Origin: Desulfomonile tiedjei DSM 6799
GTDB taxonomy: Bacteria; Desulfobacterota; Desulfomonilia; Desulfomonilales; Desulfomonilaceae
Length of the DNA: 64,000 bases
Direction: 5' to 3'
NCBI RefSeq assembly: GCF_000266945.1
Contig: NC_018025.1
Coordinates: 620,001 to 684,000 of the forward strand
Under the pieces are notes generated by a model. That model ran no database searches. It saw nothing but the letters and a program-made list of their open reading frames with translations, and had not been told where the DNA came from. Position numbers and translations under genes: made by a program. The first letter of the stretch is position 1. Each line of letters starts with the position of its first letter. Shown one piece after another: positions 1-64,000 of this stretch.

Positions 1-14
1 TGCTGGAAAAATTC

Positions 15-160
15 TCATCCTGCAATTTCCATGATGGGCAGTTTGCCGTGCTTTGGCGTGGTCGGATAAGCTGCTTTGATTTCCGGAACACCGAGTTTTC
101 ACCGAACACGTCAACTATACCATCTTTAAGGCATTCTTCAGAATCGTGGTTGATAAAAGC
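15..160 (-). pseudogene. possible frameshifted gene remnant at left edge
   Basis: On the minus strand the last 25 codons before a TGA at 15-17 read like coding sequence (ending KLPIMEIAG). This frame is closed upstream by a TGA. A second frame upstream continues with plausible coding sequence (containing HDSEECLKDGIVDVFGE). A single frameshift would join the two. No start codon or family is recognised. This could equally be chance open sequence. Confidence 0.2.
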
Positions 161-210
161 GTGTTGGCATGAATCCAGGGAAAGAACGGAGCTTCAGGCC
201 CAATAAGTAC

Positions 211-236
211 AAAAAAAACGGGGACCGAAGTCCCCG
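211..236 (-). terminator. intrinsic terminator of the secreted Pro/Tyr-rich gene
   Basis: On the minus strand a GC-rich stem (CGGGGAC with GTCCCCG around a short loop, 219-236) is followed directly by a run of eight T (complement of 211-218). It lies about 28 bp past the stop codon of the gene at 265-753. Confidence 0.85.
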
Positions 237-264
237 AACTGCAAGGATTGGGGTTAGGGTAGCA

Positions 265-753
265 TTAGTAAAAAATTCCGGTTCCCGAGCCAAAACCCAA
301 AAGGCTCGCGCACAGCTCGAAACAGGGGAGCCCGCCCAGAATTCCACCACTACCGGCCGCTGCGCCATAGCCAGGGCCGCATGCAGGGGGATAAGCCGGT
401 GGATAAGGCTTAGGATAGGCCGGGGGGCAAGGGACAGGGGCAGGAGCAGCATACTTCGGAGGGTACGCAGCCGGAGCATATCTGGGGCCATACGTCGGAG
501 CATACGGCACCGCGGAATTCCCGCCGAGAAGACTGCCGCAAACGAGAAACGGAAGAGCGATAATCCCGCCACATATGCCAGGAATCGGCGCATCGCCCCA
601 GTACGCTGAAGACGGGCCGGCCGCCGGTCCGCACGGTTGGGCAGGATAGCAGGCAGGCGGTGCCATGGGGGCCGGAGGTCCTCCGGCCAAACTCAGGGAT
701 GCGGATGTCAGCATCAGAACACAAAGAAACACACTCACAACTCTTTTTACCAT
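265..753 (-). CDS. secreted Pro/Ala/Tyr-rich protein, function unknown
   Basis: The product is 162 residues. Residues 1-23 form a clear Sec signal peptide (MVKRVVSVFLCVLMLTSASL, cleavage near SLAGG). The mature part is of low complexity, with many PPxYP/YAP-type proline-tyrosine motifs. A hydrophobic, glycine-rich stretch lies around residues 57-78, and two paired cysteine regions flank the repeats. An AAGGAGGGT-like ribosome binding site precedes the ATG. A strong intrinsic terminator follows and a sigma70-type promoter lies about 100 bp upstream, so the gene is monocistronic. Low-complexity secreted proteins of this kind are common in Deltaproteobacteria. A surface or matrix role is possible, but nothing in the sequence proves one. 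Confidence 0.75.
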   Translation of the reverse strand: MVKRVVSVFLCVLMLTSASLSLAGGPPAPMAPPACYPAQPCGPAAGPSSAYWGDAPIPGICGGIIALPFLVCGSLLGGNSAVPYAPTYGPRYAPAAYPPKYAAPAPVPCPPAYPKPYPPAYPPACGPGYGAAAGSGGILGGLPCFELCASLLGFGSGTGIFY

Positions 754-848
754 TATACCCTCCTTTTATTGAGTCAGCTCTGTAAACAGTAGCGGTCTGC
801 CGTAGGGAAGCACCATCGGGGCAATTCCTATTCGGTTCTGGGGCCCCG

Positions 849-877
849 AGGTATCATGCCCCTTGAAGTGTGTCAAG
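849..877 (-). promoter_or_regulatory. putative sigma70-type promoter of 265-753
   Basis: On the minus strand TTGACA (872-877) and TACCTC (849-854) are separated by 17 bp. The -35 box is perfect and the -10 box is weak. It is about 95 bp upstream of the start codon. Confidence 0.5.
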
Positions 878-1000
878 CAAAATATTCAAATGTTGGTATG
901 TTAGAGAATAGTTGCCATAACGACAATCAATTAAAAACAACAACATACTGATAGCACAGAATAAAACTACAACCAAATTTGAGAGTGGCACGGTTTTGTC

Positions 1001-1029
1001 TTGACTCAAAAGGGTTAAGCAGGAATCAT
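1001..1029 (+). promoter_or_regulatory. putative promoter of the small secreted protein gene at 1137
   Basis: TTGACT (1001-1006), a 17-bp spacer and AATCAT (1024-1029). The -35 box is good and the -10 box is marginal (TCATAA with a longer spacer is an alternative). It lies about 110 bp before the start codon. Confidence 0.35.
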
Positions 1030-1136
1030 AAAGAAGCGCTTGTCCTCCGTGCCGGAACCCGCGCGCTATAGTTGGAAAATCGCTTTTCAGGATTTTTATG
1101 CTAGACTTATCAGCTCAGGAATTTGGTGGAGGATTT

Positions 1137-1694
1137 ATGAAGAGGTATTTCAAAGATCTTTTTTTTAAGCTGGAAAATCGCTTAATGCCGATATACGAGC
1201 TTGACCGATCTCCTTCTGTAGTCATCGGATCCCCTGTTCCGGCTTCCGGCATGCGATCCGGCAGGTCATGGATTGTGCCTTTTGCACGAATTATGATCGT
1301 GGCGATGCTGTTGTGGGCAGTCCCCGGCAGCTCCATGGGGAATGGAATCACTCCGGAGCAGATTTATCAGCCCGAGATAAAATTGAACCATCTCATTGGG
1401 ACATGGGAAATTTTGCCTGAGAATAACCCCCTGGCAGAAGCAACGAAGACTAATCCCCAGGCTTCTCAGCGCACACTTATGACTCTCAGGGTAGACGGAA
1501 CCTGCAGAATATTCGATAAAGCGCACCCGGAAGGTTCGGACGGTTTGTGGACTCTCGAAGATCACGCAATGTTTATTACCTTCAAGAGTGCACCGGGAAT
1601 CGAATTCTACGTGTACGGTGTGAAAGCTGATTTCATGGTCACTCGTAGTCCGATCAAACAAGGCAAAGATCAACTCTGGTCAAAAATAAAATAA
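1137..1694 (+). CDS. secreted or membrane-anchored lipocalin-like small protein, unknown
   Basis: The product is 185 residues from the ATG at 1137. This start is chosen over the in-frame ATG at 1098 because GGTGGAGG lies five bases before it. A hydrophobic segment (IVPFARIMIVAMLLWAVPGS, residues about 49-68) suggests an internal signal-anchor or late signal peptide. After it comes LIGTWEILPENN followed by beta-strand-like alternation (TLMTLRVDGTCRIFD, DGLWTLEDHAMFITF). The 'LxGTW' start plus an eight-strand-like pattern recalls small lipocalin-like or META-type periplasmic domains. That comparison is only by pattern. There is no operon partner; the next 500 bp hold a repeat. Confidence 0.6.
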   Translation: MKRYFKDLFFKLENRLMPIYELDRSPSVVIGSPVPASGMRSGRSWIVPFARIMIVAMLLWAVPGSSMGNGITPEQIYQPEIKLNHLIGTWEILPENNPLAEATKTNPQASQRTLMTLRVDGTCRIFDKAHPEGSDGLWTLEDHAMFITFKSAPGIEFYVYGVKADFMVTRSPIKQGKDQLWSKIK

Positions 1695-1793
1695 CGGCAC
1701 TGCACTATTGCTCGTAGAACAATCGCTATTGACCGAATTTGTCGTGCGTTCGGACGGTCGCATTGCGACCGAATTTTGCCTCGGATTCTTCTG

Positions 1794-1970
1794 GGATTGC
1801 CAAAAACTCTGATGTTTATCCCGTGCTCGAATACACATAGTAATGGGGACCGGCGTCCCAGCCGGTCCATTTGATTGATATGATTGATTATATTGAATAT
1901 GTGCCGGCACGGAGGCACGGCACCCACCAACATCTATTTTTTAATCGCACACTAATTTTGTCCAATTGCC
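1794..1970 (+). repeat. family-B intergenic repeat (MITE-like, two GC dyads)
   Basis: This segment is related to 18029-18202 (same strand), to 32221-32342 (opposite strand) and to partial copies at 37106-37205, 21119-21240 and 16170-16212. It starts with GATTGCCAAAAACTCTGATG and carries GGGGACCGGCGTCCCAGCCG and, about 40 bp on, GTGCCGGCACGGAGGCACGG. It ends with CTAATTTTGTCCAATTGCC, so the outer ends are roughly inverted. The rest of the 1695-2133 gap shows no gene. Confidence 0.7.
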
Positions 1971-2133
1971 ATAAATTTTTGCAGTGAACTCGCCGCTCCT
2001 ATAGAATGCCACACAAATCGAACTGAAATCTCTGTCGAGAAGTGAAATGCGGAAAAACGTGCTCTTTTTCTTTGTTGCGGAGAAAGAACAATAATATTGG
2101 CTTAAACTCCAAATAGCGAGTCAGGAAAGGAGA

Positions 2134-2162
2134 TTGACATTTCAGTATCGATTGGATATACT
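2134..2162 (+). promoter_or_regulatory. near-consensus promoter of the TolC-adaptor-glycosyltransferase operon
   Basis: TTGACA (2134-2139), exactly 17 bp, then TATACT (2157-2162). This is the best sigma70-type promoter in the window. It is about 120 bp before the first gene of the operon. Confidence 0.7.
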
Positions 2163-2283
2163 TCAGCCAGCCCTAGGGCTGAGTGAAAGTGCTATTTAAT
2201 AATAGTTCTGTTTCGTTGAATCGAGCCCCATAGAACGATTCTGGAAAGTGGGCTTAGGGTATGGAAATCACGTGGCAAGGTTA

Positions 2284-3663
2284 ATGGCGAGGGCTGTGAA
2301 GCAATCCCTTCGTTTTTCAGAAAGGGCTGCCGCTCTCTCTGCGCGAGCGTCATTTCGGCTTGCATGGACAGTCGTTGCAGTCATTTTGTGTACTCTTCTG
2401 GCCCCCCAACCCGGATTAACGTCGCCGGGAGGGGAACCCGAGTCGTACGGCCATTTCGATTTTCCCACCTGTGTCCGCTATGCCCTTGTTCATTCAGAGG
2501 AATTCCTTAAGAACCGAATAGACATTCAGATGAGATCCATAGACCTGAAGGACTCTCATTCGGAAATCTTTCCCACTATTCAGTTAATTACCCGTTATTA
2601 TATCGATCGTGCTCAATCCAAGAATGATAACGACACGTCTCACGGCGCCTTGAGCGTGTCGATGTTTATGTTGAACTGGGATATTTACTTGGCTCTTCTG
2701 AAAATCAAGTCCCAGTCCATTCTGGTAGATATCGGCCAACTGAGCCATCTGGACAAGATCGGCGAAAATATTACCAATATGGCCAAAATCTTCTACCGCA
2801 TTTACATTCTAGAGCGCATGATCAAGGCAAAGAAGCAATCCACTGCCTTCCATAAGAGTCGCGTGGATTTCTTCAAAACGCGGTTGGACCAGGGGGCTAT
2901 CGATACCGTAGATTACAAATATTGGGCGGCTTCCTATCGTGGAGAGGTCCTGAAAGTGAAATCCATGGAAAGGGAGCTTGAAGAGCGCATAGCGAGCCTT
3001 AAAACAATCATGGGGTACCACCCGGACTATTATTTGCCGCTGGACACGCGCGACGCCGCAAGTCAGGTCCTGGGCGGATTTAACGGCCAGATGGTGACGT
3101 TTGCAGATATTCAATCTGCAAATTTGAGTCTGCAGATATCCGCGAAATACGAGCAACTGCAGTCCAACCGAGTGACCGCGTCATACGTTGCGCTCGTCCC
3201 TAAACCGATCATAATTCTGGAGCAAATAGAGAATCAGGTTGACCGCGCATCAGGCTTCAACTTTGCTTTGGGATTCGACTATACGGTGTGGGACGGTTTT
3301 CGCAGAGTGCGCGACATCAAGAGACAGAAGCTGAGGGCCATGCAGCTCAAGATAGACCGTGATCAGCTCTCTAAGAAATTGTACGAAAATTTCCGACGCT
3401 TCAGAGGTGAAATCGACCTGAGCGGAGAGAGGGTTTCAGTCAACAGGGAGTACGTGAAAACCGCGGAGCTGGTTGAAGAAAGAACACTTATGCAGTACAA
3501 AGCAGCTCAGGTCCCATACGATGTTTACATGCAAAAGCGTATAGATAAAATCGAGACGTACTCCAATTCGCTTCTCAGTCTGCAGGAAAGGGTGCAAGCT
3601 CTCATCGACCTGGCATCTATTGCGGGAGGTTTAAGCAGGTACAATGCCAGAATCAAATACTGA
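2284..3663 (+). CDS. TolC-family outer-membrane efflux/secretion protein
   Basis: The product is 459 residues from the ATG at 2284. An in-frame GTG at 2248 would add 12 residues, and neither start has a strong ribosome binding site. After basic N-terminal residues comes a hydrophobic signal segment (AWTVVAVILCTLLAP). Then two long heptad-rich helical halves follow, typical of outer-membrane factors: residues about 120-240 with KSRVDFFKTRLDQGAIDTVD, and 330-450 with LVEERTLMQYKAAQVPYDVY. The 'R...QGA/V' motifs before each helical hairpin are the usual TolC repeats. Such trimers form the outer-membrane channel of tripartite export machines. The downstream adaptor gene overlaps it by 20 bp, so the two are translationally coupled. 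Substrate unknown. Confidence 0.8.
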   Translation: MARAVKQSLRFSERAAALSARASFRLAWTVVAVILCTLLAPQPGLTSPGGEPESYGHFDFPTCVRYALVHSEEFLKNRIDIQMRSIDLKDSHSEIFPTIQLITRYYIDRAQSKNDNDTSHGALSVSMFMLNWDIYLALLKIKSQSILVDIGQLSHLDKIGENITNMAKIFYRIYILERMIKAKKQSTAFHKSRVDFFKTRLDQGAIDTVDYKYWAASYRGEVLKVKSMERELEERIASLKTIMGYHPDYYLPLDTRDAASQVLGGFNGQMVTFADIQSANLSLQISAKYEQLQSNRVTASYVALVPKPIIILEQIENQVDRASGFNFALGFDYTVWDGFRRVRDIKRQKLRAMQLKIDRDQLSKKLYENFRRFRGEIDLSGERVSVNREYVKTAELVEERTLMQYKAAQVPYDVYMQKRIDKIETYSNSLLSLQERVQALIDLASIAGGLSRYNARIKY

Positions 3664-4741
3664 AAGATCGGGAAGGCGCACCAAGGCGACCGGCGTGCTT
3701 TTGGCTATTGCAGTGGCAGTGGGGTCACTGGCACTCGTTGCCCTGACACATGAACCCAAGCGCGCGGATTCGAGTCCCGCGCCGGCCAAGGCGGCCATTG
3801 TGCCGCAGCTTGCCGATGCGAAATCCGAAGCGGAAATTATCTTTCGCGGAAAAAGTTTTCCGTCCGTGAGACGAAACGGACTGTTGCACTACAGGAGCAT
3901 CGTACTGGACGTTAACAGCAACGTAGGAGATCCGGTAACGGAAAATCAGATCCTGGGAAGCTATAAGCTCGAAAAAGACGCTGTCAACCATATTCAAAGA
4001 ATATTATACCCCGAGGCCATTCTTAATCTGAAGAAAAGCATCGCTGAAAGTAAGCTCAATTTGCAAAAGGTTCGTGAGATCTATTTGCCTTTGAAGAAGG
4101 CAGAACTCGAAAGGGTGGAAAAAGAACTTTCCGATGCAAAAGAAATGTTACAAAAGGGAATGGGTTCCAGCAATGCCGTTCAGTTCAAAGAACAACAAGT
4201 AAATTCGGCAAAGGGCGGAGTGCAGGAACAGGAAGATGCCATCAAGAATCTTGAGCTGACCTTAACCAGACTCAACGAAGATCTTCGCTTCCAGGAAGGC
4301 CGTCAGAAAAGAGACATTGAATACCTGGAATGGCAGAATCAGAGATCCTATGCGGACAAAAGCATTCCTGTGGATGTCGGTTATATCAGGGCCTTGATAC
4401 CGGGTCGAGTTCTGTGGATTCACCCGGATTTTGAAAAGAATGCAGAACTTCCTGCCGGCGCACATGTGGTAACAGTCGCGCCCACAGACAGTATGGTTGT
4501 GAGATGCAGGGTTCACGAATTGGATCTGGTGAAGCTCAGGGCGGGAGACAAGGGCACCGTAACATTCGATGCTATCCCGGAGAAGAAGTATGCCTGCAGA
4601 ATTAGCAGACTCTCGTGGGTGAGCAGAAATCCTGCATTGGAGGTCCCGGCGGACTACGATATAGAATGCGTGCTGGAAAATCCTGATGACAGTCTCAAGG
4701 ATGGATTGACCTGCAATGTTAAAGTCACTGTAAAACAATAG
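3644..4741 (+). CDS. HlyD-family periplasmic adaptor (membrane fusion) protein
   Basis: The product is 365 residues. One N-terminal membrane anchor is present (residues about 17-33, GVLLAIAVAVGSLALVALTH). A lipoyl/barrel half follows (LHYRSIVLDVNSNVGDPVTE). A long coiled coil occupies about residues 120-225 (LNLKKSIAESKLNLQKVREI onwards). The C-terminal barrel half (IPVDVGYIRALIPGRVLWIH) and a beta-barrel domain (GDKGTVTFDAIPEKKYACRI) complete the adaptor fold. GGAGG lies in the preceding gene's 3' end, and the ATG is 20 bp inside that gene. Adaptors of this type bridge an inner-membrane pump and a TolC channel. No ABC or RND pump gene is present; the next gene encodes a membrane glycosyltransferase. 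Confidence 0.8.
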   Translation: MPESNTERSGRRTKATGVLLAIAVAVGSLALVALTHEPKRADSSPAPAKAAIVPQLADAKSEAEIIFRGKSFPSVRRNGLLHYRSIVLDVNSNVGDPVTENQILGSYKLEKDAVNHIQRILYPEAILNLKKSIAESKLNLQKVREIYLPLKKAELERVEKELSDAKEMLQKGMGSSNAVQFKEQQVNSAKGGVQEQEDAIKNLELTLTRLNEDLRFQEGRQKRDIEYLEWQNQRSYADKSIPVDVGYIRALIPGRVLWIHPDFEKNAELPAGAHVVTVAPTDSMVVRCRVHELDLVKLRAGDKGTVTFDAIPEKKYACRISRLSWVSRNPALEVPADYDIECVLENPDDSLKDGLTCNVKVTVKQ

Positions 4742-4862
4742 CAAACCTGATTCGGAATCCAACCCCTACGATTACGATTGATGTAGACCGACGTTGTCGA
4801 ATATGGTGTGGCCGTTTTTCTAGCGTTGGCACTTGAAACGGCTCGAATCCCGTGACTTCCAT

Positions 4863-6017
4863 ATGATTCTCTGGTTCATCATAACTGCAGTCCCACTGAC
4901 TTTCCTAGCTCTCTACGGCCTCATAAAATCCAGTTTTGTCAAGCCCGTGTACGATTTGAAATCCGGACCTTTTCCGTTCGTGGAAATTCTCATTCCCATC
5001 AAAGGCATATTTCCGGATCAGAAGACTGTCTTGGAAGGTTTTCTGAACCAGGATTATCCTGACTATCGTGTTGCTTTTCTCATTGAAGACGATCGAGATC
5101 CCGCTGCCGGACTTCTCCAGGAATTGGCAATGCAGTACGATAATTGTACGATCGTGGTGAGCGGCATTGCTACCGACTGCGCTCAGAAGAATTTCAATCT
5201 GGTCGCAGGATTGAAACAACTCCAACGAAAAACGGAAATCGTGATCTTCTGCGACAGCACTAATGAACCTGACACAAACTGGCTGGCCCGCTTCACCTAT
5301 CACTTGCGCCACGGCAAGGCGCAGGCCGTGACGACATTCAGGCAGTTCAGGCCGAACCCTGAAACAATAGGCGGAGTATCTCAGGCAATCTATGGCTCTT
5401 TTGTGCTGACACTTGTGTTGCTTAATCCCAAGCCCTGGGGAGGCGGTACTGCAATTCGGCGGGAAATCCTGGACCGGTTGAATGTTGCTGAAGTGTGGTC
5501 GCAAACGGTTGTCGACGACCTGGTCCTCGGGAATCTCCTGGAACGCAACAAAATCGGCATTTATATGGATTCAGCGAGCATGCTTGTTTCCCCGCTGAGA
5601 AATCAGACAGTGGGTGGATTTCTCGCGTATTTGGATCGTCAGATTCTATTTCCCAAGTTCACCAATCCGGGCATCTGGTGCGCTACACTGCTGATTCACC
5701 TTAATCTGACGGTCGCTATCGTGGTGAGTACTGCAGTTCTCCTGCTGTCTTTTGCCGGCTTATGTTCGTTTACGTCCGGTTTGGCATCGGCGATCTTTAT
5801 GATGGGCGTCAGTCTCATCGGGTTCCTTCTTTGGAGGTTCAGTTCTTCGTCAATTTCGCTCAAAGCCTGGATGGTAGCTTTCTTGCCATGTATCTTTCTG
5901 AGCGCGGGGGTCTTTCTTCGTTCTATTTTCAGGAACTACATTGATTGGCACGGCCGGAGATATTACCCGGGAAAGGGCGGTCGAGTGCTGAGGATCAGCG
6001 TGATCGATCCTTCATGA
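4863..6017 (+). CDS. membrane glycosyltransferase, GT2/GT21 (ceramide-glucosyltransferase-like)
   Basis: The product is 384 residues from the ATG at 4863; a TTG at 4833 is the alternative. An N-terminal membrane helix (ILWFIITAVPLTFLALYGL) is followed by a GT-A fold. Visible motifs are VEILIPIKG, EDDRD (nucleotide-sugar Asp), FCDSTNEPDTNWL (second Asp motif), WGGGTAIRREI, VVDDLVLG (catalytic-base Asp motif) and RQILFPKF, the position of the processive Q/RxxRW-like motif. Three to four C-terminal helices follow. The order matches processive or lipid-linked glycosyltransferases of the ceramide glucosyltransferase/HpnI group. It lies 90 bp after the adaptor and probably shares its transcript, so it may make the glycan that the TolC/HlyD pair exports. 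That role is inference. Confidence 0.72.
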   Translation: MILWFIITAVPLTFLALYGLIKSSFVKPVYDLKSGPFPFVEILIPIKGIFPDQKTVLEGFLNQDYPDYRVAFLIEDDRDPAAGLLQELAMQYDNCTIVVSGIATDCAQKNFNLVAGLKQLQRKTEIVIFCDSTNEPDTNWLARFTYHLRHGKAQAVTTFRQFRPNPETIGGVSQAIYGSFVLTLVLLNPKPWGGGTAIRREILDRLNVAEVWSQTVVDDLVLGNLLERNKIGIYMDSASMLVSPLRNQTVGGFLAYLDRQILFPKFTNPGIWCATLLIHLNLTVAIVVSTAVLLLSFAGLCSFTSGLASAIFMMGVSLIGFLLWRFSSSSISLKAWMVAFLPCIFLSAGVFLRSIFRNYIDWHGRRYYPGKGGRVLRISVIDPS

Positions 6018-6043
6018 TAAGTTTTGTTGATGGTTTATGCTAT

Positions 6044-6100
6044 TTCGCAGTTATGCACATAAGATAGCCAAGGCTGGGGTGTCCTGGATTCTCCGGACGC
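6044..6100 (+). repeat. family-D intergenic repeat, partial
   Basis: TTTCGCAGTTATGCACATAA followed by GATAGCCAAGGCTGGGGTGT. It recurs at 56549-56625 (same strand) and 44585-44722 (opposite strand). The unit sits just past the stop codon of the glycosyltransferase gene. Confidence 0.6.
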
Positions 6101-6182
6101 GTACGCCGGATCGTACCCACTTGTCAGGTAATTCACAGATATCTCCGCACTTGCAATGGGTTATAATCAGGATGGAAACCTG

Positions 6183-6296
6183 CTACTGAAGTAATACCTG
6201 GGATGCGAGCACGGTAAGAGTGATGGTCGTAACGCCCAAAGCAGCTATAGCAGACACTAATATGGCGCACAGCACGAGATTTCTATTCACGATCAT
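6183..6296 (-). CDS. possible 37-residue single-span membrane peptide
   Basis: On the minus strand an ATG at 6296 opens 37 codons: a short polar start, then LCAILVSAIAALGVTTITL and a second hydrophobic half. The codons are read without interruption to TAG at 6183-6185. GAGGGT lies directly before the ATG. It is better spaced (8 nt) for the GTG at codon 3 (6288-6290), so the peptide may be 35 residues. It lies alone in the gap between the glycosyltransferase and pyk. It is too short to rank by coding statistics, and no family is recognised. Confidence 0.35.
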   Translation of the reverse strand: MIVNRNLVLCAILVSAIAALGVTTITLTVLASQVLLQ

Positions 6297-6309
6297 ACCC
6301 TCAAATAAA

Positions 6310-6630
6310 AAGTCGATATTTGAATTATACCACAGGAATGACTTTTTGGGCCAGAAAATAATAATTTTATAATGTAGTCCTTGAGATCACAGCCATTTTA
6401 GGCTGCAACCGACCCGTAAAGACCGGATGGATCGCTTCACCAATGTGCTTTCATACAGGGGATATTAAGAGGTATGTTTTGGGCCGGTCCCGCCTAATCT
6501 CCTCCGCTACGAACGGCACGGCCTGACTTCGCTTTGGAGACATGGCGAGACCGGATTTGCTCCCGTCGGTGGCGGGATTACTTCATTGAACGCTCATTGG
6601 TATCATGCTTGGGAACTTACGCTTGCACTC
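6310..6630. other. intergenic, nothing assignable
   Basis: An AT-rich stretch (6310-6380) is followed by mixed sequence without a convincing frame, hairpin-plus-T terminator or member of the repeat families found elsewhere. Confidence 0.4.
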
Positions 6631-8061
6631 TCAAGATTCGGCGATCTTCACAATTTCCATGCGGTGGTTTGCCTCGGGATGTTTTGTTGAAGGACCTTCA
6701 GTGAAGACGACCAGATCGCCTTCTATCCCGTTTTTCTGGAGCCAATCGCGAGCGAATGTGTTCCAATCTTCAGGGTGATCTGGCTCATGTATGGGATATA
6801 CCCCATAAGAGAAGAGAAGCTGCTGGCATGTTATATCCTGAGTGCTTACTGCGGTGATCCACATGGGATATCTGAAACGCGTAATGCTGCGGGCCGATGC
6901 GCCGCTTCTGGTCGGGATTATGACTGCGGCCGGGCACACCGCCTCCACTGCTGTTGTGACAGTGAGTGCGAGAAGATCGCGCGGACTGATTCCCCCGCGC
7001 CTTTCATAGTTTCGTAGTTTGTCCCGAACAGCTTTCGAAGGCCTTTGAGGTTCAATTGCGGCTGCGATTTTTGCCAGCATGCGAACCGATTCCACCGGAT
7101 ATTTTCCCAGAGCCGATTCTCCTGAGAGCATGACGCAATCTGTTCCATCAAGAATGGCATTGGCTACGTCCGTTGCTTCTGCACGGGAAGGACGAGGATT
7201 GAACGTCATGGATTCGAGCATCTGTGTTGCTGTGATAACAGGTTTGGCTCGTAGATTGGCTTTGCCGGTCAGATTCTTCTGCACGAGAGCGATTTCCTCG
7301 ATAGGGATTTCCACTCCAAGATCGCCGCGGGCAATCATTATTCCGTCCGCAGATTCCAGTATTTCATCGATATTGTTAAGTGCTCGTGCTCGCTCGATCT
7401 TGGCGATAATGAAAGGAACGCGACCCAGCTCTTCGGCGGCTTTTCGAACTGCATCGAGGTCTGCTCGATTTTCGACAAATGATTGACTGACTGCGTCCAC
7501 TCCGTTTTCCAGGGAGAATTTGAGAATCTCGTAATCCACATCAGTGAACGCGCTAATACCCAGATGAATGCCAGGCAAGTTCAGGCCTTTCTTTGAGCGC
7601 AATTCTCCACCGACAACCACCTGACAAACGATATCGGTTCCGCGTATCTCCACGACTTCCAGTTGGATGATTCCATCGTTCAGGAATATCGTGTCCCCGG
7701 GAGTCACCACAATATTCAGCGTAGGCATGTTCACGGAGATCAGCTTCTCGTTTCCCAGCACATTTCGCACGGTCAACGTGAATGAATTACCCGATTTTAA
7801 CTCTATAGGCTCATGCTCGAGGACTCCCACGCGAATTTTGGGTCCGGGGAGATCCGCCATGATGGCAACTCGAATGCCGGTCGCCTTGCTTGCTTCGCGT
7901 ATTTTGCGGATATTGTCGCCATGATACCGGAAATCTCCATGTGAGAAGTTCAATCGCGCTATGTTCATTCCGGCAATGATCATTTTTTCCAGCATTTCAG
8001 GAGAATCGCAGGCAGGTCCTATCGTACATACAATTTTCGTCTTATTCCGCGGAAGCAACAT
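6631..8061 (-). CDS. pyk: pyruvate kinase
   Basis: The product is 476 residues, the normal length. Pyruvate kinase converts phosphoenolpyruvate and ADP to pyruvate and ATP, the last step of glycolysis, in the cytosol. The signature runs in order: TKIVCTIGPACDSPEMLEKM, MNIARLNFSHG, ADLPGPKIRVG (B-domain entry), IIAKIERARALNNIDEI (the catalytic Lys signature of the family), MIARGDLGVEIP, and SRAEATDVANAILDGTDCVM with MLSGESALGKYPVE. The C-terminal allosteric domain ends in VVFTEGPSTKHPE. AAAGGTG precedes the ATG. The start is only 23 bp after the glgX stop, so both probably share a transcript. That links glycogen breakdown to lower glycolysis. Confidence 0.97.
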   Translation of the reverse strand: MLLPRNKTKIVCTIGPACDSPEMLEKMIIAGMNIARLNFSHGDFRYHGDNIRKIREASKATGIRVAIMADLPGPKIRVGVLEHEPIELKSGNSFTLTVRNVLGNEKLISVNMPTLNIVVTPGDTIFLNDGIIQLEVVEIRGTDIVCQVVVGGELRSKKGLNLPGIHLGISAFTDVDYEILKFSLENGVDAVSQSFVENRADLDAVRKAAEELGRVPFIIAKIERARALNNIDEILESADGIMIARGDLGVEIPIEEIALVQKNLTGKANLRAKPVITATQMLESMTFNPRPSRAEATDVANAILDGTDCVMLSGESALGKYPVESVRMLAKIAAAIEPQRPSKAVRDKLRNYERRGGISPRDLLALTVTTAVEAVCPAAVIIPTRSGASARSITRFRYPMWITAVSTQDITCQQLLFSYGVYPIHEPDHPEDWNTFARDWLQKNGIEGDLVVFTEGPSTKHPEANHRMEIVKIAES

Positions 8062-8084
8062 CGGTTCACCTTTTCACGTGCAGA

Positions 8085-10193
8085 TTAGACGTTCCGACTG
8101 GTGGAACGGCTTTCCAGCACGACGATACTATGCGGTTGTACAATATAGTACTCTGATTTTACGGAATGCTGATCGTTCGGCTCCGCAACCTCTTCAGGAG
8201 AGCGTCTCCACGTATCTACAGCTCTGTACCATGTCAACCCGGAAAGGGGAAGAATACCCATTCGGAGAGGTTCATCCGACATGTTGAGCATCACATGAAG
8301 GTCTTCTTCTCCATCTTTAAGTCCGGCAAGCGTAAAGCCGAGTGCCCGTGAGTCAAAATTTCCCCATTCTGGTTCATTGAGTCCGGTCCCGTGCCAGACG
8401 ATATCAGGGATCCGAGCACTGGCACATTTGGTTCCCGTAAGAAAACGGACACGTTTCAGACTTGGATGCCTGTTTCTGAACGCTATCATCATTGTAACAA
8501 AGCGAAGCATATCCTTGTTTTTCTCGACCAGAGACCAATCAAACCAGCTCGTGGGATTGTCCTGACAATACGCATTATTATTTCCGTGCTGCGATCTCAG
8601 CACCTCGTCTCCTGATAGGAGCATAGGAATGCCCTGGCTCAGCATGAGTACTGTAATAAAATTCTTCACTTGGCGTAATCGTAATAATTGTATTTGTGGA
8701 TCGTCGGTGGGGCCTTCGTGCCCGCAATTCCAACTCAGGTTGTGGTCCGTTCCGTCCCGATTGTCTTCACAATTCTCAATATTATGTTTCCGGTTGTAAC
8801 TGACCAGATCTGCGAGTGTGAATCCGTCATGACAGGTCACGAAATTCGTGCTGTTAATCGGCAGTCTTCCTGAAGCTGCGTAGAGGTCGCTACTTCCGCT
8901 CAATCTGGTTGCCACGTCACCAATGATCCCTTTATCGCCTTTGATAAATCTCCGAATTACATCTCGATACTTTCCGTTCCACTCGGCCCACCGAAAACCG
9001 GGAAACGCTCCAACCTGATAAAGGCCTCCGGCGTCCCATGCTTCGGCAATTATGGGGATTTCAGCCAGGATCTCGGAAAATTCGATGCTCCACACCACCG
9101 GAGCATGTTCCATGGGCGTCCCATCCACCCCCCGGGTAAGGACACTTGCCAGGTCGAAACGGAACCCGTCCACATGCATTTTCCTCACCCAATATTCCAG
9201 ACACTGAAGAATGAAAATTGACACGAGCGGGTGATTGCAATTCAGGGTATTGCCGCATCCGGTGAAGTCCAGGTAAACGCTCCGGTCTCGCGGGTCCAGG
9301 TGATAGAAAGATTCGTTACTGAATCCCTTGAAATTGATAGTCGGCCCGTCTGCACCTCCTTCAGCAGTGTGATTCAGCACAACGTCAAGGATTATGCCAA
9401 TATCGGCTTTGTGGAGAGCCTTGACCATATCTCTGAATTCTGTCACCCCGTTTTCGGGGGAAACACAGTATCCAGGATGTGGGCTGAAGAAACTGTGGGT
9501 GGAGTATCCCCAAAAATTGCGAAGCCCCAGTTCGAATGCACAATCGGGCAGATCCTGGGGATCGAACGCCATCACAGGCATAAGCTCTACGTGAGTTATG
9601 CCAAGGTCTTTCAGATACGGAATTTTTTCGATAATTCCCAAAAAAGTCCCCGGATACTTTACGTTGGATGACGGGTGCCGGGTAAAACCGCCCACGTGCA
9701 TTTCATAGATGATGGTATCTTCAACCGGCTTTACGAGAGGCGAATCATCTTCCCAGTCGTAACTGTTCGAAACAACCGCGGCCCGAATCGGTCTCGCAGT
9801 CGGGTCCTTAGCTTTGGCTTTCCGACGATCCCAAAGACAATCGGAAACAGCTACAGCCCAGGGGTCCACCAACTCCACACTCCCATCGAATCTGCATCCG
9901 GATTGTGCGGTATCCGAAGGGCCATCCATGCGCCAGGTGTAATAGGTGTTTTCCGGAAGTTTTTCCACGAACACATGCCAGAAGAAATACGTTCTATTTG
10001 TTCCGGGATCGAGTTTTATTATCTGAAACGGCTTCGATCCATCTGGCGAATCATAGAGCAGCAGCTCTGCCGATTCCGCTCTGCGACTGAACACGGAAAA
10101 ATTCGTGCCCTCAATGCTGAAAGTAGCCCCGGTGGGATACCGCGAGCCCGGCTTTGTTCTGTACACCCTGTTTTCCTTATCTGAGACGTTCAT
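8085..10193 (-). CDS. glgX: glycogen debranching enzyme (isoamylase type, GH13)
   Basis: The product is about 702 residues from the ATG at 10193. The frame is open to a GTG at 10262 (725 residues), and neither start has a clear ribosome binding site. An N-terminal CBM48 domain (YPTGATFSIEGTNFSVFSRR) precedes the GH13 barrel. The four conserved regions are visible: DVVLNHTAEGG, DGFRFDLASVL (nucleophile Asp), IIAEAWDAGG (acid/base Glu) and FVTCHDGFTLADLVSYN (transition-state Asp). The enzyme hydrolyses alpha-1,6 branches of glycogen or limit dextrins, releasing oligosaccharides for phosphorylase and maltodextrin routes. It sits 32 to 100 bp downstream of a membrane glycosyltransferase and 23 bp before pyk on the same strand. 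Confidence 0.93.
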   Translation of the reverse strand: MNVSDKENRVYRTKPGSRYPTGATFSIEGTNFSVFSRRAESAELLLYDSPDGSKPFQIIKLDPGTNRTYFFWHVFVEKLPENTYYTWRMDGPSDTAQSGCRFDGSVELVDPWAVAVSDCLWDRRKAKAKDPTARPIRAAVVSNSYDWEDDSPLVKPVEDTIIYEMHVGGFTRHPSSNVKYPGTFLGIIEKIPYLKDLGITHVELMPVMAFDPQDLPDCAFELGLRNFWGYSTHSFFSPHPGYCVSPENGVTEFRDMVKALHKADIGIILDVVLNHTAEGGADGPTINFKGFSNESFYHLDPRDRSVYLDFTGCGNTLNCNHPLVSIFILQCLEYWVRKMHVDGFRFDLASVLTRGVDGTPMEHAPVVWSIEFSEILAEIPIIAEAWDAGGLYQVGAFPGFRWAEWNGKYRDVIRRFIKGDKGIIGDVATRLSGSSDLYAASGRLPINSTNFVTCHDGFTLADLVSYNRKHNIENCEDNRDGTDHNLSWNCGHEGPTDDPQIQLLRLRQVKNFITVLMLSQGIPMLLSGDEVLRSQHGNNNAYCQDNPTSWFDWSLVEKNKDMLRFVTMMIAFRNRHPSLKRVRFLTGTKCASARIPDIVWHGTGLNEPEWGNFDSRALGFTLAGLKDGEEDLHVMLNMSDEPLRMGILPLSGLTWYRAVDTWRRSPEEVAEPNDQHSVKSEYYIVQPHSIVVLESRSTSRNV

Positions 10194-10294
10194 GAGATGA
10201 TTGTGCAAGTTTTGCAAGAAAATACGCATTCGGCAGAGGCAAAACGAACAGATTCTTTTCACCTCATTTCATGTGCGTTCAATTCGCCCGAATA

Positions 10295-11974
10295 TTACGG
10301 GAACAACACGTAAAAGTGTCTGGTGTTGTCCACGCGAACCCAGCCTTCATCGCTGAGATCCGCATATTCGGAACCCTGCCCGATGACGGCATTGATTCCT
10401 GCGGTTTTCATGGCATCGATTGCCCGGGATCGTTCATCCCGTGTAGCGGACAGGAATTGCGCGCGGTCAAGAGCTTCGGCCGTGATCTTGATCTCCGCCA
10501 ACCTTCCCCAGTACCAGAGGGGCAAGCCGATTATTCCCAGTTGTGAATTTTTGGCAATACCTTTCTCCGAGAGGAATGTGCTTACAGCGACCATATCGGA
10601 ATAGACTTCCTGAAACGAGGGCTTTTTTGCTCCAAAAGACATGCCGCGAATCGTTTGGTCTACAACAGTATTGCCGATGAACCCGAGAACGGTCAGAGTC
10701 AATACAATGGACGGGATGAACGCGTACCGTGAAGCTGCAGTATTCGCCGGATTCCAGCGAGCAGACATGAACAGAGCAGCAAATCCAAGGAACAGAAACG
10801 CTGCGAGATATCTCATTTCGACGTGAACCAGGCAATAAAGGCCTATTCCAGCAACCGAAACGGCCAAGAGGATAAACGGCGTGGAAGGAGGAAAGATCTT
10901 TCCGAATCTCAGACCTCCGAGTCTCCAATGCGCCACAAGCCATAAGCCTGTCAACAAAAACAGCCAGGGACTATCCCATACTATGTCTCGGACATGTCCA
11001 GGTACGACACCCAACAAAGCAGAAACCGTTACTGCCGGTTTTATTCCGAGATTCCAATAGCACAAATCGAAACCTGCGGGACGCGTGCACGAAACAAAAG
11101 GATCGGTGGCGTAAAACAGCACGTGCGGAATCGTGCTCAATTCCTGTGGGGGATGCTCGAGAAACCCGGTTCCGGCAATCAACGTTGCATAACAGAAGCT
11201 CCCCACTTCTCCATAGGTGAACCGCCCGATACTCATGGACAGTGGAACAATCAATACCGAACTGACGATCAGCATCGTAAGGGCAGCTACTATAGTGCGA
11301 GGAGCAGCTTTCTTGAATGATCCTGAAACTGCAGCGGCAAGCACGAAAAAGACCGCGGAAAACGGAAAGAAGAAAGATTTGAAAAGGTATGCTATCCCGG
11401 AAAACAGCCCCAGGAGAAAGAAATTGCCGTACGGTTCCGGATTGTCCCGGATCCGGAGGATCAAGCTTACGATGGCCGTCACAAGGGCCAAGACCATCAT
11501 TTCAGGGGCAACGAGTCTCAGCTTTACCCAATTGAGCGCCGCAAACAAAAAGATGCTGTAGCATAAGGCGGAGATGACGAAGAAGGGCAGGGGTTGCTCA
11601 CGCTCGAAACCGACGCGTTTCCAGTTCTTTCCCAGTCGAGCGAGAAACGCATCGCATGAGATCATTGCAACCAACAAAGAAGCAAAATTCACTATCTTGA
11701 GCAACGGGAGTTCATTGGAACGGTTCGTATCCAAGAGAATCTGGCCCAATCCCAGAAGAAAGGCATAACCAGGACTCTCGGTCAGGTTAACGAGACCTGC
11801 CCAGTTTCCGTTCCTGAGGGCTTCTCCCATTTCGATATAGTTGATCCCGTCTCCATTCAGGTAGAAACGGGTAGTGTAGGTGAGAAAACTGCCTGCACAA
11901 ATACCGATCAGCCAAAAGGCGATTCTGATCCGGGTCTGCCATGCGCTGGAAAAGGAGAGATCTTGAAGTGCCAC
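10295..11974 (-). CDS. polytopic membrane glycosyltransferase-like protein (GT39/PMT superfamily)
   Basis: The product is 559 residues with about 11 to 12 predicted membrane helices. After helix 1 comes the first periplasmic loop FYLNGDGINYIEMGEALRNG with an Asp (GDG) and ESPGYAFLLGLG. This is the typical layout of GT-C enzymes, in which acidic residues in loop 1 act on a polyprenyl-phosphate sugar. The C-terminal about 110 residues are soluble (AIDAMKTAGINAVIGQGSEY). The family moves sugars from lipid-linked donors to protein or lipid acceptors on the outer face of the inner membrane. It heads the minus-strand group with glgX and pyk, but a functional link to them is not evident. GGAG-type spacing before the ATG is weak. 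Confidence 0.65.
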   Translation of the reverse strand: MALQDLSFSSAWQTRIRIAFWLIGICAGSFLTYTTRFYLNGDGINYIEMGEALRNGNWAGLVNLTESPGYAFLLGLGQILLDTNRSNELPLLKIVNFASLLVAMISCDAFLARLGKNWKRVGFEREQPLPFFVISALCYSIFLFAALNWVKLRLVAPEMMVLALVTAIVSLILRIRDNPEPYGNFFLLGLFSGIAYLFKSFFFPFSAVFFVLAAAVSGSFKKAAPRTIVAALTMLIVSSVLIVPLSMSIGRFTYGEVGSFCYATLIAGTGFLEHPPQELSTIPHVLFYATDPFVSCTRPAGFDLCYWNLGIKPAVTVSALLGVVPGHVRDIVWDSPWLFLLTGLWLVAHWRLGGLRFGKIFPPSTPFILLAVSVAGIGLYCLVHVEMRYLAAFLFLGFAALFMSARWNPANTAASRYAFIPSIVLTLTVLGFIGNTVVDQTIRGMSFGAKKPSFQEVYSDMVAVSTFLSEKGIAKNSQLGIIGLPLWYWGRLAEIKITAEALDRAQFLSATRDERSRAIDAMKTAGINAVIGQGSEYADLSDEGWVRVDNTRHFYVLFP

Positions 11975-12137
11975 TATTCCTGAATTATCCGTGTCGTTTT
12001 TTCCGGTAGAAACGGTGGCAGTCTTTTAGCATGCAACCACCCTTTGTGAAAAGGGCATTCTAGCAGCTATGCGTATCTATTCAGTCATTCGTGGGTAAAA
12101 TGGAATTGCGAGCTCCGGAGGAGCGAACCAACAGTAG

Positions 12138-12156
12138 CCACGGGTGAAGCCCGTGG
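12138..12156. repeat. REP-like dyad headed by GTAG
   Basis: GTAG, then CCACGGG-TGAAG-CCCGTGG, a perfect 7-bp stem, between the histidine kinase and glycosyltransferase genes. The GTAG head and stem resemble the REP units in this window, but its sequence differs and no partner unit is seen. The rest of 11975-12251 holds no gene. Confidence 0.45.
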
Positions 12157-12251
12157 AACAGAGCGTCCATAATGTCTGATAGACGACCCTGGCGGGGTCG
12201 CCTCTCCGGGGCATTCATCGTATGCCGCACAGAAGTGAATGCTTACCACTG

Positions 12252-14279
12252 CTATGCCTCACCATCGATCACTTTACTCAGAGTTTCGCTGATTTCTTTG
12301 ATAGTGTACGGTTTACCTACGACTCCTTTAAAACCGTACGTAAGATAATCGGCCATTATGGGATCGTTTGAGTACCCGCTGGAAACAATCGACTTCACAT
12401 TCGGATCGATTTCCAGCAGTTTTTCCAGGGTGCGACGTCCCCCCATTCCTCCCGGCACCGTAAGATCGAGAATGACCGCCTCGAACGGATTGCCGGATTC
12501 CATGGCCGCCTTGTACAATTCCATTGCTCTCAGGCCGTCCTCTGCTACTTCAATCTCATATCCCAGATAAGTTAGTAGCTCCGTTGCAAGTTCCCGGATT
12601 ATGGCTTCGTCGTCCATAAGCAATACCCGGCCCTTACCTGCGGGAATATGCTCTGTTTGATTCTCGAGGGGAGCCGCGGCAGGTTGAGTCGAAGCAGGGA
12701 GGAATACGTGGAAAGCGGTTCCTGATTCGGGATGAGATTCCACCGTAATCAGGCCGTCATGATTGCGCACGATGGAATAAGATGTGGCCAATCCTAGGCC
12801 GCTTCCCATTTTTTTCGTGGTGAAATAGGGGTCGAATATTCTCGGCAGGATCTGCTCCGGAATGCCCACACCACTGTCACGGATGCATACTTTCACGTAA
12901 CAGCCGGAGGTCAGAGGAAGCCCGGAATTTTGAATCACATGGGCATTTTCCGCCGAAATGCACACAATTCCGCCCTGCGGCATAGCGTGATCTGCATTGA
13001 TAATGAGATTATTCGTCACCTGACTGATTTGCGCCTCGTCAGCCTCTACAGTCCACAGATCGTTCGGTATTGAGAATTCCGGCCGTACGTTAGAGCCACG
13101 GAGTGAGAACAGAGCCGCTTCTTTCAGAATACCTGCAATTTGAACCACTTTCTTGACGGGAACGCCGCCTTTCGCAAATGTGAGTAATTGGATCGTAAGA
13201 CCCTGGGCCTGAATACAAGCCCTCTCAGCTTCCTGTAGTCTCTTTGCAGTCTTGTCTTCAGGTCCGCAATAGAGTTTTGCCAGAGAAATGTTCCCGAGAA
13301 TCGCGGTTAAGATATTGTTGAAATCGTGTGCAATTCCTCCCGCCAGGATTCCGAGGGATTCCAGTTTGTCCATCTTGATAAGTTCGTCTTCCATTTGCCG
13401 ACGGGCGGAAATGTCATTTGCAAAAATGAGAACTGCGGGCCTCCCTTCCCACGTGATCGTCACCGCGTTGATCTCCAGCCATTTTGAAATACCATGCTTA
13501 TCAATCATACGGAAATTGTGGTGAGTGGAAGATTCCGGCGACTCCAGTCCGCGGCGGTACAATTCAGCCATTCTGGCACGATCCGCGGCATGAATAAGGT
13601 ACAGAAAAGGTTTGGTGAGGAGTTCCGCTTCCGAATACTTGGACATTCTCATCGCTTTGGGATTCACGAAACGCAAATGCCCGTCCTGCGCAACGAGAAT
13701 CGCTTCGTTGGCATTCTCCACCACACGCCTGTATTTTTCTTCGGATTCCCGCAAGGCCTGCACTGCACGTTTTCTGTCTGTAACATCGGCTACATTGCCT
13801 AATTCCTCTTTACCGTTGCGAGCATCGGTAACGGTGGAATGAATCTCCAGCCATTTTATTCGACCGTCGGCACACCGTACCCGTACCTGCGCGCTGCGCG
13901 TGGAACGATCGTCTGCAATCAAACATTTGTCGTCAGGATAGACGAAATCGAGAAAACGTCTGCCGATCAGTTGATCTACGGAATATCCCAGAATGCGTGC
14001 GAGCGTGTTGTTGACGTATGTGAGAACTCCGGAGCGACTGAGATATATTCCCGTGAGCGAATTTTCCACGAGCTGTCTGTATCGCTTTTCTTTCTTTCTC
14101 AGAGCGCGTTCGGCTTTCTTTCTGTGCGAGATCTCAAGCGCAAGCTGTTTATTGATTGTCTCCAATCGAGAGGTTCGTTCATAAACTCTCTTTTCAAGCT
14201 CATCCTGCACTGATAGCAAATTGTCTTTTTTGTCCACGCGGGGTTTCGATTCATCGAACATGATATTGAGGTCACCCAT
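12252..14279 (-). CDS. hybrid sensor histidine kinase, coiled coil-PAS-PAS-HisKA-HATPase-REC
   Basis: The product is 675 residues with no membrane helix, so it is cytosolic. A coiled coil (about 20-70) precedes PAS 1 (about 66-178) and PAS 2 (about 180-295). The H-box is LAGGIAHDFNN with His318 as the likely phospho-acceptor. The N-box is NNLIINADHAMP (about 423-434). The G-boxes are DSGVGIPE and GSGLGLATS (about 468-500). A receiver domain (about 550-672) has the acidic pair DDE at 556-558, phospho-acceptor Asp605 (ILDLTVPGG) and Lys in VGKPYT. The layout matches soluble PAS hybrid kinases common in Deltaproteobacteria. The input signal cannot be read from the sequence. No response-regulator partner is adjacent, and downstream phosphotransfer is unknown. 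Confidence 0.92.
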   Translation of the reverse strand: MGDLNIMFDESKPRVDKKDNLLSVQDELEKRVYERTSRLETINKQLALEISHRKKAERALRKKEKRYRQLVENSLTGIYLSRSGVLTYVNNTLARILGYSVDQLIGRRFLDFVYPDDKCLIADDRSTRSAQVRVRCADGRIKWLEIHSTVTDARNGKEELGNVADVTDRKRAVQALRESEEKYRRVVENANEAILVAQDGHLRFVNPKAMRMSKYSEAELLTKPFLYLIHAADRARMAELYRRGLESPESSTHHNFRMIDKHGISKWLEINAVTITWEGRPAVLIFANDISARRQMEDELIKMDKLESLGILAGGIAHDFNNILTAILGNISLAKLYCGPEDKTAKRLQEAERACIQAQGLTIQLLTFAKGGVPVKKVVQIAGILKEAALFSLRGSNVRPEFSIPNDLWTVEADEAQISQVTNNLIINADHAMPQGGIVCISAENAHVIQNSGLPLTSGCYVKVCIRDSGVGIPEQILPRIFDPYFTTKKMGSGLGLATSYSIVRNHDGLITVESHPESGTAFHVFLPASTQPAAAPLENQTEHIPAGKGRVLLMDDEAIIRELATELLTYLGYEIEVAEDGLRAMELYKAAMESGNPFEAVILDLTVPGGMGGRRTLEKLLEIDPNVKSIVSSGYSNDPIMADYLTYGFKGVVGKPYTIKEISETLSKVIDGEA

Positions 14280-14492
14280 CGGTACATAGATTTACAGTCG
14301 ACAGTGCTCACAACAAACGGTTCACAGCAATCCGGCGCAACACCCGTCAAACCTGACTCAAAACCCTGATCCGACCACCAATTTACTGCTCCTAAGTATT
14401 CAGGTCAAAGCCATTTAGAGATGCCGATAGCAATTCGATCGATTTGAATCGTGTTTTTCTCTGACGACAAATCGACCTATAGGCGTTGCATA

Positions 14493-14679
14493 TATAGCTG
14501 TTATCGAAAGTCTTGACGGAATCCAATGCCTGTAATGGGAAGAATCAGTAGCGCCGGCGTCCCTGCCGGCGAGAACTTATTGATTTGTTTGGTGAATTGT
14601 TCGCCGGCACGGAGGCCGGCGCTACCAATTGCTGGGAACTGCTCTTCACAATCCGTGATTACTTTCGAGAATCGGTATA
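14493..14679. repeat. family-A REPIN/MITE, intact copy
   Basis: This 187-bp element has imperfect 19-bp terminal inverted repeats: TATAGCTGTTATCGAAAGT at the left and, reversed, TATACCGATTCTCGAAAGT at the right (14 of 19 identical). Inside are two REP units facing each other, each a GTAG head plus a GC-rich palindrome (14548-14571 and 14602-14625), 30 bp apart. The other full copy, at 32385-34097, is split by IS-B. The right end touches the target duplication of IS-A. A GTAG/GGAG-headed REP pair in inverse orientation is the usual definition of a REPIN mobilised by a RAYT transposase. No RAYT gene is in the window. The rest of 14280-14492 shows nothing assignable. Confidence 0.8.
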
Positions 14680-14682
14680 ATT

Positions 14683-16044
14683 CTATAGTTTCGCGATTCT
14701 TGCATGGTCGAGTCCGCGCGTGGAGCGCGGGCCGTTGAGTTTTTCGAACTTATTGATTCGGCTGGCTTTCGAATAAATTCTCAGCGAGAAATGACTCCTT
14801 CGAGCTGCTGCCAGCATGTCTGAAAAGGTGAACGACTTTTTCCGGCAGTACCAGGGAGCCGGGTCGGCAACGAGGTTCTTTGCAGTGACGAATTGCCCAA
14901 CGAACCAAAGCACTACAAAGCAGTAGGCCCAGTAAGCAAACATAGGGGCACGGGTTACCGAGGTCTCTTTCCGACACTGAGGTTCAGCCGCACCCAGGAG
15001 GTTCTTGGTCTCTCGATTGGTCATCTCAATGCTAAAGCGTGCAGCGTAGCGCTCGATAATCTGCTGTGGTGCAGCCTGAGGGTCCGTATCGAAAAACACC
15101 ATATTGGCATGGTGGCCGGCCGGGTCATGGCACAACACGATCGAAAGAGGCTGTTGCCCTGCGCTATGATACCATAGCGCCGTGAACTGATGTATCAGGA
15201 GCTTAGTTTGTTTTCCATAGCAGAAGACCCTAATCTCATTCCACCCCAGATTGGGGTCCTGGAACATCGTTTCCAGGGAGGGCAGTCGAGCGCCTCTCTT
15301 GCGAGGTCTGCCCATCACTGTAAATGGAGCAGGTTCCAGCACAGCGAACAAAGCTGCATCCTTTCTCAGCCTCCCTGTAATGTGCACATTCTTGGGTCGT
15401 GCTTTGAGGATGGTATCGCAGCAGTATCCCAGGTCGAACACAATTCTCAGTCTTTCTCCCTCTTGGAGCCATGAATGAGTCAGATTTATAAGATCCAATC
15501 CAAGTTCGGGTTTTGTCTTGTAGGGCAGGCTCTTGGGATTAAACTTGGCCTTTGGCGGCCACCAAAGGCGGGCAGCGTATGGCAGACAAAACATGCGATC
15601 GCTGATGCCGGGAAGGCGAATCGCCAGTCCTATGATGACAAAGCACACTCCATACCCCTTTTGCTTAGTATGCTTTGGGAGTGAACCATCATGCTGCCAG
15701 CCCGCGCCACAGATCTTCTTGCCAGTGTGCTTGTTCAAGGTGTCGTCAATCACCACAAGGATCTCGATCCCTTCTGCAATCAGCGTTTCTACCAACATTC
15801 TGAAGACGAAATAGGAGACAAAGTCAGTCTCCCATCGTCCCTTGCCGAGGAATCGGTAGATGCTGGCGAAGTGCTTGGATTCATGGAGTCTCATGGTCAG
15901 AATCACCTGGCTGATAGTGTGCTTGCCCATAGTGAGCACCCAACCGACCACCAGCGCAACGAAGATACGGAAACTCGGTGCGCTGAAACACGCTCTGAAA
16001 TGAATCTCGTCAATCCCGAACGGATCTGGTATAGATCTCTTCAA
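14683..16044 (-). CDS. IS-A transposase, DDE type with IS4-like YREK motif
   Basis: The product is 453 residues from a TTG at 16044, which has an ideal GGAAGGAGGAA upstream. The longer GTG frame at 16077 is unlikely: the second copy has a 1-bp deletion in that stretch (TGTGTAAAG against TGTGAAAG) that leaves the TTG frame untouched. Motifs are VVIDDTLNKHTGKK (first Asp), IVFDLGYCCD (second Asp) and YAARFSIEMTNRETK, a perfect Y-x2-R-x3-E-x6-K signature. This places it in the IS4 superfamily; the subgroup is not clear. The TAG stop is formed by the tip of the terminal inverted repeat, so the gene ends with the element. It is presumably active, judged by the intact frame and the target duplication. 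Confidence 0.88.
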   Translation of the reverse strand: MKRSIPDPFGIDEIHFRACFSAPSFRIFVALVVGWVLTMGKHTISQVILTMRLHESKHFASIYRFLGKGRWETDFVSYFVFRMLVETLIAEGIEILVVIDDTLNKHTGKKICGAGWQHDGSLPKHTKQKGYGVCFVIIGLAIRLPGISDRMFCLPYAARLWWPPKAKFNPKSLPYKTKPELGLDLINLTHSWLQEGERLRIVFDLGYCCDTILKARPKNVHITGRLRKDAALFAVLEPAPFTVMGRPRKRGARLPSLETMFQDPNLGWNEIRVFCYGKQTKLLIHQFTALWYHSAGQQPLSIVLCHDPAGHHANMVFFDTDPQAAPQQIIERYAARFSIEMTNRETKNLLGAAEPQCRKETSVTRAPMFAYWAYCFVVLWFVGQFVTAKNLVADPAPWYCRKKSFTFSDMLAAARRSHFSLRIYSKASRINKFEKLNGPRSTRGLDHARIAKL

Positions 16045-16162
16045 CTGGCGTTCCTCCTTCCCAGAATCTTTACACAAAACCGGGTATGTGCGGAACGCCT
16101 TATTTTTTCAAGGATTATCTCACCATCTAACCGTCCAGAATACAAAAAGGGCGAAACTATAG
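14683..16162 (-). mobile_element. insertion sequence IS-A, complete copy
   Basis: This is a 1480-bp element with inverted ends CTATAGTTTCGC (14683-14694 and, reversed, up to 16162). It is flanked by a perfect 6-bp direct repeat ATAATT at 14677-14682 and 16163-16168, the target duplication. One transposase gene fills it. The same sequence recurs at 34102-37105, there split by IS-B. The ends were set by comparing both copies: identity stops exactly at CTATAG on both sides. Confidence 0.92.
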
Positions 16163-16250
16163 ATAATTGAGTGTGGGCTAAACGTCAGAATTTTTAGCAA
16201 TCGCTCTACAGTCATTGTTCGACGAAGAAATATACAGGCACCGGGCTTTT

Positions 16251-16279
16251 TTGCCGTTGGCTCAATACTGTGTTAAAGT
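16251..16279 (+). promoter_or_regulatory. putative promoter of the radical SAM gene
   Basis: TTGCCG (16251-16256), 17 bp, TAAAGT (16274-16279), 28 bp before the start codon. A fragment of the family-B repeat (AACGTCAGAATTTTTAGCAA with CGCT) lies just before it, at 16180-16206. Confidence 0.45.
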
Positions 16280-16307
16280 CACAGTCGTTTTACCTGGAGA
16301 ATTTTCA

Positions 16308-17903
16308 ATGAAAATATTGCTTGTCAATCCGAGATATCCTCAGACCTTTTGGTCATTTAACAAAGTCCTTAGAATGTTGGGAAAGAAAGCCCTTCTTCCC
16401 CCGCTGGGTCTCATTACGGTTGCCGGCCTGTTTCCGAAGGAATGGGATCTTCGCCTCGTTGATATGACAATAAGGGATATATCTGAAGATGAATGGGCAA
16501 ACTGCGACGTCGTCATGATAACAGGCATGATTTCGCAATGCGCGGGCATACTGCAAACCATTCGTGAGTCAAAAAGGAGAGGAAAGATTACCGTGGTCGG
16601 AGGGCCCTGGGTTTTTCATTTTCCTTCGGATGCTCTTGAGGCGGGCGCGGATATTGTCGTGAGGGGGGAAGCGGAAACAGCATTTCTTCAACTGAAGAAA
16701 GCATTGGAAGAACGAAGCTCGGGGGTCGTTATCGAACCAGAGAGGAAAGCAGATTTGACCCTCACTCCCATCCCTCGGTACGATCTCCTGGAACTCCATA
16801 GTTACGCGGATATGCCGGTGCAATTTTCCAGTGGCTGCCCTTTTCATTGTGAGTTTTGCGATATTACCCTCATGTTCGGCAGAATTGTCCGTACAAAATC
16901 GCCGGAACAAATTCTGGATGAATTGCAGATTCTGTACAATCTGGGATGGCGGCGTTCCATTTTCTTTGTAGATGACAATTTCATTGGAAACATGAGCCGG
17001 GCGAAAAAGTTGCTCAAGGCGCTTATACCGTGGATGAGACAGCGACGAAATCCTTTCGCATTCTACACCCAGGCTTCTGTCAATCTTGCCGCAGATGCCG
17101 ATTTGTTGGACCTCATGGTTCAGGCGGGGTTTTATAGGGTTTTTCTCGGCATAGAGACTCCTGATGAAGAGAGTCTCCGGCTTGCCAAGAAATTCCAGAA
17201 CGCGGCTGCCGACCTGGACCAGGTATGCAACTCGATTACTCGGGCCGGGCTCCAGATAATTGCCGGTTGCATCATCGGATTTGACGGAGAAAAAGCAGGT
17301 GCAGATCGACAACTCATAGCATTTGCCGGCAGAAACAGCATCCCGGAGATGTTCGTCACTATGCTTCAAGCCGGTCCGGGAACCGATCTCTGGCATCGAC
17401 TCAAGCGTGAAAACCGTCTTTTTGAATCAGCTTACGACGAAAATCTCGGAAGTCAAACCGGCCTGATGAATTTTACCCCAACGCGTCCAATGGAAGAAAT
17501 CGTTCGCGAGTTTACGGATCTTTACGATGAACTCTACACTCCCGAAGCTTTCCTGGATCGACTTTTCAAGCATTTTTCTCTCATGGAGACAGTCCCCCCG
17601 GTTCAGGATGGCGGACTGCCGTACTTGGGGGAGATCCGGGCCGTGGTTATCACGCTTATTCGACAGGGAATCTTGTATCCTTCACGATGGAAGTTCTGGA
17701 AATACCTGCTTCTCGCAATCATGAAGTTCCCCAAGCGTTTCAGACATTTTCTGGCATCCTGCATAACCGCCGAACACTATTTCGAATATCGCCGGACCAT
17801 ACGAAAATTGGTACAGAATTCCCTTGCAACTCATAGAAAGACTGAGGCGGAGTATGGTCACTCTTCCGTTGCCACAAAAAAGATCGTCGCAAAAGAGGCG
17901 TGA
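16308..17903 (+). CDS. B12-binding-domain radical SAM protein (DUF4070/HpnP-like group)
   Basis: The product is 531 residues from the ATG at 16308, with GGAGA seven bases upstream; the longer frame from 16215 lacks this. Residues 1-150 form a cobalamin-binding Rossmann-like domain (MKILLVNPRYPQTFWSFNKV, PPLGLITVAGLFP, VVGGPWVFHFP). The radical SAM core starts about residue 165, with the cluster motif CPFHCEFCD (CxxxCxxC). It continues with FFVDDNFIGN and FLGIETPDEESL. A helical C-terminal domain of about 130 residues fits DUF4070. The domain order matches hopanoid C-2 methylase HpnP and a larger set of uncharacterised relatives. Assignment to a particular methylation is not justified. It stands alone between IS-A and a long repeat-containing gap. 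Confidence 0.8.
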   Translation: MKILLVNPRYPQTFWSFNKVLRMLGKKALLPPLGLITVAGLFPKEWDLRLVDMTIRDISEDEWANCDVVMITGMISQCAGILQTIRESKRRGKITVVGGPWVFHFPSDALEAGADIVVRGEAETAFLQLKKALEERSSGVVIEPERKADLTLTPIPRYDLLELHSYADMPVQFSSGCPFHCEFCDITLMFGRIVRTKSPEQILDELQILYNLGWRRSIFFVDDNFIGNMSRAKKLLKALIPWMRQRRNPFAFYTQASVNLAADADLLDLMVQAGFYRVFLGIETPDEESLRLAKKFQNAAADLDQVCNSITRAGLQIIAGCIIGFDGEKAGADRQLIAFAGRNSIPEMFVTMLQAGPGTDLWHRLKRENRLFESAYDENLGSQTGLMNFTPTRPMEEIVREFTDLYDELYTPEAFLDRLFKHFSLMETVPPVQDGGLPYLGEIRAVVITLIRQGILYPSRWKFWKYLLLAIMKFPKRFRHFLASCITAEHYFEYRRTIRKLVQNSLATHRKTEAEYGHSSVATKKIVAKEA

Positions 17904-18028
17904 AAAAACGGGTCTCCTGACCCATGCCGGCATATTCTTTGTTTGTTCGGATATATTGCACATAGTATCGGATCGTCAAATATCTGCCCATGCTGTTGTT
18001 GCTTGAGTCGTTCTCCGGACGTACGGAA

Positions 18029-18202
18029 CGATTGCCAAAAATTCTGACGCTTATCACGTGCTCCAACAGAAGATATTAGTGGGGACCGGCGGCCCCTGCC
18101 GGTCCATTCTCGCGATATCATCGATCATATTGAAGATGCTTCGGCACGGAGGCCGACACCTACCAACACTTCTTTTTTCAATCGGTCACTGATCTTTGGC
18201 CA
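18029..18202 (+). repeat. family-B intergenic repeat, full copy
   Basis: It begins CGATTGCCAAAAATTCTGAC and carries GGGGACCGGCGGCCCCTGCC. The second dyad is TCGGCACGGAGGCCGACACC. It ends CAATCGGTCACTGATCTTTG. It is collinear with 1794-1970. The outer ends are roughly inverted (GATTGCC against GGCCAAA), as in a MITE. No coding potential. Confidence 0.7.
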
Positions 18203-18544
18203 AACGGACCCGCGCATTACACTATCCCGCTGGAGCATTACCCGAAAACGGAACCTCATGCTGAAAGAACTTGTCCATTTTTGCTCAATGATCTTATATA
18301 ACTGATATTGTAGCAACCAGGCACAAATGTTTGAGAGACATGCGCATCGCCATTGCTTATATGAGAGCGTCAGTTATCCCTGCAAACGCCATTGTCTGCT
18401 GGAGCGCTCTAAAAGTGGTGGAACGATGCCGCGTAACGGCAGAAACGTGAGTGGAATTTACTGTAAGTTCTTCAGAACAGTGTTTTACTGCCGGAAAAAA
18501 CACTGCAATGAGTTCCTAAGCTACCCAATCAAGCCAGATTTTTC
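18203..18544. other. intergenic, nothing assignable
   Basis: No convincing frame, RNA gene or known repeat. An open frame of 73 codons on the plus strand (18327-18548) has no ribosome binding site and a Cys/Arg-rich product of random appearance. Confidence 0.4.
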
Positions 18545-18574
18545 TTGACACTAGCAGTTCGCTAATGTTAGAAA
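18545..18574 (+). promoter_or_regulatory. putative promoter of the porin-like gene
   Basis: TTGACA (18545-18550), 18 bp, TAGAAA (18569-18574). It would give a leader of about 170 nt before the start codon. Confidence 0.45.
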
Positions 18575-18703
18575 ATTACCAAACGGAAAACTGTATGTAC
18601 GCCAACCATTTTGGTTCGGCTACGAAGACTTGCAGCGCAGCAACTATCCCCCGATTGGCAGCGCGTGCATGGTTTGGTTGTCGTAACGGTTTGAGGCGAT
18701 AAC

Positions 18704-18724
18704 TGCCGAAAGGCATCTTTTTTT
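18704..18724 (+). promoter_or_regulatory. short GNRA hairpin with T tract in the porin leader
   Basis: TGCC-GAAA-GGCA is followed by nine pyrimidines, nearly all T, and a second T run, ending 26 bp before the start codon. It looks like a minimal terminator or attenuator within the leader. The four-base stem is too short for strong termination. Confidence 0.35.
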
Positions 18725-18750
18725 GATTCTTTTTTGATTGGGAGGAAGAG

Positions 18751-20625
18751 ATGAAAAGATTTTCAGTGATTCTTCTGGCAGGGCTGCTGTTGGTAGCTTT
18801 TGCCGCTCCCGCATTCGCCTGGGAATTCTCCATGAAAGGCGAGTGGGAGTACCGCTTCCGTTATTTTGGCCGAACAGGTGACAAGGACCTCTTTGGCCAG
18901 CAATTCGCGAGCGAAGTAGGTTTTGCAGGCCAGAATATTTACGGAATTCTGGATTTTGCAACAGTGCCCGCTGCTCTACCCACCGGACCTATCACTGTGC
19001 CGCCTGCACCCGGACTGCCCACAACCGCCAGCGCGTTTTTCCCGGGGTTCGGTGCCTATACGGCGGGTAATCCGAATCAGTCAGCGGTTGGAAATGGCAC
19101 CCTCGCCAATGTGAACACCACAGCCGCTTTGGCGGGCATGAGGATCATCCGTGGCGGTTTTTCCGCATATAGCTCGGATGCCATTTATCATGATTCCAGA
19201 CTTACCTTCTACCCGGAAATCCGTGTAAATCCTGCTATCAGGGTGCACGGTGTTTACACCGTCGGTGGTCTTCGTAACAAGTACGCACAGCACAACTGGC
19301 CGCTTGTTCCTGGGCCGAGCTCCCCTTATATGGCTGGCGCCGGTGTGCCGCCGATCGAGCGTTATTATGTTCACCAGACCAGTGACAATGCGTATGACAC
19401 CGCAGCAATCGGTAGCTGGGAACAGTTCCGTGCGACCATCCAGGTCCCCTGGGGCATTTTGTCTCTGGGTGTCAAAGACTTCCCCTTCGGCACGGGCGCG
19501 TCACTGTCTAACGGCCTGCGTTCAGAAGCATTCCTGTTGGTTGTTCCTTACGGCCCAATGCGTTTCCTCTGGGGCGTGTGGTTGGCTCGTAACGCTACCA
19601 ACGCCGGATACGGAACGATTCCTGATTCCGATCGCAAACCGAGCTTCTTTGAAGGCATGCTGGCCACTTACGATTCCGGTGACTTGAGCATGGGTCTCGG
19701 GTACATTCTGCAGAATCTCCATGCAAAGAGCTACACCAATCCGAACGCAGCATATTTCCTGACCGACGGCAATCCCTACGGAAATGCTTTCGACCAGAAC
19801 CTGCAGTTTTGGATTGCCTTCATGAAGTATAACAACGGTCGCTTCTTCTTCAACGCTGAGTATGCTTTTTTCCAGCAGGACCGCTATCATCTTATTGGAC
19901 CGAATGGTCTTGGCGGTCTTACTGCAGGCGCTGCTCCTTTCTTCTTCGAGGGTTATCACTGGTTCACCGAGTTTGGTGTGATGGCAGGACCCACAAAACT
20001 TAGCCTTATGAACGCCATAGCCTCCGGTCCAGTGCTGAATACCGGCAACATAACCAAACAGTATACTGCGTATCCTATTGACTACCAGGCAATGGCTCCT
20101 TACCAGTTCCTTATGTTTGAGACCTACGGCGGTGGTAACGACGCTTTCTCCGGCCCGCTGCTGCCTGCTGACGGCCATGGTATGATGTCTGACGCATTCT
20201 GCTACGCCGCTCGTATGGACTACGCTGTAGCATCGAACCTCAATGTTTGGGGTAGCTACATCTGGGCTCACAGGCTTGAGAAAGCCGGGTACCTCTTCGG
20301 TGGAAAGAACTCCGCTGGTGGTGCAGCTAACGCCGCTCAGATCGCACTGTTCAGAACATCTGCAGGAAGAGCTGCTCCCCCGACTGGCGATCCGTATGTG
20401 ACCGACGGCTATCTGGGTTGGGAAGCTAACGCAGGTGTGGACTGGAAACTCCTCGAAGGTTTGACCGCATACCTCCGTTACTCCTACTGGCAGCCTGGCG
20501 ATTGGTTCAAGGAAGCCTATCAGGCTCATGTGCCCCTGCCCGGCGGTGGTGTCAATGACTTTGGCGTCCTGACGAGCAAAGATGCAATCCAGGCTTTCCA
20601 TGGATCTCTCATGGTCAACTTCTAA
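18751..20625 (+). CDS. large outer-membrane beta-barrel (porin-like) protein
   Basis: The product is 624 residues. A canonical signal peptide (MKRFSVILLAGLLLVAFAAP, cleavage after AFA at residue 24) leads into a mature chain rich in Gly, Tyr, Phe and Asn. Amphipathic strands are spaced through the whole length (EFSMKGEWEYRFRYFG, LTFYPEIRVNPAIRVHGVYT, LTAYLRYSYWQPGDWF). It ends in LMVNF; a terminal Phe is the usual signal for outer-membrane assembly by the Bam complex. GGGAGGAAG lies just before the ATG. A strong terminator follows and a promoter lies upstream, so it is monocistronic and probably highly expressed. Its codon choice, rich in GGC/CTG/CGT, differs from its neighbours. A channel role is likely; the substrate is unknown. 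Confidence 0.82.
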   Translation: MKRFSVILLAGLLLVAFAAPAFAWEFSMKGEWEYRFRYFGRTGDKDLFGQQFASEVGFAGQNIYGILDFATVPAALPTGPITVPPAPGLPTTASAFFPGFGAYTAGNPNQSAVGNGTLANVNTTAALAGMRIIRGGFSAYSSDAIYHDSRLTFYPEIRVNPAIRVHGVYTVGGLRNKYAQHNWPLVPGPSSPYMAGAGVPPIERYYVHQTSDNAYDTAAIGSWEQFRATIQVPWGILSLGVKDFPFGTGASLSNGLRSEAFLLVVPYGPMRFLWGVWLARNATNAGYGTIPDSDRKPSFFEGMLATYDSGDLSMGLGYILQNLHAKSYTNPNAAYFLTDGNPYGNAFDQNLQFWIAFMKYNNGRFFFNAEYAFFQQDRYHLIGPNGLGGLTAGAAPFFFEGYHWFTEFGVMAGPTKLSLMNAIASGPVLNTGNITKQYTAYPIDYQAMAPYQFLMFETYGGGNDAFSGPLLPADGHGMMSDAFCYAARMDYAVASNLNVWGSYIWAHRLEKAGYLFGGKNSAGGAANAAQIALFRTSAGRAAPPTGDPYVTDGYLGWEANAGVDWKLLEGLTAYLRYSYWQPGDWFKEAYQAHVPLPGGGVNDFGVLTSKDAIQAFHGSLMVNF

Positions 20626-20647
20626 ACCAAATTCAATCTGAGAAACC

Positions 20648-20681
20648 AAGCCCGAAGGTCAAGACCTTCGGGCTTTTTTTT
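20648..20681 (+). terminator. strong intrinsic terminator of the porin-like gene
   Basis: A perfect 13-bp stem (AAGCCCGAAGGTC with GACCTTCGGGCTT, 2-nt loop) runs into eight T, 22 bp after the stop codon. Confidence 0.95.
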
Positions 20682-20765
20682 CATCTGATTCGTGGATCCT
20701 GGTGCAACGATAATTCAGCCTCGAAGCATCTTTTCTTCTCACCCAATCCTATTGAGAATAAGAGT

Positions 20766-21240
20766 CTTGGTGGGTGCGGGCCTCCGGCCTCCAGAAACTG
20801 TCGCAAAACTGTTTGGAGCAACGAGATCGTGCCACGATTCTCCGTCCGGGTAGGGGCAGACCAATGTGTCTGCCCTTATTGGGGCGGACGCTCTGGTCCG
20901 CCCCTACAGCCAGTGTAGGATGCGGTGACCAGCGGCAACCGCATCAGTCGAGGTCTTTCGCGACCGATGCGCTTCGCTTCGCTCATCACATCCTACGTGA
21001 GCTGGAAATTTAGATGGCGCGAAACCGTGCCATAGTAGCACGATTTTTCCGATTTGTTGAATTCCCCGACAGCTTCTTCATTGCCGGGAAGAAGGATTTC
21101 GTGCCACGACTTTTTCGTATATGCGACTTTTGAGACAGTCTCTCCCTGGTGGGACGCGGACCCCAGCAATACCTTTGTATTCTAGCGCAGGAAAAACGCC
21201 ATAATTTTGAGCAATCGCTACAATTCATTTCTAAATTCTT
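20766..21240. repeat. cluster of REP-like dyads and decayed repeat fragments
   Basis: This non-coding stretch contains, in order: a GTGGGTGCGGGCCTCCGGCC unit; a TCGTGCCACGA palindrome (20827-20837); two stacked dyads (20853-20875, 20881-20904); GTAGGATG at 20915-20922 answered by CATCCTAC at 20989-20996; another CGTGCCACGA (21100-21109); GACTTTTGAGACAGTCTCTC (21125-21144); and a decayed family-B half (21150-21235). The last pieces recur in order at 32331-32377 on the other strand. No convincing frame is present. Confidence 0.55.
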
Positions 21241-21323
21241 TTCTTTGTTGAAACGCTTTTCACTTACCCGCGAATCCTCTCTTGAAGTCCTGTTGAACCG
21301 AGGCCAAATCAGAGGAGTCAGCT

Positions 21324-23786
21324 ATGATAAAATTCAAGTTCCTGTCGATCTTTGCTCTATTCATTCTCAATTGCGCGACCGTGCTGGCGGGTGAGGCTCA
21401 TGCTGCCGCGCCCGGACAGGGCGCTCTGACAATCATCGATCGGAGCGGGAAGGCTGGAGAAGGTTGCCCCCTGGAACATACGTCTGTAAAGGTGGACGTT
21501 TCAGGGTTTCTGGCGAGAGTGACTGTCAGGCAGATATTCCGTAATCCTCAGCGTGAAAAGATCGAGGCGGTGTACACGTTCCCTCTTTCTTCGGAGGGAG
21601 CGGTAAACAGCATGGTCATGAGAATGGGGGAACGCGTCATTAAAGGGGAAGTAAAACGGCGCGAGGAAGCCAGAGCCATGTACGAAGCTGCAAAGTCACG
21701 CGGAAATGTTGCTTCTTTATTGGACCAGGAGCGCCCGAATATTTTTACCCAGTCCGTGGCGAACATCATGCCGGGAGAGAGAGTCGAGATAGAAATTCAA
21801 TACTCTGAGGTTCTCTCGTACGATGACGGTGCCTTCAAGTTCGTGTTTCCCATGGTTGTTGGGCCGCGGTTCATCCCTGGGGCTCGGACTGGGAAGCAGG
21901 GCACCGGACGGTCGCCGGACACCACGCAGGTCCGTGATGCAAGTCTGATCACTCCTCCTGTTGCGCCAGCGGGAACGCGGGCAGGTCATGACGTCGATCT
22001 CACCCTCACTCTGAAAGCAGGAATTCCCATCCATTCAATAAAGTCGGAACTGCACGAGATACATCTGCAACGAGACGGGACCGATCGCGCAACGGTGTCC
22101 CTGAAGAACAAGGATGAAATCCCAAATAGGGATTTTGTGCTCTCGTACACTGTGGCAGGTGATGACGTACGCTCCGGCATCCTGAGCCACAAGGAAGGAA
22201 AAAACGGATACGTAACGATCGTCATGGTACCGCCCAAGAAGATCGCCCCTGATAAAATCTCGCCCAAGGAGATGATTTTTGTCATCGATTGCTCTGGCTC
22301 CCAGGAAGGGAAACCTCTGGAGAAGGCAAAAGACACGATGCGGTACATTATCGATCGGATGAACCCCGATGACACTTTTAATATCGTGGACTTCAATTCA
22401 GGTGCGCGTATGCTCTTTGATGAGGCTCGGAAGAACACCGAACAGAACCGCGCAAAGGCGCTCACCTATCTATCGAGCCTGGAAGCTCGCGGCGGAACCT
22501 GGATGGGGCCTGCTGTGGAAAAGATCTGCAGCATGCCCCCCCAGTCGAACCGACTTCGGATCGTTACTTTCATGACAGACGGCTATGTGGGAAACGATTT
22601 CGAAATCATCTCCCTCGTGAAAAAATGCAGAGATAAGAGCCGCTGGTTTCCCTTCGGGACCGGAAATTCTGTGAACCGGTTTCTTCTGGATCGCATGGCC
22701 GGTGTGGGGGGCGGAGAGCCGGAATACATTCTTCTGAACAGCCCTGGAGAGGAAATAGCAAAGAAATTTTACCAACGCATTGCCGCACCGGTGTTGACCG
22801 ACATCACCCTCCAGCAAGAAGGCGTAGCTCTGGAGGACGTATTTCCGAAGTCCTTGATCGACTTGTGGTCTCACAAGCCTCTGATTTTCAAGGCCCGCTA
22901 TAAATCCGCAGGAAGAGGAGCAATTACCATAAAGGGATTTGCTGCCGGGAAGCCTTATACACAGACTCTTCATGTGGATTTGCCGGAAAAAGAGACAGCC
23001 AATCCTTCTCTGGGATCTCTATGGGCTCGTGCGAAAGTGGACGATCTGATGAGCCGCGATTGGTTCAGTGTTCAACAAGGCACCCCTGATAAGGAACTCA
23101 AGGAAGAGATCGTGCGCGTTGCTCTGGAACATCAAATAATGACCCAATACACAAGCTTCGTTGCTGTGGAGGAAACCACCGTTACTATTGGCGGTCAACC
23201 GATACGCGTAGCGGTACCTGTTGAACTACCGGACGGAGTCAGCAGGGAAGGCATATTCGGGGAACAGTCGGCCGCTCCGGTATCAGGTACCGCAATGGCG
23301 TATCGCCCAAACTCTCCTGTATTGGCAGGGGCGGTGGCAAAGGCAGTTCCAGTTCATCGCCGATTGGAAGGCGACATGCGTGTTTTGGAGAAAGAGGAAG
23401 ACAGTCGCCAATCGGACGCTACGACAAGGAATTTTCCGGCTCCAGTGAAGGAGAAGGAAGATGAGAAATTAAATCCAGCTCTTATGGAACTGGTCGACTT
23501 TTTGAGAGCGCACGGGAAGGAATCCCTCGGCAGATATAAGAAGCTAGCGCTGGAGAACGGGAAGCTAACAGTGTTGGTATGGTTGAACGAAAACTCAGAT
23601 ACGACTCTGGGGAAGCTTAGAACAGTCGGGCTGGAGATCCTCTTCGTTTCTGCCGGGAAATCTGTCATTGGTTTCATTTCGGCAGAAAACCTGGAGCATC
23701 TTGCTGCGATTCCGGAAGTCAGACGTGTCGAACAGCCCAAGGCCGCCGCCGGGGTATCGTCCAGTGATAGGAAAGGGGGATTCTGA
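21324..23786 (+). CDS. VIT and von Willebrand factor A domain secreted protein
   Basis: The product is 820 residues. Signal peptide at 1-27 (KFLSIFALFILNCATVLAGE). A VIT domain spans about 35-165 (VRQIFRNPQREKIEAVYTFP, MYEAAKSRGNVASLLDQERP). The vWA domain spans about 310-480 and has a complete metal-ion site: DCSGS (DxSxS), Thr in RGGTWMGP and Asp in MTDGYVGND. A region of low complexity (about 660-710) precedes a C-terminal domain ending LEHLAAIPEVRRVEQP, which resembles subtilisin prodomain-like (I9) modules. VIT-vWA proteins are surface or periplasmic and bind partners through the metal site. GAGGAG precedes the ATG. No sortase motif or C-terminal anchor is visible. Neighbours give no partner. 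Confidence 0.85.
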   Translation: MIKFKFLSIFALFILNCATVLAGEAHAAAPGQGALTIIDRSGKAGEGCPLEHTSVKVDVSGFLARVTVRQIFRNPQREKIEAVYTFPLSSEGAVNSMVMRMGERVIKGEVKRREEARAMYEAAKSRGNVASLLDQERPNIFTQSVANIMPGERVEIEIQYSEVLSYDDGAFKFVFPMVVGPRFIPGARTGKQGTGRSPDTTQVRDASLITPPVAPAGTRAGHDVDLTLTLKAGIPIHSIKSELHEIHLQRDGTDRATVSLKNKDEIPNRDFVLSYTVAGDDVRSGILSHKEGKNGYVTIVMVPPKKIAPDKISPKEMIFVIDCSGSQEGKPLEKAKDTMRYIIDRMNPDDTFNIVDFNSGARMLFDEARKNTEQNRAKALTYLSSLEARGGTWMGPAVEKICSMPPQSNRLRIVTFMTDGYVGNDFEIISLVKKCRDKSRWFPFGTGNSVNRFLLDRMAGVGGGEPEYILLNSPGEEIAKKFYQRIAAPVLTDITLQQEGVALEDVFPKSLIDLWSHKPLIFKARYKSAGRGAITIKGFAAGKPYTQTLHVDLPEKETANPSLGSLWARAKVDDLMSRDWFSVQQGTPDKELKEEIVRVALEHQIMTQYTSFVAVEETTVTIGGQPIRVAVPVELPDGVSREGIFGEQSAAPVSGTAMAYRPNSPVLAGAVAKAVPVHRRLEGDMRVLEKEEDSRQSDATTRNFPAPVKEKEDEKLNPALMELVDFLRAHGKESLGRYKKLALENGKLTVLVWLNENSDTTLGKLRTVGLEILFVSAGKSVIGFISAENLEHLAAIPEVRRVEQPKAAAGVSSSDRKGGF

Positions 23787-23835
23787 GAGGCAGATTCGGG
23801 TGGTTTTCTCGGAACTGACATACCTCCGAAACTAC

Positions 23836-23870
23836 TACGGCCGGATGCGCCCACTCACGATCCGGCCGTA
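23836..23870. terminator. convergent hairpin between the VIT-vWA gene and the acidic protein gene
   Basis: A perfect 11-bp stem TACGGCCGGAT ... ATCCGGCCGTA with a 13-nt loop lies between two convergent genes. There is no clean T tract on either side, so termination is inferred from position and stem strength. Confidence 0.5.
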
Positions 23871-23892
23871 ATTAATTCCGAGAGGGGGACGA

Positions 23893-24066
23893 TCAATAGT
23901 CGTCAAAGTCCAACCTGAGGTCATCCTCAAAATCTTCGTCGTTAAGGGAGGAAAGGAAATCCGCGGAACGGCCCTCCAATGGATCCTCGAAATCGGCTAA
24001 GGCGTCGGCCAGCGATTCGTCATTCATGTGACCGATGTAGTAACCAATATTGTGTGTATGAGGCAT
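23893..24066 (-). CDS. 57-residue highly acidic protein, unknown
   Basis: On the minus strand an ATG at 24066 follows GGAGGAGG with 4-nt spacing to the core. A TTGACA/TTTAGT promoter lies 50 to 80 bp upstream. The product starts MPHTHNIGYYIGHMNDESLA and ends in a strongly acidic tail (LNDEDFEDDLRLDFDDY). Of 57 residues about 19 are Asp or Glu; only 2 are Arg and none is Lys. The gene is below common length cut-offs and may be missed by annotation. An acidic tail could mimic nucleic acid or bind a basic or metal partner. No family is recognised. Confidence 0.75.
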   Translation of the reverse strand: MPHTHNIGYYIGHMNDESLADALADFEDPLEGRSADFLSSLNDEDFEDDLRLDFDDY

Positions 24067-24115
24067 GCGACCTCCTCCCGGCTTCTATTTAGTGGTGTTG
24101 CCAAGCAACGAAATT

Positions 24116-24144
24116 ACTAAAACATAACAACTCTCTATTGTCAA
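24116..24144 (-). promoter_or_regulatory. promoter of the 57-residue acidic protein gene
   Basis: On the minus strand TTGACA (24139-24144), exactly 17 bp, TTTAGT (24116-24121). The remainder up to 24351 is AT-rich and holds nothing else assignable. Confidence 0.6.
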
Positions 24145-24351
24145 TCTTTAAAGTAAAAGATGAAATAAATGATTTTGAGGAAATGTATAGGCCAGTTTAA
24201 GAGCCATAAATGTACTTCGGTATCATTAGAGAGAAAATAATTAATTATGATAACGGGTAGTTGAAGATAATACTTAAACTAATGCCCTCTTAAGGTTCCG
24301 CGGAATGGCGGTACAGTTTCCAGCATCAAATCCGATGTTCTGCGAACCGGC

Positions 24352-24873
24352 TCAGACAGTGCGGACCAGTTCATCAAAGTTTCGGCCGTATTCGCCATAC
24401 CTGGACAGGTTGATTTGATGGAAAGCCTTTTCCGCTTCTGTTGGTTCCCTTGTGGGACGGGCTGGAGTGCCCATGGCCACCCGATCGGCAGGAATCACGG
24501 TACCAGGAGTAACAACCGCTCCAGCAGCGATAATTGCTCCTTCTTCTATTACCGCGCCGTCGAGAACCAGCGCGCCTATACCGATAAGCACATTGTCGTG
24601 GACAGTACATCCGTGAAGGACTGCCCTGTGGCCGACGATCACTCCATTACCTAATGACAACGGGTACTTGCCTCCAGTCACATGGAGCATGCAGAGATCT
24701 TGAATATTGGTATGAGATCCGATTTTGATCCAGTGAACGTCCCCCCTCACAACACTGTTAAACCAGATGTTACTTCCGTCGCCTATTTCCACATCTCCCA
24801 GGACCACCACATTTGGTGCAAGGAACACGTCTTTGCCGAGCCTCGGTCTTATCCCTCGATATTCGTAAATCAT
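24352..24873 (-). CDS. gamma-class carbonic anhydrase family protein (left-handed beta helix)
   Basis: The product is 173 residues from the ATG at 24873, with GAGG ten bases upstream. A TTG at 24897 is the alternative start and would overlap the preceding stop. Hexapeptide repeats run through the chain (VVLGDVEIGDGSNIWFNSVV, GAVIEEGAIIAAGAVVTPGT). The Cam-type metal ligands fit DLCMLHVTGG (His) and GVIVGHRAVLHG (two His, spaced H-x4-H). The C terminus forms a helix, as in YrdA/CaiE-like proteins. Activity is either zinc- or iron-dependent CO2 hydration, or an unproven role as in many family members. It is 20 bp downstream of the acetyltransferase-like gene and is probably cotranscribed. Confidence 0.88.
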   Translation of the reverse strand: MIYEYRGIRPRLGKDVFLAPNVVVLGDVEIGDGSNIWFNSVVRGDVHWIKIGSHTNIQDLCMLHVTGGKYPLSLGNGVIVGHRAVLHGCTVHDNVLIGIGALVLDGAVIEEGAIIAAGAVVTPGTVIPADRVAMGTPARPTREPTEAEKAFHQINLSRYGEYGRNFDELVRTV

Positions 24874-24893
24874 CGCTGAGCGGCCTCTAGACT

Positions 24894-26114
24894 TCAAGCA
24901 GGGCTATTTCCTGCAGTAATGATGGCTTTGAAACTTTCACTGGAGAGGGACCGGGTCCGCTGAGGATTGAAAGACTCGTCTATCGTACGAATCTCCTCAA
25001 GGGGAACGGTTCTCTTGAGAGGACGGTACCAGGCGAATCGTATAACCATCACCTTTCCGGCTTTTGGACCGGAAGATGCAGCGTACTCCTTGACGTCCTC
25101 CGGGTCGAAGTAACCCATTTCATCAATTTTATTATAAAGATTCTTGGGCTCGTCCAGGTACCACTCTTCGATTCGTCCGGACCCCACCGCGCCCATGCGA
25201 TTAACGTAGAAGAGGATGGGGAGTCCTTTCCGTATTTTTTGAATTCCCGTGGGATAACTGTATGTGAGATTGTTGATGCGGAGATCGCGTTGATGATTGA
25301 GTGGAGTCGCCCCAAAGAGGCTGTCTTGCTGTGAATAGGCCGGCGGCAAATCGATCAGAGTGACTGCGCGCTTCTTTTCCATGGGGAGCAGGAGAGGCCT
25401 GTCATTCTTGGTGCGAATCGTCAGAGGAAAGAAGAGTGTCTCCAATTCATGGAGCTCAAGTATTCTTGCAGGCGGATGCACTATAATATCAGGGCCGTTT
25501 CTTGTGATACGGTGCCATGAGCTGTGGATAAACGGCAACCGATAATCACTTTTGACTCTGTATCCAAAATCTTCACCTTCCGGTCTCACTTCATACCCCA
25601 AGGAGATGAGCAATTCCTTCAGGAACTGCATTATTCCTGAATAGGGAATGGAGCGATGCAACAGGTGTTTGCACATGCGGATTTCAGGACTTTCGCCCGT
25701 ACCGAATCGTGAGGAGATTCCTTCGAGCATAAATCCACAGGACTTCAGGTTCGTGATAAAAGAGCTTGCCATTGCGGCAGGTATCTTTGCGGTTACTTTG
25801 CTGATGTTCTCTTCAGACCATTCAAGAATTTGCTCCTTGAGCAACCGTTCTGAGGCATCGAGTTCGGAGGCTCCCGGGCCGGTTCCCAGAGCAACGACAC
25901 GGACTTCATTGATTGCATACGTGTACCAGAGCAATCCTGCACGAATTGTCTTTGCAGCTTCCAGGACCGCGCATCGAAGATTTTTGTCCTCTCCTCCTGA
26001 TAAGGAGGCGTTCAGCATATCGAGAATGCCAGGATCGCTCTCGGCCCAGGACCGAAAAATCTTCTTGAGTGCGGGCAGATCTTTTTTGACTGCGTGCCTG
26101 AAGACAAGTTCCAT
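24894..26114 (-). CDS. GNAT-like acetyltransferase fused to a PUA/EVE-like domain
   Basis: The product is 406 residues. Residues 1-150 fit a GNAT fold (LVFRHAVKKDLPALKKIFRS, VRVVALGTGPG, LLKEQILEWSEENISKVTAK). The acetyl-CoA loop is unusual, and activity is uncertain. A middle linker is followed by about 160 residues (LRINNLTYSYPTGIQKIRKG, LPILFYVNRMGAVGSGRIEE, FDPEDVKEYAA, VMVIRFAWYRPLKRTVPLEE) that resemble PUA-like/EVE folds able to bind modified bases or RNA. This domain pairing is seen in uncharacterised archaeal and bacterial proteins and in some toxin-like proteins. AAGGATTCC precedes the ATG. The gamma carbonic anhydrase gene follows at 20 bp. Both assignments come from pattern recognition only. 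Confidence 0.6.
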   Translation of the reverse strand: MELVFRHAVKKDLPALKKIFRSWAESDPGILDMLNASLSGGEDKNLRCAVLEAAKTIRAGLLWYTYAINEVRVVALGTGPGASELDASERLLKEQILEWSEENISKVTAKIPAAMASSFITNLKSCGFMLEGISSRFGTGESPEIRMCKHLLHRSIPYSGIMQFLKELLISLGYEVRPEGEDFGYRVKSDYRLPFIHSSWHRITRNGPDIIVHPPARILELHELETLFFPLTIRTKNDRPLLLPMEKKRAVTLIDLPPAYSQQDSLFGATPLNHQRDLRINNLTYSYPTGIQKIRKGLPILFYVNRMGAVGSGRIEEWYLDEPKNLYNKIDEMGYFDPEDVKEYAASSGPKAGKVMVIRFAWYRPLKRTVPLEEIRTIDESFNPQRTRSLSSESFKAIITAGNSPA

Positions 26115-26283
26115 TGGAATCCTTATCTTAGAAGAGCATCCCAGGTGGGTTGATACATAAGTTCACCCGGTAAACTCAACCTTTTCGCTATAATCTGATA
26201 TAGGCGTAAGCCTTCCAAAAGAAGTTTGGAGTGATCATAGGCAAAATGATTGGTAATATCAACAGCCAAGTTGTGGAGGCATT

Positions 26284-27156
26284 ATGGAGAAACTGAGGGA
26301 ACCCGTGCTCCTCGTGGGGTATAGAGGGATGTTGGGAACAGAACTGCTGAAGATACTTCAGGAGCAAAGCATACAGACTGTGGCAGTAGACTTGAAAGAA
26401 ATGGACATTACCTCCCGGGACTCAGTGAATTGTGCATTTGAAGAGTTCCACCCTGCAGTGGTGTTGAATGCTTCCGGGTTTACCGATGTGGATGGCTGCG
26501 AAAGCCAAGTGGAAACAGCATTTGCCGTGAATGCCGAGGGGCCCGCGAACCTGGCAGCGGCTTCCGCGAAAACGGGAGCGTTTCTCATACACGTAAGCAC
26601 CGATTATGTCTTTGACGGGACCCGTCGAGAGCCTTACCGGGAAGACGACCCCCTCAATCCTCTCGGTGTGTACGGCAAATCAAAAGCTGCCGGTGAGATT
26701 CGGGTGAGGGAAATTATTCCCGAAAATCATTGCATTGTGCGAACGCAATGGCTCTTTGGGTTGCATGGAAAGAATTTTGTGGATACCATAATCCGGTTGA
26801 GCGGGGAACGTGACGTGCTCACGATTGTAGACGATCAAATAGGCTCCCCGACATATGCACCGGATCTCGCTGAAGCTCTCGTCACGCTTGCACGCATGCG
26901 CGGCCGTGGCACATTTCATGTGACAAATTCGGGTATTACGAGCTGGTACGGTTTTGCCGCCAAAATAGTCGAGATGGCAGGACGCTCAACAGTTATCGAG
27001 CCCATGAAAAGCAGTGAGTTGCAGAGACCGGCTCCTCGGCCGTTGTATTCCGTGCTCGATAATACGCGGTTCCTCAGTCTTTGCGGCTATGCTCCGCGAG
27101 AATGGACAGCAGCATTGCAAGCTTATCTCAAGGAACGGAAAGACGGCATACAATGA
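26284..27156 (+). CDS. rfbD: dTDP-4-dehydrorhamnose reductase (RmlD-type SDR)
   Basis: The product is 290 residues, the normal length. It reduces dTDP-4-dehydro-L-rhamnose with NAD(P)H, the last step to dTDP-L-rhamnose. The extended-SDR features are GYRGMLG near the N terminus (GxxGxxG), NASGFTDVDGCE, VSTDYVFDG and YGKSKAAGE (the catalytic Tyr-x3-Lys). Also visible are RTQWLFG and DDQIGSPTYAPDLA, both typical of RmlD. GGAGG stands six bases before the ATG. No rmlA, B or C gene is nearby, so the rest of the pathway must lie elsewhere, or the enzyme serves a related sugar. The acetyltransferase-like gene is divergent. Confidence 0.88.
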   Translation: MEKLREPVLLVGYRGMLGTELLKILQEQSIQTVAVDLKEMDITSRDSVNCAFEEFHPAVVLNASGFTDVDGCESQVETAFAVNAEGPANLAAASAKTGAFLIHVSTDYVFDGTRREPYREDDPLNPLGVYGKSKAAGEIRVREIIPENHCIVRTQWLFGLHGKNFVDTIIRLSGERDVLTIVDDQIGSPTYAPDLAEALVTLARMRGRGTFHVTNSGITSWYGFAAKIVEMAGRSTVIEPMKSSELQRPAPRPLYSVLDNTRFLSLCGYAPREWTAALQAYLKERKDGIQ

Positions 27157-27269
27157 CGGCGTTCGAAGGAAGCGCGGACCGAAACACGATACTCATGGGT
27201 GAAGATCCAAGCAGAATCCCAATCCCTGACTTCCGAGAACGCGGATTACAAAGGCCTCTTCTGCATTAG
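27153..27269 (+). CDS. possible 38-residue coupled peptide
   Basis: An ATG overlaps the rfbD stop codon (ATGA) and opens 38 codons (ending RERGLQRPLLH). The overlap would allow coupled translation, but the product is featureless. It may simply be the rfbD-leuC spacer. Confidence 0.2.
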   Translation: MTAFEGSADRNTILMGEDPSRIPIPDFRERGLQRPLLH

Positions 27270-27305
27270 TTACGAATAGAAAGTCGAAGGAGTTCCAACA
27301 AGACC

Positions 27306-28565
27306 ATGGGAATGACCATAACCGAAAAAATCCTTGCAGCCCACGCTGACATGAGCAGCGTCGAACCGGGGCAACTGATTTCAGCTCGTGTCGATATAGC
27401 CTTGGCAAATGATATCACCTTGCCGCTTGCCCTTGAGCCGTTTCGAGAAGCAGGTGGAACCAAGGTGTTCGATCCGGCCAAAGTCGTAGTGGTGCTGGAT
27501 CATTTTAATCCCGCGAAAGACATAGCTTCCGCCCAGATGTTGAGCAAAGCCAGAGAGTTTGCCCGGGAACTGGGATTAATCCATTTCTACGATGTGGGAG
27601 TAATGGGCATAGAACACGTGCTGCTGCCGGAACAGGGCCTTGTCGTCCCGGGGGATCTGGTTGTCGGCGCGGACAGCCATACGTGTACGTACGGTGCTTT
27701 GGCTGCATTTTCCACCGGAGTAGGGAGCACGGATTTCGCCGCGGCTATGCTAACCGGTAAATGCTGGTTCAAGGTTCCGGAAACCATGCGATTCGTGCTC
27801 ACCGGCAAACCTGGTCCGTGGGTATGCGGCAAAGACGTCATCCTGCACATCATCGGAGAAATCGGTGTTGACGGGGCCTTGTATAAATCCATGGAATTTA
27901 GTGGCGAAGGCGTTGCTGAATTGAGCATGTCCGACAGGTTTACCATCTCCAATATGGCGATAGAGGCTGGAGCAAAGAACGGGATTTTTCCGTTCGATCG
28001 GGCAACGAAGGACTTTGCGGACGTTCACGGGTCACGGCCGTATGTTGTGCAGGAAAGCGACCCGGATGCCGTTTACGAACAGACGAAGACCATCGATTTA
28101 GGCTCCCTCGAACCCGTTGTTGCGCTGCCTTTCTTACCCTCCAATGTTCGGCCGGTTTCAGAAGTTAAAGGGATGAAAGTCGACCAGGTAGTCATCGGTT
28201 CTTGTACAAACGGCAGGATTGAAGATTTGCGAATAGCCGCTTCAATTTTGAAGGGCCGGAAGGTTGCCAAAGGAATACGTCTCATAGTCATACCTGCTAC
28301 CCCGCAGATTATGTTGCAGGCTATATCGGAAGGACTTGTGGAGACCATTCTGCAGGCTGGCGGAGCGGTTTCAACTCCCACGTGCGGCCCCTGTCTCGGC
28401 GGCTATATGGGCATCCTTGCACAGGGCGAACGCGCCGTATCTACGACCAACCGAAACTTCGTAGGTCGCATGGGTCATGTGGAAAGTGAGGTTGTGCTCG
28501 CATCGCCTGCTGTAGCTGCTGCCACAGCAGTACAGGGTAGTCTGGGCCATCCTGGCGATCTTTAA
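27306..28565 (+). CDS. leuC: aconitase-superfamily large subunit, LeuC/HacA type
   Basis: The product is 419 residues, the length of the short LeuC2/HacA class. Three iron-sulphur cysteines are visible: [20 protein letters not shown] and [11 protein letters not shown]. Further signatures are [11 protein letters not shown] and [11 protein letters not shown]. Such subunits, with a separate small subunit, isomerise 2-isopropylmalate (leucine) or homocitrate/citramalate relatives. GAAGGAG lies about 13 bp before the ATG; a second ATG two codons on is possible. The small-subunit gene leuD, normally next, is absent: the following gene encodes an unrelated secreted protein. The exact substrate cannot be decided here. 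Confidence 0.88.
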
Positions 28566-28772
28566 CGCAAAAGGAAGCAGACGCGTTGTCGTTCGATACT
28601 GCACAACACTTTCGCCCACGTTCGTGCAACAAAAGCACTGTAGCGAACAGTAGGGTGATAGACATGGGCAATTTCGATGAAAGCGAAAAAAAAGTTTGAA
28701 TCGAGAAGAAATTTTAGTTATGCTCGAACAGACCAGTGGGGTCGGTATCAGGCTTTCACAGGAAAAAATATC

Positions 28773-28801
28773 TTGACTTCCCGTGAGCGTTCTGATAATC
28801 A
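28773..28801 (+). promoter_or_regulatory. promoter of the small secreted Cys protein gene
   Basis: TTGACT (28773-28778), exactly 17 bp, TAATCA (28796-28801), 85 bp before the start codon. The rest of 28566-28885 has no gene. Confidence 0.6.
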
Positions 28802-28885
28802 AAATGGCAAACGTTAATATATGTCTATAATTCCAAATGCGGTTCCCCGGTTGTCGGTGGGGCCTAATAAAAGGAGGATTTGGGT

Positions 28886-29344
28886 ATGGTTAAAAAAATG
28901 ATAGTTGTGCTCAGCGCTATGGCTCTGATCATGACCGCGGGTATCGCCTGCGCTTTTGTGTCGGGAATGCCGGCCGTGGCTGCATCCGGCGATATGATTA
29001 TGGTCCCCATGAAGGTGAAGACCTCTTTCACCAAAGCCACAAAGGGAACACCCGGTGGCGACAGCACCCTTATGCTGGATGGTTGTGAGCAGTACACCGG
29101 TGGTTTTCGTCCCTGGGGCGTTTGGAAGGGCACAACCTGCGCTATGAAAGTGCAGATCATTCCGCCGAAGTGCGTGGCCCCTGCGTATGGTGGCCCCGTT
29201 GCTTGGGGCGCTCCTCCTGCTCTTACCCCTGGCGGCAAGCTGGTAAGCAATGTTGAAAAATACAGCGTGAAGTCCCCCGGTTGCAATCCTTGCGTAACCC
29301 CCGGCCTGTCCTATGAAATGATCAAGAAACAGGCTGTGAAGTAA
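28886..29344 (+). CDS. small secreted Cys-containing protein, unknown
   Basis: The product is 152 residues from the ATG at 28886, with AAGGAGG eight bases upstream; an in-frame TTG at 28880 is too close to it. Signal peptide at about 1-30 (KKMIVVLSAMALIMTAGIAC ...), with the cleavage site uncertain (ACAF or AVAAS). The mature chain has Cys in LDGCEQYTGGF, GTTCAMKV, PPKCVAPAY and SPGCNPCVTP. These could form two disulfides or hold a cofactor. No haem CxxCH motif is present. It has its own promoter and a strong terminator, which suggests a well-expressed periplasmic or extracellular protein. No family is recognised. Confidence 0.72.
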   Translation: MVKKMIVVLSAMALIMTAGIACAFVSGMPAVAASGDMIMVPMKVKTSFTKATKGTPGGDSTLMLDGCEQYTGGFRPWGVWKGTTCAMKVQIIPPKCVAPAYGGPVAWGAPPALTPGGKLVSNVEKYSVKSPGCNPCVTPGLSYEMIKKQAVK

Positions 29345-29370
29345 GACTTCGCTTCTGAAAGCAAACATAC

Positions 29371-29409
29371 GAAAGGGACTGAGGTCACGAACCTCGGTCC
29401 CTTTCTTTA
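29371..29409 (+). terminator. intrinsic terminator of the small secreted protein gene
   Basis: A long stem (GAAAGGGACTGAGGT with ACCTCGGTCCCTTTC, slightly imperfect at the centre) is followed by a T-rich tail, about 27 bp after the stop codon. Confidence 0.85.
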
Positions 29410-29628
29410 TTGGAACTTCGTTCCGCCACCGGTCTTGACCGGAGCTGCGAAAACAACGATAATTCATCAGAAAAAGCGCTTCATCGTAGCCACTCGATTG
29501 TCTTCGGGTGGTTTTTATATTACTCATGTACAAGGTGATTCTTCTTACTACCCGACAAGTGGTAACCCTATCGCCTTTACCGAACATCAAACTCACGGAA
29601 TTTCCGTTGCGACTCGGAGGTTCAGTCC

Positions 29629-31173
29629 TTGTCAGCTACAGCTTACGTGCTGATTCTCGATTTTGGTTCTCAGTACACGCAATTGATTGCGCGCCGCGTG
29701 CGAGAAGCCGGCGTGTACTCTGAAATACATCCCTATAACAAAGGAATGGAGGCTATTTCCCGGAATGCACCGGCCGCAATCGTGCTCTCGGGGGGACCGG
29801 CAAGCATATACGGTCAGGCCTCACCCCAATTGGAAAAAGAAATCCTGAGTGCCGGCGTACCGATTCTCGGTATCTGCTACGGATTGCAGGCGATAGCTCA
29901 TACTCTGGGTGGCCGTGTCGAACCTGCGGACGACCGGGAATATGGAAGAGCCAATCTATCGTACATTAATCCGAATTCCTGGTTGCTGGAGGGGATCCGC
30001 CCAGGCGCACAAGTCTGGATGAGTCATGGCGACAAGGTTATGATGCTGCCGGAGGGTTTTGAAGTCACCTCAAGCACCGAAGATACCGCTTTCGCTTCGT
30101 TCGAAAGCCCGGATCACAGGATTTGCGGGGTTCAGTTTCACCCTGAGGTGGTCCACACTCCGGATGGCGCAACAATACTGCAGAATTTCCTACGAAAAAT
30201 AGCAGGGCTCAAACCCGATTGGAGCATGGCGTCTTTTATCGAAACAACGTGCGAGCATATTCGAGATCGCGTCGGGGATGCTCACGTGGTCGCGGCTCTG
30301 TCCGGCGGAGTTGATTCTTCGGTCATGGTTGTTCTTCTGCACAAAGCCATAGGGGACAAACTGCATCCCATCTTCGTCAACAATGGCTTATTGCGAAAGA
30401 ATGAAGCGCAAGAAGTACTATCCACTTTTGAGGATCTCGGAGTACAACTGGACTATGTGGACGCAGCCGACCGTTTTCTCGGCCAACTTCGGGGTGTCAT
30501 CGATCCTGAAAAAAAGCGCAAAATTATCGGCCAGGAGTTCATCCGTATTTTTGAAGAAGAATCCGCACGATTTCCGGACGTCAAATTCCTGGCTCAGGGA
30601 ACTCTCTATCCGGACGTGATTGAAAGCGTGTCCTTCAAAGGTGGACCTTCGGCTACCATCAAGACCCACCACAACGTGGGCGGTCTTCCGGAACGCATGA
30701 ACCTTGAGCTGATAGAACCTCTCAGAGAGCTGTTCAAGGACGAAGTCCGATCGTTGGGCGCTGAATTGGGGATTCCGGATTCAATTCTCTGGAGACATCC
30801 TTTTCCCGGGCCTGGACTGGCTGTCCGTATTCTTGGTGAAATAACCCCGGAACGTGTGGCAGTGCTTCAGGAAGCGGATGCAATTGCCATCGAGGAGATC
30901 CGAAAAGCAGGATTATATCGGAACATCTGGCAGGCTTTTGTCGTCCTGCTGCCCGTTCGTTCCGTGGGCGTCATGGGAGACGAGCGCACGTACGAACATG
31001 TTGCAGCTCTCCGAGCTGTTGAAGCAACCGATGGAATGACCGCGGACTGGTATCCCATTCCCCATGAAACGCTGGGAGTGATTTCCAACAGGATCATAAA
31101 TGAGGTGAGAGGCATCAATCGCGTGGTGTACGACATCTCTTCAAAACCGCCCAGTACTATTGAATGGGAATAA
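29629..31173 (+). CDS. guaA: GMP synthase (glutamine-hydrolysing)
   Basis: The product is 514 residues. It starts at TTG (29629), with CGGAGG eight bases upstream. The class-I glutamine amidotransferase domain (1-190) has the nucleophile in [10 protein letters not shown] and the His-Glu pair in [11 protein letters not shown]. The ATP pyrophosphatase domain has the P-loop SGGVDSS and the lid motif. The C-terminal dimer domain has [24 protein letters not shown] and ends [11 protein letters not shown], the invariant GuaA terminus. It converts XMP, ATP and glutamine to GMP. Length and all motifs are normal. guaB is not in the window. No terminator is seen; a MITE-like repeat follows at 31206. Confidence 0.97.
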
Positions 31174-31205
31174 GTTCCAGATTGATAATTCGGCACCTTA
31201 TACCC

Positions 31206-31286
31206 ATTTGCATTCAAAGTTGGACGAAAATCCGCTCTAACCCTCTTTATAAAGGGGGAATGGGGGATTTTGAATGCAAATTCATA
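31206..31286 (+). repeat. family-C MITE-like repeat with 13-bp terminal inverted repeats
   Basis: This 81-bp element begins ATTTGCATTCAAA and ends with its inverse. Between them lie GTTGGACGAAAATCC and a short palindrome of the CCCTCTTTATAAAGGGGG kind. A second copy in opposite orientation lies at 49300-49378. Confidence 0.75.
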
Positions 31287-31355
31287 TTAAATAATCGTTT
31301 TCTGCCCGCTTCATTCCAATGAGTATACGGCATGTGTGAAGATCGGATTCCATGA

Positions 31356-32189
31356 ATGCACGACACAGCGACTACACCGACATTTTCCTTTGGACGGAAC
31401 TGGCAGGAATTTCTCAAGAGCCTCAGCGAAGAGCGGGTGAGGATTGCCGAAGAGTCCCTCGTTGAATTTTTGAATGTCTCGGATCTGCGCGGTAAAAGCT
31501 TCCTGGACATCGGCTGCGGAAGTGGACTGTTCTCCCTTGCTGCACACCGTCTTGGCGCCGAAAACATTGTGAGCTTCGATGTAGACCCCTTCAGCGTCGA
31601 ATGCTGCAGGTACCTGCGTGCAAATGCGAACCGTCCCGAGAACTGGCACGTCTTGAACGGATCGGTACTGGATGAAAAGTTTTTGGCGGGGTTGGGAGAA
31701 TTCGATATTGTATACTCCTGGGGCGTGCTCCATCACACCGGTCACATGTGGGATGCAATCCAAAATGCCGCGGGGCTCGTCAAGCCGGGCGGTTCCTATT
31801 ACATTGCCATATACAACCGAATCCTCAATAGAAGTGGTTCCACGTCCTGGATACATCCTTTTTGGCTCAGAATTAAAACCATCTACAACAGAAATCCTGC
31901 AGTAGGAAAATACGTATTCCAGCCTCTCGCAATGGCAGCATACATCGCGATAGTGCTCGCCCGGCTGGAAAATCCTGTCACTCATATCAGGAACTACAAA
32001 TCTCACAGAGGAATGAGCTGGAAGACGGACGCTACGGATTGGCTTGGCGGTTATCCTTATGAGTTCGCTACTGTAGAAGAGGTCTTCACCTTTGTGAGAA
32101 AGCGTTTCCCGCAATTCAACCTGATAAACCTGAAAGTCACGAGCGGCAGGGGTTTGAACTGGTATCTTTTTGAGAGGAGAGAGAGGTAA
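31356..32189 (+). CDS. class I SAM-dependent methyltransferase
   Basis: The product is 277 residues. Motif I SFLDIGCGSGLFSLAAHRLG (about 48-67), motif II region IVSFDVDPFSVECC and motif III/IV FDIVYSWGVLHHTGHMWDAI are clear. VKPGGSYYIAIYNR is the post-IV strand. The C-terminal half is longer than usual and rich in aromatic residues (WIHPFWLRIKTIYNR), followed by SHRGMSWKTDATDWLGGYPY, which may hold the substrate. The ribosome binding site is weak. Relatives methylate small molecules, quinones or glycans; the substrate cannot be inferred. It follows guaA by 180 bp, separated by the family-C repeat. Confidence 0.82.
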   Translation: MHDTATTPTFSFGRNWQEFLKSLSEERVRIAEESLVEFLNVSDLRGKSFLDIGCGSGLFSLAAHRLGAENIVSFDVDPFSVECCRYLRANANRPENWHVLNGSVLDEKFLAGLGEFDIVYSWGVLHHTGHMWDAIQNAAGLVKPGGSYYIAIYNRILNRSGSTSWIHPFWLRIKTIYNRNPAVGKYVFQPLAMAAYIAIVLARLENPVTHIRNYKSHRGMSWKTDATDWLGGYPYEFATVEEVFTFVRKRFPQFNLINLKVTSGRGLNWYLFERRER

Positions 32190-32220
32190 GAAAAGAAATT
32201 TCGGAATCCCTCTTCTGTAA

Positions 32221-32342
32221 CAATTGCCACAATTAATGTCCGATTGAGGATAAGAATATTGGTGGGTGCCGGCCTCCGTGCCGGCACATCTTCAATATGT
32301 TCAATGATATCGATAGAATGGACCGGCAGAGAGACTGTCTCA
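32221..32342 (-). repeat. family-B repeat, reversed and truncated
   Basis: The right half of the family-B unit lies in reverse: CAATTGCCACAATTAATGTC, then GTGGGTGCCGGCCTCCGTGC. It breaks off after ATGGACCGGC and joins GAGACTGTCTCAAAAGTCG, which also follows the decayed copy near 21130. So two repeat types are fused here. Confidence 0.6.
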
Positions 32343-32384
32343 AAAGTCGAAATTCATCCCAGATCGTGGCACGATTTTGTTGTC

Positions 32385-32454
32385 TTATACCGATTCTCGA
32401 AAGTAATCACGGATTGTGAAGAGCAGTTCCCAGCAATTGGTAGCGCCGGCCTCC
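32385..32454 (+). repeat. family-A REPIN, left part (split by IS-B)
   Basis: This is the left 70 bp of the 188-bp REPIN/MITE also found at 14493-14679 (reverse complement). It starts TATACCGATTCTCGAAAGT and breaks inside the first REP palindrome, at CGCCGGCCTCC (32444-32454), the IS-B target duplication. Confidence 0.85.
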
Positions 32455-33968
32455 CAATGCTGTTGAATTAAGGAAAGGGTTCTTGATTTTTCACGTTTAA
32501 CCTCCGAGAATTCAGAAGGAATTGTGTTGACATGCGGGTAGTTACGCGCGATAAATTCTTTCAAAACAAGCTGCTGAAAGGATTTTATTATGGCACGCAT
32601 TATGCTTTGAAGAACCATGCCAACTTAGCGCGTACGCTGAAAAATTTCTTCACATTATTCCCGGACAAATCGACCCTTCCAAGAAACGCTCGCCTCAGGA
32701 CTTTACTCGAAACAGAAAACTCGCCTTTGGAAAGCTTATCACCTTCATCTTGTCCATTGCCGCCAGTGGAAAGGGTAAAGGAGTGGACATGAAATCCGGT
32801 GAATTCTTTCGACATGCCAGAATTCTTGGCCTTTGGCCTGACGCCGAGGCGATCCATCGAAGCGCGCTCACCAAGGCGCGCAAAAAGGTGGATTGGAGGA
32901 TCTTTCGGCAAATACTCGATGATGCGGTTGGTCTGGCTTATGAGTGTTGGCCTAAGAGCCCGAAGGACGAGTGGCATGGTATGTCCACTCATGCGATAGA
33001 TGGCTCCGACTATACGCTTCCAGCCGCCGATGAGCTCAGGGCCGAGTTTGATCCTGAGAGCGGACTTGGGCAAGCGGGCAAAGGACATTATCCTCAGTGT
33101 CTTGTATGCACGCTCTATGACGTCTTCAGACGTCTGCCCATCGCAAGAACTGTGGTCCCGGTGAATTCTTCGGAGCGGGACCAAGCCAAACATCTCCTGC
33201 CCCTCGTGCCTGAGGGAAGTGTCTTGCTCCTGGATCGAGGTTACCCAGGATATGAATTTCTCAGCTACCTTTTGGACAAGTTCAAAGGCTATTTCGTGAT
33301 ACGTTGCCCCGCAACGTCCACCTTCGCCACAGTAAAGGAATTCATTCGGAGCGGGAAGAGCGAAGCCGAAATCGTGATTCCTCCGACATCGAACTATCTC
33401 AGCCAGGTGACGGCTGAACAACGAAAGGCCGCCAAGCCCATCAGAGTGAGAGTCATCAGACTGTCCAATCCTGACGGAACCCTCTCGGTTCTCCTGACGA
33501 ATCTTTACGACAAGGTGGAGTTTCCGAGACAGGAGATCACTGACCTCTATTTCAGGCGATGGGAAATCGAGAGCTATTTCCGGGATGAAAAGATTGGGCT
33601 CGAAATCGAAAAATTTCATGGCAAAACCTGCAACAGCGTCCTGCAAGAACTCTTTGCAGCTGCGATCATGGCTGTGATCTCAAGAACTCTCATGGCCATT
33701 TCCACCCAGTTACTCGGTGGAGAGCTCGGAGAACCTCAGTTCAAGAATGCGGTCATGACGCTCGCGTCTGAAGCCGCCGTGCTCGCCGCAGACGATCCTG
33801 AAAGAGCCATCGAAATCTTTCAGGATATTCTCAAAGAAATCTATCGTGTCAAATACTATCGACCAAACAGTCAGCGACCACCCCAACCAAGGGTGAACAA
33901 GCAAAGCAAAAACAAATGGCTTTACCGCAGGTACAAAAATGTCCCCGCAGCTTAAGTCAACAGCATTG
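32455..33968 (+). mobile_element. insertion sequence IS-B (IS4 family), copy 1
   Basis: This 1514-bp element has ends CAATGCTGTTGAATTAAG and, reversed, CAATGCTGTTGACTTAAG (17 of 18 identical). It is flanked by a perfect 11-bp direct repeat CGCCGGCCTCC (32444-32454 and 33969-33979). It is inserted in a REP palindrome. It matches 35153-36666 in length and in every stretch compared. An 11-bp duplication and the transposase motifs fit the IS4 family. Confidence 0.95.
32590..33955 (+). CDS. IS-B transposase (IS4 family), apparent +1 frameshift
   Basis: The catalytic frame is open from 32555 but has no ATG until 32789. An ATG at 32590 with AAAGG eight bases upstream reads six codons to CTT TGA (32605-32610). 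A +1 shift there enters the catalytic frame and gives a 454-residue protein. Its next stretch (SPQDFTRNRKLAFGKLITFI) is the usual IS4 N-terminal domain. Asp motifs are HAIDGSDYTL and LLLDRGYPGYEF. The third catalytic residue lies in YFRRWEIESYFRDEK, a perfect Y-x2-R-x3-E-x6-K signature. Without frameshifting, translation could start at TTG 32750 or ATG 32789 (401 or 388 residues), cutting into the N-terminal domain. Confidence 0.85.
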
Positions 33969-33979
33969 CGCCGGCCTCC

Positions 33980-34097
33980 GTGCCGGCGAACAATTCACCA
34001 AACAAAGCAATAAGTTATCGCCGGCAGGGACGCCGGCGCTACTGATTCTTCCCATTGCAGGCATTGGATTCCGTCAAGACTTTCGATAACAGCTATA
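33980..34097 (+). repeat. family-A REPIN, right part
   Basis: The element resumes after the IS-B target duplication (33969-33979). It contains the rest of REP 1, then the inverse REP 2 (up to CGCTAC), and ends ACTTTCGATAACAGCTATA. Four bases later IS-A copy 2 begins. Confidence 0.85.
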
Positions 34098-35152
34098 CAG
34101 CCTATAGTTTCGCCCTTTTTGTATTCTGGACGGTTAGATGGTGAGATAATCCTTGAAAAAATAAGGCGTTCCGCACATACCCGGTTTTGTGAAAGATTCT
34201 GGGAAGGAGGAACGCCAGTTGAAGAGATCTATACCAGATCCGTTCGGGATTGACGAGATTCATTTCAGAGCGTGTTTCAGCGCACCGAGTTTCCGTATCT
34301 TCGTTGCGCTGGTGGTCGGTTGGGTGCTCACTATGGGCAAGCACACTATCAGCCAGGTGATTCTGACCATGAGACTCCATGAATCCAAGCACTTCGCCAG
34401 CATCTACCGATTCCTCGGCAAGGGACGATGGGAGACTGACTTTGTCTCCTATTTCGTCTTCAGAATGTTGGTAGAAACGCTGATTGCAGAAGGGATCGAG
34501 ATCCTTGTGGTGATTGACGACACCTTGAACAAGCACACTGGCAAGAAGATCTGTGGCGCGGGCTGGCAGCATGATGGTTCACTCCCAAAGCATACTAAGC
34601 AAAAGGGGTATGGAGTGTGCTTTGTCATCATAGGACTGGCGATTCGCCTTCCCGGCATCAGCGATCGCATGTTTTGTCTGCCATACGCTGCCCGCCTTTG
34701 GTGGCCGCCAAAGGCCAAGTTTAATCCCAAGAGCCTGCCCTACAAGACAAAACCCGAACTTGGATTGGATCTTATAAATCTGACTCATTCATGGCTCCAA
34801 GAGGGAGAAAGACTGAGAATTGTGTTCGACCTGGGATACTGCTGCGATACCATCCTCAAAGCACGACCCAAGAATGTGCACATTACAGGGAGGCTGAGAA
34901 AGGATGCAGCTTTGTTCGCTGTGCTGGAACCTGCTCCATTTACAGTGATGGGCAGACCTCGCAAGAGAGGCGCTCGACTGCCCTCCCTGGAAACGATGTT
35001 CCAGGACCCCAATCTGGGGTGGAATGAGATTAGGGTCTTCTGCTATGGAAAACAAACTAAGCTCCTGATACATCAGTTCACGGCGCTATGGTATCATAGC
35101 GCAGGGCAACAGCCTCTTTCGATCGTGTTGTGCCATGACCCGGCCGGCCACC

Positions 35153-36666
35153 CAATGCTGTTGAATTAAGGAAAGGGTTCTTGATTTTTCACGTTTAACC
35201 TCCGAGAATTCAGAAGGAATTGTGTTGACATGCGGGTAGTTACGCGCGATAAATTCTTTCAAAACAAGCTGCTGAAAGGATTTTATTATGGCACGCATTA
35301 TGCTTTGAAGAACCATGCCAACTTAGCGCGTACGCTGAAAAATTTCTTCACATTATTCCCGGACAAATCGACCCTTCCAAGAAACGCTCGCCTCAGGACT
35401 TTACTCGAAACAGAAAACTCGCCTTTGGAAAGCTTATCACCTTCATCTTGTCCATTGCCGCCAGTGGAAAGGGTAAAGGAGTGGACATGAAATCCGGTGA
35501 ATTCTTTCGACATGCCAGAATTCTTGGCCTTTGGCCTGACGCCGAGGCGATCCATCGAAGCGCGCTCACCAAGGCGCGCAAAAAGGTGGATTGGAGGATC
35601 TTTCGGCAAATACTCGATGATGCGGTTGGTCTGGCTTATGAGTGTTGGCCTAAGAGCCCGAAGGACGAGTGGCATGGTATGTCCACTCATGCGATAGATG
35701 GCTCCGACTATACGCTTCCAGCCGCCGATGAGCTCAGGGCCGAGTTTGATCCTGAGAGCGGACTTGGGCAAGCGGGCAAAGGACATTATCCTCAGTGTCT
35801 TGTATGCACGCTCTATGACGTCTTCAGACGTCTGCCCATCGCAAGAACTGTGGTCCCGGTGAATTCTTCGGAGCGGGACCAAGCCAAACATCTCCTGCCC
35901 CTCGTGCCTGAGGGAAGTGTCTTGCTCCTGGATCGAGGTTACCCAGGATATGAATTTCTCAGCTACCTTTTGGACAAGTTCAAAGGCTATTTCGTGATAC
36001 GTTGCCCCGCAACGTCCACCTTCGCCACAGTAAAGGAATTCATTCGGAGCGGGAAGAGCGAAGCCGAAATCGTGATTCCTCCGACATCGAACTATCTCAG
36101 CCAGGTGACGGCTGAACAACGAAAGGCCGCCAAGCCCATCAGAGTGAGAGTCATCAGACTGTCCAATCCTGACGGAACCCTCTCGGTTCTCCTGACGAAT
36201 CTTTACGACAAGGTGGAGTTTCCGAGACAGGAGATCACTGACCTCTATTTCAGGCGATGGGAAATCGAGAGCTATTTCCGGGATGAAAAGATTGGGCTCG
36301 AAATCGAAAAATTTCATGGCAAAACCTGCAACAGCGTCCTGCAAGAACTCTTTGCAGCTGCGATCATGGCTGTGATCTCAAGAACTCTCATGGCCATTTC
36401 CACCCAGTTACTCGGTGGAGAGCTCGGAGAACCTCAGTTCAAGAATGCGGTCATGACGCTCGCGTCTGAAGCCGCCGTGCTCGCCGCAGACGATCCTGAA
36501 AGAGCCATCGAAATCTTTCAGGATATTCTCAAAGAAATCTATCGTGTCAAATACTATCGACCAAACAGTCAGCGACCACCCCAACCAAGGGTGAACAAGC
36601 AAAGCAAAAACAAATGGCTTTACCGCAGGTACAAAAATGTCCCCGCAGCTTAAGTCAACAGCATTG
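35153..36666 (+). mobile_element. insertion sequence IS-B (IS4 family), copy 2
   Basis: 1514 bp, with the same ends as copy 1. Flanked by a perfect 11-bp direct repeat GGCCGGCCACC (35142-35152 and 36667-36677). The uninterrupted target can be read in IS-A copy 1, which proves simple insertion. Both IS-B copies point the same way, 2698 bp apart. Confidence 0.96.
35288..36653 (+). CDS. IS-B transposase, copy 2
   Basis: Same gene as at 32590-33955: ATG at 35288, CTT TGA at 35303-35308, catalytic frame to 36653, and the same 401-residue open catalytic part. Because both copies keep the CTT TGA junction and have clean target duplications, the element moved while carrying it. Either the frameshift is part of normal expression, or the shorter protein suffices, or transposase was supplied in trans. 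Confidence 0.85.
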
Positions 36667-37105
36667 GGCCGGCCACCATGCCAATATGGTGTTTTTCGAT
36701 ACGGACCCTCAGGCTGCACCACAGCAGATTATCGAGCGCTACGCTGCACGCTTTAGCATTGAGATGACCAATCGAGAGACCAAGAACCTCCTGGGTGCGG
36801 CTGAACCTCAGTGTCGGAAAGAGACCTCGGTAACCCGTGCCCCTATGTTTGCTTACTGGGCCTACTGCTTTGTAGTGCTTTGGTTCGTTGGGCAATTCGT
36901 CACTGCAAAGAACCTCGTTGCCGACCCGGCTCCCTGGTACTGCCGGAAAAAGTCGTTCACCTTTTCAGACATGCTGGCAGCAGCTCGAAGGAGTCATTTC
37001 TCGCTGAGAATTTATTCGAAAGCCAGCCGAATCAATAAGTTCGAAAAACTCAACGGCCCGCGCTCCACGCGCGGACTCGACCATGCAAGAATCGCGAAAC
37101 TATAG

Positions 37106-37205
37106 ATAAATAGTTTTGCGACAATCTCGAGACGCCGATCCCCACTAGTATCTTGTATTCGAGAGCGGAATAAGCGTCAGAATTCTTGGCAATCGCTCTA
37201 ACGGT
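37106..37205 (-). repeat. family-B repeat fragment next to IS-A copy 2
   Basis: Read in reverse: GCGATTGCCAAGAATTCTGA, then GAATACAAGATACTAGTGGG. It breaks off at GATCGGCGTCTCGAGATTGT, where it joins the GTCGCAAAAC type sequence also found near 20805. Confidence 0.55.
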
Positions 37206-37215
37206 CGCGGACAAC

Positions 37216-37258
37216 AAAAAATCGGGGAACCCTATTTCGTGTAAGGTTCCCCGATTTT
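37216..37258. terminator. bidirectional intrinsic terminator
   Basis: AAAAAATCGGGGAACC and GGTTCCCCGATTTTA form a 12-bp or longer stem flanked by A and T runs on both sides. It ends the minus-strand gene at 37320 and would stop reading out of IS-A. Confidence 0.88.
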
Positions 37259-37319
37259 ACTATCATCAATCTCTGAGCGCCGTGCAGATTGCACGAATAT
37301 TCGCTCTACACTCTATCGT

Positions 37320-39149
37320 CTACTGAAAAGCAAAGACTTTCTCTTCGCCTCCGGGAGAAGTGATGTAGAGCTGCAATGCGCTGGGCCCGGTTCCTTGCAT
37401 GTAATCCAGGAACATTTCATGACTCCCCGCAGGCAATGCAACGGACCCCGATACATCCTGAAGTTTGCCCAACTGATCCGCGTTAAGCACCATTTTCTTA
37501 CCGACAATCAAGCGAGCAACGTCATCGCATACCAGACGAAATTTGTAGTTACCTGCTTCCTGGTCAGAGAGCGTAAACTTCACGTAAAACCGGAGGCCGA
37601 GCCAGTCTTCTCGTTTTGGTACCCCCGAAAATTCTCGTGTCCCTCTGTTGATTGGATAATCGATCGCTTTGGTGAAGAACATCCCTGCAGGGGTCATCTT
37701 ATTGTAATTCGGTAATGTTTTTGTGTTTGGCTTGATGAAATATACGAATGCCGGGATAAGGCTAAGCTCGCTGGATTCCGCGGAAAATCCTTCCAACACC
37801 TCGGCCGGAGCGAACAACTCTTCTTTGTTGGTAGGTGCAGTCACATAGAGCTGTAGTTTGGGATCTCCTTGAGGGTTAAAATAATCGACAGTAATAGGAT
37901 AGCTTCCTTGCTGGAGAAAAGCCCAGCCGAGCCTGCTCTGATCCGATTTACTCGAGGACGCAGTCTCTACAATCGACTGCTTGCCGATAGTCAAGCGTGC
38001 AAAGCTGTCGGCAACGAGCCTGAACGCGAAGATTCCGGCTCCTTGAACGTTGAAAAAGCCCTGGTACCTGACCCCCACCATCTCTTTCTTTCCCGGTAAA
38101 CCAACAAATCCAGTCGTGCCGGTGAGATCAAGGGACGGAGTAATGAGACGTCCTATGGGACTCAATTGACTGAAATCAGGTCCTTCCGGGTAATTGCCTT
38201 TGGGAACGAAATATACCTGTCCCCACAAGACGTCGTATGGCTTGTCGGGTTCTTTCCAACCAACTGCGCCGGCAGTGGAACTAAATACCTGTTCAGGTCC
38301 CATTGGAGGCTGGAGGAACAGTTTCAGGAGAGGTGCCCCCTGAGAATTGAAGCTATCGATAATCACCGTGTGGATGCCTTCAGCAAGATGGACATATGCT
38401 GTTTTCGATGCGGATTCGTGAACTCCGTCGTTCTCAATCACGGTCTTGTCGTCGATATGCATGCGGGCTCCGTCCTTGGATTGGAGGCGCCACTTAAAAA
38501 TGCCTTCCCCGCTCACCATGAACATCCCCATGAATCTCAGCCCGAGACCGTTGGTATTCTCCGGTAGGCCACCTGGATCGTTCTCGCCTTTGGACGGCTC
38601 CAAGTTGATCCGATCGCAGGTGGTTGTGCCCACAGGCGGAAACGCGCTGTAATCGGGAAGAGCTTTGATATTGTCCGGCAGCTTGTAGATGTTCACACTG
38701 AAGCCTTTGCCTGGAGCCGGTATGGCTGCCTGTTCCACCTTCTTGGGTCCGGCGGCCGGCGCTTCGCTCCGTTGTCTCTCCTGGGCCGGAGGTTGGGTTG
38801 TTCTGGCCCCTTGATCTCGAGCGGATTCCTGTTCCTGTGACTGCTGGGGCAATCCTCTGACTGGAGCCTGTCCTCCCTGTCTGAGAATCATTGGAGCAGT
38901 GGGAGCGCCCTCGGGTTCCTCCGGCCGCGCCGCTTCCGGTGGCTCTTCATCCTTGGCCGCAGGTACGCCGGGCTGACCGGGTTCGACGTGAAGTGACTCG
39001 ATCTGGTCAGGATTGAATTTCAGAGGGACTCTCTGTGAAGCACCGTCTTTTTTCTTGATCACGAGGTAATCGTCCGCAAAACCGGTGACTACCAGCAGAA
39101 GGATCAACCCTGCCACCACGGCCGCAAAACGCACTCGAGAATGTCTCAT
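37320..39149 (-). CDS. secreted protein with three PA14-like repeats
   Basis: The product is 609 residues from the ATG at 39149, preceded by GAGG with 7-nt spacing; the frame stays open to 39254 without such a site. Signal peptide (RFAAVVAGLILLLVVTGFAD). A Pro/Glu/Gln-rich linker spans about 60-140. Three tandem modules of about 150 residues follow. Each has a YKLPDNIKALPDYS-like opening, a GLRFxGxFxVxGxGxFxFRL strand pair, an 'Arg-Leu/Met-x-I-x-x-K' strand and a terminal LxLYVTxP strand (LKLFLQPP, LQLYVTAP, LQLYITSP). These are the hallmarks of PA14/GLEYA-like sugar-binding folds. Likely periplasmic or surface glycan binding. Promoter upstream and terminator downstream make it monocistronic. 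Confidence 0.75.
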   Translation of the reverse strand: MRHSRVRFAAVVAGLILLLVVTGFADDYLVIKKKDGASQRVPLKFNPDQIESLHVEPGQPGVPAAKDEEPPEAARPEEPEGAPTAPMILRQGGQAPVRGLPQQSQEQESARDQGARTTQPPAQERQRSEAPAAGPKKVEQAAIPAPGKGFSVNIYKLPDNIKALPDYSAFPPVGTTTCDRINLEPSKGENDPGGLPENTNGLGLRFMGMFMVSGEGIFKWRLQSKDGARMHIDDKTVIENDGVHESASKTAYVHLAEGIHTVIIDSFNSQGAPLLKLFLQPPMGPEQVFSSTAGAVGWKEPDKPYDVLWGQVYFVPKGNYPEGPDFSQLSPIGRLITPSLDLTGTTGFVGLPGKKEMVGVRYQGFFNVQGAGIFAFRLVADSFARLTIGKQSIVETASSSKSDQSRLGWAFLQQGSYPITVDYFNPQGDPKLQLYVTAPTNKEELFAPAEVLEGFSAESSELSLIPAFVYFIKPNTKTLPNYNKMTPAGMFFTKAIDYPINRGTREFSGVPKREDWLGLRFYVKFTLSDQEAGNYKFRLVCDDVARLIVGKKMVLNADQLGKLQDVSGSVALPAGSHEMFLDYMQGTGPSALQLYITSPGGEEKVFAFQ

Positions 39150-39300
39150 CTGCTCACCTCTTCCCGGATAGAAACAGGAAGGTAAACCCCTTGTCTTCCG
39201 GCGTGAGACTACTCTGTTTATCTTTCGAGCCGGAACGGGACTGCGGCTCGCCAATTCCTACAATCTCATGGGAGCACCCGCAGATACTGCGGATTCGGCC

Positions 39301-39328
39301 ATGATAGCAGCTATTTTTGTCCCGTCAA
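39301..39328 (-). promoter_or_regulatory. promoter of the PA14-like repeat protein gene
   Basis: On the minus strand TTGACG (39323-39328), 16 bp, TATCAT (39301-39306), about 150 bp before the start codon. Confidence 0.5.
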
Positions 39329-39453
39329 GGTACGAAGATTACTAATCGTCTATAGAGTAGACTAGTTAATGCAAAACATTGATCTGTCTTGGAGAATGTT
39401 AACCCAGTTTCCTGAAACTCACAATCTTTAGTGTTGACAGCCGTGTCTCCTAT

Positions 39454-40098
39454 CTATGAATTTCTTGCAGATGCAGACGTTAAACGGGGCGGCCGAGGCA
39501 TCACCAGAATCGGTTTATCCGCATGCCTGTTGTATATCTGCAACACCTTGCCCACAAAACGCCGCGCAGGTTCGGACTCCAGGAGCTTCTCCTGTGGTGC
39601 GGGCCCGACATTGTACGCTGCCAATGCAAGATAGGTCGAATGCTTGTACTTTCCGTACCGTTCAAAGCAGTGACGAAGATATGCCGCTCCTGCCATGATG
39701 TTCTCGTGAGGGTCCCAGGGGTCCGTTACGCCCAACACCTCCAGGACTATGGGACGAAGTTGCATCATCCCTTTTGCTCCTCTACCCGATGCGGCATTGG
39801 GACGAAAACTGGATTCCACGAACGTCAGTGAAGTCAGGAGAACCGGATCGATCTGGAATTCACGCCCAGCCTCCAAGAGGCTTTTTGCGTAGTGCGGTTT
39901 GCCGCCGAGAGAAGCGACGATAGCTTCGAGTTTTTCTAATTCCCTCAGCCGCAAATGGTCTTCCACGGATCGTCGTACTTCGAGGGATACGAAAGATGCC
40001 CGAGGCCTGCTCAATTCGGGTCTCGACAGCGCGGTTTCATTCCAGGACGTCATGATGACACTGCTGAGAGAAAAGCAGATCAGTCCATGCCATATCAT
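39454..40098 (-). CDS. lytic murein transglycosylase (SLT, family 1)
   Basis: The product is 214 residues. The ATG at 40098 overlaps the stop of the upstream gene (ATGA), so it is translationally coupled. A short signal peptide (MIWHGLICFSLSSVIMTSWN) precedes a helical linker and the lysozyme-like domain (about 80-195). The catalytic Glu lies in LTFVESSFRPNAAS. It is followed by GAKGMMQLRP, DPHENIMAGAAYLRH and ALAAYNVGPA, the three SLT signature blocks. It cleaves the glycan strand of peptidoglycan to 1,6-anhydro products in the periplasm. The coupling with a large membrane protein suggests that it clears space for, or works with, that protein. Confidence 0.88.
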   Translation of the reverse strand: MIWHGLICFSLSSVIMTSWNETALSRPELSRPRASFVSLEVRRSVEDHLRLRELEKLEAIVASLGGKPHYAKSLLEAGREFQIDPVLLTSLTFVESSFRPNAASGRGAKGMMQLRPIVLEVLGVTDPWDPHENIMAGAAYLRHCFERYGKYKHSTYLALAAYNVGPAPQEKLLESEPARRFVGKVLQIYNRHADKPILVMPRPPRLTSASARNS

Positions 40099-41606
40099 CT
40101 GCAATTTTCCTGAGAAACGATGGGTTCAGGAGACATCTCGTCCGCCAGAGACAGAGGATCTCCTGTGACCTGAACTATTTCTTCGTCTTTGTCCGAATCT
40201 TCAGAGATCCAGGAAGAAGGATAGCGTTCTACAAAATTCACCTGGAAGGGCATAAATTTGAGCCGTGCCACATCTTTGGCCAGCCTCCCGGACATTTCGA
40301 GGCCTACCAGCTCCCGCACGCCTTCAGGGGTGATGGCTTCCGAAACAGCTTCCGCGGAAAAATATCGCACGTTGAAAGCGCATTGTGTCAGCGGATTGAA
40401 CAGCCGTTCTGCGGATACGATGCCCTTGAGATCGGGAAGCACTTTGCGATCGAATTCTCCCTTAGCTTCCGCATAAACAAGACTGGACCTGAACCTGTAC
40501 ACTGCCATGAGCGCGCGCGCCTGATCCAGGAAACTCTTCCCGAGAAGAATCATTGCCACGTACAGGAAGATATCGCTGACCATGCTCAGGGCGTGGAGTC
40601 GGAAGAATTCTTCGTACGTCACGGAAAAAGCGGGATACTGCATGAGGATTATCTGCAGAAAGCCTACCAGGACCATGACGGATCCTATGAGAAGACTTAG
40701 CAGGGCGGCAGTTTTGGAGGATGTTTTGATGTACTCGGGAAAACTTTCCACCAGAGTGCCGATCATGGTTTCGCCGTCCTCACAGACCACCGGTCTCGAG
40801 CGGGAAATACGATTCGAAAATCCCTTATGCGCAAAAATCTTGGAGCCTTCCTCGAGAATGGCGAAAAAGACCGATGGATGGCCGCGTCCCTCAACGATCA
40901 TGGAATCCATTTCTCGCGTTGCGCCAGGCTTTTTCAGGGGTATAAGCGAAAAGGCTATGACCAGTTTGAGAATGCAGACGATTGCCAGCAGATTGTAAAA
41001 AGGCATGGGGCTTGGAAGCACATAACCTGTTCCCAATCCCAATTCCGAAAGATACTTCGGTAAGAATACCAATGACTTGAAAAGAAAATGTAGGATAATG
41101 GCAAAAGCGAGGGCAGTCCAGATGAATCGGATGTTCCAGCGCACTATTTGGCCGGATATCTCAGATATATACTTCGCATTGGACCAGATCTTCCCCAATA
41201 TGAAAAACAGCAGCGTAGGGGATTTTTCATACGAGCGCAGCTTGCCTTCTTTTAACCCCAGAGAGACGGTTTCAGGTCTGTAAAACTCTCCGGGCCAACG
41301 AAGTTGCACCCGCAGTCTGCACATTTGCTTGAAACCTGAGAAGAACCAGTTCAATCCTACAATCACACCCGCGAGGGCGGCTATCGTGGTCACGAATGTC
41401 CCGAGAATGAAGGGGACGTAATTGAGAATGAACTCGTTTACCTGTTCCGGTACCCTCAGCGGAAAAAATTCCCTCAGTTCGTAAATCCGCGTCACGGACC
41501 CCAAAGTGACAAAACCCCCGAGCGCCGTGAGTATGACACCGTACAGGAGAGTGTGATTTGGAAGCCTCACAATGTCACTGAATTTCCCCTTGGCAATGGA
41601 AAACAT
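40095..41606 (-). CDS. polytopic membrane protein of unknown function, partner of the transglycosylase
   Basis: The product is 503 residues from the ATG at 41606, preceded by GGAG with 6-nt spacing. The frame is open further, to ATG 41639 and TTG 41663. About seven membrane helices are seen: two near the N terminus (LLYGVILTALGGFVTLGSVT, FILGTFVTTIAALAGVIVGL), one or two around 175-215, and three around 300-380. A cytosolic loop contains RPVVCEDGETMIGTLVESFP. The C-terminal 130 residues are soluble. The arrangement is faintly reminiscent of MotA/ExbB-like proton-channel proteins, but no signature can be shown. It overlaps the lytic transglycosylase gene by 4 bp, so the two very likely act together in the envelope. 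Confidence 0.7.
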   Translation of the reverse strand: MFSIAKGKFSDIVRLPNHTLLYGVILTALGGFVTLGSVTRIYELREFFPLRVPEQVNEFILNYVPFILGTFVTTIAALAGVIVGLNWFFSGFKQMCRLRVQLRWPGEFYRPETVSLGLKEGKLRSYEKSPTLLFFILGKIWSNAKYISEISGQIVRWNIRFIWTALAFAIILHFLFKSLVFLPKYLSELGLGTGYVLPSPMPFYNLLAIVCILKLVIAFSLIPLKKPGATREMDSMIVEGRGHPSVFFAILEEGSKIFAHKGFSNRISRSRPVVCEDGETMIGTLVESFPEYIKTSSKTAALLSLLIGSVMVLVGFLQIILMQYPAFSVTYEEFFRLHALSMVSDIFLYVAMILLGKSFLDQARALMAVYRFRSSLVYAEAKGEFDRKVLPDLKGIVSAERLFNPLTQCAFNVRYFSAEAVSEAITPEGVRELVGLEMSGRLAKDVARLKFMPFQVNFVERYPSSWISEDSDKDEEIVQVTGDPLSLADEMSPEPIVSQENCR

Positions 41607-41878
41607 ATACAACTCCGCATCTCGTTCTGTGGGATGCATATCAGATATAATATCTATCGTCAAATGAAAACGTTAGGCAGATTTGTGAAACTGTTGGTTT
41701 ATTTTTAGCATATCTCGCGACGCATGAGCCCGATTCCAAGCCGCTCATGGATCGACGACTCCCGTGAAGAGCTTTTAGAAGCAGTTTTGCGGGCGCTCTT
41801 TTCCGTTGACATCTCGATCCGCCTGGACTATGAAGCGGACCATAAATGCTTCAACGGATGGCCAGAGGAGTGGTAGAG

Positions 41879-42040
41879 ATGCGCGACATGAATTCGTCCC
41901 AGGGAAAGACTCTTCCAAAATCTCATCGATTCCGTGACGACCCGAACTATCTGGAAATAAAGAAAATGATAGAGAATTTTCCAGCAGACAGAATGAAGCA
42001 GCTAAAAATGTACATCGAACGTTGGTTGAGGAACTCCTGA
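41879..42040 (+). CDS. 53-residue helical protein, unknown
   Basis: From the ATG at 41879, with GAGGAG eight bases upstream; the frame is open to 41846. The product starts MRDMNSSQGKTLPKSHRFRD. It ends in an amphipathic helix (NYLEIKKMIENFPADRMKQL, then KMYIERWLRNS). A terminator hairpin follows about 75 bp later. The upstream side is divergent from the polytopic membrane protein gene. No family is recognised. Confidence 0.55.
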   Translation: MRDMNSSQGKTLPKSHRFRDDPNYLEIKKMIENFPADRMKQLKMYIERWLRNS

Positions 42041-42114
42041 GAAAAACTCAGGAGCCGAATTACGGGTTCCGAGTGGCAAGCACTGCATCTTAGCGTTTTC
42101 AAAAACACACAAAC

Positions 42115-42153
42115 AATTCGGGGAGTCGAACATTTGTTCAGGCTCCCCGAATT
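42115..42153. terminator. bidirectional terminator between convergent genes
   Basis: AATTCGGGGAG ... CTCCCCGAATT, an 11-bp perfect stem with a 17-nt loop. It is followed by CGTTCTT on the plus side and TGTTTGTGTGTTTTT on the minus side. It separates the 53-residue gene from ilvE. Confidence 0.75.
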
Positions 42154-42176
42154 CGTTCTTGGACAGAATCCCAAGA

Positions 42177-43244
42177 TTATTTTCCGATATTGACCACCCA
42201 CCCGAAGGGATCGGATCTACGTCCGGTCTGCATCGCTGTCAACTCATCGAAAAGCTGTCTCGCTACAGGACCGGTTTTCCCGTCCGCCACCATGTGATCG
42301 TGATCTTTGTACCTGAAATGACTCACAGGAGAGATCACTGCTGCTGTTCCAGAGCCGAATATCTCCTGGAGTGCTCCGTTTTCCGCTGCCTTGACGATCT
42401 CCTCTATGGAAACCTGACGCTCTACGACAGGATGCCCAAGCTCCCGAGCAAAATGGATCACCGAATCACGAGTAACACCCGGCAGGATGGTTCCTTCCAG
42501 TGCAGGGGTAACGATCTCGTTGTTCATCTTGAAGAAGATGTTCATGGTTCCGACTTCTTCGATGGAAAGCTTGTCCACGGCATTCAGCCAGAGAACCTGA
42601 GTGAACCCAGCACAATGGGCTTCTTCTGCGGCAAGCAAAGACGCTGCGTAATTTGCCATTGTCTTGGCTTCACCGAGTCCGCCCCGGCAAGCACGAATAT
42701 ACTTGTCCGTAACCATGATTCTCACCGGCTCGAAACCCTCAGGATAGTAGGCTCCAACCGGAGAAAGTATGATGTAGAAAAGATACTTCCTCGAAGGTCT
42801 GACCCCCAGGTGTGTATCTGTGGCGATGATGGTAGGTCTCACATAAAGAGAGGTGCCATGCTGTTTGGGAATCCAATCCCGTTCCAGACGAATGAGCTTG
42901 CTCATCTGTTCCATGAACAGACCTTGATCCGGAGCCGGTATGCATAGCCGGTCGCAGGATTTTGTGAATCGGGCTATATTCATATCCGGCCTGAAGAGAA
43001 GAATGTCATCCTCATCCGGTCCGGCAAAAGCCTTCAAGCCTTCGAACACCTGCTGACCATAGTGCAAAACCATTGTAGCGGGATGCAGGACAAGATTCTG
43101 CAGGGGAGTAATCTCAGGAGTCTGCCAACCCCCGTCCTCTTCCGAATATACCATTTGCAGCATGTGTTCCGTGAAAATATCCCCGAAACCAAGCTGGTCC
43201 TCATCATATTGAGATCCCGGCCTATTGCGTGGTACTTTGCCCAT
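42177..43244 (-). CDS. ilvE: branched-chain amino acid aminotransferase (class IV PLP)
   Basis: The product is 355 residues from the ATG at 43244, with GAGGAGG four bases upstream. The frame is open to 43397 but without a site. This length matches the large, eukaryote-like BCAT subclass. Signatures are VLHYGQQVFEGLKAF (substrate loop), FRPDMNIARF, SLYVRPTIIATDTHLGVRPS, the lysine region GGLGEAKTMANYAASL (PLP-binding Lys), QVLWLNAVDKLSIEEVGTMN and FGSGTAAVISPV. It transaminates Leu, Ile and Val with 2-oxoglutarate, the last step of their synthesis and the first of their breakdown. A consensus-like promoter lies at 43336-43364. Confidence 0.95.
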   Translation of the reverse strand: MGKVPRNRPGSQYDEDQLGFGDIFTEHMLQMVYSEEDGGWQTPEITPLQNLVLHPATMVLHYGQQVFEGLKAFAGPDEDDILLFRPDMNIARFTKSCDRLCIPAPDQGLFMEQMSKLIRLERDWIPKQHGTSLYVRPTIIATDTHLGVRPSRKYLFYIILSPVGAYYPEGFEPVRIMVTDKYIRACRGGLGEAKTMANYAASLLAAEEAHCAGFTQVLWLNAVDKLSIEEVGTMNIFFKMNNEIVTPALEGTILPGVTRDSVIHFARELGHPVVERQVSIEEIVKAAENGALQEIFGSGTAAVISPVSHFRYKDHDHMVADGKTGPVARQLFDELTAMQTGRRSDPFGWVVNIGK

Positions 43245-43335
43245 GAAGCCTCCTCTGTATCGATCCAGACTGAAATGCGGTTTGCCCGGGACCTTTAGGT
43301 AAGGCTCGGTAAGCCGAATCGAAGCTAAAAAGAAA

Positions 43336-43364
43336 TAATTACCAGAGCAGACAGGCAGAGTCAA
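43336..43364 (-). promoter_or_regulatory. promoter of ilvE
   Basis: On the minus strand TTGACT (43359-43364), exactly 17 bp, TAATTA (43336-43341). It overlaps the 3' end of the upstream membrane protein gene and allows ilvE to be expressed alone. Confidence 0.6.
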
Positions 43365-44047
43365 GATAGAGCGCGCACATGGCGCACGACCGACCACAAA
43401 AAGGATGCGAGAGCGGTTGCCAAACCTGCCCCGAATAAAGGCCAGTTAAATGGATTGGGATATCCTCCCGTCGTGATGGTATGGAAGTCGAGGCAAAAGG
43501 AAACGATCACCACCAGGCCGCCGAGAACGATAAGAGCCCAGGCGCTCCAAGACACTTCCAACGGACGACCGATCCACTCGAACGCGAGGACCGTGAGGCC
43601 GGCCGCAATCATCGTCACGGAAATAAGTACAGGCGCCAACACGGGAGCAACCCAAGGAACAGGAACAAGGAATAAAAGATCCCACGTCATGATTCCCTGA
43701 GGCCATCCGAGAAACAATTTTAGCCAAAGATAATAGAAAATATCCCAGGTTCCGAAGGCGATCAGAAAATAGGCCCACGCCTCACGACGATTGCCGGCAG
43801 CAGAAAGACTGATGGCGACGAGCATGACAAGAGTGGAGATTTCACGACCAAGCTCTATTATCAATCGTCGGACATGTTCCGGACCCATAGCTTCCAATTG
43901 CTCCAGACTGAGCACCGGAAACTGGAATCCTCCCCGTTCCAACGGATAGTAGATGCATCTCAAGTATTCAACTACAGCCGACTCCACATAGGCAAAAGCG
44001 ATTGCCCACAATACAATGGCGGGTACGCGGAACACCCTCGAATCCAA
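43361..44047 (-). CDS. polytopic membrane protein, unknown
   Basis: The product is 228 residues if it starts at the TTG at 44047; a GTG four codons on is also possible, and neither has a good site. About six membrane helices: AIVLWAIAFAYVESAVVEYL, ISTLVMLVAISLSAAG, WAYFLIAFGTWDIFYYLWLK, WDLLFLVPVPWVAPVLAPVL, WSAWALIVLGGLVVIVSFC and a C-terminal one. WDIFYYLWLKLFLGWP and TGGYPNPFNWPLFGAGLA look conserved in type. Similar small membrane proteins occur in other Deltaproteobacteria without known function. It follows the four-Cys protein gene by 12 bp, so both probably form one transcript. Confidence 0.68.
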   Translation of the reverse strand: MDSRVFRVPAIVLWAIAFAYVESAVVEYLRCIYYPLERGGFQFPVLSLEQLEAMGPEHVRRLIIELGREISTLVMLVAISLSAAGNRREAWAYFLIAFGTWDIFYYLWLKLFLGWPQGIMTWDLLFLVPVPWVAPVLAPVLISVTMIAAGLTVLAFEWIGRPLEVSWSAWALIVLGGLVVIVSFCLDFHTITTGGYPNPFNWPLFGAGLATALASFLWSVVRHVRALS

Positions 44048-44059
44048 AAAGCAAACAGC

Positions 44060-44257
44060 CTACCAGTAATCGTCAGATCCGGTGGCTTGCTCTATAAATC
44101 GTGTTCTCGTGTAAGCACGGCATTCGGAACAAGAAAAATCAGACCACCGGCTTCTAAGCGCCGTGTCCAGACAATCACCGTAATGATCGCAGTCCACTTT
44201 CCTGTAAGGCCTGTCCGTTTCTCTGTTACCTTTCACCAGTACAGGACACGGTTCCAT
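44060..44257 (-). CDS. 65-residue four-Cys (zinc-binding?) small protein
   Basis: The ATG at 44257 has GGGAGG ten bases upstream. The core is VDCDHYGDCLDTALRSRW followed by SDFSCSECRAY. The pattern C-x5-C with conserved-looking Leu-x3-Ala and Trp, then C-x2-C, is one I recognise from small uncharacterised deltaproteobacterial proteins (general pattern CxxYxxCLxxAxxxxW...CxxC). Four Cys at this spacing suggest a single zinc site. It is probably cotranscribed with the membrane protein 12 bp downstream. Function unknown; a regulatory or adaptor role is only a guess. Confidence 0.6.
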   Translation of the reverse strand: MEPCPVLVKGNRETDRPYRKVDCDHYGDCLDTALRSRWSDFSCSECRAYTRTRFIEQATGSDDYW

Positions 44258-44584
44258 TCAAGCATAACCTCCCATCCGATTCTGGATGTTTTCAACAGAG
44301 TTGCAATAAGGTAGTACAGAACACGCCAATCAAAACGGCACATTCAGTCATTACATTAAAAAATAATTGCAATCAAGGAAAATAATTTGCGAAAACTGTT
44401 GCTTAACGCAAAAATCACAATTCCCGCCCCCTCGAAATAGGAATGTTTAAACTACTCGCTATAGCTTGTCAAGTCAAAAGCTGTTCGTTCAGCGGGCTGA
44501 AAAGACCCTCACCAGCCTCCTCGCCCGCTGTATTCCTGAATACGAACGGCACGTGGAGTCGTTGCTAGTGAGTCACTCTTCTAA

Positions 44585-44722
44585 TACCGATTCGCTTTTC
44601 TTTTCATAATCTGGGAGGCTGAAGTATCCTTCGCTCCGGACGACGCAGAACCTCCAATCACTCCGCTCAGGACACCTCAGCCTTCGCCATTTTAGGTGCA
44701 CAACTGCGAAATGGTATAACTC
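44585..44722 (-). repeat. family-D intergenic repeat, longest copy
   Basis: Read in reverse it begins ACCATTTCGCAGTTGTGCAC and continues GGCGAAGGCTGAGGTGTCCT. It ends CAGCCTCCCAGATTATGAAA. The copy at 56549-56625 has both ends but lacks about 55 bp of the middle; 6044-6100 keeps only the first part. The remainder of 44258-44817 holds no gene. Confidence 0.6.
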
Positions 44723-44817
44723 GGTCGGATGAAGCATACCCTGCCGGCTAGACAGCATGCGTAGAAATTGCTACGATACTAACTTCCGACGATTACCACT
44801 GATAGCGGGAGACGCTT

Positions 44818-45162
44818 ATGATCATCGTCGCTCACATTTCTCATGAAGGGACACCAGTCGCTGACGCGACCTACAGAGCCGGTCTTCACGTAGAAGTCAG
44901 AGTGGCACTGGATTTTCAGCGACAGCAGATCTGTTTCGAACTATGCCATTCCGCGAATTGCGAGCTGAAAGGTTCCTGGGAAGAAGCGCTCGATAATTAT
45001 TTCAACGAGGGCACGTTCGATTCGAAGGAAAGCATGTTTCCAGGAGAAATGAGGCGGATAGGGAGTGCCCGGGAACATAAAGCCCTGTTCCGGCAAGCTG
45101 CCCATGCTTTGTTGAAAGACCTTCAGCCACATGGCTACTTTGTAGAGGTAAAATATATGTAG
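44818..45162 (+). CDS. 114-residue conserved-looking protein, unknown
   Basis: The ATG at 44818 has GCGGGAG seven bases upstream. The product is soluble and mixed alpha/beta: LHVEVRVALDFQRQQICFEL, then CHSANCELKGSWEEALDNYF, FPGEMRRIGSAREHKALFRQ and a terminal YFVEVKYM strand. Two Cys lie in CHSANC. There is no signal peptide or membrane helix. A lone gene between a repeat and the htrA terminator region; no family recognised. Confidence 0.5.
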   Translation: MIIVAHISHEGTPVADATYRAGLHVEVRVALDFQRQQICFELCHSANCELKGSWEEALDNYFNEGTFDSKESMFPGEMRRIGSAREHKALFRQAAHALLKDLQPHGYFVEVKYM

Positions 45163-45400
45163 TCCGGGGAGAAGTCTTGTAGAGAAAGTCGGATCTGCTT
45201 CGTCATTCACGGAGGGTTGCCAGCCGTGCTGTTATGGCGGAGGAGATTATCCGGGCGAATTTGTGTTCAGTCGTCCCTCCGGAACTTGAAATTATTTATG
45301 TTTTTTCTCAACTGGCGATGAGCCGCCAGGGTGTTTCCAGTTCTTCCTCGGAAACAACCAGGCCAAAACACTCGAAGATAACACTAAGGATTGTGGGAGC

Positions 45401-45429
45401 GGCTCTCCGGCCATAAGGGGCGGAGAGCC
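45401..45429. terminator. hairpin between htrA and the 114-residue gene
   Basis: GGCTCTCCG ... CGGAGAGCC, a 9-bp perfect stem, 15 bp beyond the htrA stop codon. There is no T run, so its terminator role is inferred from position only. Confidence 0.4.
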
Positions 45430-45443
45430 TGAGATAATGGAAG

Positions 45444-46892
45444 TTAACCGATAGGAGAGGCTACGAAGATCTTCGCTGTCCCTCGTTGAATCTTCAAACG
45501 AATGACCTTGTGTTCTCGGGCTTTCTTCACTCCATCACTGAAGTCGGACGGACTCGAAATATTCTTACCGTCGACTTCCAGGATCACATCTCCCGAGCGG
45601 AGACCCATCCGTGAGCCGAGACCGTCGCCTTTTACATCCTTCACCAGCACTCCCTGACCTTCTTTCAATCCCATCTTTTCGGCTGCGGCTGCAGGAACAC
45701 GTTCAATTTCGAGTCCCAGTTCTTCGAATGTTTCGCCTGCGGCTGGAGGAACTGGCGTGCCGAGCGCTTTTGCAGTGCGTTCCCCGATTTCAATGCTGAA
45801 ATCCACGGTTTTGCCATTGCGCCACACGGTCAACTTCGAAGTAGCTCCAGGTTTTTGGCGACCTACGAGATTCTTCAGTTCGGCTGCACCACTGACATCC
45901 TGACCGTTAAACTTGAGGATAATGTCTTCGGGCTTGATTCCGGCTTTTTCCGCAGGGCTTCCCTCCACCACCTGGGCTACCAACGCGCCCTTCGTATCGG
46001 TACGACCGAACGATTTGGCGAGAGATTCATTCATATCTTGGATATTGACTCCAAGTAGTCCTCTGCGGACTTTTCCGTCCTTCAGCAGATCTTCCATAAT
46101 GAGATTTGCCGAATTTGACGGAATGGCAAACCCGATGCCCTGATAACCGCCGCTGCGAGTTGCAATGGCTGTGTTGATCCCGATAACCTCACCACTGATA
46201 TTTACGAGCGGCCCGCCGGAATTGCCCGGATTGATCGCTGCATCAGTCTGGATGAAGTCTTCATAATCGATGATGCCCACGTTTGTCCGACCCGTTGCAC
46301 TGACAATACCCGATGTCACGGTACGATTCAGACCGAAAGGATTTCCGATTGCCATCACCAATTCTCCAACGCGCAGTTTGGATGAATCGCCGAGCTTGGC
46401 AATCGGCAGATCTTTAGCATCGATTTTGATCACCGCTATATCGCTTTCCGAGTCAGTACCAATAACTTTCGCTGTGAAGGACCTTCTGTCGGAGAGATTT
46501 ACCTGAATTTCATCAGCATCTTTCACTACGTGGGAATTTGTAAGGATGTGGCCGTCCGAGCTGATGATCACGCCCGAACCTAATCCTTCTTGCTTGAAAC
46601 CTTCAGGTTTGGGCCCTTTCTTAAAACGTTTGAACAAATCGTCAAAATCCCGGAATGGGTGCTTGAAAAAAGGATCGAGTTCGCCTGGGACGCCCGATGC
46701 TGCTTCTTTCTTGGAAGATCTGATGTTCACTACGGCGGGAGTTACCTTTTCGGCGACCTGCACGAAAGCCTCATCCAACTGCTTCAGCACAGATGGGGCC
46801 TGAGCTTCAGCGGAATGAGATACCAAAGGCAATCCGGCAAAAATAGCCATGGACAGCACCAAAAAGATCGCCCGAATTCGAACATTCAACAT
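45444..46892 (-). CDS. degP: periplasmic serine protease HtrA/DegP (Do) with two PDZ domains
   Basis: The product is 482 residues. The ATG at 46892 is eight bases from AAGGAG; the ATG at 46898 is too close to it. Signal peptide (IRAIFLVLSMAIFAGLPLVS). The trypsin-like domain has the triad in LTNSHVVKDAD (His), ESDIAVIKID (Asp) and NPGNSGGPLV (Ser). PDZ 1 (about 283-375) begins RRGLLGVNIQDMN; PDZ 2 (about 390-478) contains GLKEGQGVLVKDVKGDGLGS. It degrades or refolds damaged envelope proteins. A possible promoter lies at 47041-47069. No cpx- or rpoE-type operator was recognised. Confidence 0.96.
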   Translation of the reverse strand: MLNVRIRAIFLVLSMAIFAGLPLVSHSAEAQAPSVLKQLDEAFVQVAEKVTPAVVNIRSSKKEAASGVPGELDPFFKHPFRDFDDLFKRFKKGPKPEGFKQEGLGSGVIISSDGHILTNSHVVKDADEIQVNLSDRRSFTAKVIGTDSESDIAVIKIDAKDLPIAKLGDSSKLRVGELVMAIGNPFGLNRTVTSGIVSATGRTNVGIIDYEDFIQTDAAINPGNSGGPLVNISGEVIGINTAIATRSGGYQGIGFAIPSNSANLIMEDLLKDGKVRRGLLGVNIQDMNESLAKSFGRTDTKGALVAQVVEGSPAEKAGIKPEDIILKFNGQDVSGAAELKNLVGRQKPGATSKLTVWRNGKTVDFSIEIGERTAKALGTPVPPAAGETFEELGLEIERVPAAAAEKMGLKEGQGVLVKDVKGDGLGSRMGLRSGDVILEVDGKNISSPSDFSDGVKKAREHKVIRLKIQRGTAKIFVASPIG

Positions 46893-47040
46893 GTACATTT
46901 CTCCTTCTGCAGGGGGGACTTGATTTAGACCTATTCGTTTGACTCACTTGGAAGCATTTAGTTCTGTACCTTGCTGGAAAAATTTTCAGTTCGATTACAG
47001 AGGGTGGCCTATAGCACACGAATGGACTCATGTGAAGCTG

Positions 47041-47069
47041 AACTTAAAATATGTTTGTCAATTGGTCAA
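47041..47069 (-). promoter_or_regulatory. putative promoter of degP
   Basis: On the minus strand TTGACC (47064-47069), 17 bp, TAAGTT (47041-47046), about 150 bp upstream of the start. A second TTGACA overlaps downstream, so the exact boxes are uncertain. Confidence 0.35.
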
Positions 47070-47177
47070 ATTTTAACCAAAAGATGAAATCAGGACAGTT
47101 AAAGAAGATATGAGGTTTCGGCCGGAACAATCACGGATCTTACGCAGCCATTGAGTATTCAACAATCCGCAACGTTG

Positions 47178-47579
47178 CTAGTGAATCGATTCTTCGGGGG
47201 GAGTCACCTGAAAATATCCCGGGTCGGATTCCACATCCGGCTGACCGCGATCCGGGTCGGTATTTATTACTATCCACCGCCAGTTCCCGGGCATATCCGG
47301 AGCAAATTCAAACGCGGTCCGTCGTTCCGGTACCTTCAGTAACACATAAGTACCTACCGGCCTTATAAAAACGATGAAATAACCGTCTCCCTGCCTGCCG
47401 GGTTCCGGACATTCCCAACTGAATTGGCCGGCGCTGCCAAGAGCGATAGTGGAGAGTTGTTGGAGCTTCGGTTTACAGATGGCCTTTTTCAGCTCCTCGG
47501 CACCGCACACCTCGCATGCCATGACTCCAAGAACAAAAGCTGCGGCAAATAACGATCGGACTGTTAATCCCATGGTCAT
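47178..47579 (-). CDS. small periplasmic protein, unknown
   Basis: The product is 133 residues. Signal peptide (LTVRSLFAAAFVLGVMACEV), cleaved near CGA-EE; a Cys at residue 22 leaves a lipoprotein possible, but the lipobox is poor. The mature chain looks like an Ig-like beta sandwich (ALGSAGQFSWECPEPGRQGD, GYFIVFIRPVGTYVLLKVPE, WRWIVINTDPDRGQPDVESD, ending GYFQVTPPEE). AGGAAAA precedes the ATG. It lies 280 bp upstream of degP on the same strand. No family recognised. Confidence 0.65.
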   Translation of the reverse strand: MTMGLTVRSLFAAAFVLGVMACEVCGAEELKKAICKPKLQQLSTIALGSAGQFSWECPEPGRQGDGYFIVFIRPVGTYVLLKVPERRTAFEFAPDMPGNWRWIVINTDPDRGQPDVESDPGYFQVTPPEESIH

Positions 47580-47853
47580 TTTTTCCTAGAGTTGGAAAGT
47601 GTGCGAGTTTCCAGAAAAAACTAACCGAATCCGGGAGCTTTTGCAAGAAAGACGAATAAGGCGCGCTGTACCGCAATTTAGGAAAAGAGACCGGCAATTC
47701 TTCATCCTTTAGGAACGCTAATAGGGCGCGTAACAGACAAGCTCCACGAAAAGGACTCGCGACACCAATCTACGGGCAACAGGAGCGAGAATCGGGGGTG
47801 GCTAATTTATTAAACTAAATTCTAGATAATCTCAATAACAGTGCGATTTAATG
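47580..47853. other. divergent intergenic region, nothing else assignable
   Basis: Sequence between the divergent small periplasmic protein gene and the zinc-ribbon membrane protein gene. Apart from the promoter listed next, I see no frame, repeat or RNA. Confidence 0.4.
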
Positions 47854-47882
47854 TTGTCTTATTGGTGATATTCTGCTATAAC
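47854..47882 (+). promoter_or_regulatory. promoter of the zinc-ribbon membrane protein gene
   Basis: TTGTCT (47854-47859), exactly 17 bp, TATAAC (47877-47882), 32 bp before the start codon, in AT-rich DNA. Confidence 0.65.
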
Positions 47883-47914
47883 ATGAACGCACTGTACACT
47901 TGAGGTGAAACACT

Positions 47915-48823
47915 ATGAGCAGTATCCAGGCCAATCAAGAGAGAAGAAGCATTAGAGTCAAGGATTTTTTGGACGATTTTCGCGCGGGAATGACCGACGC
48001 GGACATGCTGAAGAAATATCATTTGACCCCCGTGGGACTGGAAAAATTCTACAACATGCTCGTGGAACGAGAGATCGTCTCGAGTTCAGAATTAGAGGAA
48101 CATTACCGTCTGGAGAGCCTGCGAGAAAGGCAAGAGACTGAAACATCCAGTTTCATCTGCCCGTGCTGCCTCGCTTCCCATGAAGTGATGTTCGATATTT
48201 GTCCAAGCTGTGGGGTTTCTTTCCAGGAACTGATCAGTCGCGAAAACGTGAACCCTTCGGAGGTCTCGGAAGACTCGGAACCTGTCGCGGAACAAGCGTG
48301 CAAGGAAGACCCTACAAAACAGGAATCCTTGGCCGATGCTCCTGTGAAACACACGGAAATCCCACCGGCAATTGTCGAGCCGGATGAATTCATGGCTCCG
48401 CAGACCGCGCGAGAGGAGAATGATTTTCTGAAATCCATGGAAACGAAGCCTGAATTCGAGAATTCGCTTGATGATATCCTTCCTGCTCTGGATCAAATGG
48501 AACAGGATCATGTAGAAGAGTCGGGACCGCGGTGCGATGGCTGCGAGACAGTTATGCATTTTGGAGTCCGAGACATATACGATCGATCCAGAAGCAAGCA
48601 AGCGCTCATTCTGGCAGGTATTCTTCTTTTTCTCGGATTTTGTGGATCTGCGGTGATCGGCTTTTTCGACGGGTTCTCATTACTTCGATTGGTAACCGTA
48701 TATATCACCGGCATACTGTTTCTTCTGGGGGCGGTCTTCACGGGCGTTGCAGCTTTCATGTTCATGGCCCGGGAAAAGGTTTTCTACTGTCCGTCTTGTA
48801 CCCGGATTTTTCCCCGCGCTTAA
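47915..48823 (+). CDS. helical N-domain, zinc-ribbon, two-helix membrane protein
   Basis: The product is 302 residues. Residues about 12-62 (IRVKDFLDDFRAGMTDADML onward, KKYHLTPVGLEKFYNMLVER) form a helical, winged-helix-like module. I recognise it as recurring at the N terminus of many deltaproteobacterial proteins ('GMTDxELMxKYxLxxxGL'). A first zinc ribbon (CPCCLASHEVMFDICPSCG, about 82-100) is followed by an acidic linker and a CDGCE knuckle (about 206). Two membrane helices (ALILAGILLFLGFCGSAVIG and LVTVYITGILFLLGAVFTGV) precede a last CPSC near the C terminus. Perhaps a membrane-tethered regulator. The 63-residue gene follows at 70 bp. Confidence 0.68.
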   Translation: MSSIQANQERRSIRVKDFLDDFRAGMTDADMLKKYHLTPVGLEKFYNMLVEREIVSSSELEEHYRLESLRERQETETSSFICPCCLASHEVMFDICPSCGVSFQELISRENVNPSEVSEDSEPVAEQACKEDPTKQESLADAPVKHTEIPPAIVEPDEFMAPQTAREENDFLKSMETKPEFENSLDDILPALDQMEQDHVEESGPRCDGCETVMHFGVRDIYDRSRSKQALILAGILLFLGFCGSAVIGFFDGFSLLRLVTVYITGILFLLGAVFTGVAAFMFMAREKVFYCPSCTRIFPRA

Positions 48824-48893
48824 GGAACAGAGCCGTTTTCTGTTTTTGATTTGGTCTTTTTTTATTTGGTTTTAGTATCGGAAGGAATCGAGC

Positions 48894-49085
48894 ATGGAAA
48901 CGCACGTACAGCATACGCTGGCCGGAAGGCTTAGAAATATCGACGGCGGCCTTGAGGAGTCCATTCAATTTTCAGACGACGCGGGTTTGCTCTTGAAGCT
49001 CTTCCCCGAGCCTCACATGCGAGACCTGGTAACCAATCTGACACACGCCCTGAGCGAGGTGGAACGTTTCTTATCCGCGTTGTAG
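48894..49085 (+). CDS. 63-residue helical protein, unknown
   Basis: The ATG at 48894 has GGAAGGA eight bases upstream. The product is amphipathic and mostly helical: AGRLRNIDGGLEESIQFSDD, LLLKLFPEPHMRDLVTNLTH, ending SEVERFLSAL. No Cys, signal peptide or membrane helix. Probably in the same transcript as the zinc-ribbon gene 70 bp upstream. No family recognised. Confidence 0.5.
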   Translation: METHVQHTLAGRLRNIDGGLEESIQFSDDAGLLLKLFPEPHMRDLVTNLTHALSEVERFLSAL

Positions 49086-49299
49086 AGAACAACAGGTTCG
49101 ATACTGCAGACCTCAATCCCGTTCGACCCCTAAAGCAGGGCCCCGGAATCCACTGTTTCGCCTTCAAAGAAACGGGGAGCACACAGGAAGGTTGTCCTCG
49201 TTTCTTCTTCGCGCTCGAGCACACATCTTCTTCTTGACCGACCACAAGCAAATCCTGGAGTCATCTCGAACGTTTCTCCGCATCGAATAATACAATAGC

Positions 49300-49378
49300 A
49301 ATTTGCATTCAAAATCCCCCGTTCCCCTCTTTATGAAGGGGGGCTAGAGGGGATTTTCGTCCAACTTAGAAAGCAAAT
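49300..49378 (-). repeat. family-C MITE-like repeat, second copy
   Basis: Reverse complement of 31206-31286, with the same order of parts and a matching CCCCTCTTTATGAAGGGG dyad. One end reads ATTTGCATTCAAAATCCCCC; the other, less exact, is AAGCAAAT. The rest of 49086-49507 shows no gene. Confidence 0.72.
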
Positions 49379-49507
49379 GGATATAAGAAGATGCTGTCAT
49401 GACACTTGGAATATCGTTTCATATCTGCCAGACTCCTGAAGATCGCCCGGACCGAGTCAAGTTTCGTTCGGTCTGATGAGTCCCGCAGAGGAGGTCTATT
49501 CTGTTTC

Positions 49508-50383
49508 ATGGAAAGCAATTTGATTAAAGTCTGGTTCGCCAAGCTGTTGGATGCACTTCGTTTCAAGACCGGGGTCCGGAAGATCGATACGGTCGATCCT
49601 GAAAAAAGGGACAGAAAACCATTTTCGGTTGTTTCCGACGGCATTACCATTCGGGGAGAAGTCCTGTTTCCTTCAGAACATCCGGCACGGCTGTACCCTG
49701 CCGTGGTTATCTGTCATGGGATTCCCGGATATGGAGCCTCTAGACCTGAAAGCGACCCGGGTTATGAAGGGCTGGCAGAAGAATTCACCTCGGAAGGCCT
49801 CGTAGCAGTGATCTTCAATTTTCGTGGTTGCGGCGATTCGGGCGGGGATTTTGACATGATGGGGTGGACCCGCGACCTGGATGCAGTGCTGGACGTGGTC
49901 GTAAACACGCCTCACATCGACCCCACGCGAATCATGGTGCTCGGATTCAGCGGAGGTGGGGCCGCTGCGATACGCGTAGCTGCTGAAAATTCCAATATCT
50001 ATAGCATGGCAGTTGCCGGCACACCTGCCGATTTTTCGTTTTTCAACAAGGACCCGGAAGAGATTATCGCGGACTTCAAGGCGCGGGGTATTATACGCGA
50101 TAAGGATTATCCCAAAGACGTGGATCGCTGGATTTCAGGTTTCATAGAAATAGACCCCAAGCGCTGGATACGGCACTACAAGGGAAAGCACTTGCTGATC
50201 GTTCACGGCGACGAAGATGAGTTGATCCCATTGCTCCAGGCTCGTGAATTATATGAAAACGCTCCTGGAGGGGTTGCCGAACTGGAAATTATCGAACGCG
50301 GAGCTCACAGGTTGCGACTCGATCCCCATTGCATACAATTGCTGAAGAAATGGTTTCTTCGCACGCTCGGTTGGAAGCAATGA
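49508..50383 (+). CDS. alpha/beta hydrolase
   Basis: The product is 291 residues from the ATG at 49508. GAGGAGG lies 13 bases upstream, which is rather far; a TTG at 49406 is the longer alternative. Motifs are VVICHGIPGYG (oxyanion), IFNFRGCGDSGGDF, the nucleophile elbow LGFSGGGAAAIRVA, acid HGDEDELIPL and His in ERGAHRL. The order fits serine hydrolases of the dienelactone-hydrolase/acyl-peptidase-like type. The substrate is unknown. A second hydrolase of related design lies at 56972, sharing the FNFRGxG element. No operon partner. Confidence 0.82.
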   Translation: MESNLIKVWFAKLLDALRFKTGVRKIDTVDPEKRDRKPFSVVSDGITIRGEVLFPSEHPARLYPAVVICHGIPGYGASRPESDPGYEGLAEEFTSEGLVAVIFNFRGCGDSGGDFDMMGWTRDLDAVLDVVVNTPHIDPTRIMVLGFSGGGAAAIRVAAENSNIYSMAVAGTPADFSFFNKDPEEIIADFKARGIIRDKDYPKDVDRWISGFIEIDPKRWIRHYKGKHLLIVHGDEDELIPLLQARELYENAPGGVAELEIIERGAHRLRLDPHCIQLLKKWFLRTLGWKQ

Positions 50384-50437
50384 TCCCTGATAATATTTTG
50401 GCTTGAGCAGATCGTGTAAAATGCCGGTTCGATTCGA

Positions 50438-51082
50438 TTACACCTGGTAGAACTTCATCCTGGGTAGTTCCACTGCAGTCAGCTTATTGCCGTACACTGC
50501 ACCCGTATCGATCCCTATTTTGCTGGGTGTGACGAATGGTGTTTCCAGAGCCGTGTGACCGAAAATCACTCTCTTATTCCAATCGTACGCAGAGTAAATG
50601 AACTCTTCACGTATCCAGAGCAAGTCTTCCTCTGATTGTTCGGCGATCTTGATGTTATCCCTGAGACCGGCGTGCACGAAAATATAATCCTCTGTTTGAT
50701 AATAAAGGCCCAGGGAAAGGAAGAAATCCAAATGCTCCTCAGGGAGTACGAAGGCCTTCCTGCCGATGCCCCCCTCAACATAGCTCGCTATGGTTTCTGC
50801 ACCGCCGTTTGCTACGTAGAGCATCTGATCTTTTTGTTGGATATAGTAGTCTAGGAGCATCTTCTCGTGATTTCCCTTGAGAAACACGAATTCGCCACCC
50901 TTTTTGCGGAGCTGCACGAGATACTCAACAACATCTCGGGACCTGGGGCCGCGATCGATGTAATCGCCGATGAAGAGCAGCAAGTCGCCATTTTCGCGGC
51001 TCCATGGAAGTATCTTCATCATTGCCGTCAATTTGTCGTAACAGCCGTGAATATCACCGACCGCGAAAATCTTCCTGCTCAT
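50438..51082 (-). CDS. calcineurin-like metallophosphoesterase (PrpA/ApaH-like)
   Basis: The product is 214 residues from the ATG at 51082, with AGGAG just upstream; the frame is open to 51187. Metal motifs are KIFAVGDIHGCYDKL (GDxHG), LLFIGDYIDRGPRSRD (GDxxDRG), FLKGNHEKM (GNHE), FVHAGLR and IFGHTALETP (GHT). This set is that of bacterial PPP-family Ser/Thr phosphatases and diadenosine tetraphosphatases. Ending GIDTGAVYGNKLTAVELP is usual for PrpA-like proteins. A cytosolic dinuclear-metal phosphatase; whether the substrate is protein or nucleotide is open. Confidence 0.9.
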   Translation of the reverse strand: MSRKIFAVGDIHGCYDKLTAMMKILPWSRENGDLLLFIGDYIDRGPRSRDVVEYLVQLRKKGGEFVFLKGNHEKMLLDYYIQQKDQMLYVANGGAETIASYVEGGIGRKAFVLPEEHLDFFLSLGLYYQTEDYIFVHAGLRDNIKIAEQSEEDLLWIREEFIYSAYDWNKRVIFGHTALETPFVTPSKIGIDTGAVYGNKLTAVELPRMKFYQV

Positions 51083-51514
51083 GACTCCTATAGAACTCCT
51101 GTGAACTGTTTTTCCTGAACCCTGTATTCTGCCGAGGCGGGTGGTTTTTCGGTATCTCGTCCTATAGGAAAATCCGAAAGAACCCACGCGACCGGCAAGA
51201 CTTCAGAATTGCAGTATTCAAGGCATCTGTCAAATATATAGTAAGCATGATATGGCTGAACAGCCAAACATTTTTCTATCGTAACTGTTTATTTATGCAG
51301 AATAAGGGAGCGAACGCGGTGGGAGACCCGAGGGTGCACCCTTGCAATACCAAATCATTTGGTTTATTTGAGTTACTTCCGGCACATTGGATTTGAAGCG
51401 GGCTGAAACAAGTGATGAAATAATTGTGGAATTATCCATGTTCTTAGAATCTACCGGTACTTGGGAGAAAATATTCAAAATCTATCGAGACCTCTAGCCG
51501 CGGAGAAAGTACCC
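51083..51514. other. divergent intergenic region, nothing assignable
   Basis: AT-rich spacer between the metallophosphoesterase and AsmA-like genes. Several TATA-like runs are present (51230-51300), but no box pair that I trust, no repeat of the families found elsewhere and no small frame with a ribosome binding site. Confidence 0.4.
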
Positions 51515-54500
51515 ATGCGTTTCAAAAGGCTGTCGGTAATCATTCCGGTTATAGCCGTAATTCTCATTATCACAGTGCTGTTGGCCCTGAGATTTCTTCC
51601 GGAAACCGAATTCATCAGGTCTAATGTACAGGATCGACTGCAGAAGTTAACCGGACAGCAGGTCAGTGTGGGCTCGATTACAGTATCGCCCTCCTGTTCT
51701 GGAGCGCTTTGCCTTTACATAAAGGGAATCGCCGTGGTCTCCCCGCAGGGCAAATTGCTTCTTGCCGCCGATGAGCTGACTCTGAAACCGGACATTCTGC
51801 CGTTGTTCAACAAGGAAATTGCTATTGAATCTATTTCCGTGCACGGACTGCGCGCTACAGTGAAGCGCAATCCGGACGGATCAGTGGCAGCAGTGTTTAT
51901 CCCCGTACCTGGATCTTCGGAACCTGAGAGAGCAGGGGATCTGCCATCTCAAGATCGACCCCGCGCTCAGGAGAGACAACAACCGGAAACTGATAATCGG
52001 ATAAAATGGTCGGTGGATACCGTCACTTTGACCAATGCTCGCATCGATTGGGTCGATCAGCATATTCTCCCGGGACAGGAAATGCAGGCCAGTCTTAAGA
52101 ACGTAAATGCGAGTCTGACCAGGAATGAAACCGATCGGAAGGTTGATGTTAAGATGGAAGCAGAATTTTCCTTGGAAGGAGAAAAGCGTTCCACTCTCAA
52201 ATGCAACGGCTTCTTACAGCCTGCTCCCTCTATGGAGAGCATTGAGGCAGCGTCTCTTAACATCACGACGGGGAGCTTGAACCTGAGACCCTTCGATCTG
52301 TATTTGCCTCCATGGCTCGATCGAAGACTGGTTGTCGAGCACTGTGCAGCATCGCTGAACTGGGTAAACAACGGAAAGACGGACGTTAAATTCAAAGTCG
52401 CGCTCAAATCCGAGACGAAACTTCCGGCCCAACTCAAAATGCATGGGGACGTGGTGGTTTCGTCCGATTTTTCCTCACTGGAAAGTGCAGCTATCACAAC
52501 CGAGACCGACAATTTTCCCATGACTTTCCTGTCGGCGAGCCTCCCGAAAGACTTTCCCCTGGATAGGGAAACCGGGGTCATCAAAGCTCTCGTAAAATCA
52601 GAGTGGAGGAATTCTCGCGATTGGTCGGTTCAAGGTACGGTTACGCTTGAGGATGTTGTGCCATCGGGCGTTCTCAAGGGACTGGCAGAAAAAAGCAGGA
52701 TATACACTCAGGCGCGATTGGAGCCGGATACCCTCCAGTTGGAATCGCTTGAAATCTTCGAAAAGGAACGCATTGCATCCGTCAGGGGTACTATCGCCAG
52801 GCCTTTTGTCGAGGATCGCAATTTGGAATTGCAGGCGCAGGTGCTCCTCCGACCTGAGTGGTCCAACAAACTGGGAGTCCACCTCCCCGCAGGAGTAGCT
52901 GTGAAAGGGACCATACCAGTCTCGGCAACTCTCAGAGGCAGGCTCGAGCGTCTGTGGGTCGATATGAAAGCGGATTTGAGCGGTCCCGAAATCGAATGGC
53001 TGCCGTACATCGAAAAGCCTTCAGGGCGTAAAGCAAGCATCTCGGTGAAAGGCAATTTCTTGCCCTTGAAGCCACAGATGAGTGTAGAGCCTGCAATCGT
53101 GAACATCGGGCTGACCGGAGTAAATCTCAGGATCGATCCGAAAGGAAAATGGATTCCCGGAAAATACGTGGCTTTTGAATCAAAATTCATGCTTCGTCCC
53201 AAACGAATCGATTTGAAGGAAGCGAGACTCTCCGTACGTGGCGGTCACGAGACCGGTGACATTCTGACATTCAAAGGCGACTTGAACGAACTCGGATCTC
53301 CTGCACCGAATGTGGATGGAACGATTGCTTTACAATTGGATACAGATGTGATGGCAGTACTTCTGGCGCAGAATCAAGATATTACGGTTAAAGGCAGCGC
53401 ACCGCTCAAGGCCAGGATTTCCGGTTCGCCTTCCGATTTGAACTGGTCGGTTGCCATGCCGCTCGCCAATCTTGACATGACCGCCGGAAACTGGTTCCGA
53501 AAGCCCGGGGGGCTTGCAGGCAACATCAGAGGTTCCGGAAAATACTCCGGGGGACAGCTCGACATCACCGCCGGGCAAGTGACGTTTCCGGGAGTGGTGT
53601 TGAATGCAAAGGGGAAGGCATTCGATCGTAAAGGCGATCTCGGCGACATCACGCTGGATGTCTCGAAAGCCGATCTAAAGCAACTGACGAAACTCATCCC
53701 TGCAGCAACTCAGTTAAAGGTAGCCGGTCCGGTGGACGCGTCCATTACTCTCAACAAAAGAGCCGACAAAATAGTCCCTCATGGAAAAGTGCGACTGAAC
53801 GGCGTCGATTATCATCCCGGCAGCGGCCTGGAATTGGATCGTATAAAAGGCGAAGTCGACATCCACGGAACTGCTCTGGAGACTTCGGAATTGTCGTGCA
53901 GTGTACGAGGAACTCTCGAAGGACCGCTCAAAATAAAAGGTGCAGTTAGGCACGTCGATTCCATTCCCGAACTCAACGGGAATTTTTCGGTTGCAATGGA
54001 TTCGGGCAAGATAAGAGCCGATCGCCTGAAGGGAATCCTCGATAAAGCCAATCTGGCTCTGAACGTGCTGTTTAATGTTCAGGAAGTGCAACAAACCAGA
54101 CTGTTGAGCTTCAAGTCACTCTCCGGTGATTTTCGCATACGACAGGGTGATGTAGTAACAAACAATCTGTGTGTGAAAGGATCTGATATCCGTGCCGGTG
54201 CTTTGGGGACACTGAGGCTACATTCAATGAATCTTGACGCATTTGCGGGTATACAGACCTACACCGCTGTCGGAAGTGCTCTAAACAAAATCCCTGCTGT
54301 TAATGAGGCCATAAAGAAACACGGAGATCTCCTGAAAATAACTGGATTAGATAAGGAACTGAAACGATTGGGTATCGGTGAGGATTCGGGAGAAGCAAAA
54401 ACGCAGGGAGATGCAGGCGTCAAGAAAACCCCGGTTACTCTGCTGCTTAAAATTCATGGAAAGGCCGAGCAACCCGATATCGTGCCTGTCCTTGAGAACA

Positions 54501-54547
54501 CGTTATCAAAAGAGACCGTGACCAATCTAAAATCACTGATAAACTGA
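51515..54547 (+). CDS. AsmA-family (bridge-like lipid-transfer type) envelope protein
   Basis: The product is 1010 residues from the ATG at 51515, with GGAG nine bases upstream; an ATG at 51461 is the alternative. One N-terminal membrane helix (SVIIPVIAVILIITVLLALR) is followed by the AsmA start (FIRSNVQDRLQKLTGQQVSV). A very long beta-rich periplasmic region has recurring short amphipathic strands. The C-terminal AsmA_2-like end contains FKSLSGDFRIRQGDVVTNNL, then MNLDAFAGIQTY. The order matches YhdP/TamB/AsmA relatives, thought to carry phospholipids between membranes. A Pro/Arg/Gln linker lies at about 135-160. It stands alone. Confidence 0.82.
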   Translation: MRFKRLSVIIPVIAVILIITVLLALRFLPETEFIRSNVQDRLQKLTGQQVSVGSITVSPSCSGALCLYIKGIAVVSPQGKLLLAADELTLKPDILPLFNKEIAIESISVHGLRATVKRNPDGSVAAVFIPVPGSSEPERAGDLPSQDRPRAQERQQPETDNRIKWSVDTVTLTNARIDWVDQHILPGQEMQASLKNVNASLTRNETDRKVDVKMEAEFSLEGEKRSTLKCNGFLQPAPSMESIEAASLNITTGSLNLRPFDLYLPPWLDRRLVVEHCAASLNWVNNGKTDVKFKVALKSETKLPAQLKMHGDVVVSSDFSSLESAAITTETDNFPMTFLSASLPKDFPLDRETGVIKALVKSEWRNSRDWSVQGTVTLEDVVPSGVLKGLAEKSRIYTQARLEPDTLQLESLEIFEKERIASVRGTIARPFVEDRNLELQAQVLLRPEWSNKLGVHLPAGVAVKGTIPVSATLRGRLERLWVDMKADLSGPEIEWLPYIEKPSGRKASISVKGNFLPLKPQMSVEPAIVNIGLTGVNLRIDPKGKWIPGKYVAFESKFMLRPKRIDLKEARLSVRGGHETGDILTFKGDLNELGSPAPNVDGTIALQLDTDVMAVLLAQNQDITVKGSAPLKARISGSPSDLNWSVAMPLANLDMTAGNWFRKPGGLAGNIRGSGKYSGGQLDITAGQVTFPGVVLNAKGKAFDRKGDLGDITLDVSKADLKQLTKLIPAATQLKVAGPVDASITLNKRADKIVPHGKVRLNGVDYHPGSGLELDRIKGEVDIHGTALETSELSCSVRGTLEGPLKIKGAVRHVDSIPELNGNFSVAMDSGKIRADRLKGILDKANLALNVLFNVQEVQQTRLLSFKSLSGDFRIRQGDVVTNNLCVKGSDIRAGALGTLRLHSMNLDAFAGIQTYTAVGSALNKIPAVNEAIKKHGDLLKITGLDKELKRLGIGEDSGEAKTQGDAGVKKTPVTLLLKIHGKAEQPDIVPVLENTLSKETVTNLKSLIN

Positions 54548-54617
54548 AATTCGACAGACTTCCGTTGTGTTTCTCCAAAGTTTTGAGGTAATCCGATACC
54601 GGAACTGAAGAGTTTTA

Positions 54618-54701
54618 GTAGCGCCCGGCGTCGCTGCCGGGCAAAACTAATTGAGCGATTTGGTTTACATATTATCCACCGGCACTGAGGCCGGTGGCTA
54701 C
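54618..54701. repeat. family-A-like REPIN, diverged
   Basis: A GTAG-headed palindrome GCGCCCGGCGTCGCTGCCGG (54618-54642) faces an inverse unit CCACCGGCACTGAGGCCGGT ending GGCTAC (54676-54701). The spacing and the spacer motif (TTGAGCGATTTGGT) are like those of family A, but the terminal inverted repeats are not preserved. The remainder of 54548-54848 shows nothing. Confidence 0.65.
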
Positions 54702-54848
54702 CAATTTCGGGGAGACACTATTCATGATCCGGAATCAGTTTATCCGTACACTGTTCATCAGATCGATATAATCTGGAATTCACTGATCTGAAGGTTCGTA
54801 CTTGATGATGTAACCGTACGAGAAGCGCTCGCCGGTTACATTTTTGTC

Positions 54849-54878
54849 TTGACTGTTTAGGTCCCTATCCAATAAATA
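54849..54878 (+). promoter_or_regulatory. putative promoter of paaK
   Basis: TTGACT (54849-54854), 18 bp, TAAATA (54873-54878), about 70 bp before the start codon. Confidence 0.45.
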
Positions 54879-54948
54879 TAAAGAACTACGCCCTTCCCAC
54901 TTGTCGTCACCGCGAAAAATGACAGAATCATCGTCTAGGAGAAACTGC

Positions 54949-56247
54949 ATGGCTAAAAAGTATTGGGATGAGAAGTTCGAAATCATGAACGAATCGGACA
55001 TGAAGGCTTGGCAACTACAACAGCTTAAGCAAACAGTAGCTTGGGTGTATGAAAGGGTTCCTTTCTACAAGAAAGCCTTTGACAATGCAGGAGTAAAGCC
55101 TTCCGATCTCCAGAAACTGGAAGACATCGCCAAGTTCCCCTTTTCGGTGAAAACGGATTTACGTGATAATTATCCTTTTGGATTGTGCGCGGTGCCCATG
55201 TCTGACGTGGTTCGTATTCATGCCTCGTCAGGTACTACGGGCAAACCCATTACAGGACCTTACACGGCAGAAGACCTCAATCAATGGGCCGATCTCATGG
55301 CACGAGGATTGTGGGCACAGGAAGTCCGCCCGGATAGTATTCTGCAAAACGCTTATGGAATGGGACTATTTACAGGGGGGCTCGGATTCTTACAGGGAGC
55401 CATGCGGATCGGGTGCGCAGTAGTTCCGTCAGGCGCGGGAATGACTGAGCGCCAGATCATGTTGATTCAGGATTTCGGCACAACCGCACTGTGCTGCACG
55501 CCTTCTTACTGTCTTACCATTATCGAAAAAGCGGAAAAGATGGGGATAGATTTCAGAAAGACCAATCTCAGGACCGGTCACTTCGGCGCCGAGCCCTGGA
55601 CTGTGGAGATGCGGACTGAAATCGAAGCACGCAGCGGCATTCATGCATATGAGCATTATGGGCTTACGGAACTCATGGGACCCGGGGTTTCGTTCACCTG
55701 TGAATACTATAACATTCATATCAATGAAGACCATGTCCTGCCTGAAATCGTAGATCCGGGCACTCTTGAACCCGTCGATCTCGGAGAAGAGGGCGAATTG
55801 ATATTCACTTCCCTTCAGCGCAGAGCAATGCCCATGATTCGGTATCGTACGAGAGACATCTGTGCTCTCCGGAGAGACAAGTGCGAATGCGGCCGCACAC
55901 TCATCACCATGGATAAGATTCTCGGAAGATCCGACGATATGATGATTATCAGCGGCGTCAACGTGTTCCCGTCACAGATCGAGACGGTTCTCATGGAATT
56001 TGAAGAAGTTGAGCCGCTCTATCAGATTCGGCTAAGAAAGAAAGGCTATATCGATCATATCGGCGTAGAAACCGAGGTGAAAGCCGCTGTATATCAATCA
56101 GGCCAGGAGACTCTGGATAATCTCTGTAAGAAGATATCCAGCCGAATACAACAGGTTATCGGCATCAATGTGCCTATCACCATTCTCCCGCCTGAGACTA
56201 TCGAGCGCAGCATCGGAAAAGCAAAACGCATAATTGACGAACGATAG
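54949..56247 (+). CDS. paaK: phenylacetate-CoA ligase
   Basis: The product is 432 residues, the family length, from the ATG at 54949 with AGGAGAAA upstream; the frame is open to 54901. ANL-superfamily signatures are IHASSGTTGKPITGPY (P-loop), YEHYGLTELMGPGVSF (A5), RYRTRDICAL (A7), GRSDDMMIISGVNVFPSQIE (A8) and RSIGKAKRI (A10 Lys). CECGRT is the usual PaaK cysteine pair. The enzyme activates phenylacetate or other aryl acids with ATP and CoA. In anaerobes this feeds the benzoyl-CoA route or disposes of aromatic amino acid products. No other paa gene or indolepyruvate oxidoreductase is adjacent. Confidence 0.92.
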   Translation: MAKKYWDEKFEIMNESDMKAWQLQQLKQTVAWVYERVPFYKKAFDNAGVKPSDLQKLEDIAKFPFSVKTDLRDNYPFGLCAVPMSDVVRIHASSGTTGKPITGPYTAEDLNQWADLMARGLWAQEVRPDSILQNAYGMGLFTGGLGFLQGAMRIGCAVVPSGAGMTERQIMLIQDFGTTALCCTPSYCLTIIEKAEKMGIDFRKTNLRTGHFGAEPWTVEMRTEIEARSGIHAYEHYGLTELMGPGVSFTCEYYNIHINEDHVLPEIVDPGTLEPVDLGEEGELIFTSLQRRAMPMIRYRTRDICALRRDKCECGRTLITMDKILGRSDDMMIISGVNVFPSQIETVLMEFEEVEPLYQIRLRKKGYIDHIGVETEVKAAVYQSGQETLDNLCKKISSRIQQVIGINVPITILPPETIERSIGKAKRIIDER

Positions 56248-56274
56248 CGGAGTATTTTACTTCGCGTGTGGCGC

Positions 56275-56305
56275 AGGGCACGTCGAAAATTCGCGTGCCC
56301 TGATT
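56275..56305 (+). terminator. probable terminator of paaK
   Basis: AGGGCACG ... CGTGCCCT (8-bp stem, 11-nt loop) followed by GATTTCGTTT, 28 bp after the stop codon. The T run is broken. Confidence 0.55.
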
Positions 56306-56432
56306 TCGTTTCACGGGTGGATGCGTGCGCATTTTGATTTCCTGTCATCTTCGTCCCGAATGAGCCCTATTGCCCTGACTTAGGTCGGAATTGGCTAATA
56401 GGCACGTACGAGTGTCAATAAGGCCATCAGTG

Positions 56433-56517
56433 TCCCCCTTTTGTAAAGGGGGATTCAGGGGGATTTCTGGAGCTTAGATCAAAATCCCCCCTTGGCCCCC
56501 CTTTACAAAAGGGGGGG
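56433..56517. repeat. long palindromic intergenic repeat (CCCCCTTTTGTAAAGGGGG type)
   Basis: Two inverse arms, each with a CCCCCTTTTGTAAAGGGGG-like dyad followed by a GGGGGATTT strand, are separated by TCTGGAGCTTAGATC. The whole 85 bp can fold as one cruciform with two smaller hairpins. The arm motif resembles the centre of the family-C repeats. Confidence 0.65.
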
Positions 56518-56548
56518 AATAGTCTGGTAAATTAAACGCTCATGCCTC

Positions 56549-56625
56549 GCACCATTTCGCAGTTGTGCACATAAGATAGCGAAGGATACCTCCGCACCTC
56601 CAGCCTCCCAGATTTATGAACAGAA
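56549..56625 (+). repeat. family-D intergenic repeat, internally deleted
   Basis: TTTCGCAGTTGTGCACATAA, then GCGAAGGATACCTCCGCACC and CAGCCTCCCAGATTTATGAA. Relative to 44585-44722 it lacks about 55 bp between the two conserved ends. Confidence 0.6.
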
Positions 56626-56735
56626 AAGCGCATCAATATGAATGGATACAAATGTAGGATGGTTTTGGTTGACAGTGTACAAACCTTATGCCATGCAGAA
56701 CCACTTGGTGTGAATTTCATTCATGGGGGTTATTC

Positions 56736-56957
56736 ATGTCAGTAGTGAAAATTATCGAGCTTGTCGGTGAGTCTCCCATCGGATGGGAAGATGCTATGAA
56801 ACAAATTATAGCAGAAGCTCAGAAGACACTCCGGGGCATTACTCGCATAGGCGTAGTGGAACAGGATGTCCGAATGATAAACGACAAAATCGACGTCTGG
56901 CGTGTAAGGGCTCAAGTCTCCTTCAGGATCGAAAGGTCCGATAACGACAAAGACTGA
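56736..56957 (+). CDS. dodecin
   Basis: The product is 73 residues from the ATG at 56736, with GGGGGT upstream; a TTG at 56688 opens the same frame but has no site. The sequence MSVVKIIELVGESPIGWEDA, then EAQKTLRGITRIGVVEQDVR, KIDVWRVRAQVSFRIE and an acidic tail is diagnostic. Dodecins form hollow dodecamers that store or buffer flavins, or bind CoA, in the cytosol. The Trp at residue 18 is in the position of the flavin-like stacking residue seen in the family. Convergent with the hydrolase gene 15 bp downstream. Confidence 0.93.
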   Translation: MSVVKIIELVGESPIGWEDAMKQIIAEAQKTLRGITRIGVVEQDVRMINDKIDVWRVRAQVSFRIERSDNDKD

Positions 56958-56971
56958 TTCCAGGCTCTTTG

Positions 56972-57625
56972 CTAATCGTGAGGCAACCCTCGGAGAAACG
57001 ATTTCATCTCCCGCACCAGATCGTCTTCCTGACCGAAATGAAAGTGATCGTGTCCCTTGAGAACGATCCCTTTTTTCGGTTCGGGAATAGCTGCCACCAG
57101 TTTCCGGAAACTGCTCACGCTGCACACGAAGTCATTATCACCGACAAGAAGTAGTTTAGGACGTTTCTCATGCTTGAGAAAACTGAAATCCGACGCTTCA
57201 AGCGGTGGTGATATCCCGATCATGCTAACCGGTCGCGAATCCCGGGAAGCAGCGTTGAGTCCGACCCAGCTTCCAAAGGAGTACCCGGCGACGCCTAAAC
57301 GTTGCGAGTCCACCCGCTCTTGTTTTTGCAGAAAGTCAAGTGCCGCCAGCACATCCTGAATTTCGTCTATTCCTTCTCCGTGCGTCCCCCAGCTTGCCCC
57401 GGTGCCTCTGAAGTTGAAACGAAGCGCCACCGCTCCGTATTCCAGAAAGGCCGTTCTCATGGCTCGAACAACGCTATTGTGCATGTTGCCTCCATAGAGC
57501 GGATGAGGATGGCAAATCACCGCAGCCGGCAGGAGTTCGCTATCATGAGCGGGATACTCCAGCACTCCTTCCAGAGTGAGAGTACCGCATGGGATTGAAA
57601 CATCGATTCTCGATTCGGGATTCAT
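56972..57625 (-). CDS. alpha/beta hydrolase (dienelactone-hydrolase-like)
   Basis: The product is 217 residues from the ATG at 57625, seven bases after AAAGG; GTG 57640 and ATG 57631 are upstream alternatives. Motifs are AVICHPHPLYGGNMHN, the characteristic HPHPxxGG of this subgroup; RFNFRGTGASWGTHGEG; the nucleophile elbow VAGYSFGSWVG; acid LLVGDNDFVC; and His in LKGHDHFHFG. Members are uncharacterised cytosolic serine hydrolases. It follows the permease gene (57648) on the same strand without extra space, so both are likely cotranscribed. Confidence 0.85.
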   Translation of the reverse strand: MNPESRIDVSIPCGTLTLEGVLEYPAHDSELLPAAVICHPHPLYGGNMHNSVVRAMRTAFLEYGAVALRFNFRGTGASWGTHGEGIDEIQDVLAALDFLQKQERVDSQRLGVAGYSFGSWVGLNAASRDSRPVSMIGISPPLEASDFSFLKHEKRPKLLLVGDNDFVCSVSSFRKLVAAIPEPKKGIVLKGHDHFHFGQEDDLVREMKSFLRGLPHD

Positions 57626-57647
57626 GCGCATGCCTTTCACGAATAGA

Positions 57648-59354
57648 CTATATTTCCAGTTCGGTGATGTGTTTGAGGCCCGAACGCATTGGCTGAATCA
57701 TGAGAAAAACCGCGACCAGCAATGCCCCTACGAACCAGGCTCCCATAAAAAAGTAATCCTGCGTCCGCAGTGACCTGTGGAAGAACTGGGCGAGCAGATA
57801 CTTGTATATGGGGTACGCTTCGAGCAAGATCACTGCAGCTACCCCCAGCGCTGCGTACAACATGGTAAGTAAACCGCCGAATCCCGCAAACGCCTGGTTC
57901 GGGTCTGTTTCCTTGAAATCGGCATAGAGGACCCCCATACCTATGGAAAGCGAAGTAATTCCCATGGTAAGCAATGCAACCGTTGCAGTGCACAAGACGA
58001 ACATGAAGGTTCCCAATCCAAGAAGCCAGTTTGTCATTATCACCAGAAGAAGGCCGAGAATCAGCATGGGAACAAGATAGAAGAAGAACTTGACCCAAAG
58101 AATTCTTCGAAGGCCTATGGGGGACCCTTTGAGTATCCAAAACGCCCTACCTTCCGAAGATATCGCGGGAAAGAGAAATCTTACTCCCAACGAGGCCAGG
58201 ACAAATCCGGCCAACCCGATGTTGAGAAACGCCACTATGCTCTTCAGGGACATTGTGGCTTCGGGTGAATCCAAAGAAGGGAGCACGCTGAAATTGTACA
58301 AATAGACCAGAATAAGAGCCAGCAAAAGCAATAATTGACTTAACCGTCCCCAATCTCTGGCCATAAGCAACGTCTCTTTCATCACGAGTTTGGATGTGGG
58401 GGGATCGAGAACAGCATTCAAAACCCTGCTGAGTACCGCAACCGTCCTGCTTTTGCTGAGGCGAGCCCCTTTTGATTCCATAGCCTTGGAGTAACCTACA
58501 AAATGAACCAGTTCGTGATTGTGGCCCGCTATCCGGAATGCCCCTAAAGCAGCAAGAACCAGCAGGGCAAGGTAATAAGGTATTTGATCGTGACCGTACC
58601 CGGTAATATACGGTTTCAGTACGAACATCACCCATGTAGTAGGCAAGAATGGTGAAGACGACTCCGACATTATGGACAAATAATCCATGACTGAAGCGAA
58701 TCCCTCAGGATTGAGGAACTCCTCGGGTCGAATCATCCTGAATATCAAATACACCCCAATGAAGACCAATATACCCACTAGAACGAAAAGGTCTCGCAAC
58801 CTTCGCACGGGAAACGTTCTGACCAGGTTCTGCACGATGAAGATGGACAATGACGTGACAAGGGAGAGCAGACAGAAGAAAGTCACGAAACTTAAGACAT
58901 AGAAGCTCCAGGGTGCGGAAAATACACGACCGTATGCGAGGAACACTGGAAATCCGAAAACCAGGACCATCCACGAAGAATCACCGAGAGTCTCGATAAA
59001 GCGGGCGCTGTAGAGCGACTTTGCGGGTACGGGACCAGCCATGATGAGTTCGAGATCTGCCGATAAATAGTAGCTGGAAAAAGTCGTGATGATGTTACTG
59101 ATCACCAGAACGAACCCGAAAGTCATCAGTAGCATCGAGAGAAGTTTGGTTGCTGCAATTGTCCCGAACATTTCCTCGGCGGTGAAGTACGCCAAAGCTT
59201 TCACGAATACGATGTAAATGACTACCCATAAGGCAATTATGAGACTGGCGAGGAAAGGAGTACGCAGCCGATCACGTTTCGAGTTTTTGAAACGGTTTGC
59301 CATTCGCCTCCATCGTGGACTCAGCAGGAGGATTACGCTTGCAGAGAAACTCAT
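57648..59354 (-). CDS. ABC-2-like exporter permease, about 12 membrane helices
   Basis: The product is 568 residues, with AGGTGATGCG before the ATG. Helices alternate with short loops. The segments FSSYYLSADLELIMAGPVPA and ILKGSPIGLRRILWVKFFFY are the two 'elbow' helices expected in each half of fused ABC-2 permeases. SLSIGMGVLYADFKETDPNQ is a family signature (putative ABC exporter, Pfam ABC_tran_2 type). A matching ATPase gene would be expected next to it, but downstream lies a hydrolase and upstream tatA/B, so the ATPase is elsewhere. The substrate is unknown. Confidence 0.75.
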   Translation of the reverse strand: MSFSASVILLLSPRWRRMANRFKNSKRDRLRTPFLASLIIALWVVIYIVFVKALAYFTAEEMFGTIAATKLLSMLLMTFGFVLVISNIITTFSSYYLSADLELIMAGPVPAKSLYSARFIETLGDSSWMVLVFGFPVFLAYGRVFSAPWSFYVLSFVTFFCLLSLVTSLSIFIVQNLVRTFPVRRLRDLFVLVGILVFIGVYLIFRMIRPEEFLNPEGFASVMDYLSIMSESSSPFLPTTWVMFVLKPYITGYGHDQIPYYLALLVLAALGAFRIAGHNHELVHFVGYSKAMESKGARLSKSRTVAVLSRVLNAVLDPPTSKLVMKETLLMARDWGRLSQLLLLLALILVYLYNFSVLPSLDSPEATMSLKSIVAFLNIGLAGFVLASLGVRFLFPAISSEGRAFWILKGSPIGLRRILWVKFFFYLVPMLILGLLLVIMTNWLLGLGTFMFVLCTATVALLTMGITSLSIGMGVLYADFKETDPNQAFAGFGGLLTMLYAALGVAAVILLEAYPIYKYLLAQFFHRSLRTQDYFFMGAWFVGALLVAVFLMIQPMRSGLKHITELEI

Positions 59355-59399
59355 GACGCATCACCTGATATACTGAATAATTCCGGTCCGGAGAGGTAT

Positions 59400-59807
59400 T
59401 TATGAAGTGCGTTTTTCAGTTTCCGCGGACGAGGCAGGGGGGGATTTCTTTTCTTCCGGTTCGGTTTTTTCCGGTTTTTCCGCCTCACTCTCCTCGCGGG
59501 ATTGTTCCAGAAGCTCCGCGTAAAAATCGGGGCCGGAACGCTCGGCCTGAGTTCCCACGTTCGGTGGAGGAGCGGAAGGGGTAGGAATATCGGATTTCGG
59601 AAGCAGGGGTTCGTAATGGGGCACTTTCGGAGGCGGAGACGTTATGGAATCAAGATCGATGGAACTCCGTACATCCCAGGCCATCCTCTGTATTTCTTTA
59701 TAGATTCTGCCGATAATTCGTGCCGTCTCGGCCAGTTGCCTGGGGCCGAGCACAATAAGAGCCACGACAAGAATAAGGGCCAACTCCCACATTGATATTC
59801 CGAACAC
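59400..59807 (-). CDS. tatB: twin-arginine translocase subunit TatA/TatB
   Basis: The product is 135 residues. N-terminal MFGISMWELALILVVALIVL then GPRQLAETARIIGRIYKEIQ is the TatA/B pattern: a short membrane helix, a GP hinge and an amphipathic helix. The residue before the helix is Glu (WEL), as in TatB, and the tail is long and acidic/proline-rich (about 60-135, EESEAEKPEKTEPEEKKSPP), again more like TatB. It forms the receptor for folded twin-arginine precursors together with TatC. No tatC is in the window. The permease gene follows 45 bp downstream. Confidence 0.88.
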   Translation of the reverse strand: MFGISMWELALILVVALIVLGPRQLAETARIIGRIYKEIQRMAWDVRSSIDLDSITSPPPKVPHYEPLLPKSDIPTPSAPPPNVGTQAERSGPDFYAELLEQSREESEAEKPEKTEPEEKKSPPASSAETEKRTS

Positions 59808-60009
59808 TAATATGCCTCGCTCGATCTTCTTGAGAAATGTATTTCAACATACATACGAAAATCCGGAGTTCACGGATCTACCTGGCAAAAAACGGCTTCG
59901 TCGCAGATGCTCTGCTTCTTCACCCCAACGAGAAGGTCTGCGATCCTGTTGCTTCAGGACAAATGAGCCCACATCTTTCACTCGGATGCGAACGAAGGGA
60001 TCCGAAGAA

Positions 60010-60471
60010 TCAGATTTCCCCTTCAGTGGATACCACTTTATTCACGTAAAAGATGTCCATGTAATGGGGACCGCCTCCCCATGATTCAATGAGCAGAGTC
60101 ACATTTCCAATCAGCGCATCCAGACGGGTGTCTTGTGAGGTGAACCCGGCTTTTTCATCCTCAAGGTGCTGCATCCAGTCCAGAGCATTGGATCGCAAGC
60201 AGATCTTCACTTCGAATCCCTGGCCTGCTTTGATGAGGATCACCTGACCGCAGTGTTTGTTATTTTCATTACAATCCGGGTGCTTTATATCATAAAGCTC
60301 CACGTCTCGTCCCCGGATAGTCCGGATAAGCTCTACCCGACGCATTTCCTCGTCAAAGAGTACCTCTGATTTTTCATAGCATTCCGGGCACAGCGTCGCC
60401 TTGTCTTTAGGCAAGGCAGCCTCATTGCGGTCGCAAATAGCACATAACTCTGATGGAGGCGAAAAAGCCAT
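60010..60471 (-). CDS. small zinc-ribbon protein, unknown
   Basis: The product is 153 residues from the ATG at 60471, with GAGG six bases upstream; the longer frame (to 60642) has no site and runs under the opposite promoter region. A four-Cys ribbon at the N terminus (ELCAICDRNEAALPKDKATL then CPECYEK) is followed by a mixed alpha/beta part: VELIRTIRGRDVELYDIKHP, GQVILIKAGQGFEVKICLRS, and a C-terminal helix-strand VTLLIESWGGGPHYMDIFYV. Two more Cys occur in PDCNENNKHCG. No family recognised. It lies about 200 bp upstream of tatB. 59808-60009 shows no convincing gene. Confidence 0.6.
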   Translation of the reverse strand: MAFSPPSELCAICDRNEAALPKDKATLCPECYEKSEVLFDEEMRRVELIRTIRGRDVELYDIKHPDCNENNKHCGQVILIKAGQGFEVKICLRSNALDWMQHLEDEKAGFTSQDTRLDALIGNVTLLIESWGGGPHYMDIFYVNKVVSTEGEI

Positions 60472-60685
60472 GACTATCCTCATTTGACCTGAGAACGACG
60501 AGTCCCAGGTATTACGTCTTCGCGTTGGCCGCTTATGATTTCGACCACGCAGTCCATAATTAATGCAACCGATACGCTGACTTCGGAACCGGGTCCAACG
60601 ATCCGATCCGGGTTTGAGTGGACAATCGCCGACTCGGATCATATGATAGCACTCAACCTAGGCGTTGAAAAGGAGAACAACCGTT

Positions 60686-61438
60686 ATGAGATTGAGGATT
60701 CTCGTAATGTTACCCGCTCTTCTGTGCTTTCTGGCCACGATATGCACCGCGGGCGGTCCGAGCATTCATTTCGATAAAGACACGCACGATTACGGCCGGG
60801 TCCTGTACGGGGACGTTGTTACTCAAGAATTCATCTTGACCAATACCGGTGACGAGACTCTGGTCATCGAAAAACTGGAAGCATCATGTGGATGTACCAA
60901 GGCGGTTAAGGGCAGCTCGGAAGTTCCTCCAAAAGGAACAACCAAAATAATGGCCGCATTCGACACCGACGGGCTTCGCAACGGAAGAACAAAGAAAACC
61001 ATTACGGTACACTCCAACGATCCGGAAAAACCTGAGGTCAAACTGGCTCTCTTAGCAGACGTAGTCCGCGAGATTACCGTGGATCCGCCAAGACTGGTAA
61101 CCAGACTGGCCAAGTTTACCGAAACTATTTCGGTTCCCATCAGAATCGCCAATTCCTCAGACAAACAGGTTGTTGTGCGGATCAAGGACAGCCAAAGTGA
61201 CACGTCCAATCCAGGCCCCAATGCCAAAGCACTTGTGGTCAAGGGCCGGTCGGTTGTGCCCTTTAATCTGAAGCTGGCATTGAAGAATGAATCCGGAAGA
61301 TCTTACTGGACAGGAAGGCTTACCTTGTTGACCGATCATCCAAAGGAAAAAGAACTGGATGTGCCTTATCTGGTGCAACTCGGTCAAGGTGATTCTGCTT
61401 CAGAGCCCAAACCGCCTCCACCCGCGGTTGAAGAATAA
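60686..61438 (+). CDS. DUF1573-domain secreted protein
   Basis: The product is 250 residues from the ATG at 60686, with AAGGAG nine bases upstream. A TTG at 60665 overlaps that site and is rejected. Signal peptide (RLRILVMLPALLCFLATICT). The DUF1573 core is IHFDKDTHDYGRVLYGDVVT, followed by FILTNTGDETLVIEKLEASC with the hallmark SCGCTKA and VPPKGTTKI. It then runs into a second Ig-like domain (about 130-240) and a Pro-rich end. DUF1573 proteins are periplasmic or surface proteins with an Ig-like (MSP/ASH-type) fold of unknown role. The RdgC-like pair follows at 115 bp, probably unrelated in function. Confidence 0.85.
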   Translation: MRLRILVMLPALLCFLATICTAGGPSIHFDKDTHDYGRVLYGDVVTQEFILTNTGDETLVIEKLEASCGCTKAVKGSSEVPPKGTTKIMAAFDTDGLRNGRTKKTITVHSNDPEKPEVKLALLADVVREITVDPPRLVTRLAKFTETISVPIRIANSSDKQVVVRIKDSQSDTSNPGPNAKALVVKGRSVVPFNLKLALKNESGRSYWTGRLTLLTDHPKEKELDVPYLVQLGQGDSASEPKPPPPAVEE

Positions 61439-61552
61439 TTCGATTGACTTATCGAACTTATTTCGACGGAAAAGCCGTTCGGACAAAAAATGGTTTTCAT
61501 GTAGTCTGGTTTCGGCTATTTTTCCGTGGATCAAATCTAGTGGAGTTCTTTT

Positions 61553-62164
61553 ATGGGATTTGCATCACGCTCTGTCTCGATCATGAGATATCGCGTTCGT
61601 GGAGAAATGTCAGGATCTTTCTGGGACGCCGTAGAAGAAGGTGTCAAGAAAGGGGCCTTCAAGCAGATCGAGTCACCCGGGGACGAGATTGGGATCGGCT
61701 GGGTTTCGATTGACGATTTCACAGATTTCCAGTTCAGGGGTGCCTCATACGCCCGCGGCAATTATATTGCCCTGAGTCTAAGGATAGATTCCGTGCGGGT
61801 GCCGCCGAGGATTTTAGAAATACATATCAAGCAGGAGACGCGGAGACTATTGGAAGAATCCGGACAACAAAGGCTTTCTTCAACCCAGCGTCGCGAACTC
61901 AAAGAACGGGTAAAGGAAACACTCAAGAAACAGGTTTTTCCATCTATCCAAATTTTCGACCTGATCTGGGATACCACGAAATCGGTGGTTTACTACGGCT
62001 CGCATTCTGTGAAAGCACGAGACCGTGTGGAAACTCACTTCAAGAAGTACTTTGGACTGATGCTGGTTCCTGTACTCGCATACATTCGAGCCGAAGAACT
62101 CCTTGAAGGCAGGCTTGAGACTCAAATTCTCGAGAACCTGAAGCCTTCTCTTATGGCTCCTTGA
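61553..62164 (+). CDS. short RdgC-like protein
   Basis: The product is 203 residues; GGAG lies 7-8 bases before the ATG. RdgC features read in order: FWDAVEEGVKKGAFKQIESP; GIGWVSIDDFTDFQF (the GW element); NYIALSLRIDSVRVPPRILE (the conserved strand before the 'VPxxxL' motif); SSTQRRELKERVKETLKKQV (the 'GRKEKRELKE' helix); and VYYGSHSVKARDRVETHFKK. RdgC forms ring dimers on DNA and limits RecA. Typical proteobacterial RdgC has about 300 residues; this one lacks about 100, including part of the finger and base regions. It lies 20 bp upstream of a co-directional partner gene, which typical RdgC genes lack. Function is inferred from pattern only. Confidence 0.7.
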   Translation: MGFASRSVSIMRYRVRGEMSGSFWDAVEEGVKKGAFKQIESPGDEIGIGWVSIDDFTDFQFRGASYARGNYIALSLRIDSVRVPPRILEIHIKQETRRLLEESGQQRLSSTQRRELKERVKETLKKQVFPSIQIFDLIWDTTKSVVYYGSHSVKARDRVETHFKKYFGLMLVPVLAYIRAEELLEGRLETQILENLKPSLMAP

Positions 62165-62184
62165 CCTCCTGGTGGTGATACAAT

Positions 62185-62721
62185 ATGGATTTTCTTGACA
62201 TACTTCAGCAGAAAGCATTTCTGGGACGAGAGTTTCTCACGTGGTTATGGTTCAAGTCCGACCGGACTGGCGGACACGTGGATATACCTGGAAAACGAGT
62301 AATCGAAATACTGTTTCTTGATCGCATGACGCTCGATCTTTCCGACGCGGAGAGTCCGCAGATAGTGGCGCTCAAGGGCGAGCAATCCGAGCTCAGAGAA
62401 GGCCTCGCCGCATTGCGTGAAGGGAAGAAGATCGAAGAAGCACGTATTTCCATACGAGCGGGCGAGAATGATTTCACGTTGGTTCTGAAAGGCACATGGT
62501 TTTCCTTCGGCTCTTTCAGGACGCCTCCGATTCTTCCTGCACAGGAGGCAGATGAGGAGGACGGCTTCGAAGCGGCATTTCTTGAAAAGGTGTACCTGAT
62601 CGACGAAGGCATGCAAATCCTTGACGATCTTTTTGAGTACTTCATATCCTTACGGATCTCAGACCAGTGGGAGGCGGAGGAATTGCCGGCTCTCCGTCAG
62701 TGGGTCGCATCTGGGGAATGA
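62185..62721 (+). CDS. conserved-looking partner of the RdgC-like protein
   Basis: The product is 178 residues; GGTGGTG precedes the ATG. It starts MDFLDILQQKAFLGREFLTW then LWFKSDRTGGHVDIPGKRVI, and continues EILFLDRMTLDLSDAESPQI. An acidic C terminus (PAQEADEEDGFEAAFLEKVY) is followed by helices (ILDDLFEYFISLRISDQWEA). No known domain is recognised. The 20-bp gap from the RdgC-like gene argues for one operon and joint action. The 'F-x-G-R-E-F-L-T-W-L-W' opening seems distinctive and would make a good search probe. Confidence 0.68.
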   Translation: MDFLDILQQKAFLGREFLTWLWFKSDRTGGHVDIPGKRVIEILFLDRMTLDLSDAESPQIVALKGEQSELREGLAALREGKKIEEARISIRAGENDFTLVLKGTWFSFGSFRTPPILPAQEADEEDGFEAAFLEKVYLIDEGMQILDDLFEYFISLRISDQWEAEELPALRQWVASGE

Positions 62722-62795
62722 GATTTGCACGGGATGAGAATCCAGATTTAACGACCATCCCTTTGACTTTCTGCTCGAAAACACAAATTTCCGGA

Positions 62796-62824
62796 TTGAC
62801 AAACAGCCCGCATTGAGAGAAAAT
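62796..62824 (+). promoter_or_regulatory. putative promoter of the tRNA-Asn gene
   Basis: TTGACA (62796-62801), 17 bp, GAAAAT (62819-62824), about 50 bp before the mature tRNA 5' end. Confidence 0.45.
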
Positions 62825-62875
62825 GGGGGTTCGTCTGATTCGGAGTGCATACCAAAGAACCAGACGAGCCACTTT

Positions 62876-62951
62876 TCCCCGATAGCTCAATCGGCAGAGC
62901 GGGTGGCTGTTAACCACTAGGTTGTAGGTTCGAGTCCTACTCGGGGAGCCA
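62876..62951 (+). tRNA. tRNA-Asn (anticodon GTT), CCA encoded
   Basis: The acceptor stem TCCCCGA/TCGGGGA closes 62876-62947, followed by discriminator G and encoded CCA (62949-62951). The D arm (AGCTCAATCGGCAGAGC), the anticodon arm with GTT at 62909-62911, and the T arm with GTTCGAGTC all fold normally. The 3' half is the likely attachment site of the neighbouring integrase. Confidence 0.97.
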
Positions 62952-62962
62952 AAAAAGATAAA

Positions 62963-64000
62963 TCATCCCGCAACGTTGGACACAACGGTTAGCGGGATTT
63001 TCTTTCTCAGGATAGTCAGTGCGGGACTTTTGCGGGACTGATCCACGCAGACCGCATTGGCAGCCGCCATCAAGCTCCTCAACTCAGGCATTGAATAATG
63101 GGTGGTGACCCGCCCCGATTTGTGCCCGAGAAGATCCTGCCTATCCTCGAAACTGACCCCCGCCGCCCGAAGCCTTCGCCCAAAAGTGTGCCGAAGATCA
63201 TGAATTCGCACGTGCTCTAAATTCACTTTCTTCCGTGCAGCTTTCCAGGCTGTGGTATTCATGGTTCGTAGGGGGTGCCCGTCATACGTGAACACCCATT
63301 CTTGATGTCGGGGGCGCACCAGCTCGATTATTTCTTCGGCTACCTTGTTCAAAATCACGACCTTATCCTGGCGATTCTTTATTCGCTGCCCAGGAATTAT
63401 GAAAACACTGGTATTCAGTTCTGGGACCTCGACCTCATACTCCCACCGCAGACCGCACACTTCCGAATCTCTGCATCCGGTATTTACTGCGAATGAGCAC
63501 ATGACCCGAAGATGTTCAGGCAGGATAGCGAACAGCTTTTGCTGTTCATCCCACGACAACGGATACGGGTCTCTTGCATCCGATCTCGGGAGCAATCTTA
63601 TTTTGGGAGCCGATCTCAGCCAAGTGAGCCCATTTTCGTCAAGCCATTCACCCGCAGCCAGATTCAGAATGTGCCTCACGACTTCCAAGGGCATATTTAT
63701 CGTCCGATGCTTTAAGCCTTTGCGCTTGGCGTCTTCGATATAGGGTCTCAAAGTCCCCATATGAACGTTTTCAATGGGGAGCCCCCCTATATATGGTTCA
63801 ATCCGTTTGAGGTTCCAGGCGTCTTTTTCCAAAGTGGCTTTCTCGGTTTCATTCATGTACTTAATCATTGCCTGTCGAAAACTTCTGGGGGGCCGCACTC
63901 CATAAACCTCGGCTTGCCGGATTTGCTCCCGTCTCCGGGCTAGATATTTTTCCGCTTCTTCGAGGTCGCCCGTTCCAGTGCTTTCGCAAATTCTTCTTCC
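62963..64000 (-). CDS. tyrosine-type integrase, 5' end beyond the window
   Basis: At least 345 residues; the frame is open to the window edge. The first visible codons (RICESTGTGDLEEAEKYLAR) are the usual arm-type-binding start of phage and island integrases. The 311-codon reading from GTG 63898 is therefore internal, not the true start. A SAM-like core-binding domain (about 45-130) precedes the catalytic domain. The tetrad lies in NTGCRDSEVCGLRW (Arg), RIHDLRHTFGRR (His-x2-Arg), DLLGHKSGRVTTHYS (His and nucleophile Tyr). The stop codon is 11 bp from the CCA of tRNA-Asn and the gene points at the tRNA, the classical arrangement for an island inserted in a tRNA 3' end. The element must extend to the right. 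Confidence 0.93.
   Translation of the reverse strand, partial: GRRICESTGTGDLEEAEKYLARRREQIRQAEVYGVRPPRSFRQAMIKYMNETEKATLEKDAWNLKRIEPYIGGLPIENVHMGTLRPYIEDAKRKGLKHRTINMPLEVVRHILNLAAGEWLDENGLTWLRSAPKIRLLPRSDARDPYPLSWDEQQKLFAILPEHLRVMCSFAVNTGCRDSEVCGLRWEYEVEVPELNTSVFIIPGQRIKNRQDKVVILNKVAEEIIELVRPRHQEWVFTYDGHPLRTMNTTAWKAARKKVNLEHVRIHDLRHTFGRRLRAAGVSFEDRQDLLGHKSGRVTTHYSMPELRSLMAAANAVCVDQSRKSPALTILRKKIPLTVVSNVAG

What the first reader, a model, noticed from the sequence alone, without database searches (positions are those of the whole stretch)
32590..32615. Candidate +1 programmed frameshift (CTT TGA) in the IS-B transposase
The ATG at 32590 has an AAAGG site at ideal 8-nt distance but meets CTT TGA after five codons. 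This is the same slippery codon and stop as in bacterial prfB (RF2). A +1 slip enters the long catalytic frame, and the stretch just past it reads as a genuine IS4 N-terminal domain (SPQDFTRNRKLAFGKLITFI). That domain has no ATG of its own in the catalytic frame. The second copy (35303-35308) keeps the junction, and both copies have fresh 11-bp duplications. Programmed frameshifting in IS elements is usually -1 (IS1, IS3), so a +1 prfB-like switch would be unusual and would tie transposition to RF2 level. No prfB-style AGGGGG booster is seen three bases upstream, which weakens the case.
Basis: partly seen in the sequence, partly recalled or inferred. Interest (0 to 1): 0.75.

Follow-up and report, generated by a model that had tools for sequence, protein, structure and literature searches.

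The report
IS4-type transposase needing +1 frameshift
A mobile DNA element present in 15 nearly identical copies starts its transposase gene in one reading frame and continues it in the next, an arrangement kept by its relatives, so ribosomes probably skip one base to make the enzyme, a trick not previously reported for insertion sequences.

Summary
In both window copies an SD-led ATG (32590) runs six codons to CTT TGA, and the catalytic frame is +1 of it with no ATG/GTG/TTG before 32750.
It is not decay of one copy. The genome holds 15 copies; 14 are identical over 1514 bp, all 15 share this 5' end, and none is in frame.
Eight relatives (52-64% identity) keep the same offset: ATG to TGCCAA exactly 28 nt. 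Two others (L060, L089) have the same SD-ATG fused in frame.
After TGCCAA only the catalytic frame is conserved as protein (2.01 against 0.53 in shuffles, 0 of 2000, no stops). AlphaFold puts helix 1 at residues 4-14 of that frame.
Stops in L091/L020 and in the window bracket the shift to codon 5 or 6; only codon 6 re-pairs. All five full-length +1 members have NNU-U there (CUU, AUU, CCU).
Best explanation: +1 ribosomal frameshifting at codon 6. The RF2 link is weaker: UGA is not universal and the prfB booster is absent. A 2016 review knew no +1 ribosomal-frameshift IS. No experiment yet shows the shift.

The parts
32444..32454 (.). left 11-bp target duplication of copy 1 (CGCCGGCCTCC), repeated at 33969-33979
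32455..33968 (+). IS copy 1, 1514 bp, IS4-type, inverted ends CAATGCTGTTGA / TCAACAGCATTG
32577..32582 (+). Shine-Dalgarno site AAAGGA of the start ATG
   Evidence: an SD (GGAG or AAGGAG) lies at the same place in relatives
32590..32610 (+). start frame A: ATG GCA CGC ATT ATG CTT TGA (MARIML stop)
   Evidence: same start in frame with the transposase in L060 and L089
32605..32610 (+). proposed +1 shift site CTT TGA (codon 6 and stop)
   Evidence: bracketed by stops in window, L091, L020; NNU-U in all five full-length +1 members
32609..33955 (+). catalytic frame C after the shift (EEPCQLSAYAEKFLHIIP...), with D137, D215, E327 and YREK (numbering of the 454-aa fused product)
35153..36666 (+). 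IS copy 2, with 11-bp duplications GGCCGGCCACC at 35142-35152 and 36667-36677
35288..35308 (+). start frame A of copy 2, ending in CTT TGA (35303-35308)
35307..36653 (+). catalytic frame C of copy 2

Best explanation
This is a recently active IS4-type insertion sequence. Ribosomes start at ATG 32590 behind a good Shine-Dalgarno site and read six codons (MARIML). With CUU in the P site and UGA in the A site, a fraction slip forward one base, the Leu tRNA re-pairing on UUU, and continue in the catalytic frame to give MARIML-EEPCQLSAYAEKFLHIIP..., 454 residues. Most ribosomes would stop, keeping transposase low. Shown by sequence: the start, the offset and its conservation, coding of the catalytic frame right after the junction, and the absence of another standard start. 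Inferred: that the ribosome rather than RNA polymerase makes the shift, that it occurs at codon 6, and that it is inefficient. Not shown: dependence on RF2.
For: 15 copies, 14 identical over 1514 bp, all with the same split start and none in frame. ATG-to-TGCCAA exactly 28 nt in the window and 8 relatives while the sequence between averages 60% identity. Two relatives with the same SD-ATG in frame, falling among +1 members in a modestly supported tree. Frame C alone is protein-like right after TGCCAA and forms helix 1 in AlphaFold. No ATG/GTG/TTG in frame C of L018, L020, L049, L057, L090, L091 within the N-terminal region searched. NNU-U at codon 6 in all five full-length +1 members. Host prfB has CTT TGA. 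CUU UGA and CC[C/U]-[C/U] are known +1 sites (PMC13245932, PMC4519876).
Against: No SD-like booster, no fourth-base C, no stable RNA structure (z +1.24). UGA replaced by UCA in L020, L090, L091. Three partial or broken copies lack NNU-U (L018 CCA, L019 CTA, L068 CGA). Methylomagnum L049 would need -1. No proteomic, ribosome-profiling or reporter evidence.
Confidence: 0.72

Rival explanations
1. Dead element: one indel broke the gene, and identical copies spread just before, or were moved in trans by an intact transposase elsewhere.
For: No transcript or protein is known; transposases can sometimes act in trans; some relatives are truncated or broken.
Against: No in-frame copy in a 99.99% complete genome. 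The same 28-nt offset in eight relatives with frame C under purifying selection, including intact L020, L090 and L091.
Confidence: 0.12
2. Frame C is started directly at a non-standard or unrecognised start codon, with the SD-ATG ORF as a leader that regulates it.
For: Distant IS4 relatives have SD-led leader ORFs out of frame with the transposase, and there frame C does contain TTG or GTG near the shared motif.
Against: In this clade frame C has no ATG/GTG/TTG near the junction, and two relatives fuse the SD-ATG itself to frame C (L060, L089).
Confidence: 0.1
3. RNA polymerase slippage (transcriptional realignment) supplies messages with a changed base count.
For: Known in several IS elements, also in the +1 direction (PMC6211511, PMC5009743).
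Against: The longest run at the window junction is TTT; published sites use about seven or more A or T, or T5C5 with a stem-loop.
Confidence: 0.04
4. -1 frameshifting from frame B (ATG 32532 to stop 32792) at A AAT TTC near 32640.
For: Frame B is open, overlaps frame C, and A_AAT_TTC fits the X_XXY_YYZ form.
Against: Frame B is not conserved after the motif (0.25 against 0.52 in shuffles, 10 stops) and frame C is; relatives lack an upstream ATG in frame B.
Confidence: 0.02

Closest known systems
prfB (release factor 2) +1 programmed frameshift
   Same: CUU UGA shifty stop early in the gene, +1 direction; the host's own prfB has CTT TGA.
   Different: No SD-like booster, UAU/UCU spacer codon or fourth-base C; the product is a transposase; relatives use CCU, AUU and even UCA in the A site.
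IS3-type -1 frameshift transposases
   Same: Recoding joins a short start-frame ORF to the catalytic frame and should keep transposase low (PMC5009743).
   Different: +1 not -1, no A-rich heptamer, and the start-frame part is only six codons, not a DNA-binding OrfA.
IS4 family, subgroup IS4
   Same: YREK signature, NF033592 above cut-off, ends matching -AATR, 11-bp duplications within 10-13 (PMC2266710).
   Different: The family was described as free of frameshifts in its transposase gene.
IS elements with +1 transcriptional slippage (IS1447 and others)
   Same: +1 change needed to make transposase.
   Different: They slip in runs of about seven A; here the longest run is TTT.
GeneTack DDE_Tnp_1 frameshift clusters (PMC3711429)
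   Same: Same Pfam family, and three clusters have +1 direction.
   Different: Attributed there to A-rich sites and transcriptional realignment. Overlap with this clade was not tested.

Membership tests
IS4 family | DDE catalytic residues and YREK signature | tested here: met
   D137, D215, E327; Y320, R323, E327, K334, all invariant in alignment A2
IS4 family | curated family model above cut-off | tested here: met
   NF033592 172.3 bits, cut-off 115; Pfam DDE_Tnp_1 61.1 bits, cut-off 23
IS4 family | about 10-bp target duplications (10-13 for subgroup IS4) and -AATR ends | tested here: met
   11 bp; ends CAATG (PMC2266710)
[quoted passage not shown]
   start and catalytic frame differ by +1 in 15 copies and 8 relatives. 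By the strict 2008 definition it is a deviating IS4-type element
prfB-type +1 programmed frameshift | CUU UGA shifty stop | tested here: met
   32605-32610
prfB-type +1 programmed frameshift | SD-like booster before the shift codon, and C after UGA | tested here: not met
   GCACGCATTATG precedes CTT; UGA is followed by A
prfB-type +1 programmed frameshift | frameshift rate responds to RF2 | not testable with these tools
   needs reporter experiments
-1 frameshift IS (IS3-like) | upstream ORF conserved and joined by -1 | tested here: not met
   frame B not conserved
transcriptional-realignment IS | homopolymer run at the junction | tested here: not met
   longest run TTT; the mRNA itself was not examined

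The most novel reading that the evidence does not exclude
A broad set of IS4-type elements in Desulfobacterota share a start-region device, a strong SD-ATG plus the conserved motif GGCA-N7-TG-...-TGCC, that passes ribosomes from the start frame into a transposase frame lying at different offsets (+1 here and in many distant relatives, -1 in others). The +1 prfB-like shift of this clade would be one form of a wider recoding or start-coupling system.
Probability: 0.15. Interest if true: 0.88.

Novelty: new variant of a known kind. Interest (0 to 1): 0.72.

Why it matters
Atkins et al. 2016 (PMC5009743) state that IS elements using +1 ribosomal frameshifting had not been identified, and the IS4 family was described as free of frameshifts (PMC2266710). 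If confirmed, this gives a +1-dependent transposase with a short, easily tested site and a natural series of shift codons (CUU, CCU, AUU, with UGA or UCA). It would also mean that automatic annotation misses the true N terminus of such transposases.

Tried and rejected
Frame B with -1 at AAATTTC: rejected. Termination-reinitiation at the TTG overlapping TGA: it opens frame B, rejected for the same reason. RNA structure as stimulator: no stable fold in the window (z +1.24), and in distant relatives the inverted-repeat arms pair in 94% of cells but covary no more than shuffles. Rfam: nothing credible. Viral contigs and phage records: no close relative. A sigma54-like reading of GGCA-N7-TG is only a resemblance; no function could be shown. 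Three genome searches gave no new members, one of them over only three genomes. L058 and L093 had no alignable start region and were left out.

Full report
What is there. The window holds two copies of a 1514-bp insertion sequence (32455-33968 and 35153-36666) with ends CAATGCTGTTGA...TCAACAGCATTG and 11-bp target duplications. Its catalytic frame (frame C, 32555-33955 stop to stop) matches NCBIfam NF033592, IS4 family transposase, at 172 bits against a cut-off of 115. It carries the IS4 YREK signature and both catalytic aspartates, all invariant in a 25-sequence alignment.

The oddity is real. ATG 32590 sits eight bases after AAAGG and reads ATG GCA CGC ATT ATG CTT TGA. Frame C is +1 of this start. 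Frame C has no ATG, GTG or TTG until 32750, well inside the conserved N-terminal domain.

It is not one broken copy. The genome has 15 copies; 14 are identical over the whole 1514 bp and the 15th differs by 2 mismatches and 2 gaps elsewhere. All 15 have the same 5' region and none is in frame. Fourteen identical copies, most flanked by target duplications, indicate recent transposition by a version with this arrangement.

Relatives keep it. Close relatives (52-64% amino-acid identity, about 50% for one plasmid copy) were found in Desulfobacterota and in Methylomagnum. In the window and eight relatives with a visible start (L018, L019, L020, L023, L064, L068, L090, L091) the distance from the SD-led ATG to the motif TGCCAA is exactly 28 nt, so the start is always +1 out of frame with the transposase. 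The 21 nt between the fixed ends average only 60% pairwise identity, so the length is kept while the sequence drifts. Two relatives have the same SD-ATG in frame with the transposase: L060 (30 nt, MAQVLTLKRSCQLTGIIQSFLSLIP) and L089 (MLPNIFNPDDCISRFLSIIP). In a protein tree the two fall apart, each with +1 members, though with modest support. They show which ATG is the start and that frame C is read directly after the junction.

Which frame is coding after the junction. For 11 members, the 39 nt after TGCCAA score 2.01 (mean pairwise BLOSUM62) in frame C against 0.53 in column shuffles (0 of 2000 as high), with no stops. Frames A and B score 0.26 and 0.25, with 3 and 10 stops. The first seven codons alone still favour frame C. 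This excludes a -1 shift from frame B further downstream. Over the whole gene, differences at codon positions 1, 2 and 3 of about 0.31, 0.21 and 0.65 show purifying selection. AlphaFold2 (mean pLDDT 83) puts a helix at residues 4-14 after the junction, with pLDDT 89 for residues 11-20; a start at 32750 (residue 48) would remove it.

Where the shift happens. In the window frame A stops at codon 7 (TGA), so the shift is at codon 6 or before. In L091 and L020 frame C has a TGA overlapping codons 5 and 6, so the shift comes after codon 5 or later; in L091 frame A stops at codon 8. Together these leave codons 5 and 6, and only codon 6 lets the tRNA re-pair. This bracket assumes one shared site. All five full-length +1 members have NNU followed by U there: CUU (window, L090), AUU (L020, L091), CCU (L057). 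Two partial copies have CCU-U (L023, L064). The three exceptions (CTA in L019, CCA in L018, CGA in L068) are in genes that are broken or matched only in part. CUU UGA is the prfB shifty stop, and changing CUU to CUA lowers prfB frameshifting (PMC13245932). CC[C/U]-[C/U] is described as particularly +1-prone (PMC4519876). The host's own prfB has CTT TGA with AGAGGT before it.

Weak points. The IS has no SD-like booster, no fourth-base C and no stable RNA structure. Three relatives have UCA, not UGA, after the shift codon, so RF2 competition cannot be the general signal. The Methylomagnum copy L049 would need a -1 step. No experimental evidence is available.

A wider pattern, unexplained. About 22 more distant IS4 elements (roughly 25-34% identity, several multi-copy) have an SD-led ATG ORF of roughly 20-30 codons that is in frame with a conserved motif GGCA-N7-TG-...-TGCC and then soon ends, while the transposase frame is +1 of it in 14 and -1 in 8. 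Inside the motif no frame shows codon-like conservation. Most of these elements do have TTG or GTG codons in the transposase frame near the motif, so leader-coupled starts may serve there. The motif also resembles a sigma54 promoter and an inverted repeat without covariation; I could not assign it.

Place among known systems. It would work like prfB in its shift site and like IS3-type elements in limiting transposase by recoding. It is IS4-type by homology but fails the frameshift-free hallmark given for that family (PMC2266710). Atkins et al. 2016 (PMC5009743) wrote that no +1 ribosomal-frameshift IS had been identified; IS1447, reported in 2018, needs +1 but by transcriptional slippage (PMC6211511). 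I found no later report in the library searched, which misses most subscription journals.

Verdict. Observation confirmed; +1 ribosomal frameshifting at codon 6 is the best explanation (0.72); the RF2 link remains open.

Noticed in passing
G000 contig C1, all 15 IS copies (window copies 32455-33968 and 35153-36666): All 15 copies lie on the same strand of the chromosome, spread over its whole length; about 6e-5 if orientation were random. No explanation found.
   Followed up: partly
L024, L027-L029, L085, L092-L117, upstream of the transposase: Distant IS4 elements share an SD-led leader ORF and a motif GGCA-N7-TG-...-TGCC conserved as nucleotides, not codons; the transposase frame is +1 of the leader in 14 and -1 in 8.
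   Followed up: partly
L049 1375-1570 (Methylomagnum ishizawai plasmid pRS11DPr2): Relative whose SD-ATG (MAQVIK) needs a -1 step, possibly at CCCCC, to reach the transposase frame; annotation starts at an internal GTG.
   Followed up: no
window 34189-37105: Another transposase gene is split by IS copy 2; several other copies (L009, L010, L011, L016) have flanks from the same kind of site, some with unequal duplications.
   Followed up: no
window 32430-32454 and flanks of L002-L008, L012, L013: The element is often inserted in G+C-rich palindromic repeats (GCCGGCACGGAGGCCGGCG-like), in either orientation of the repeat.
   Followed up: no
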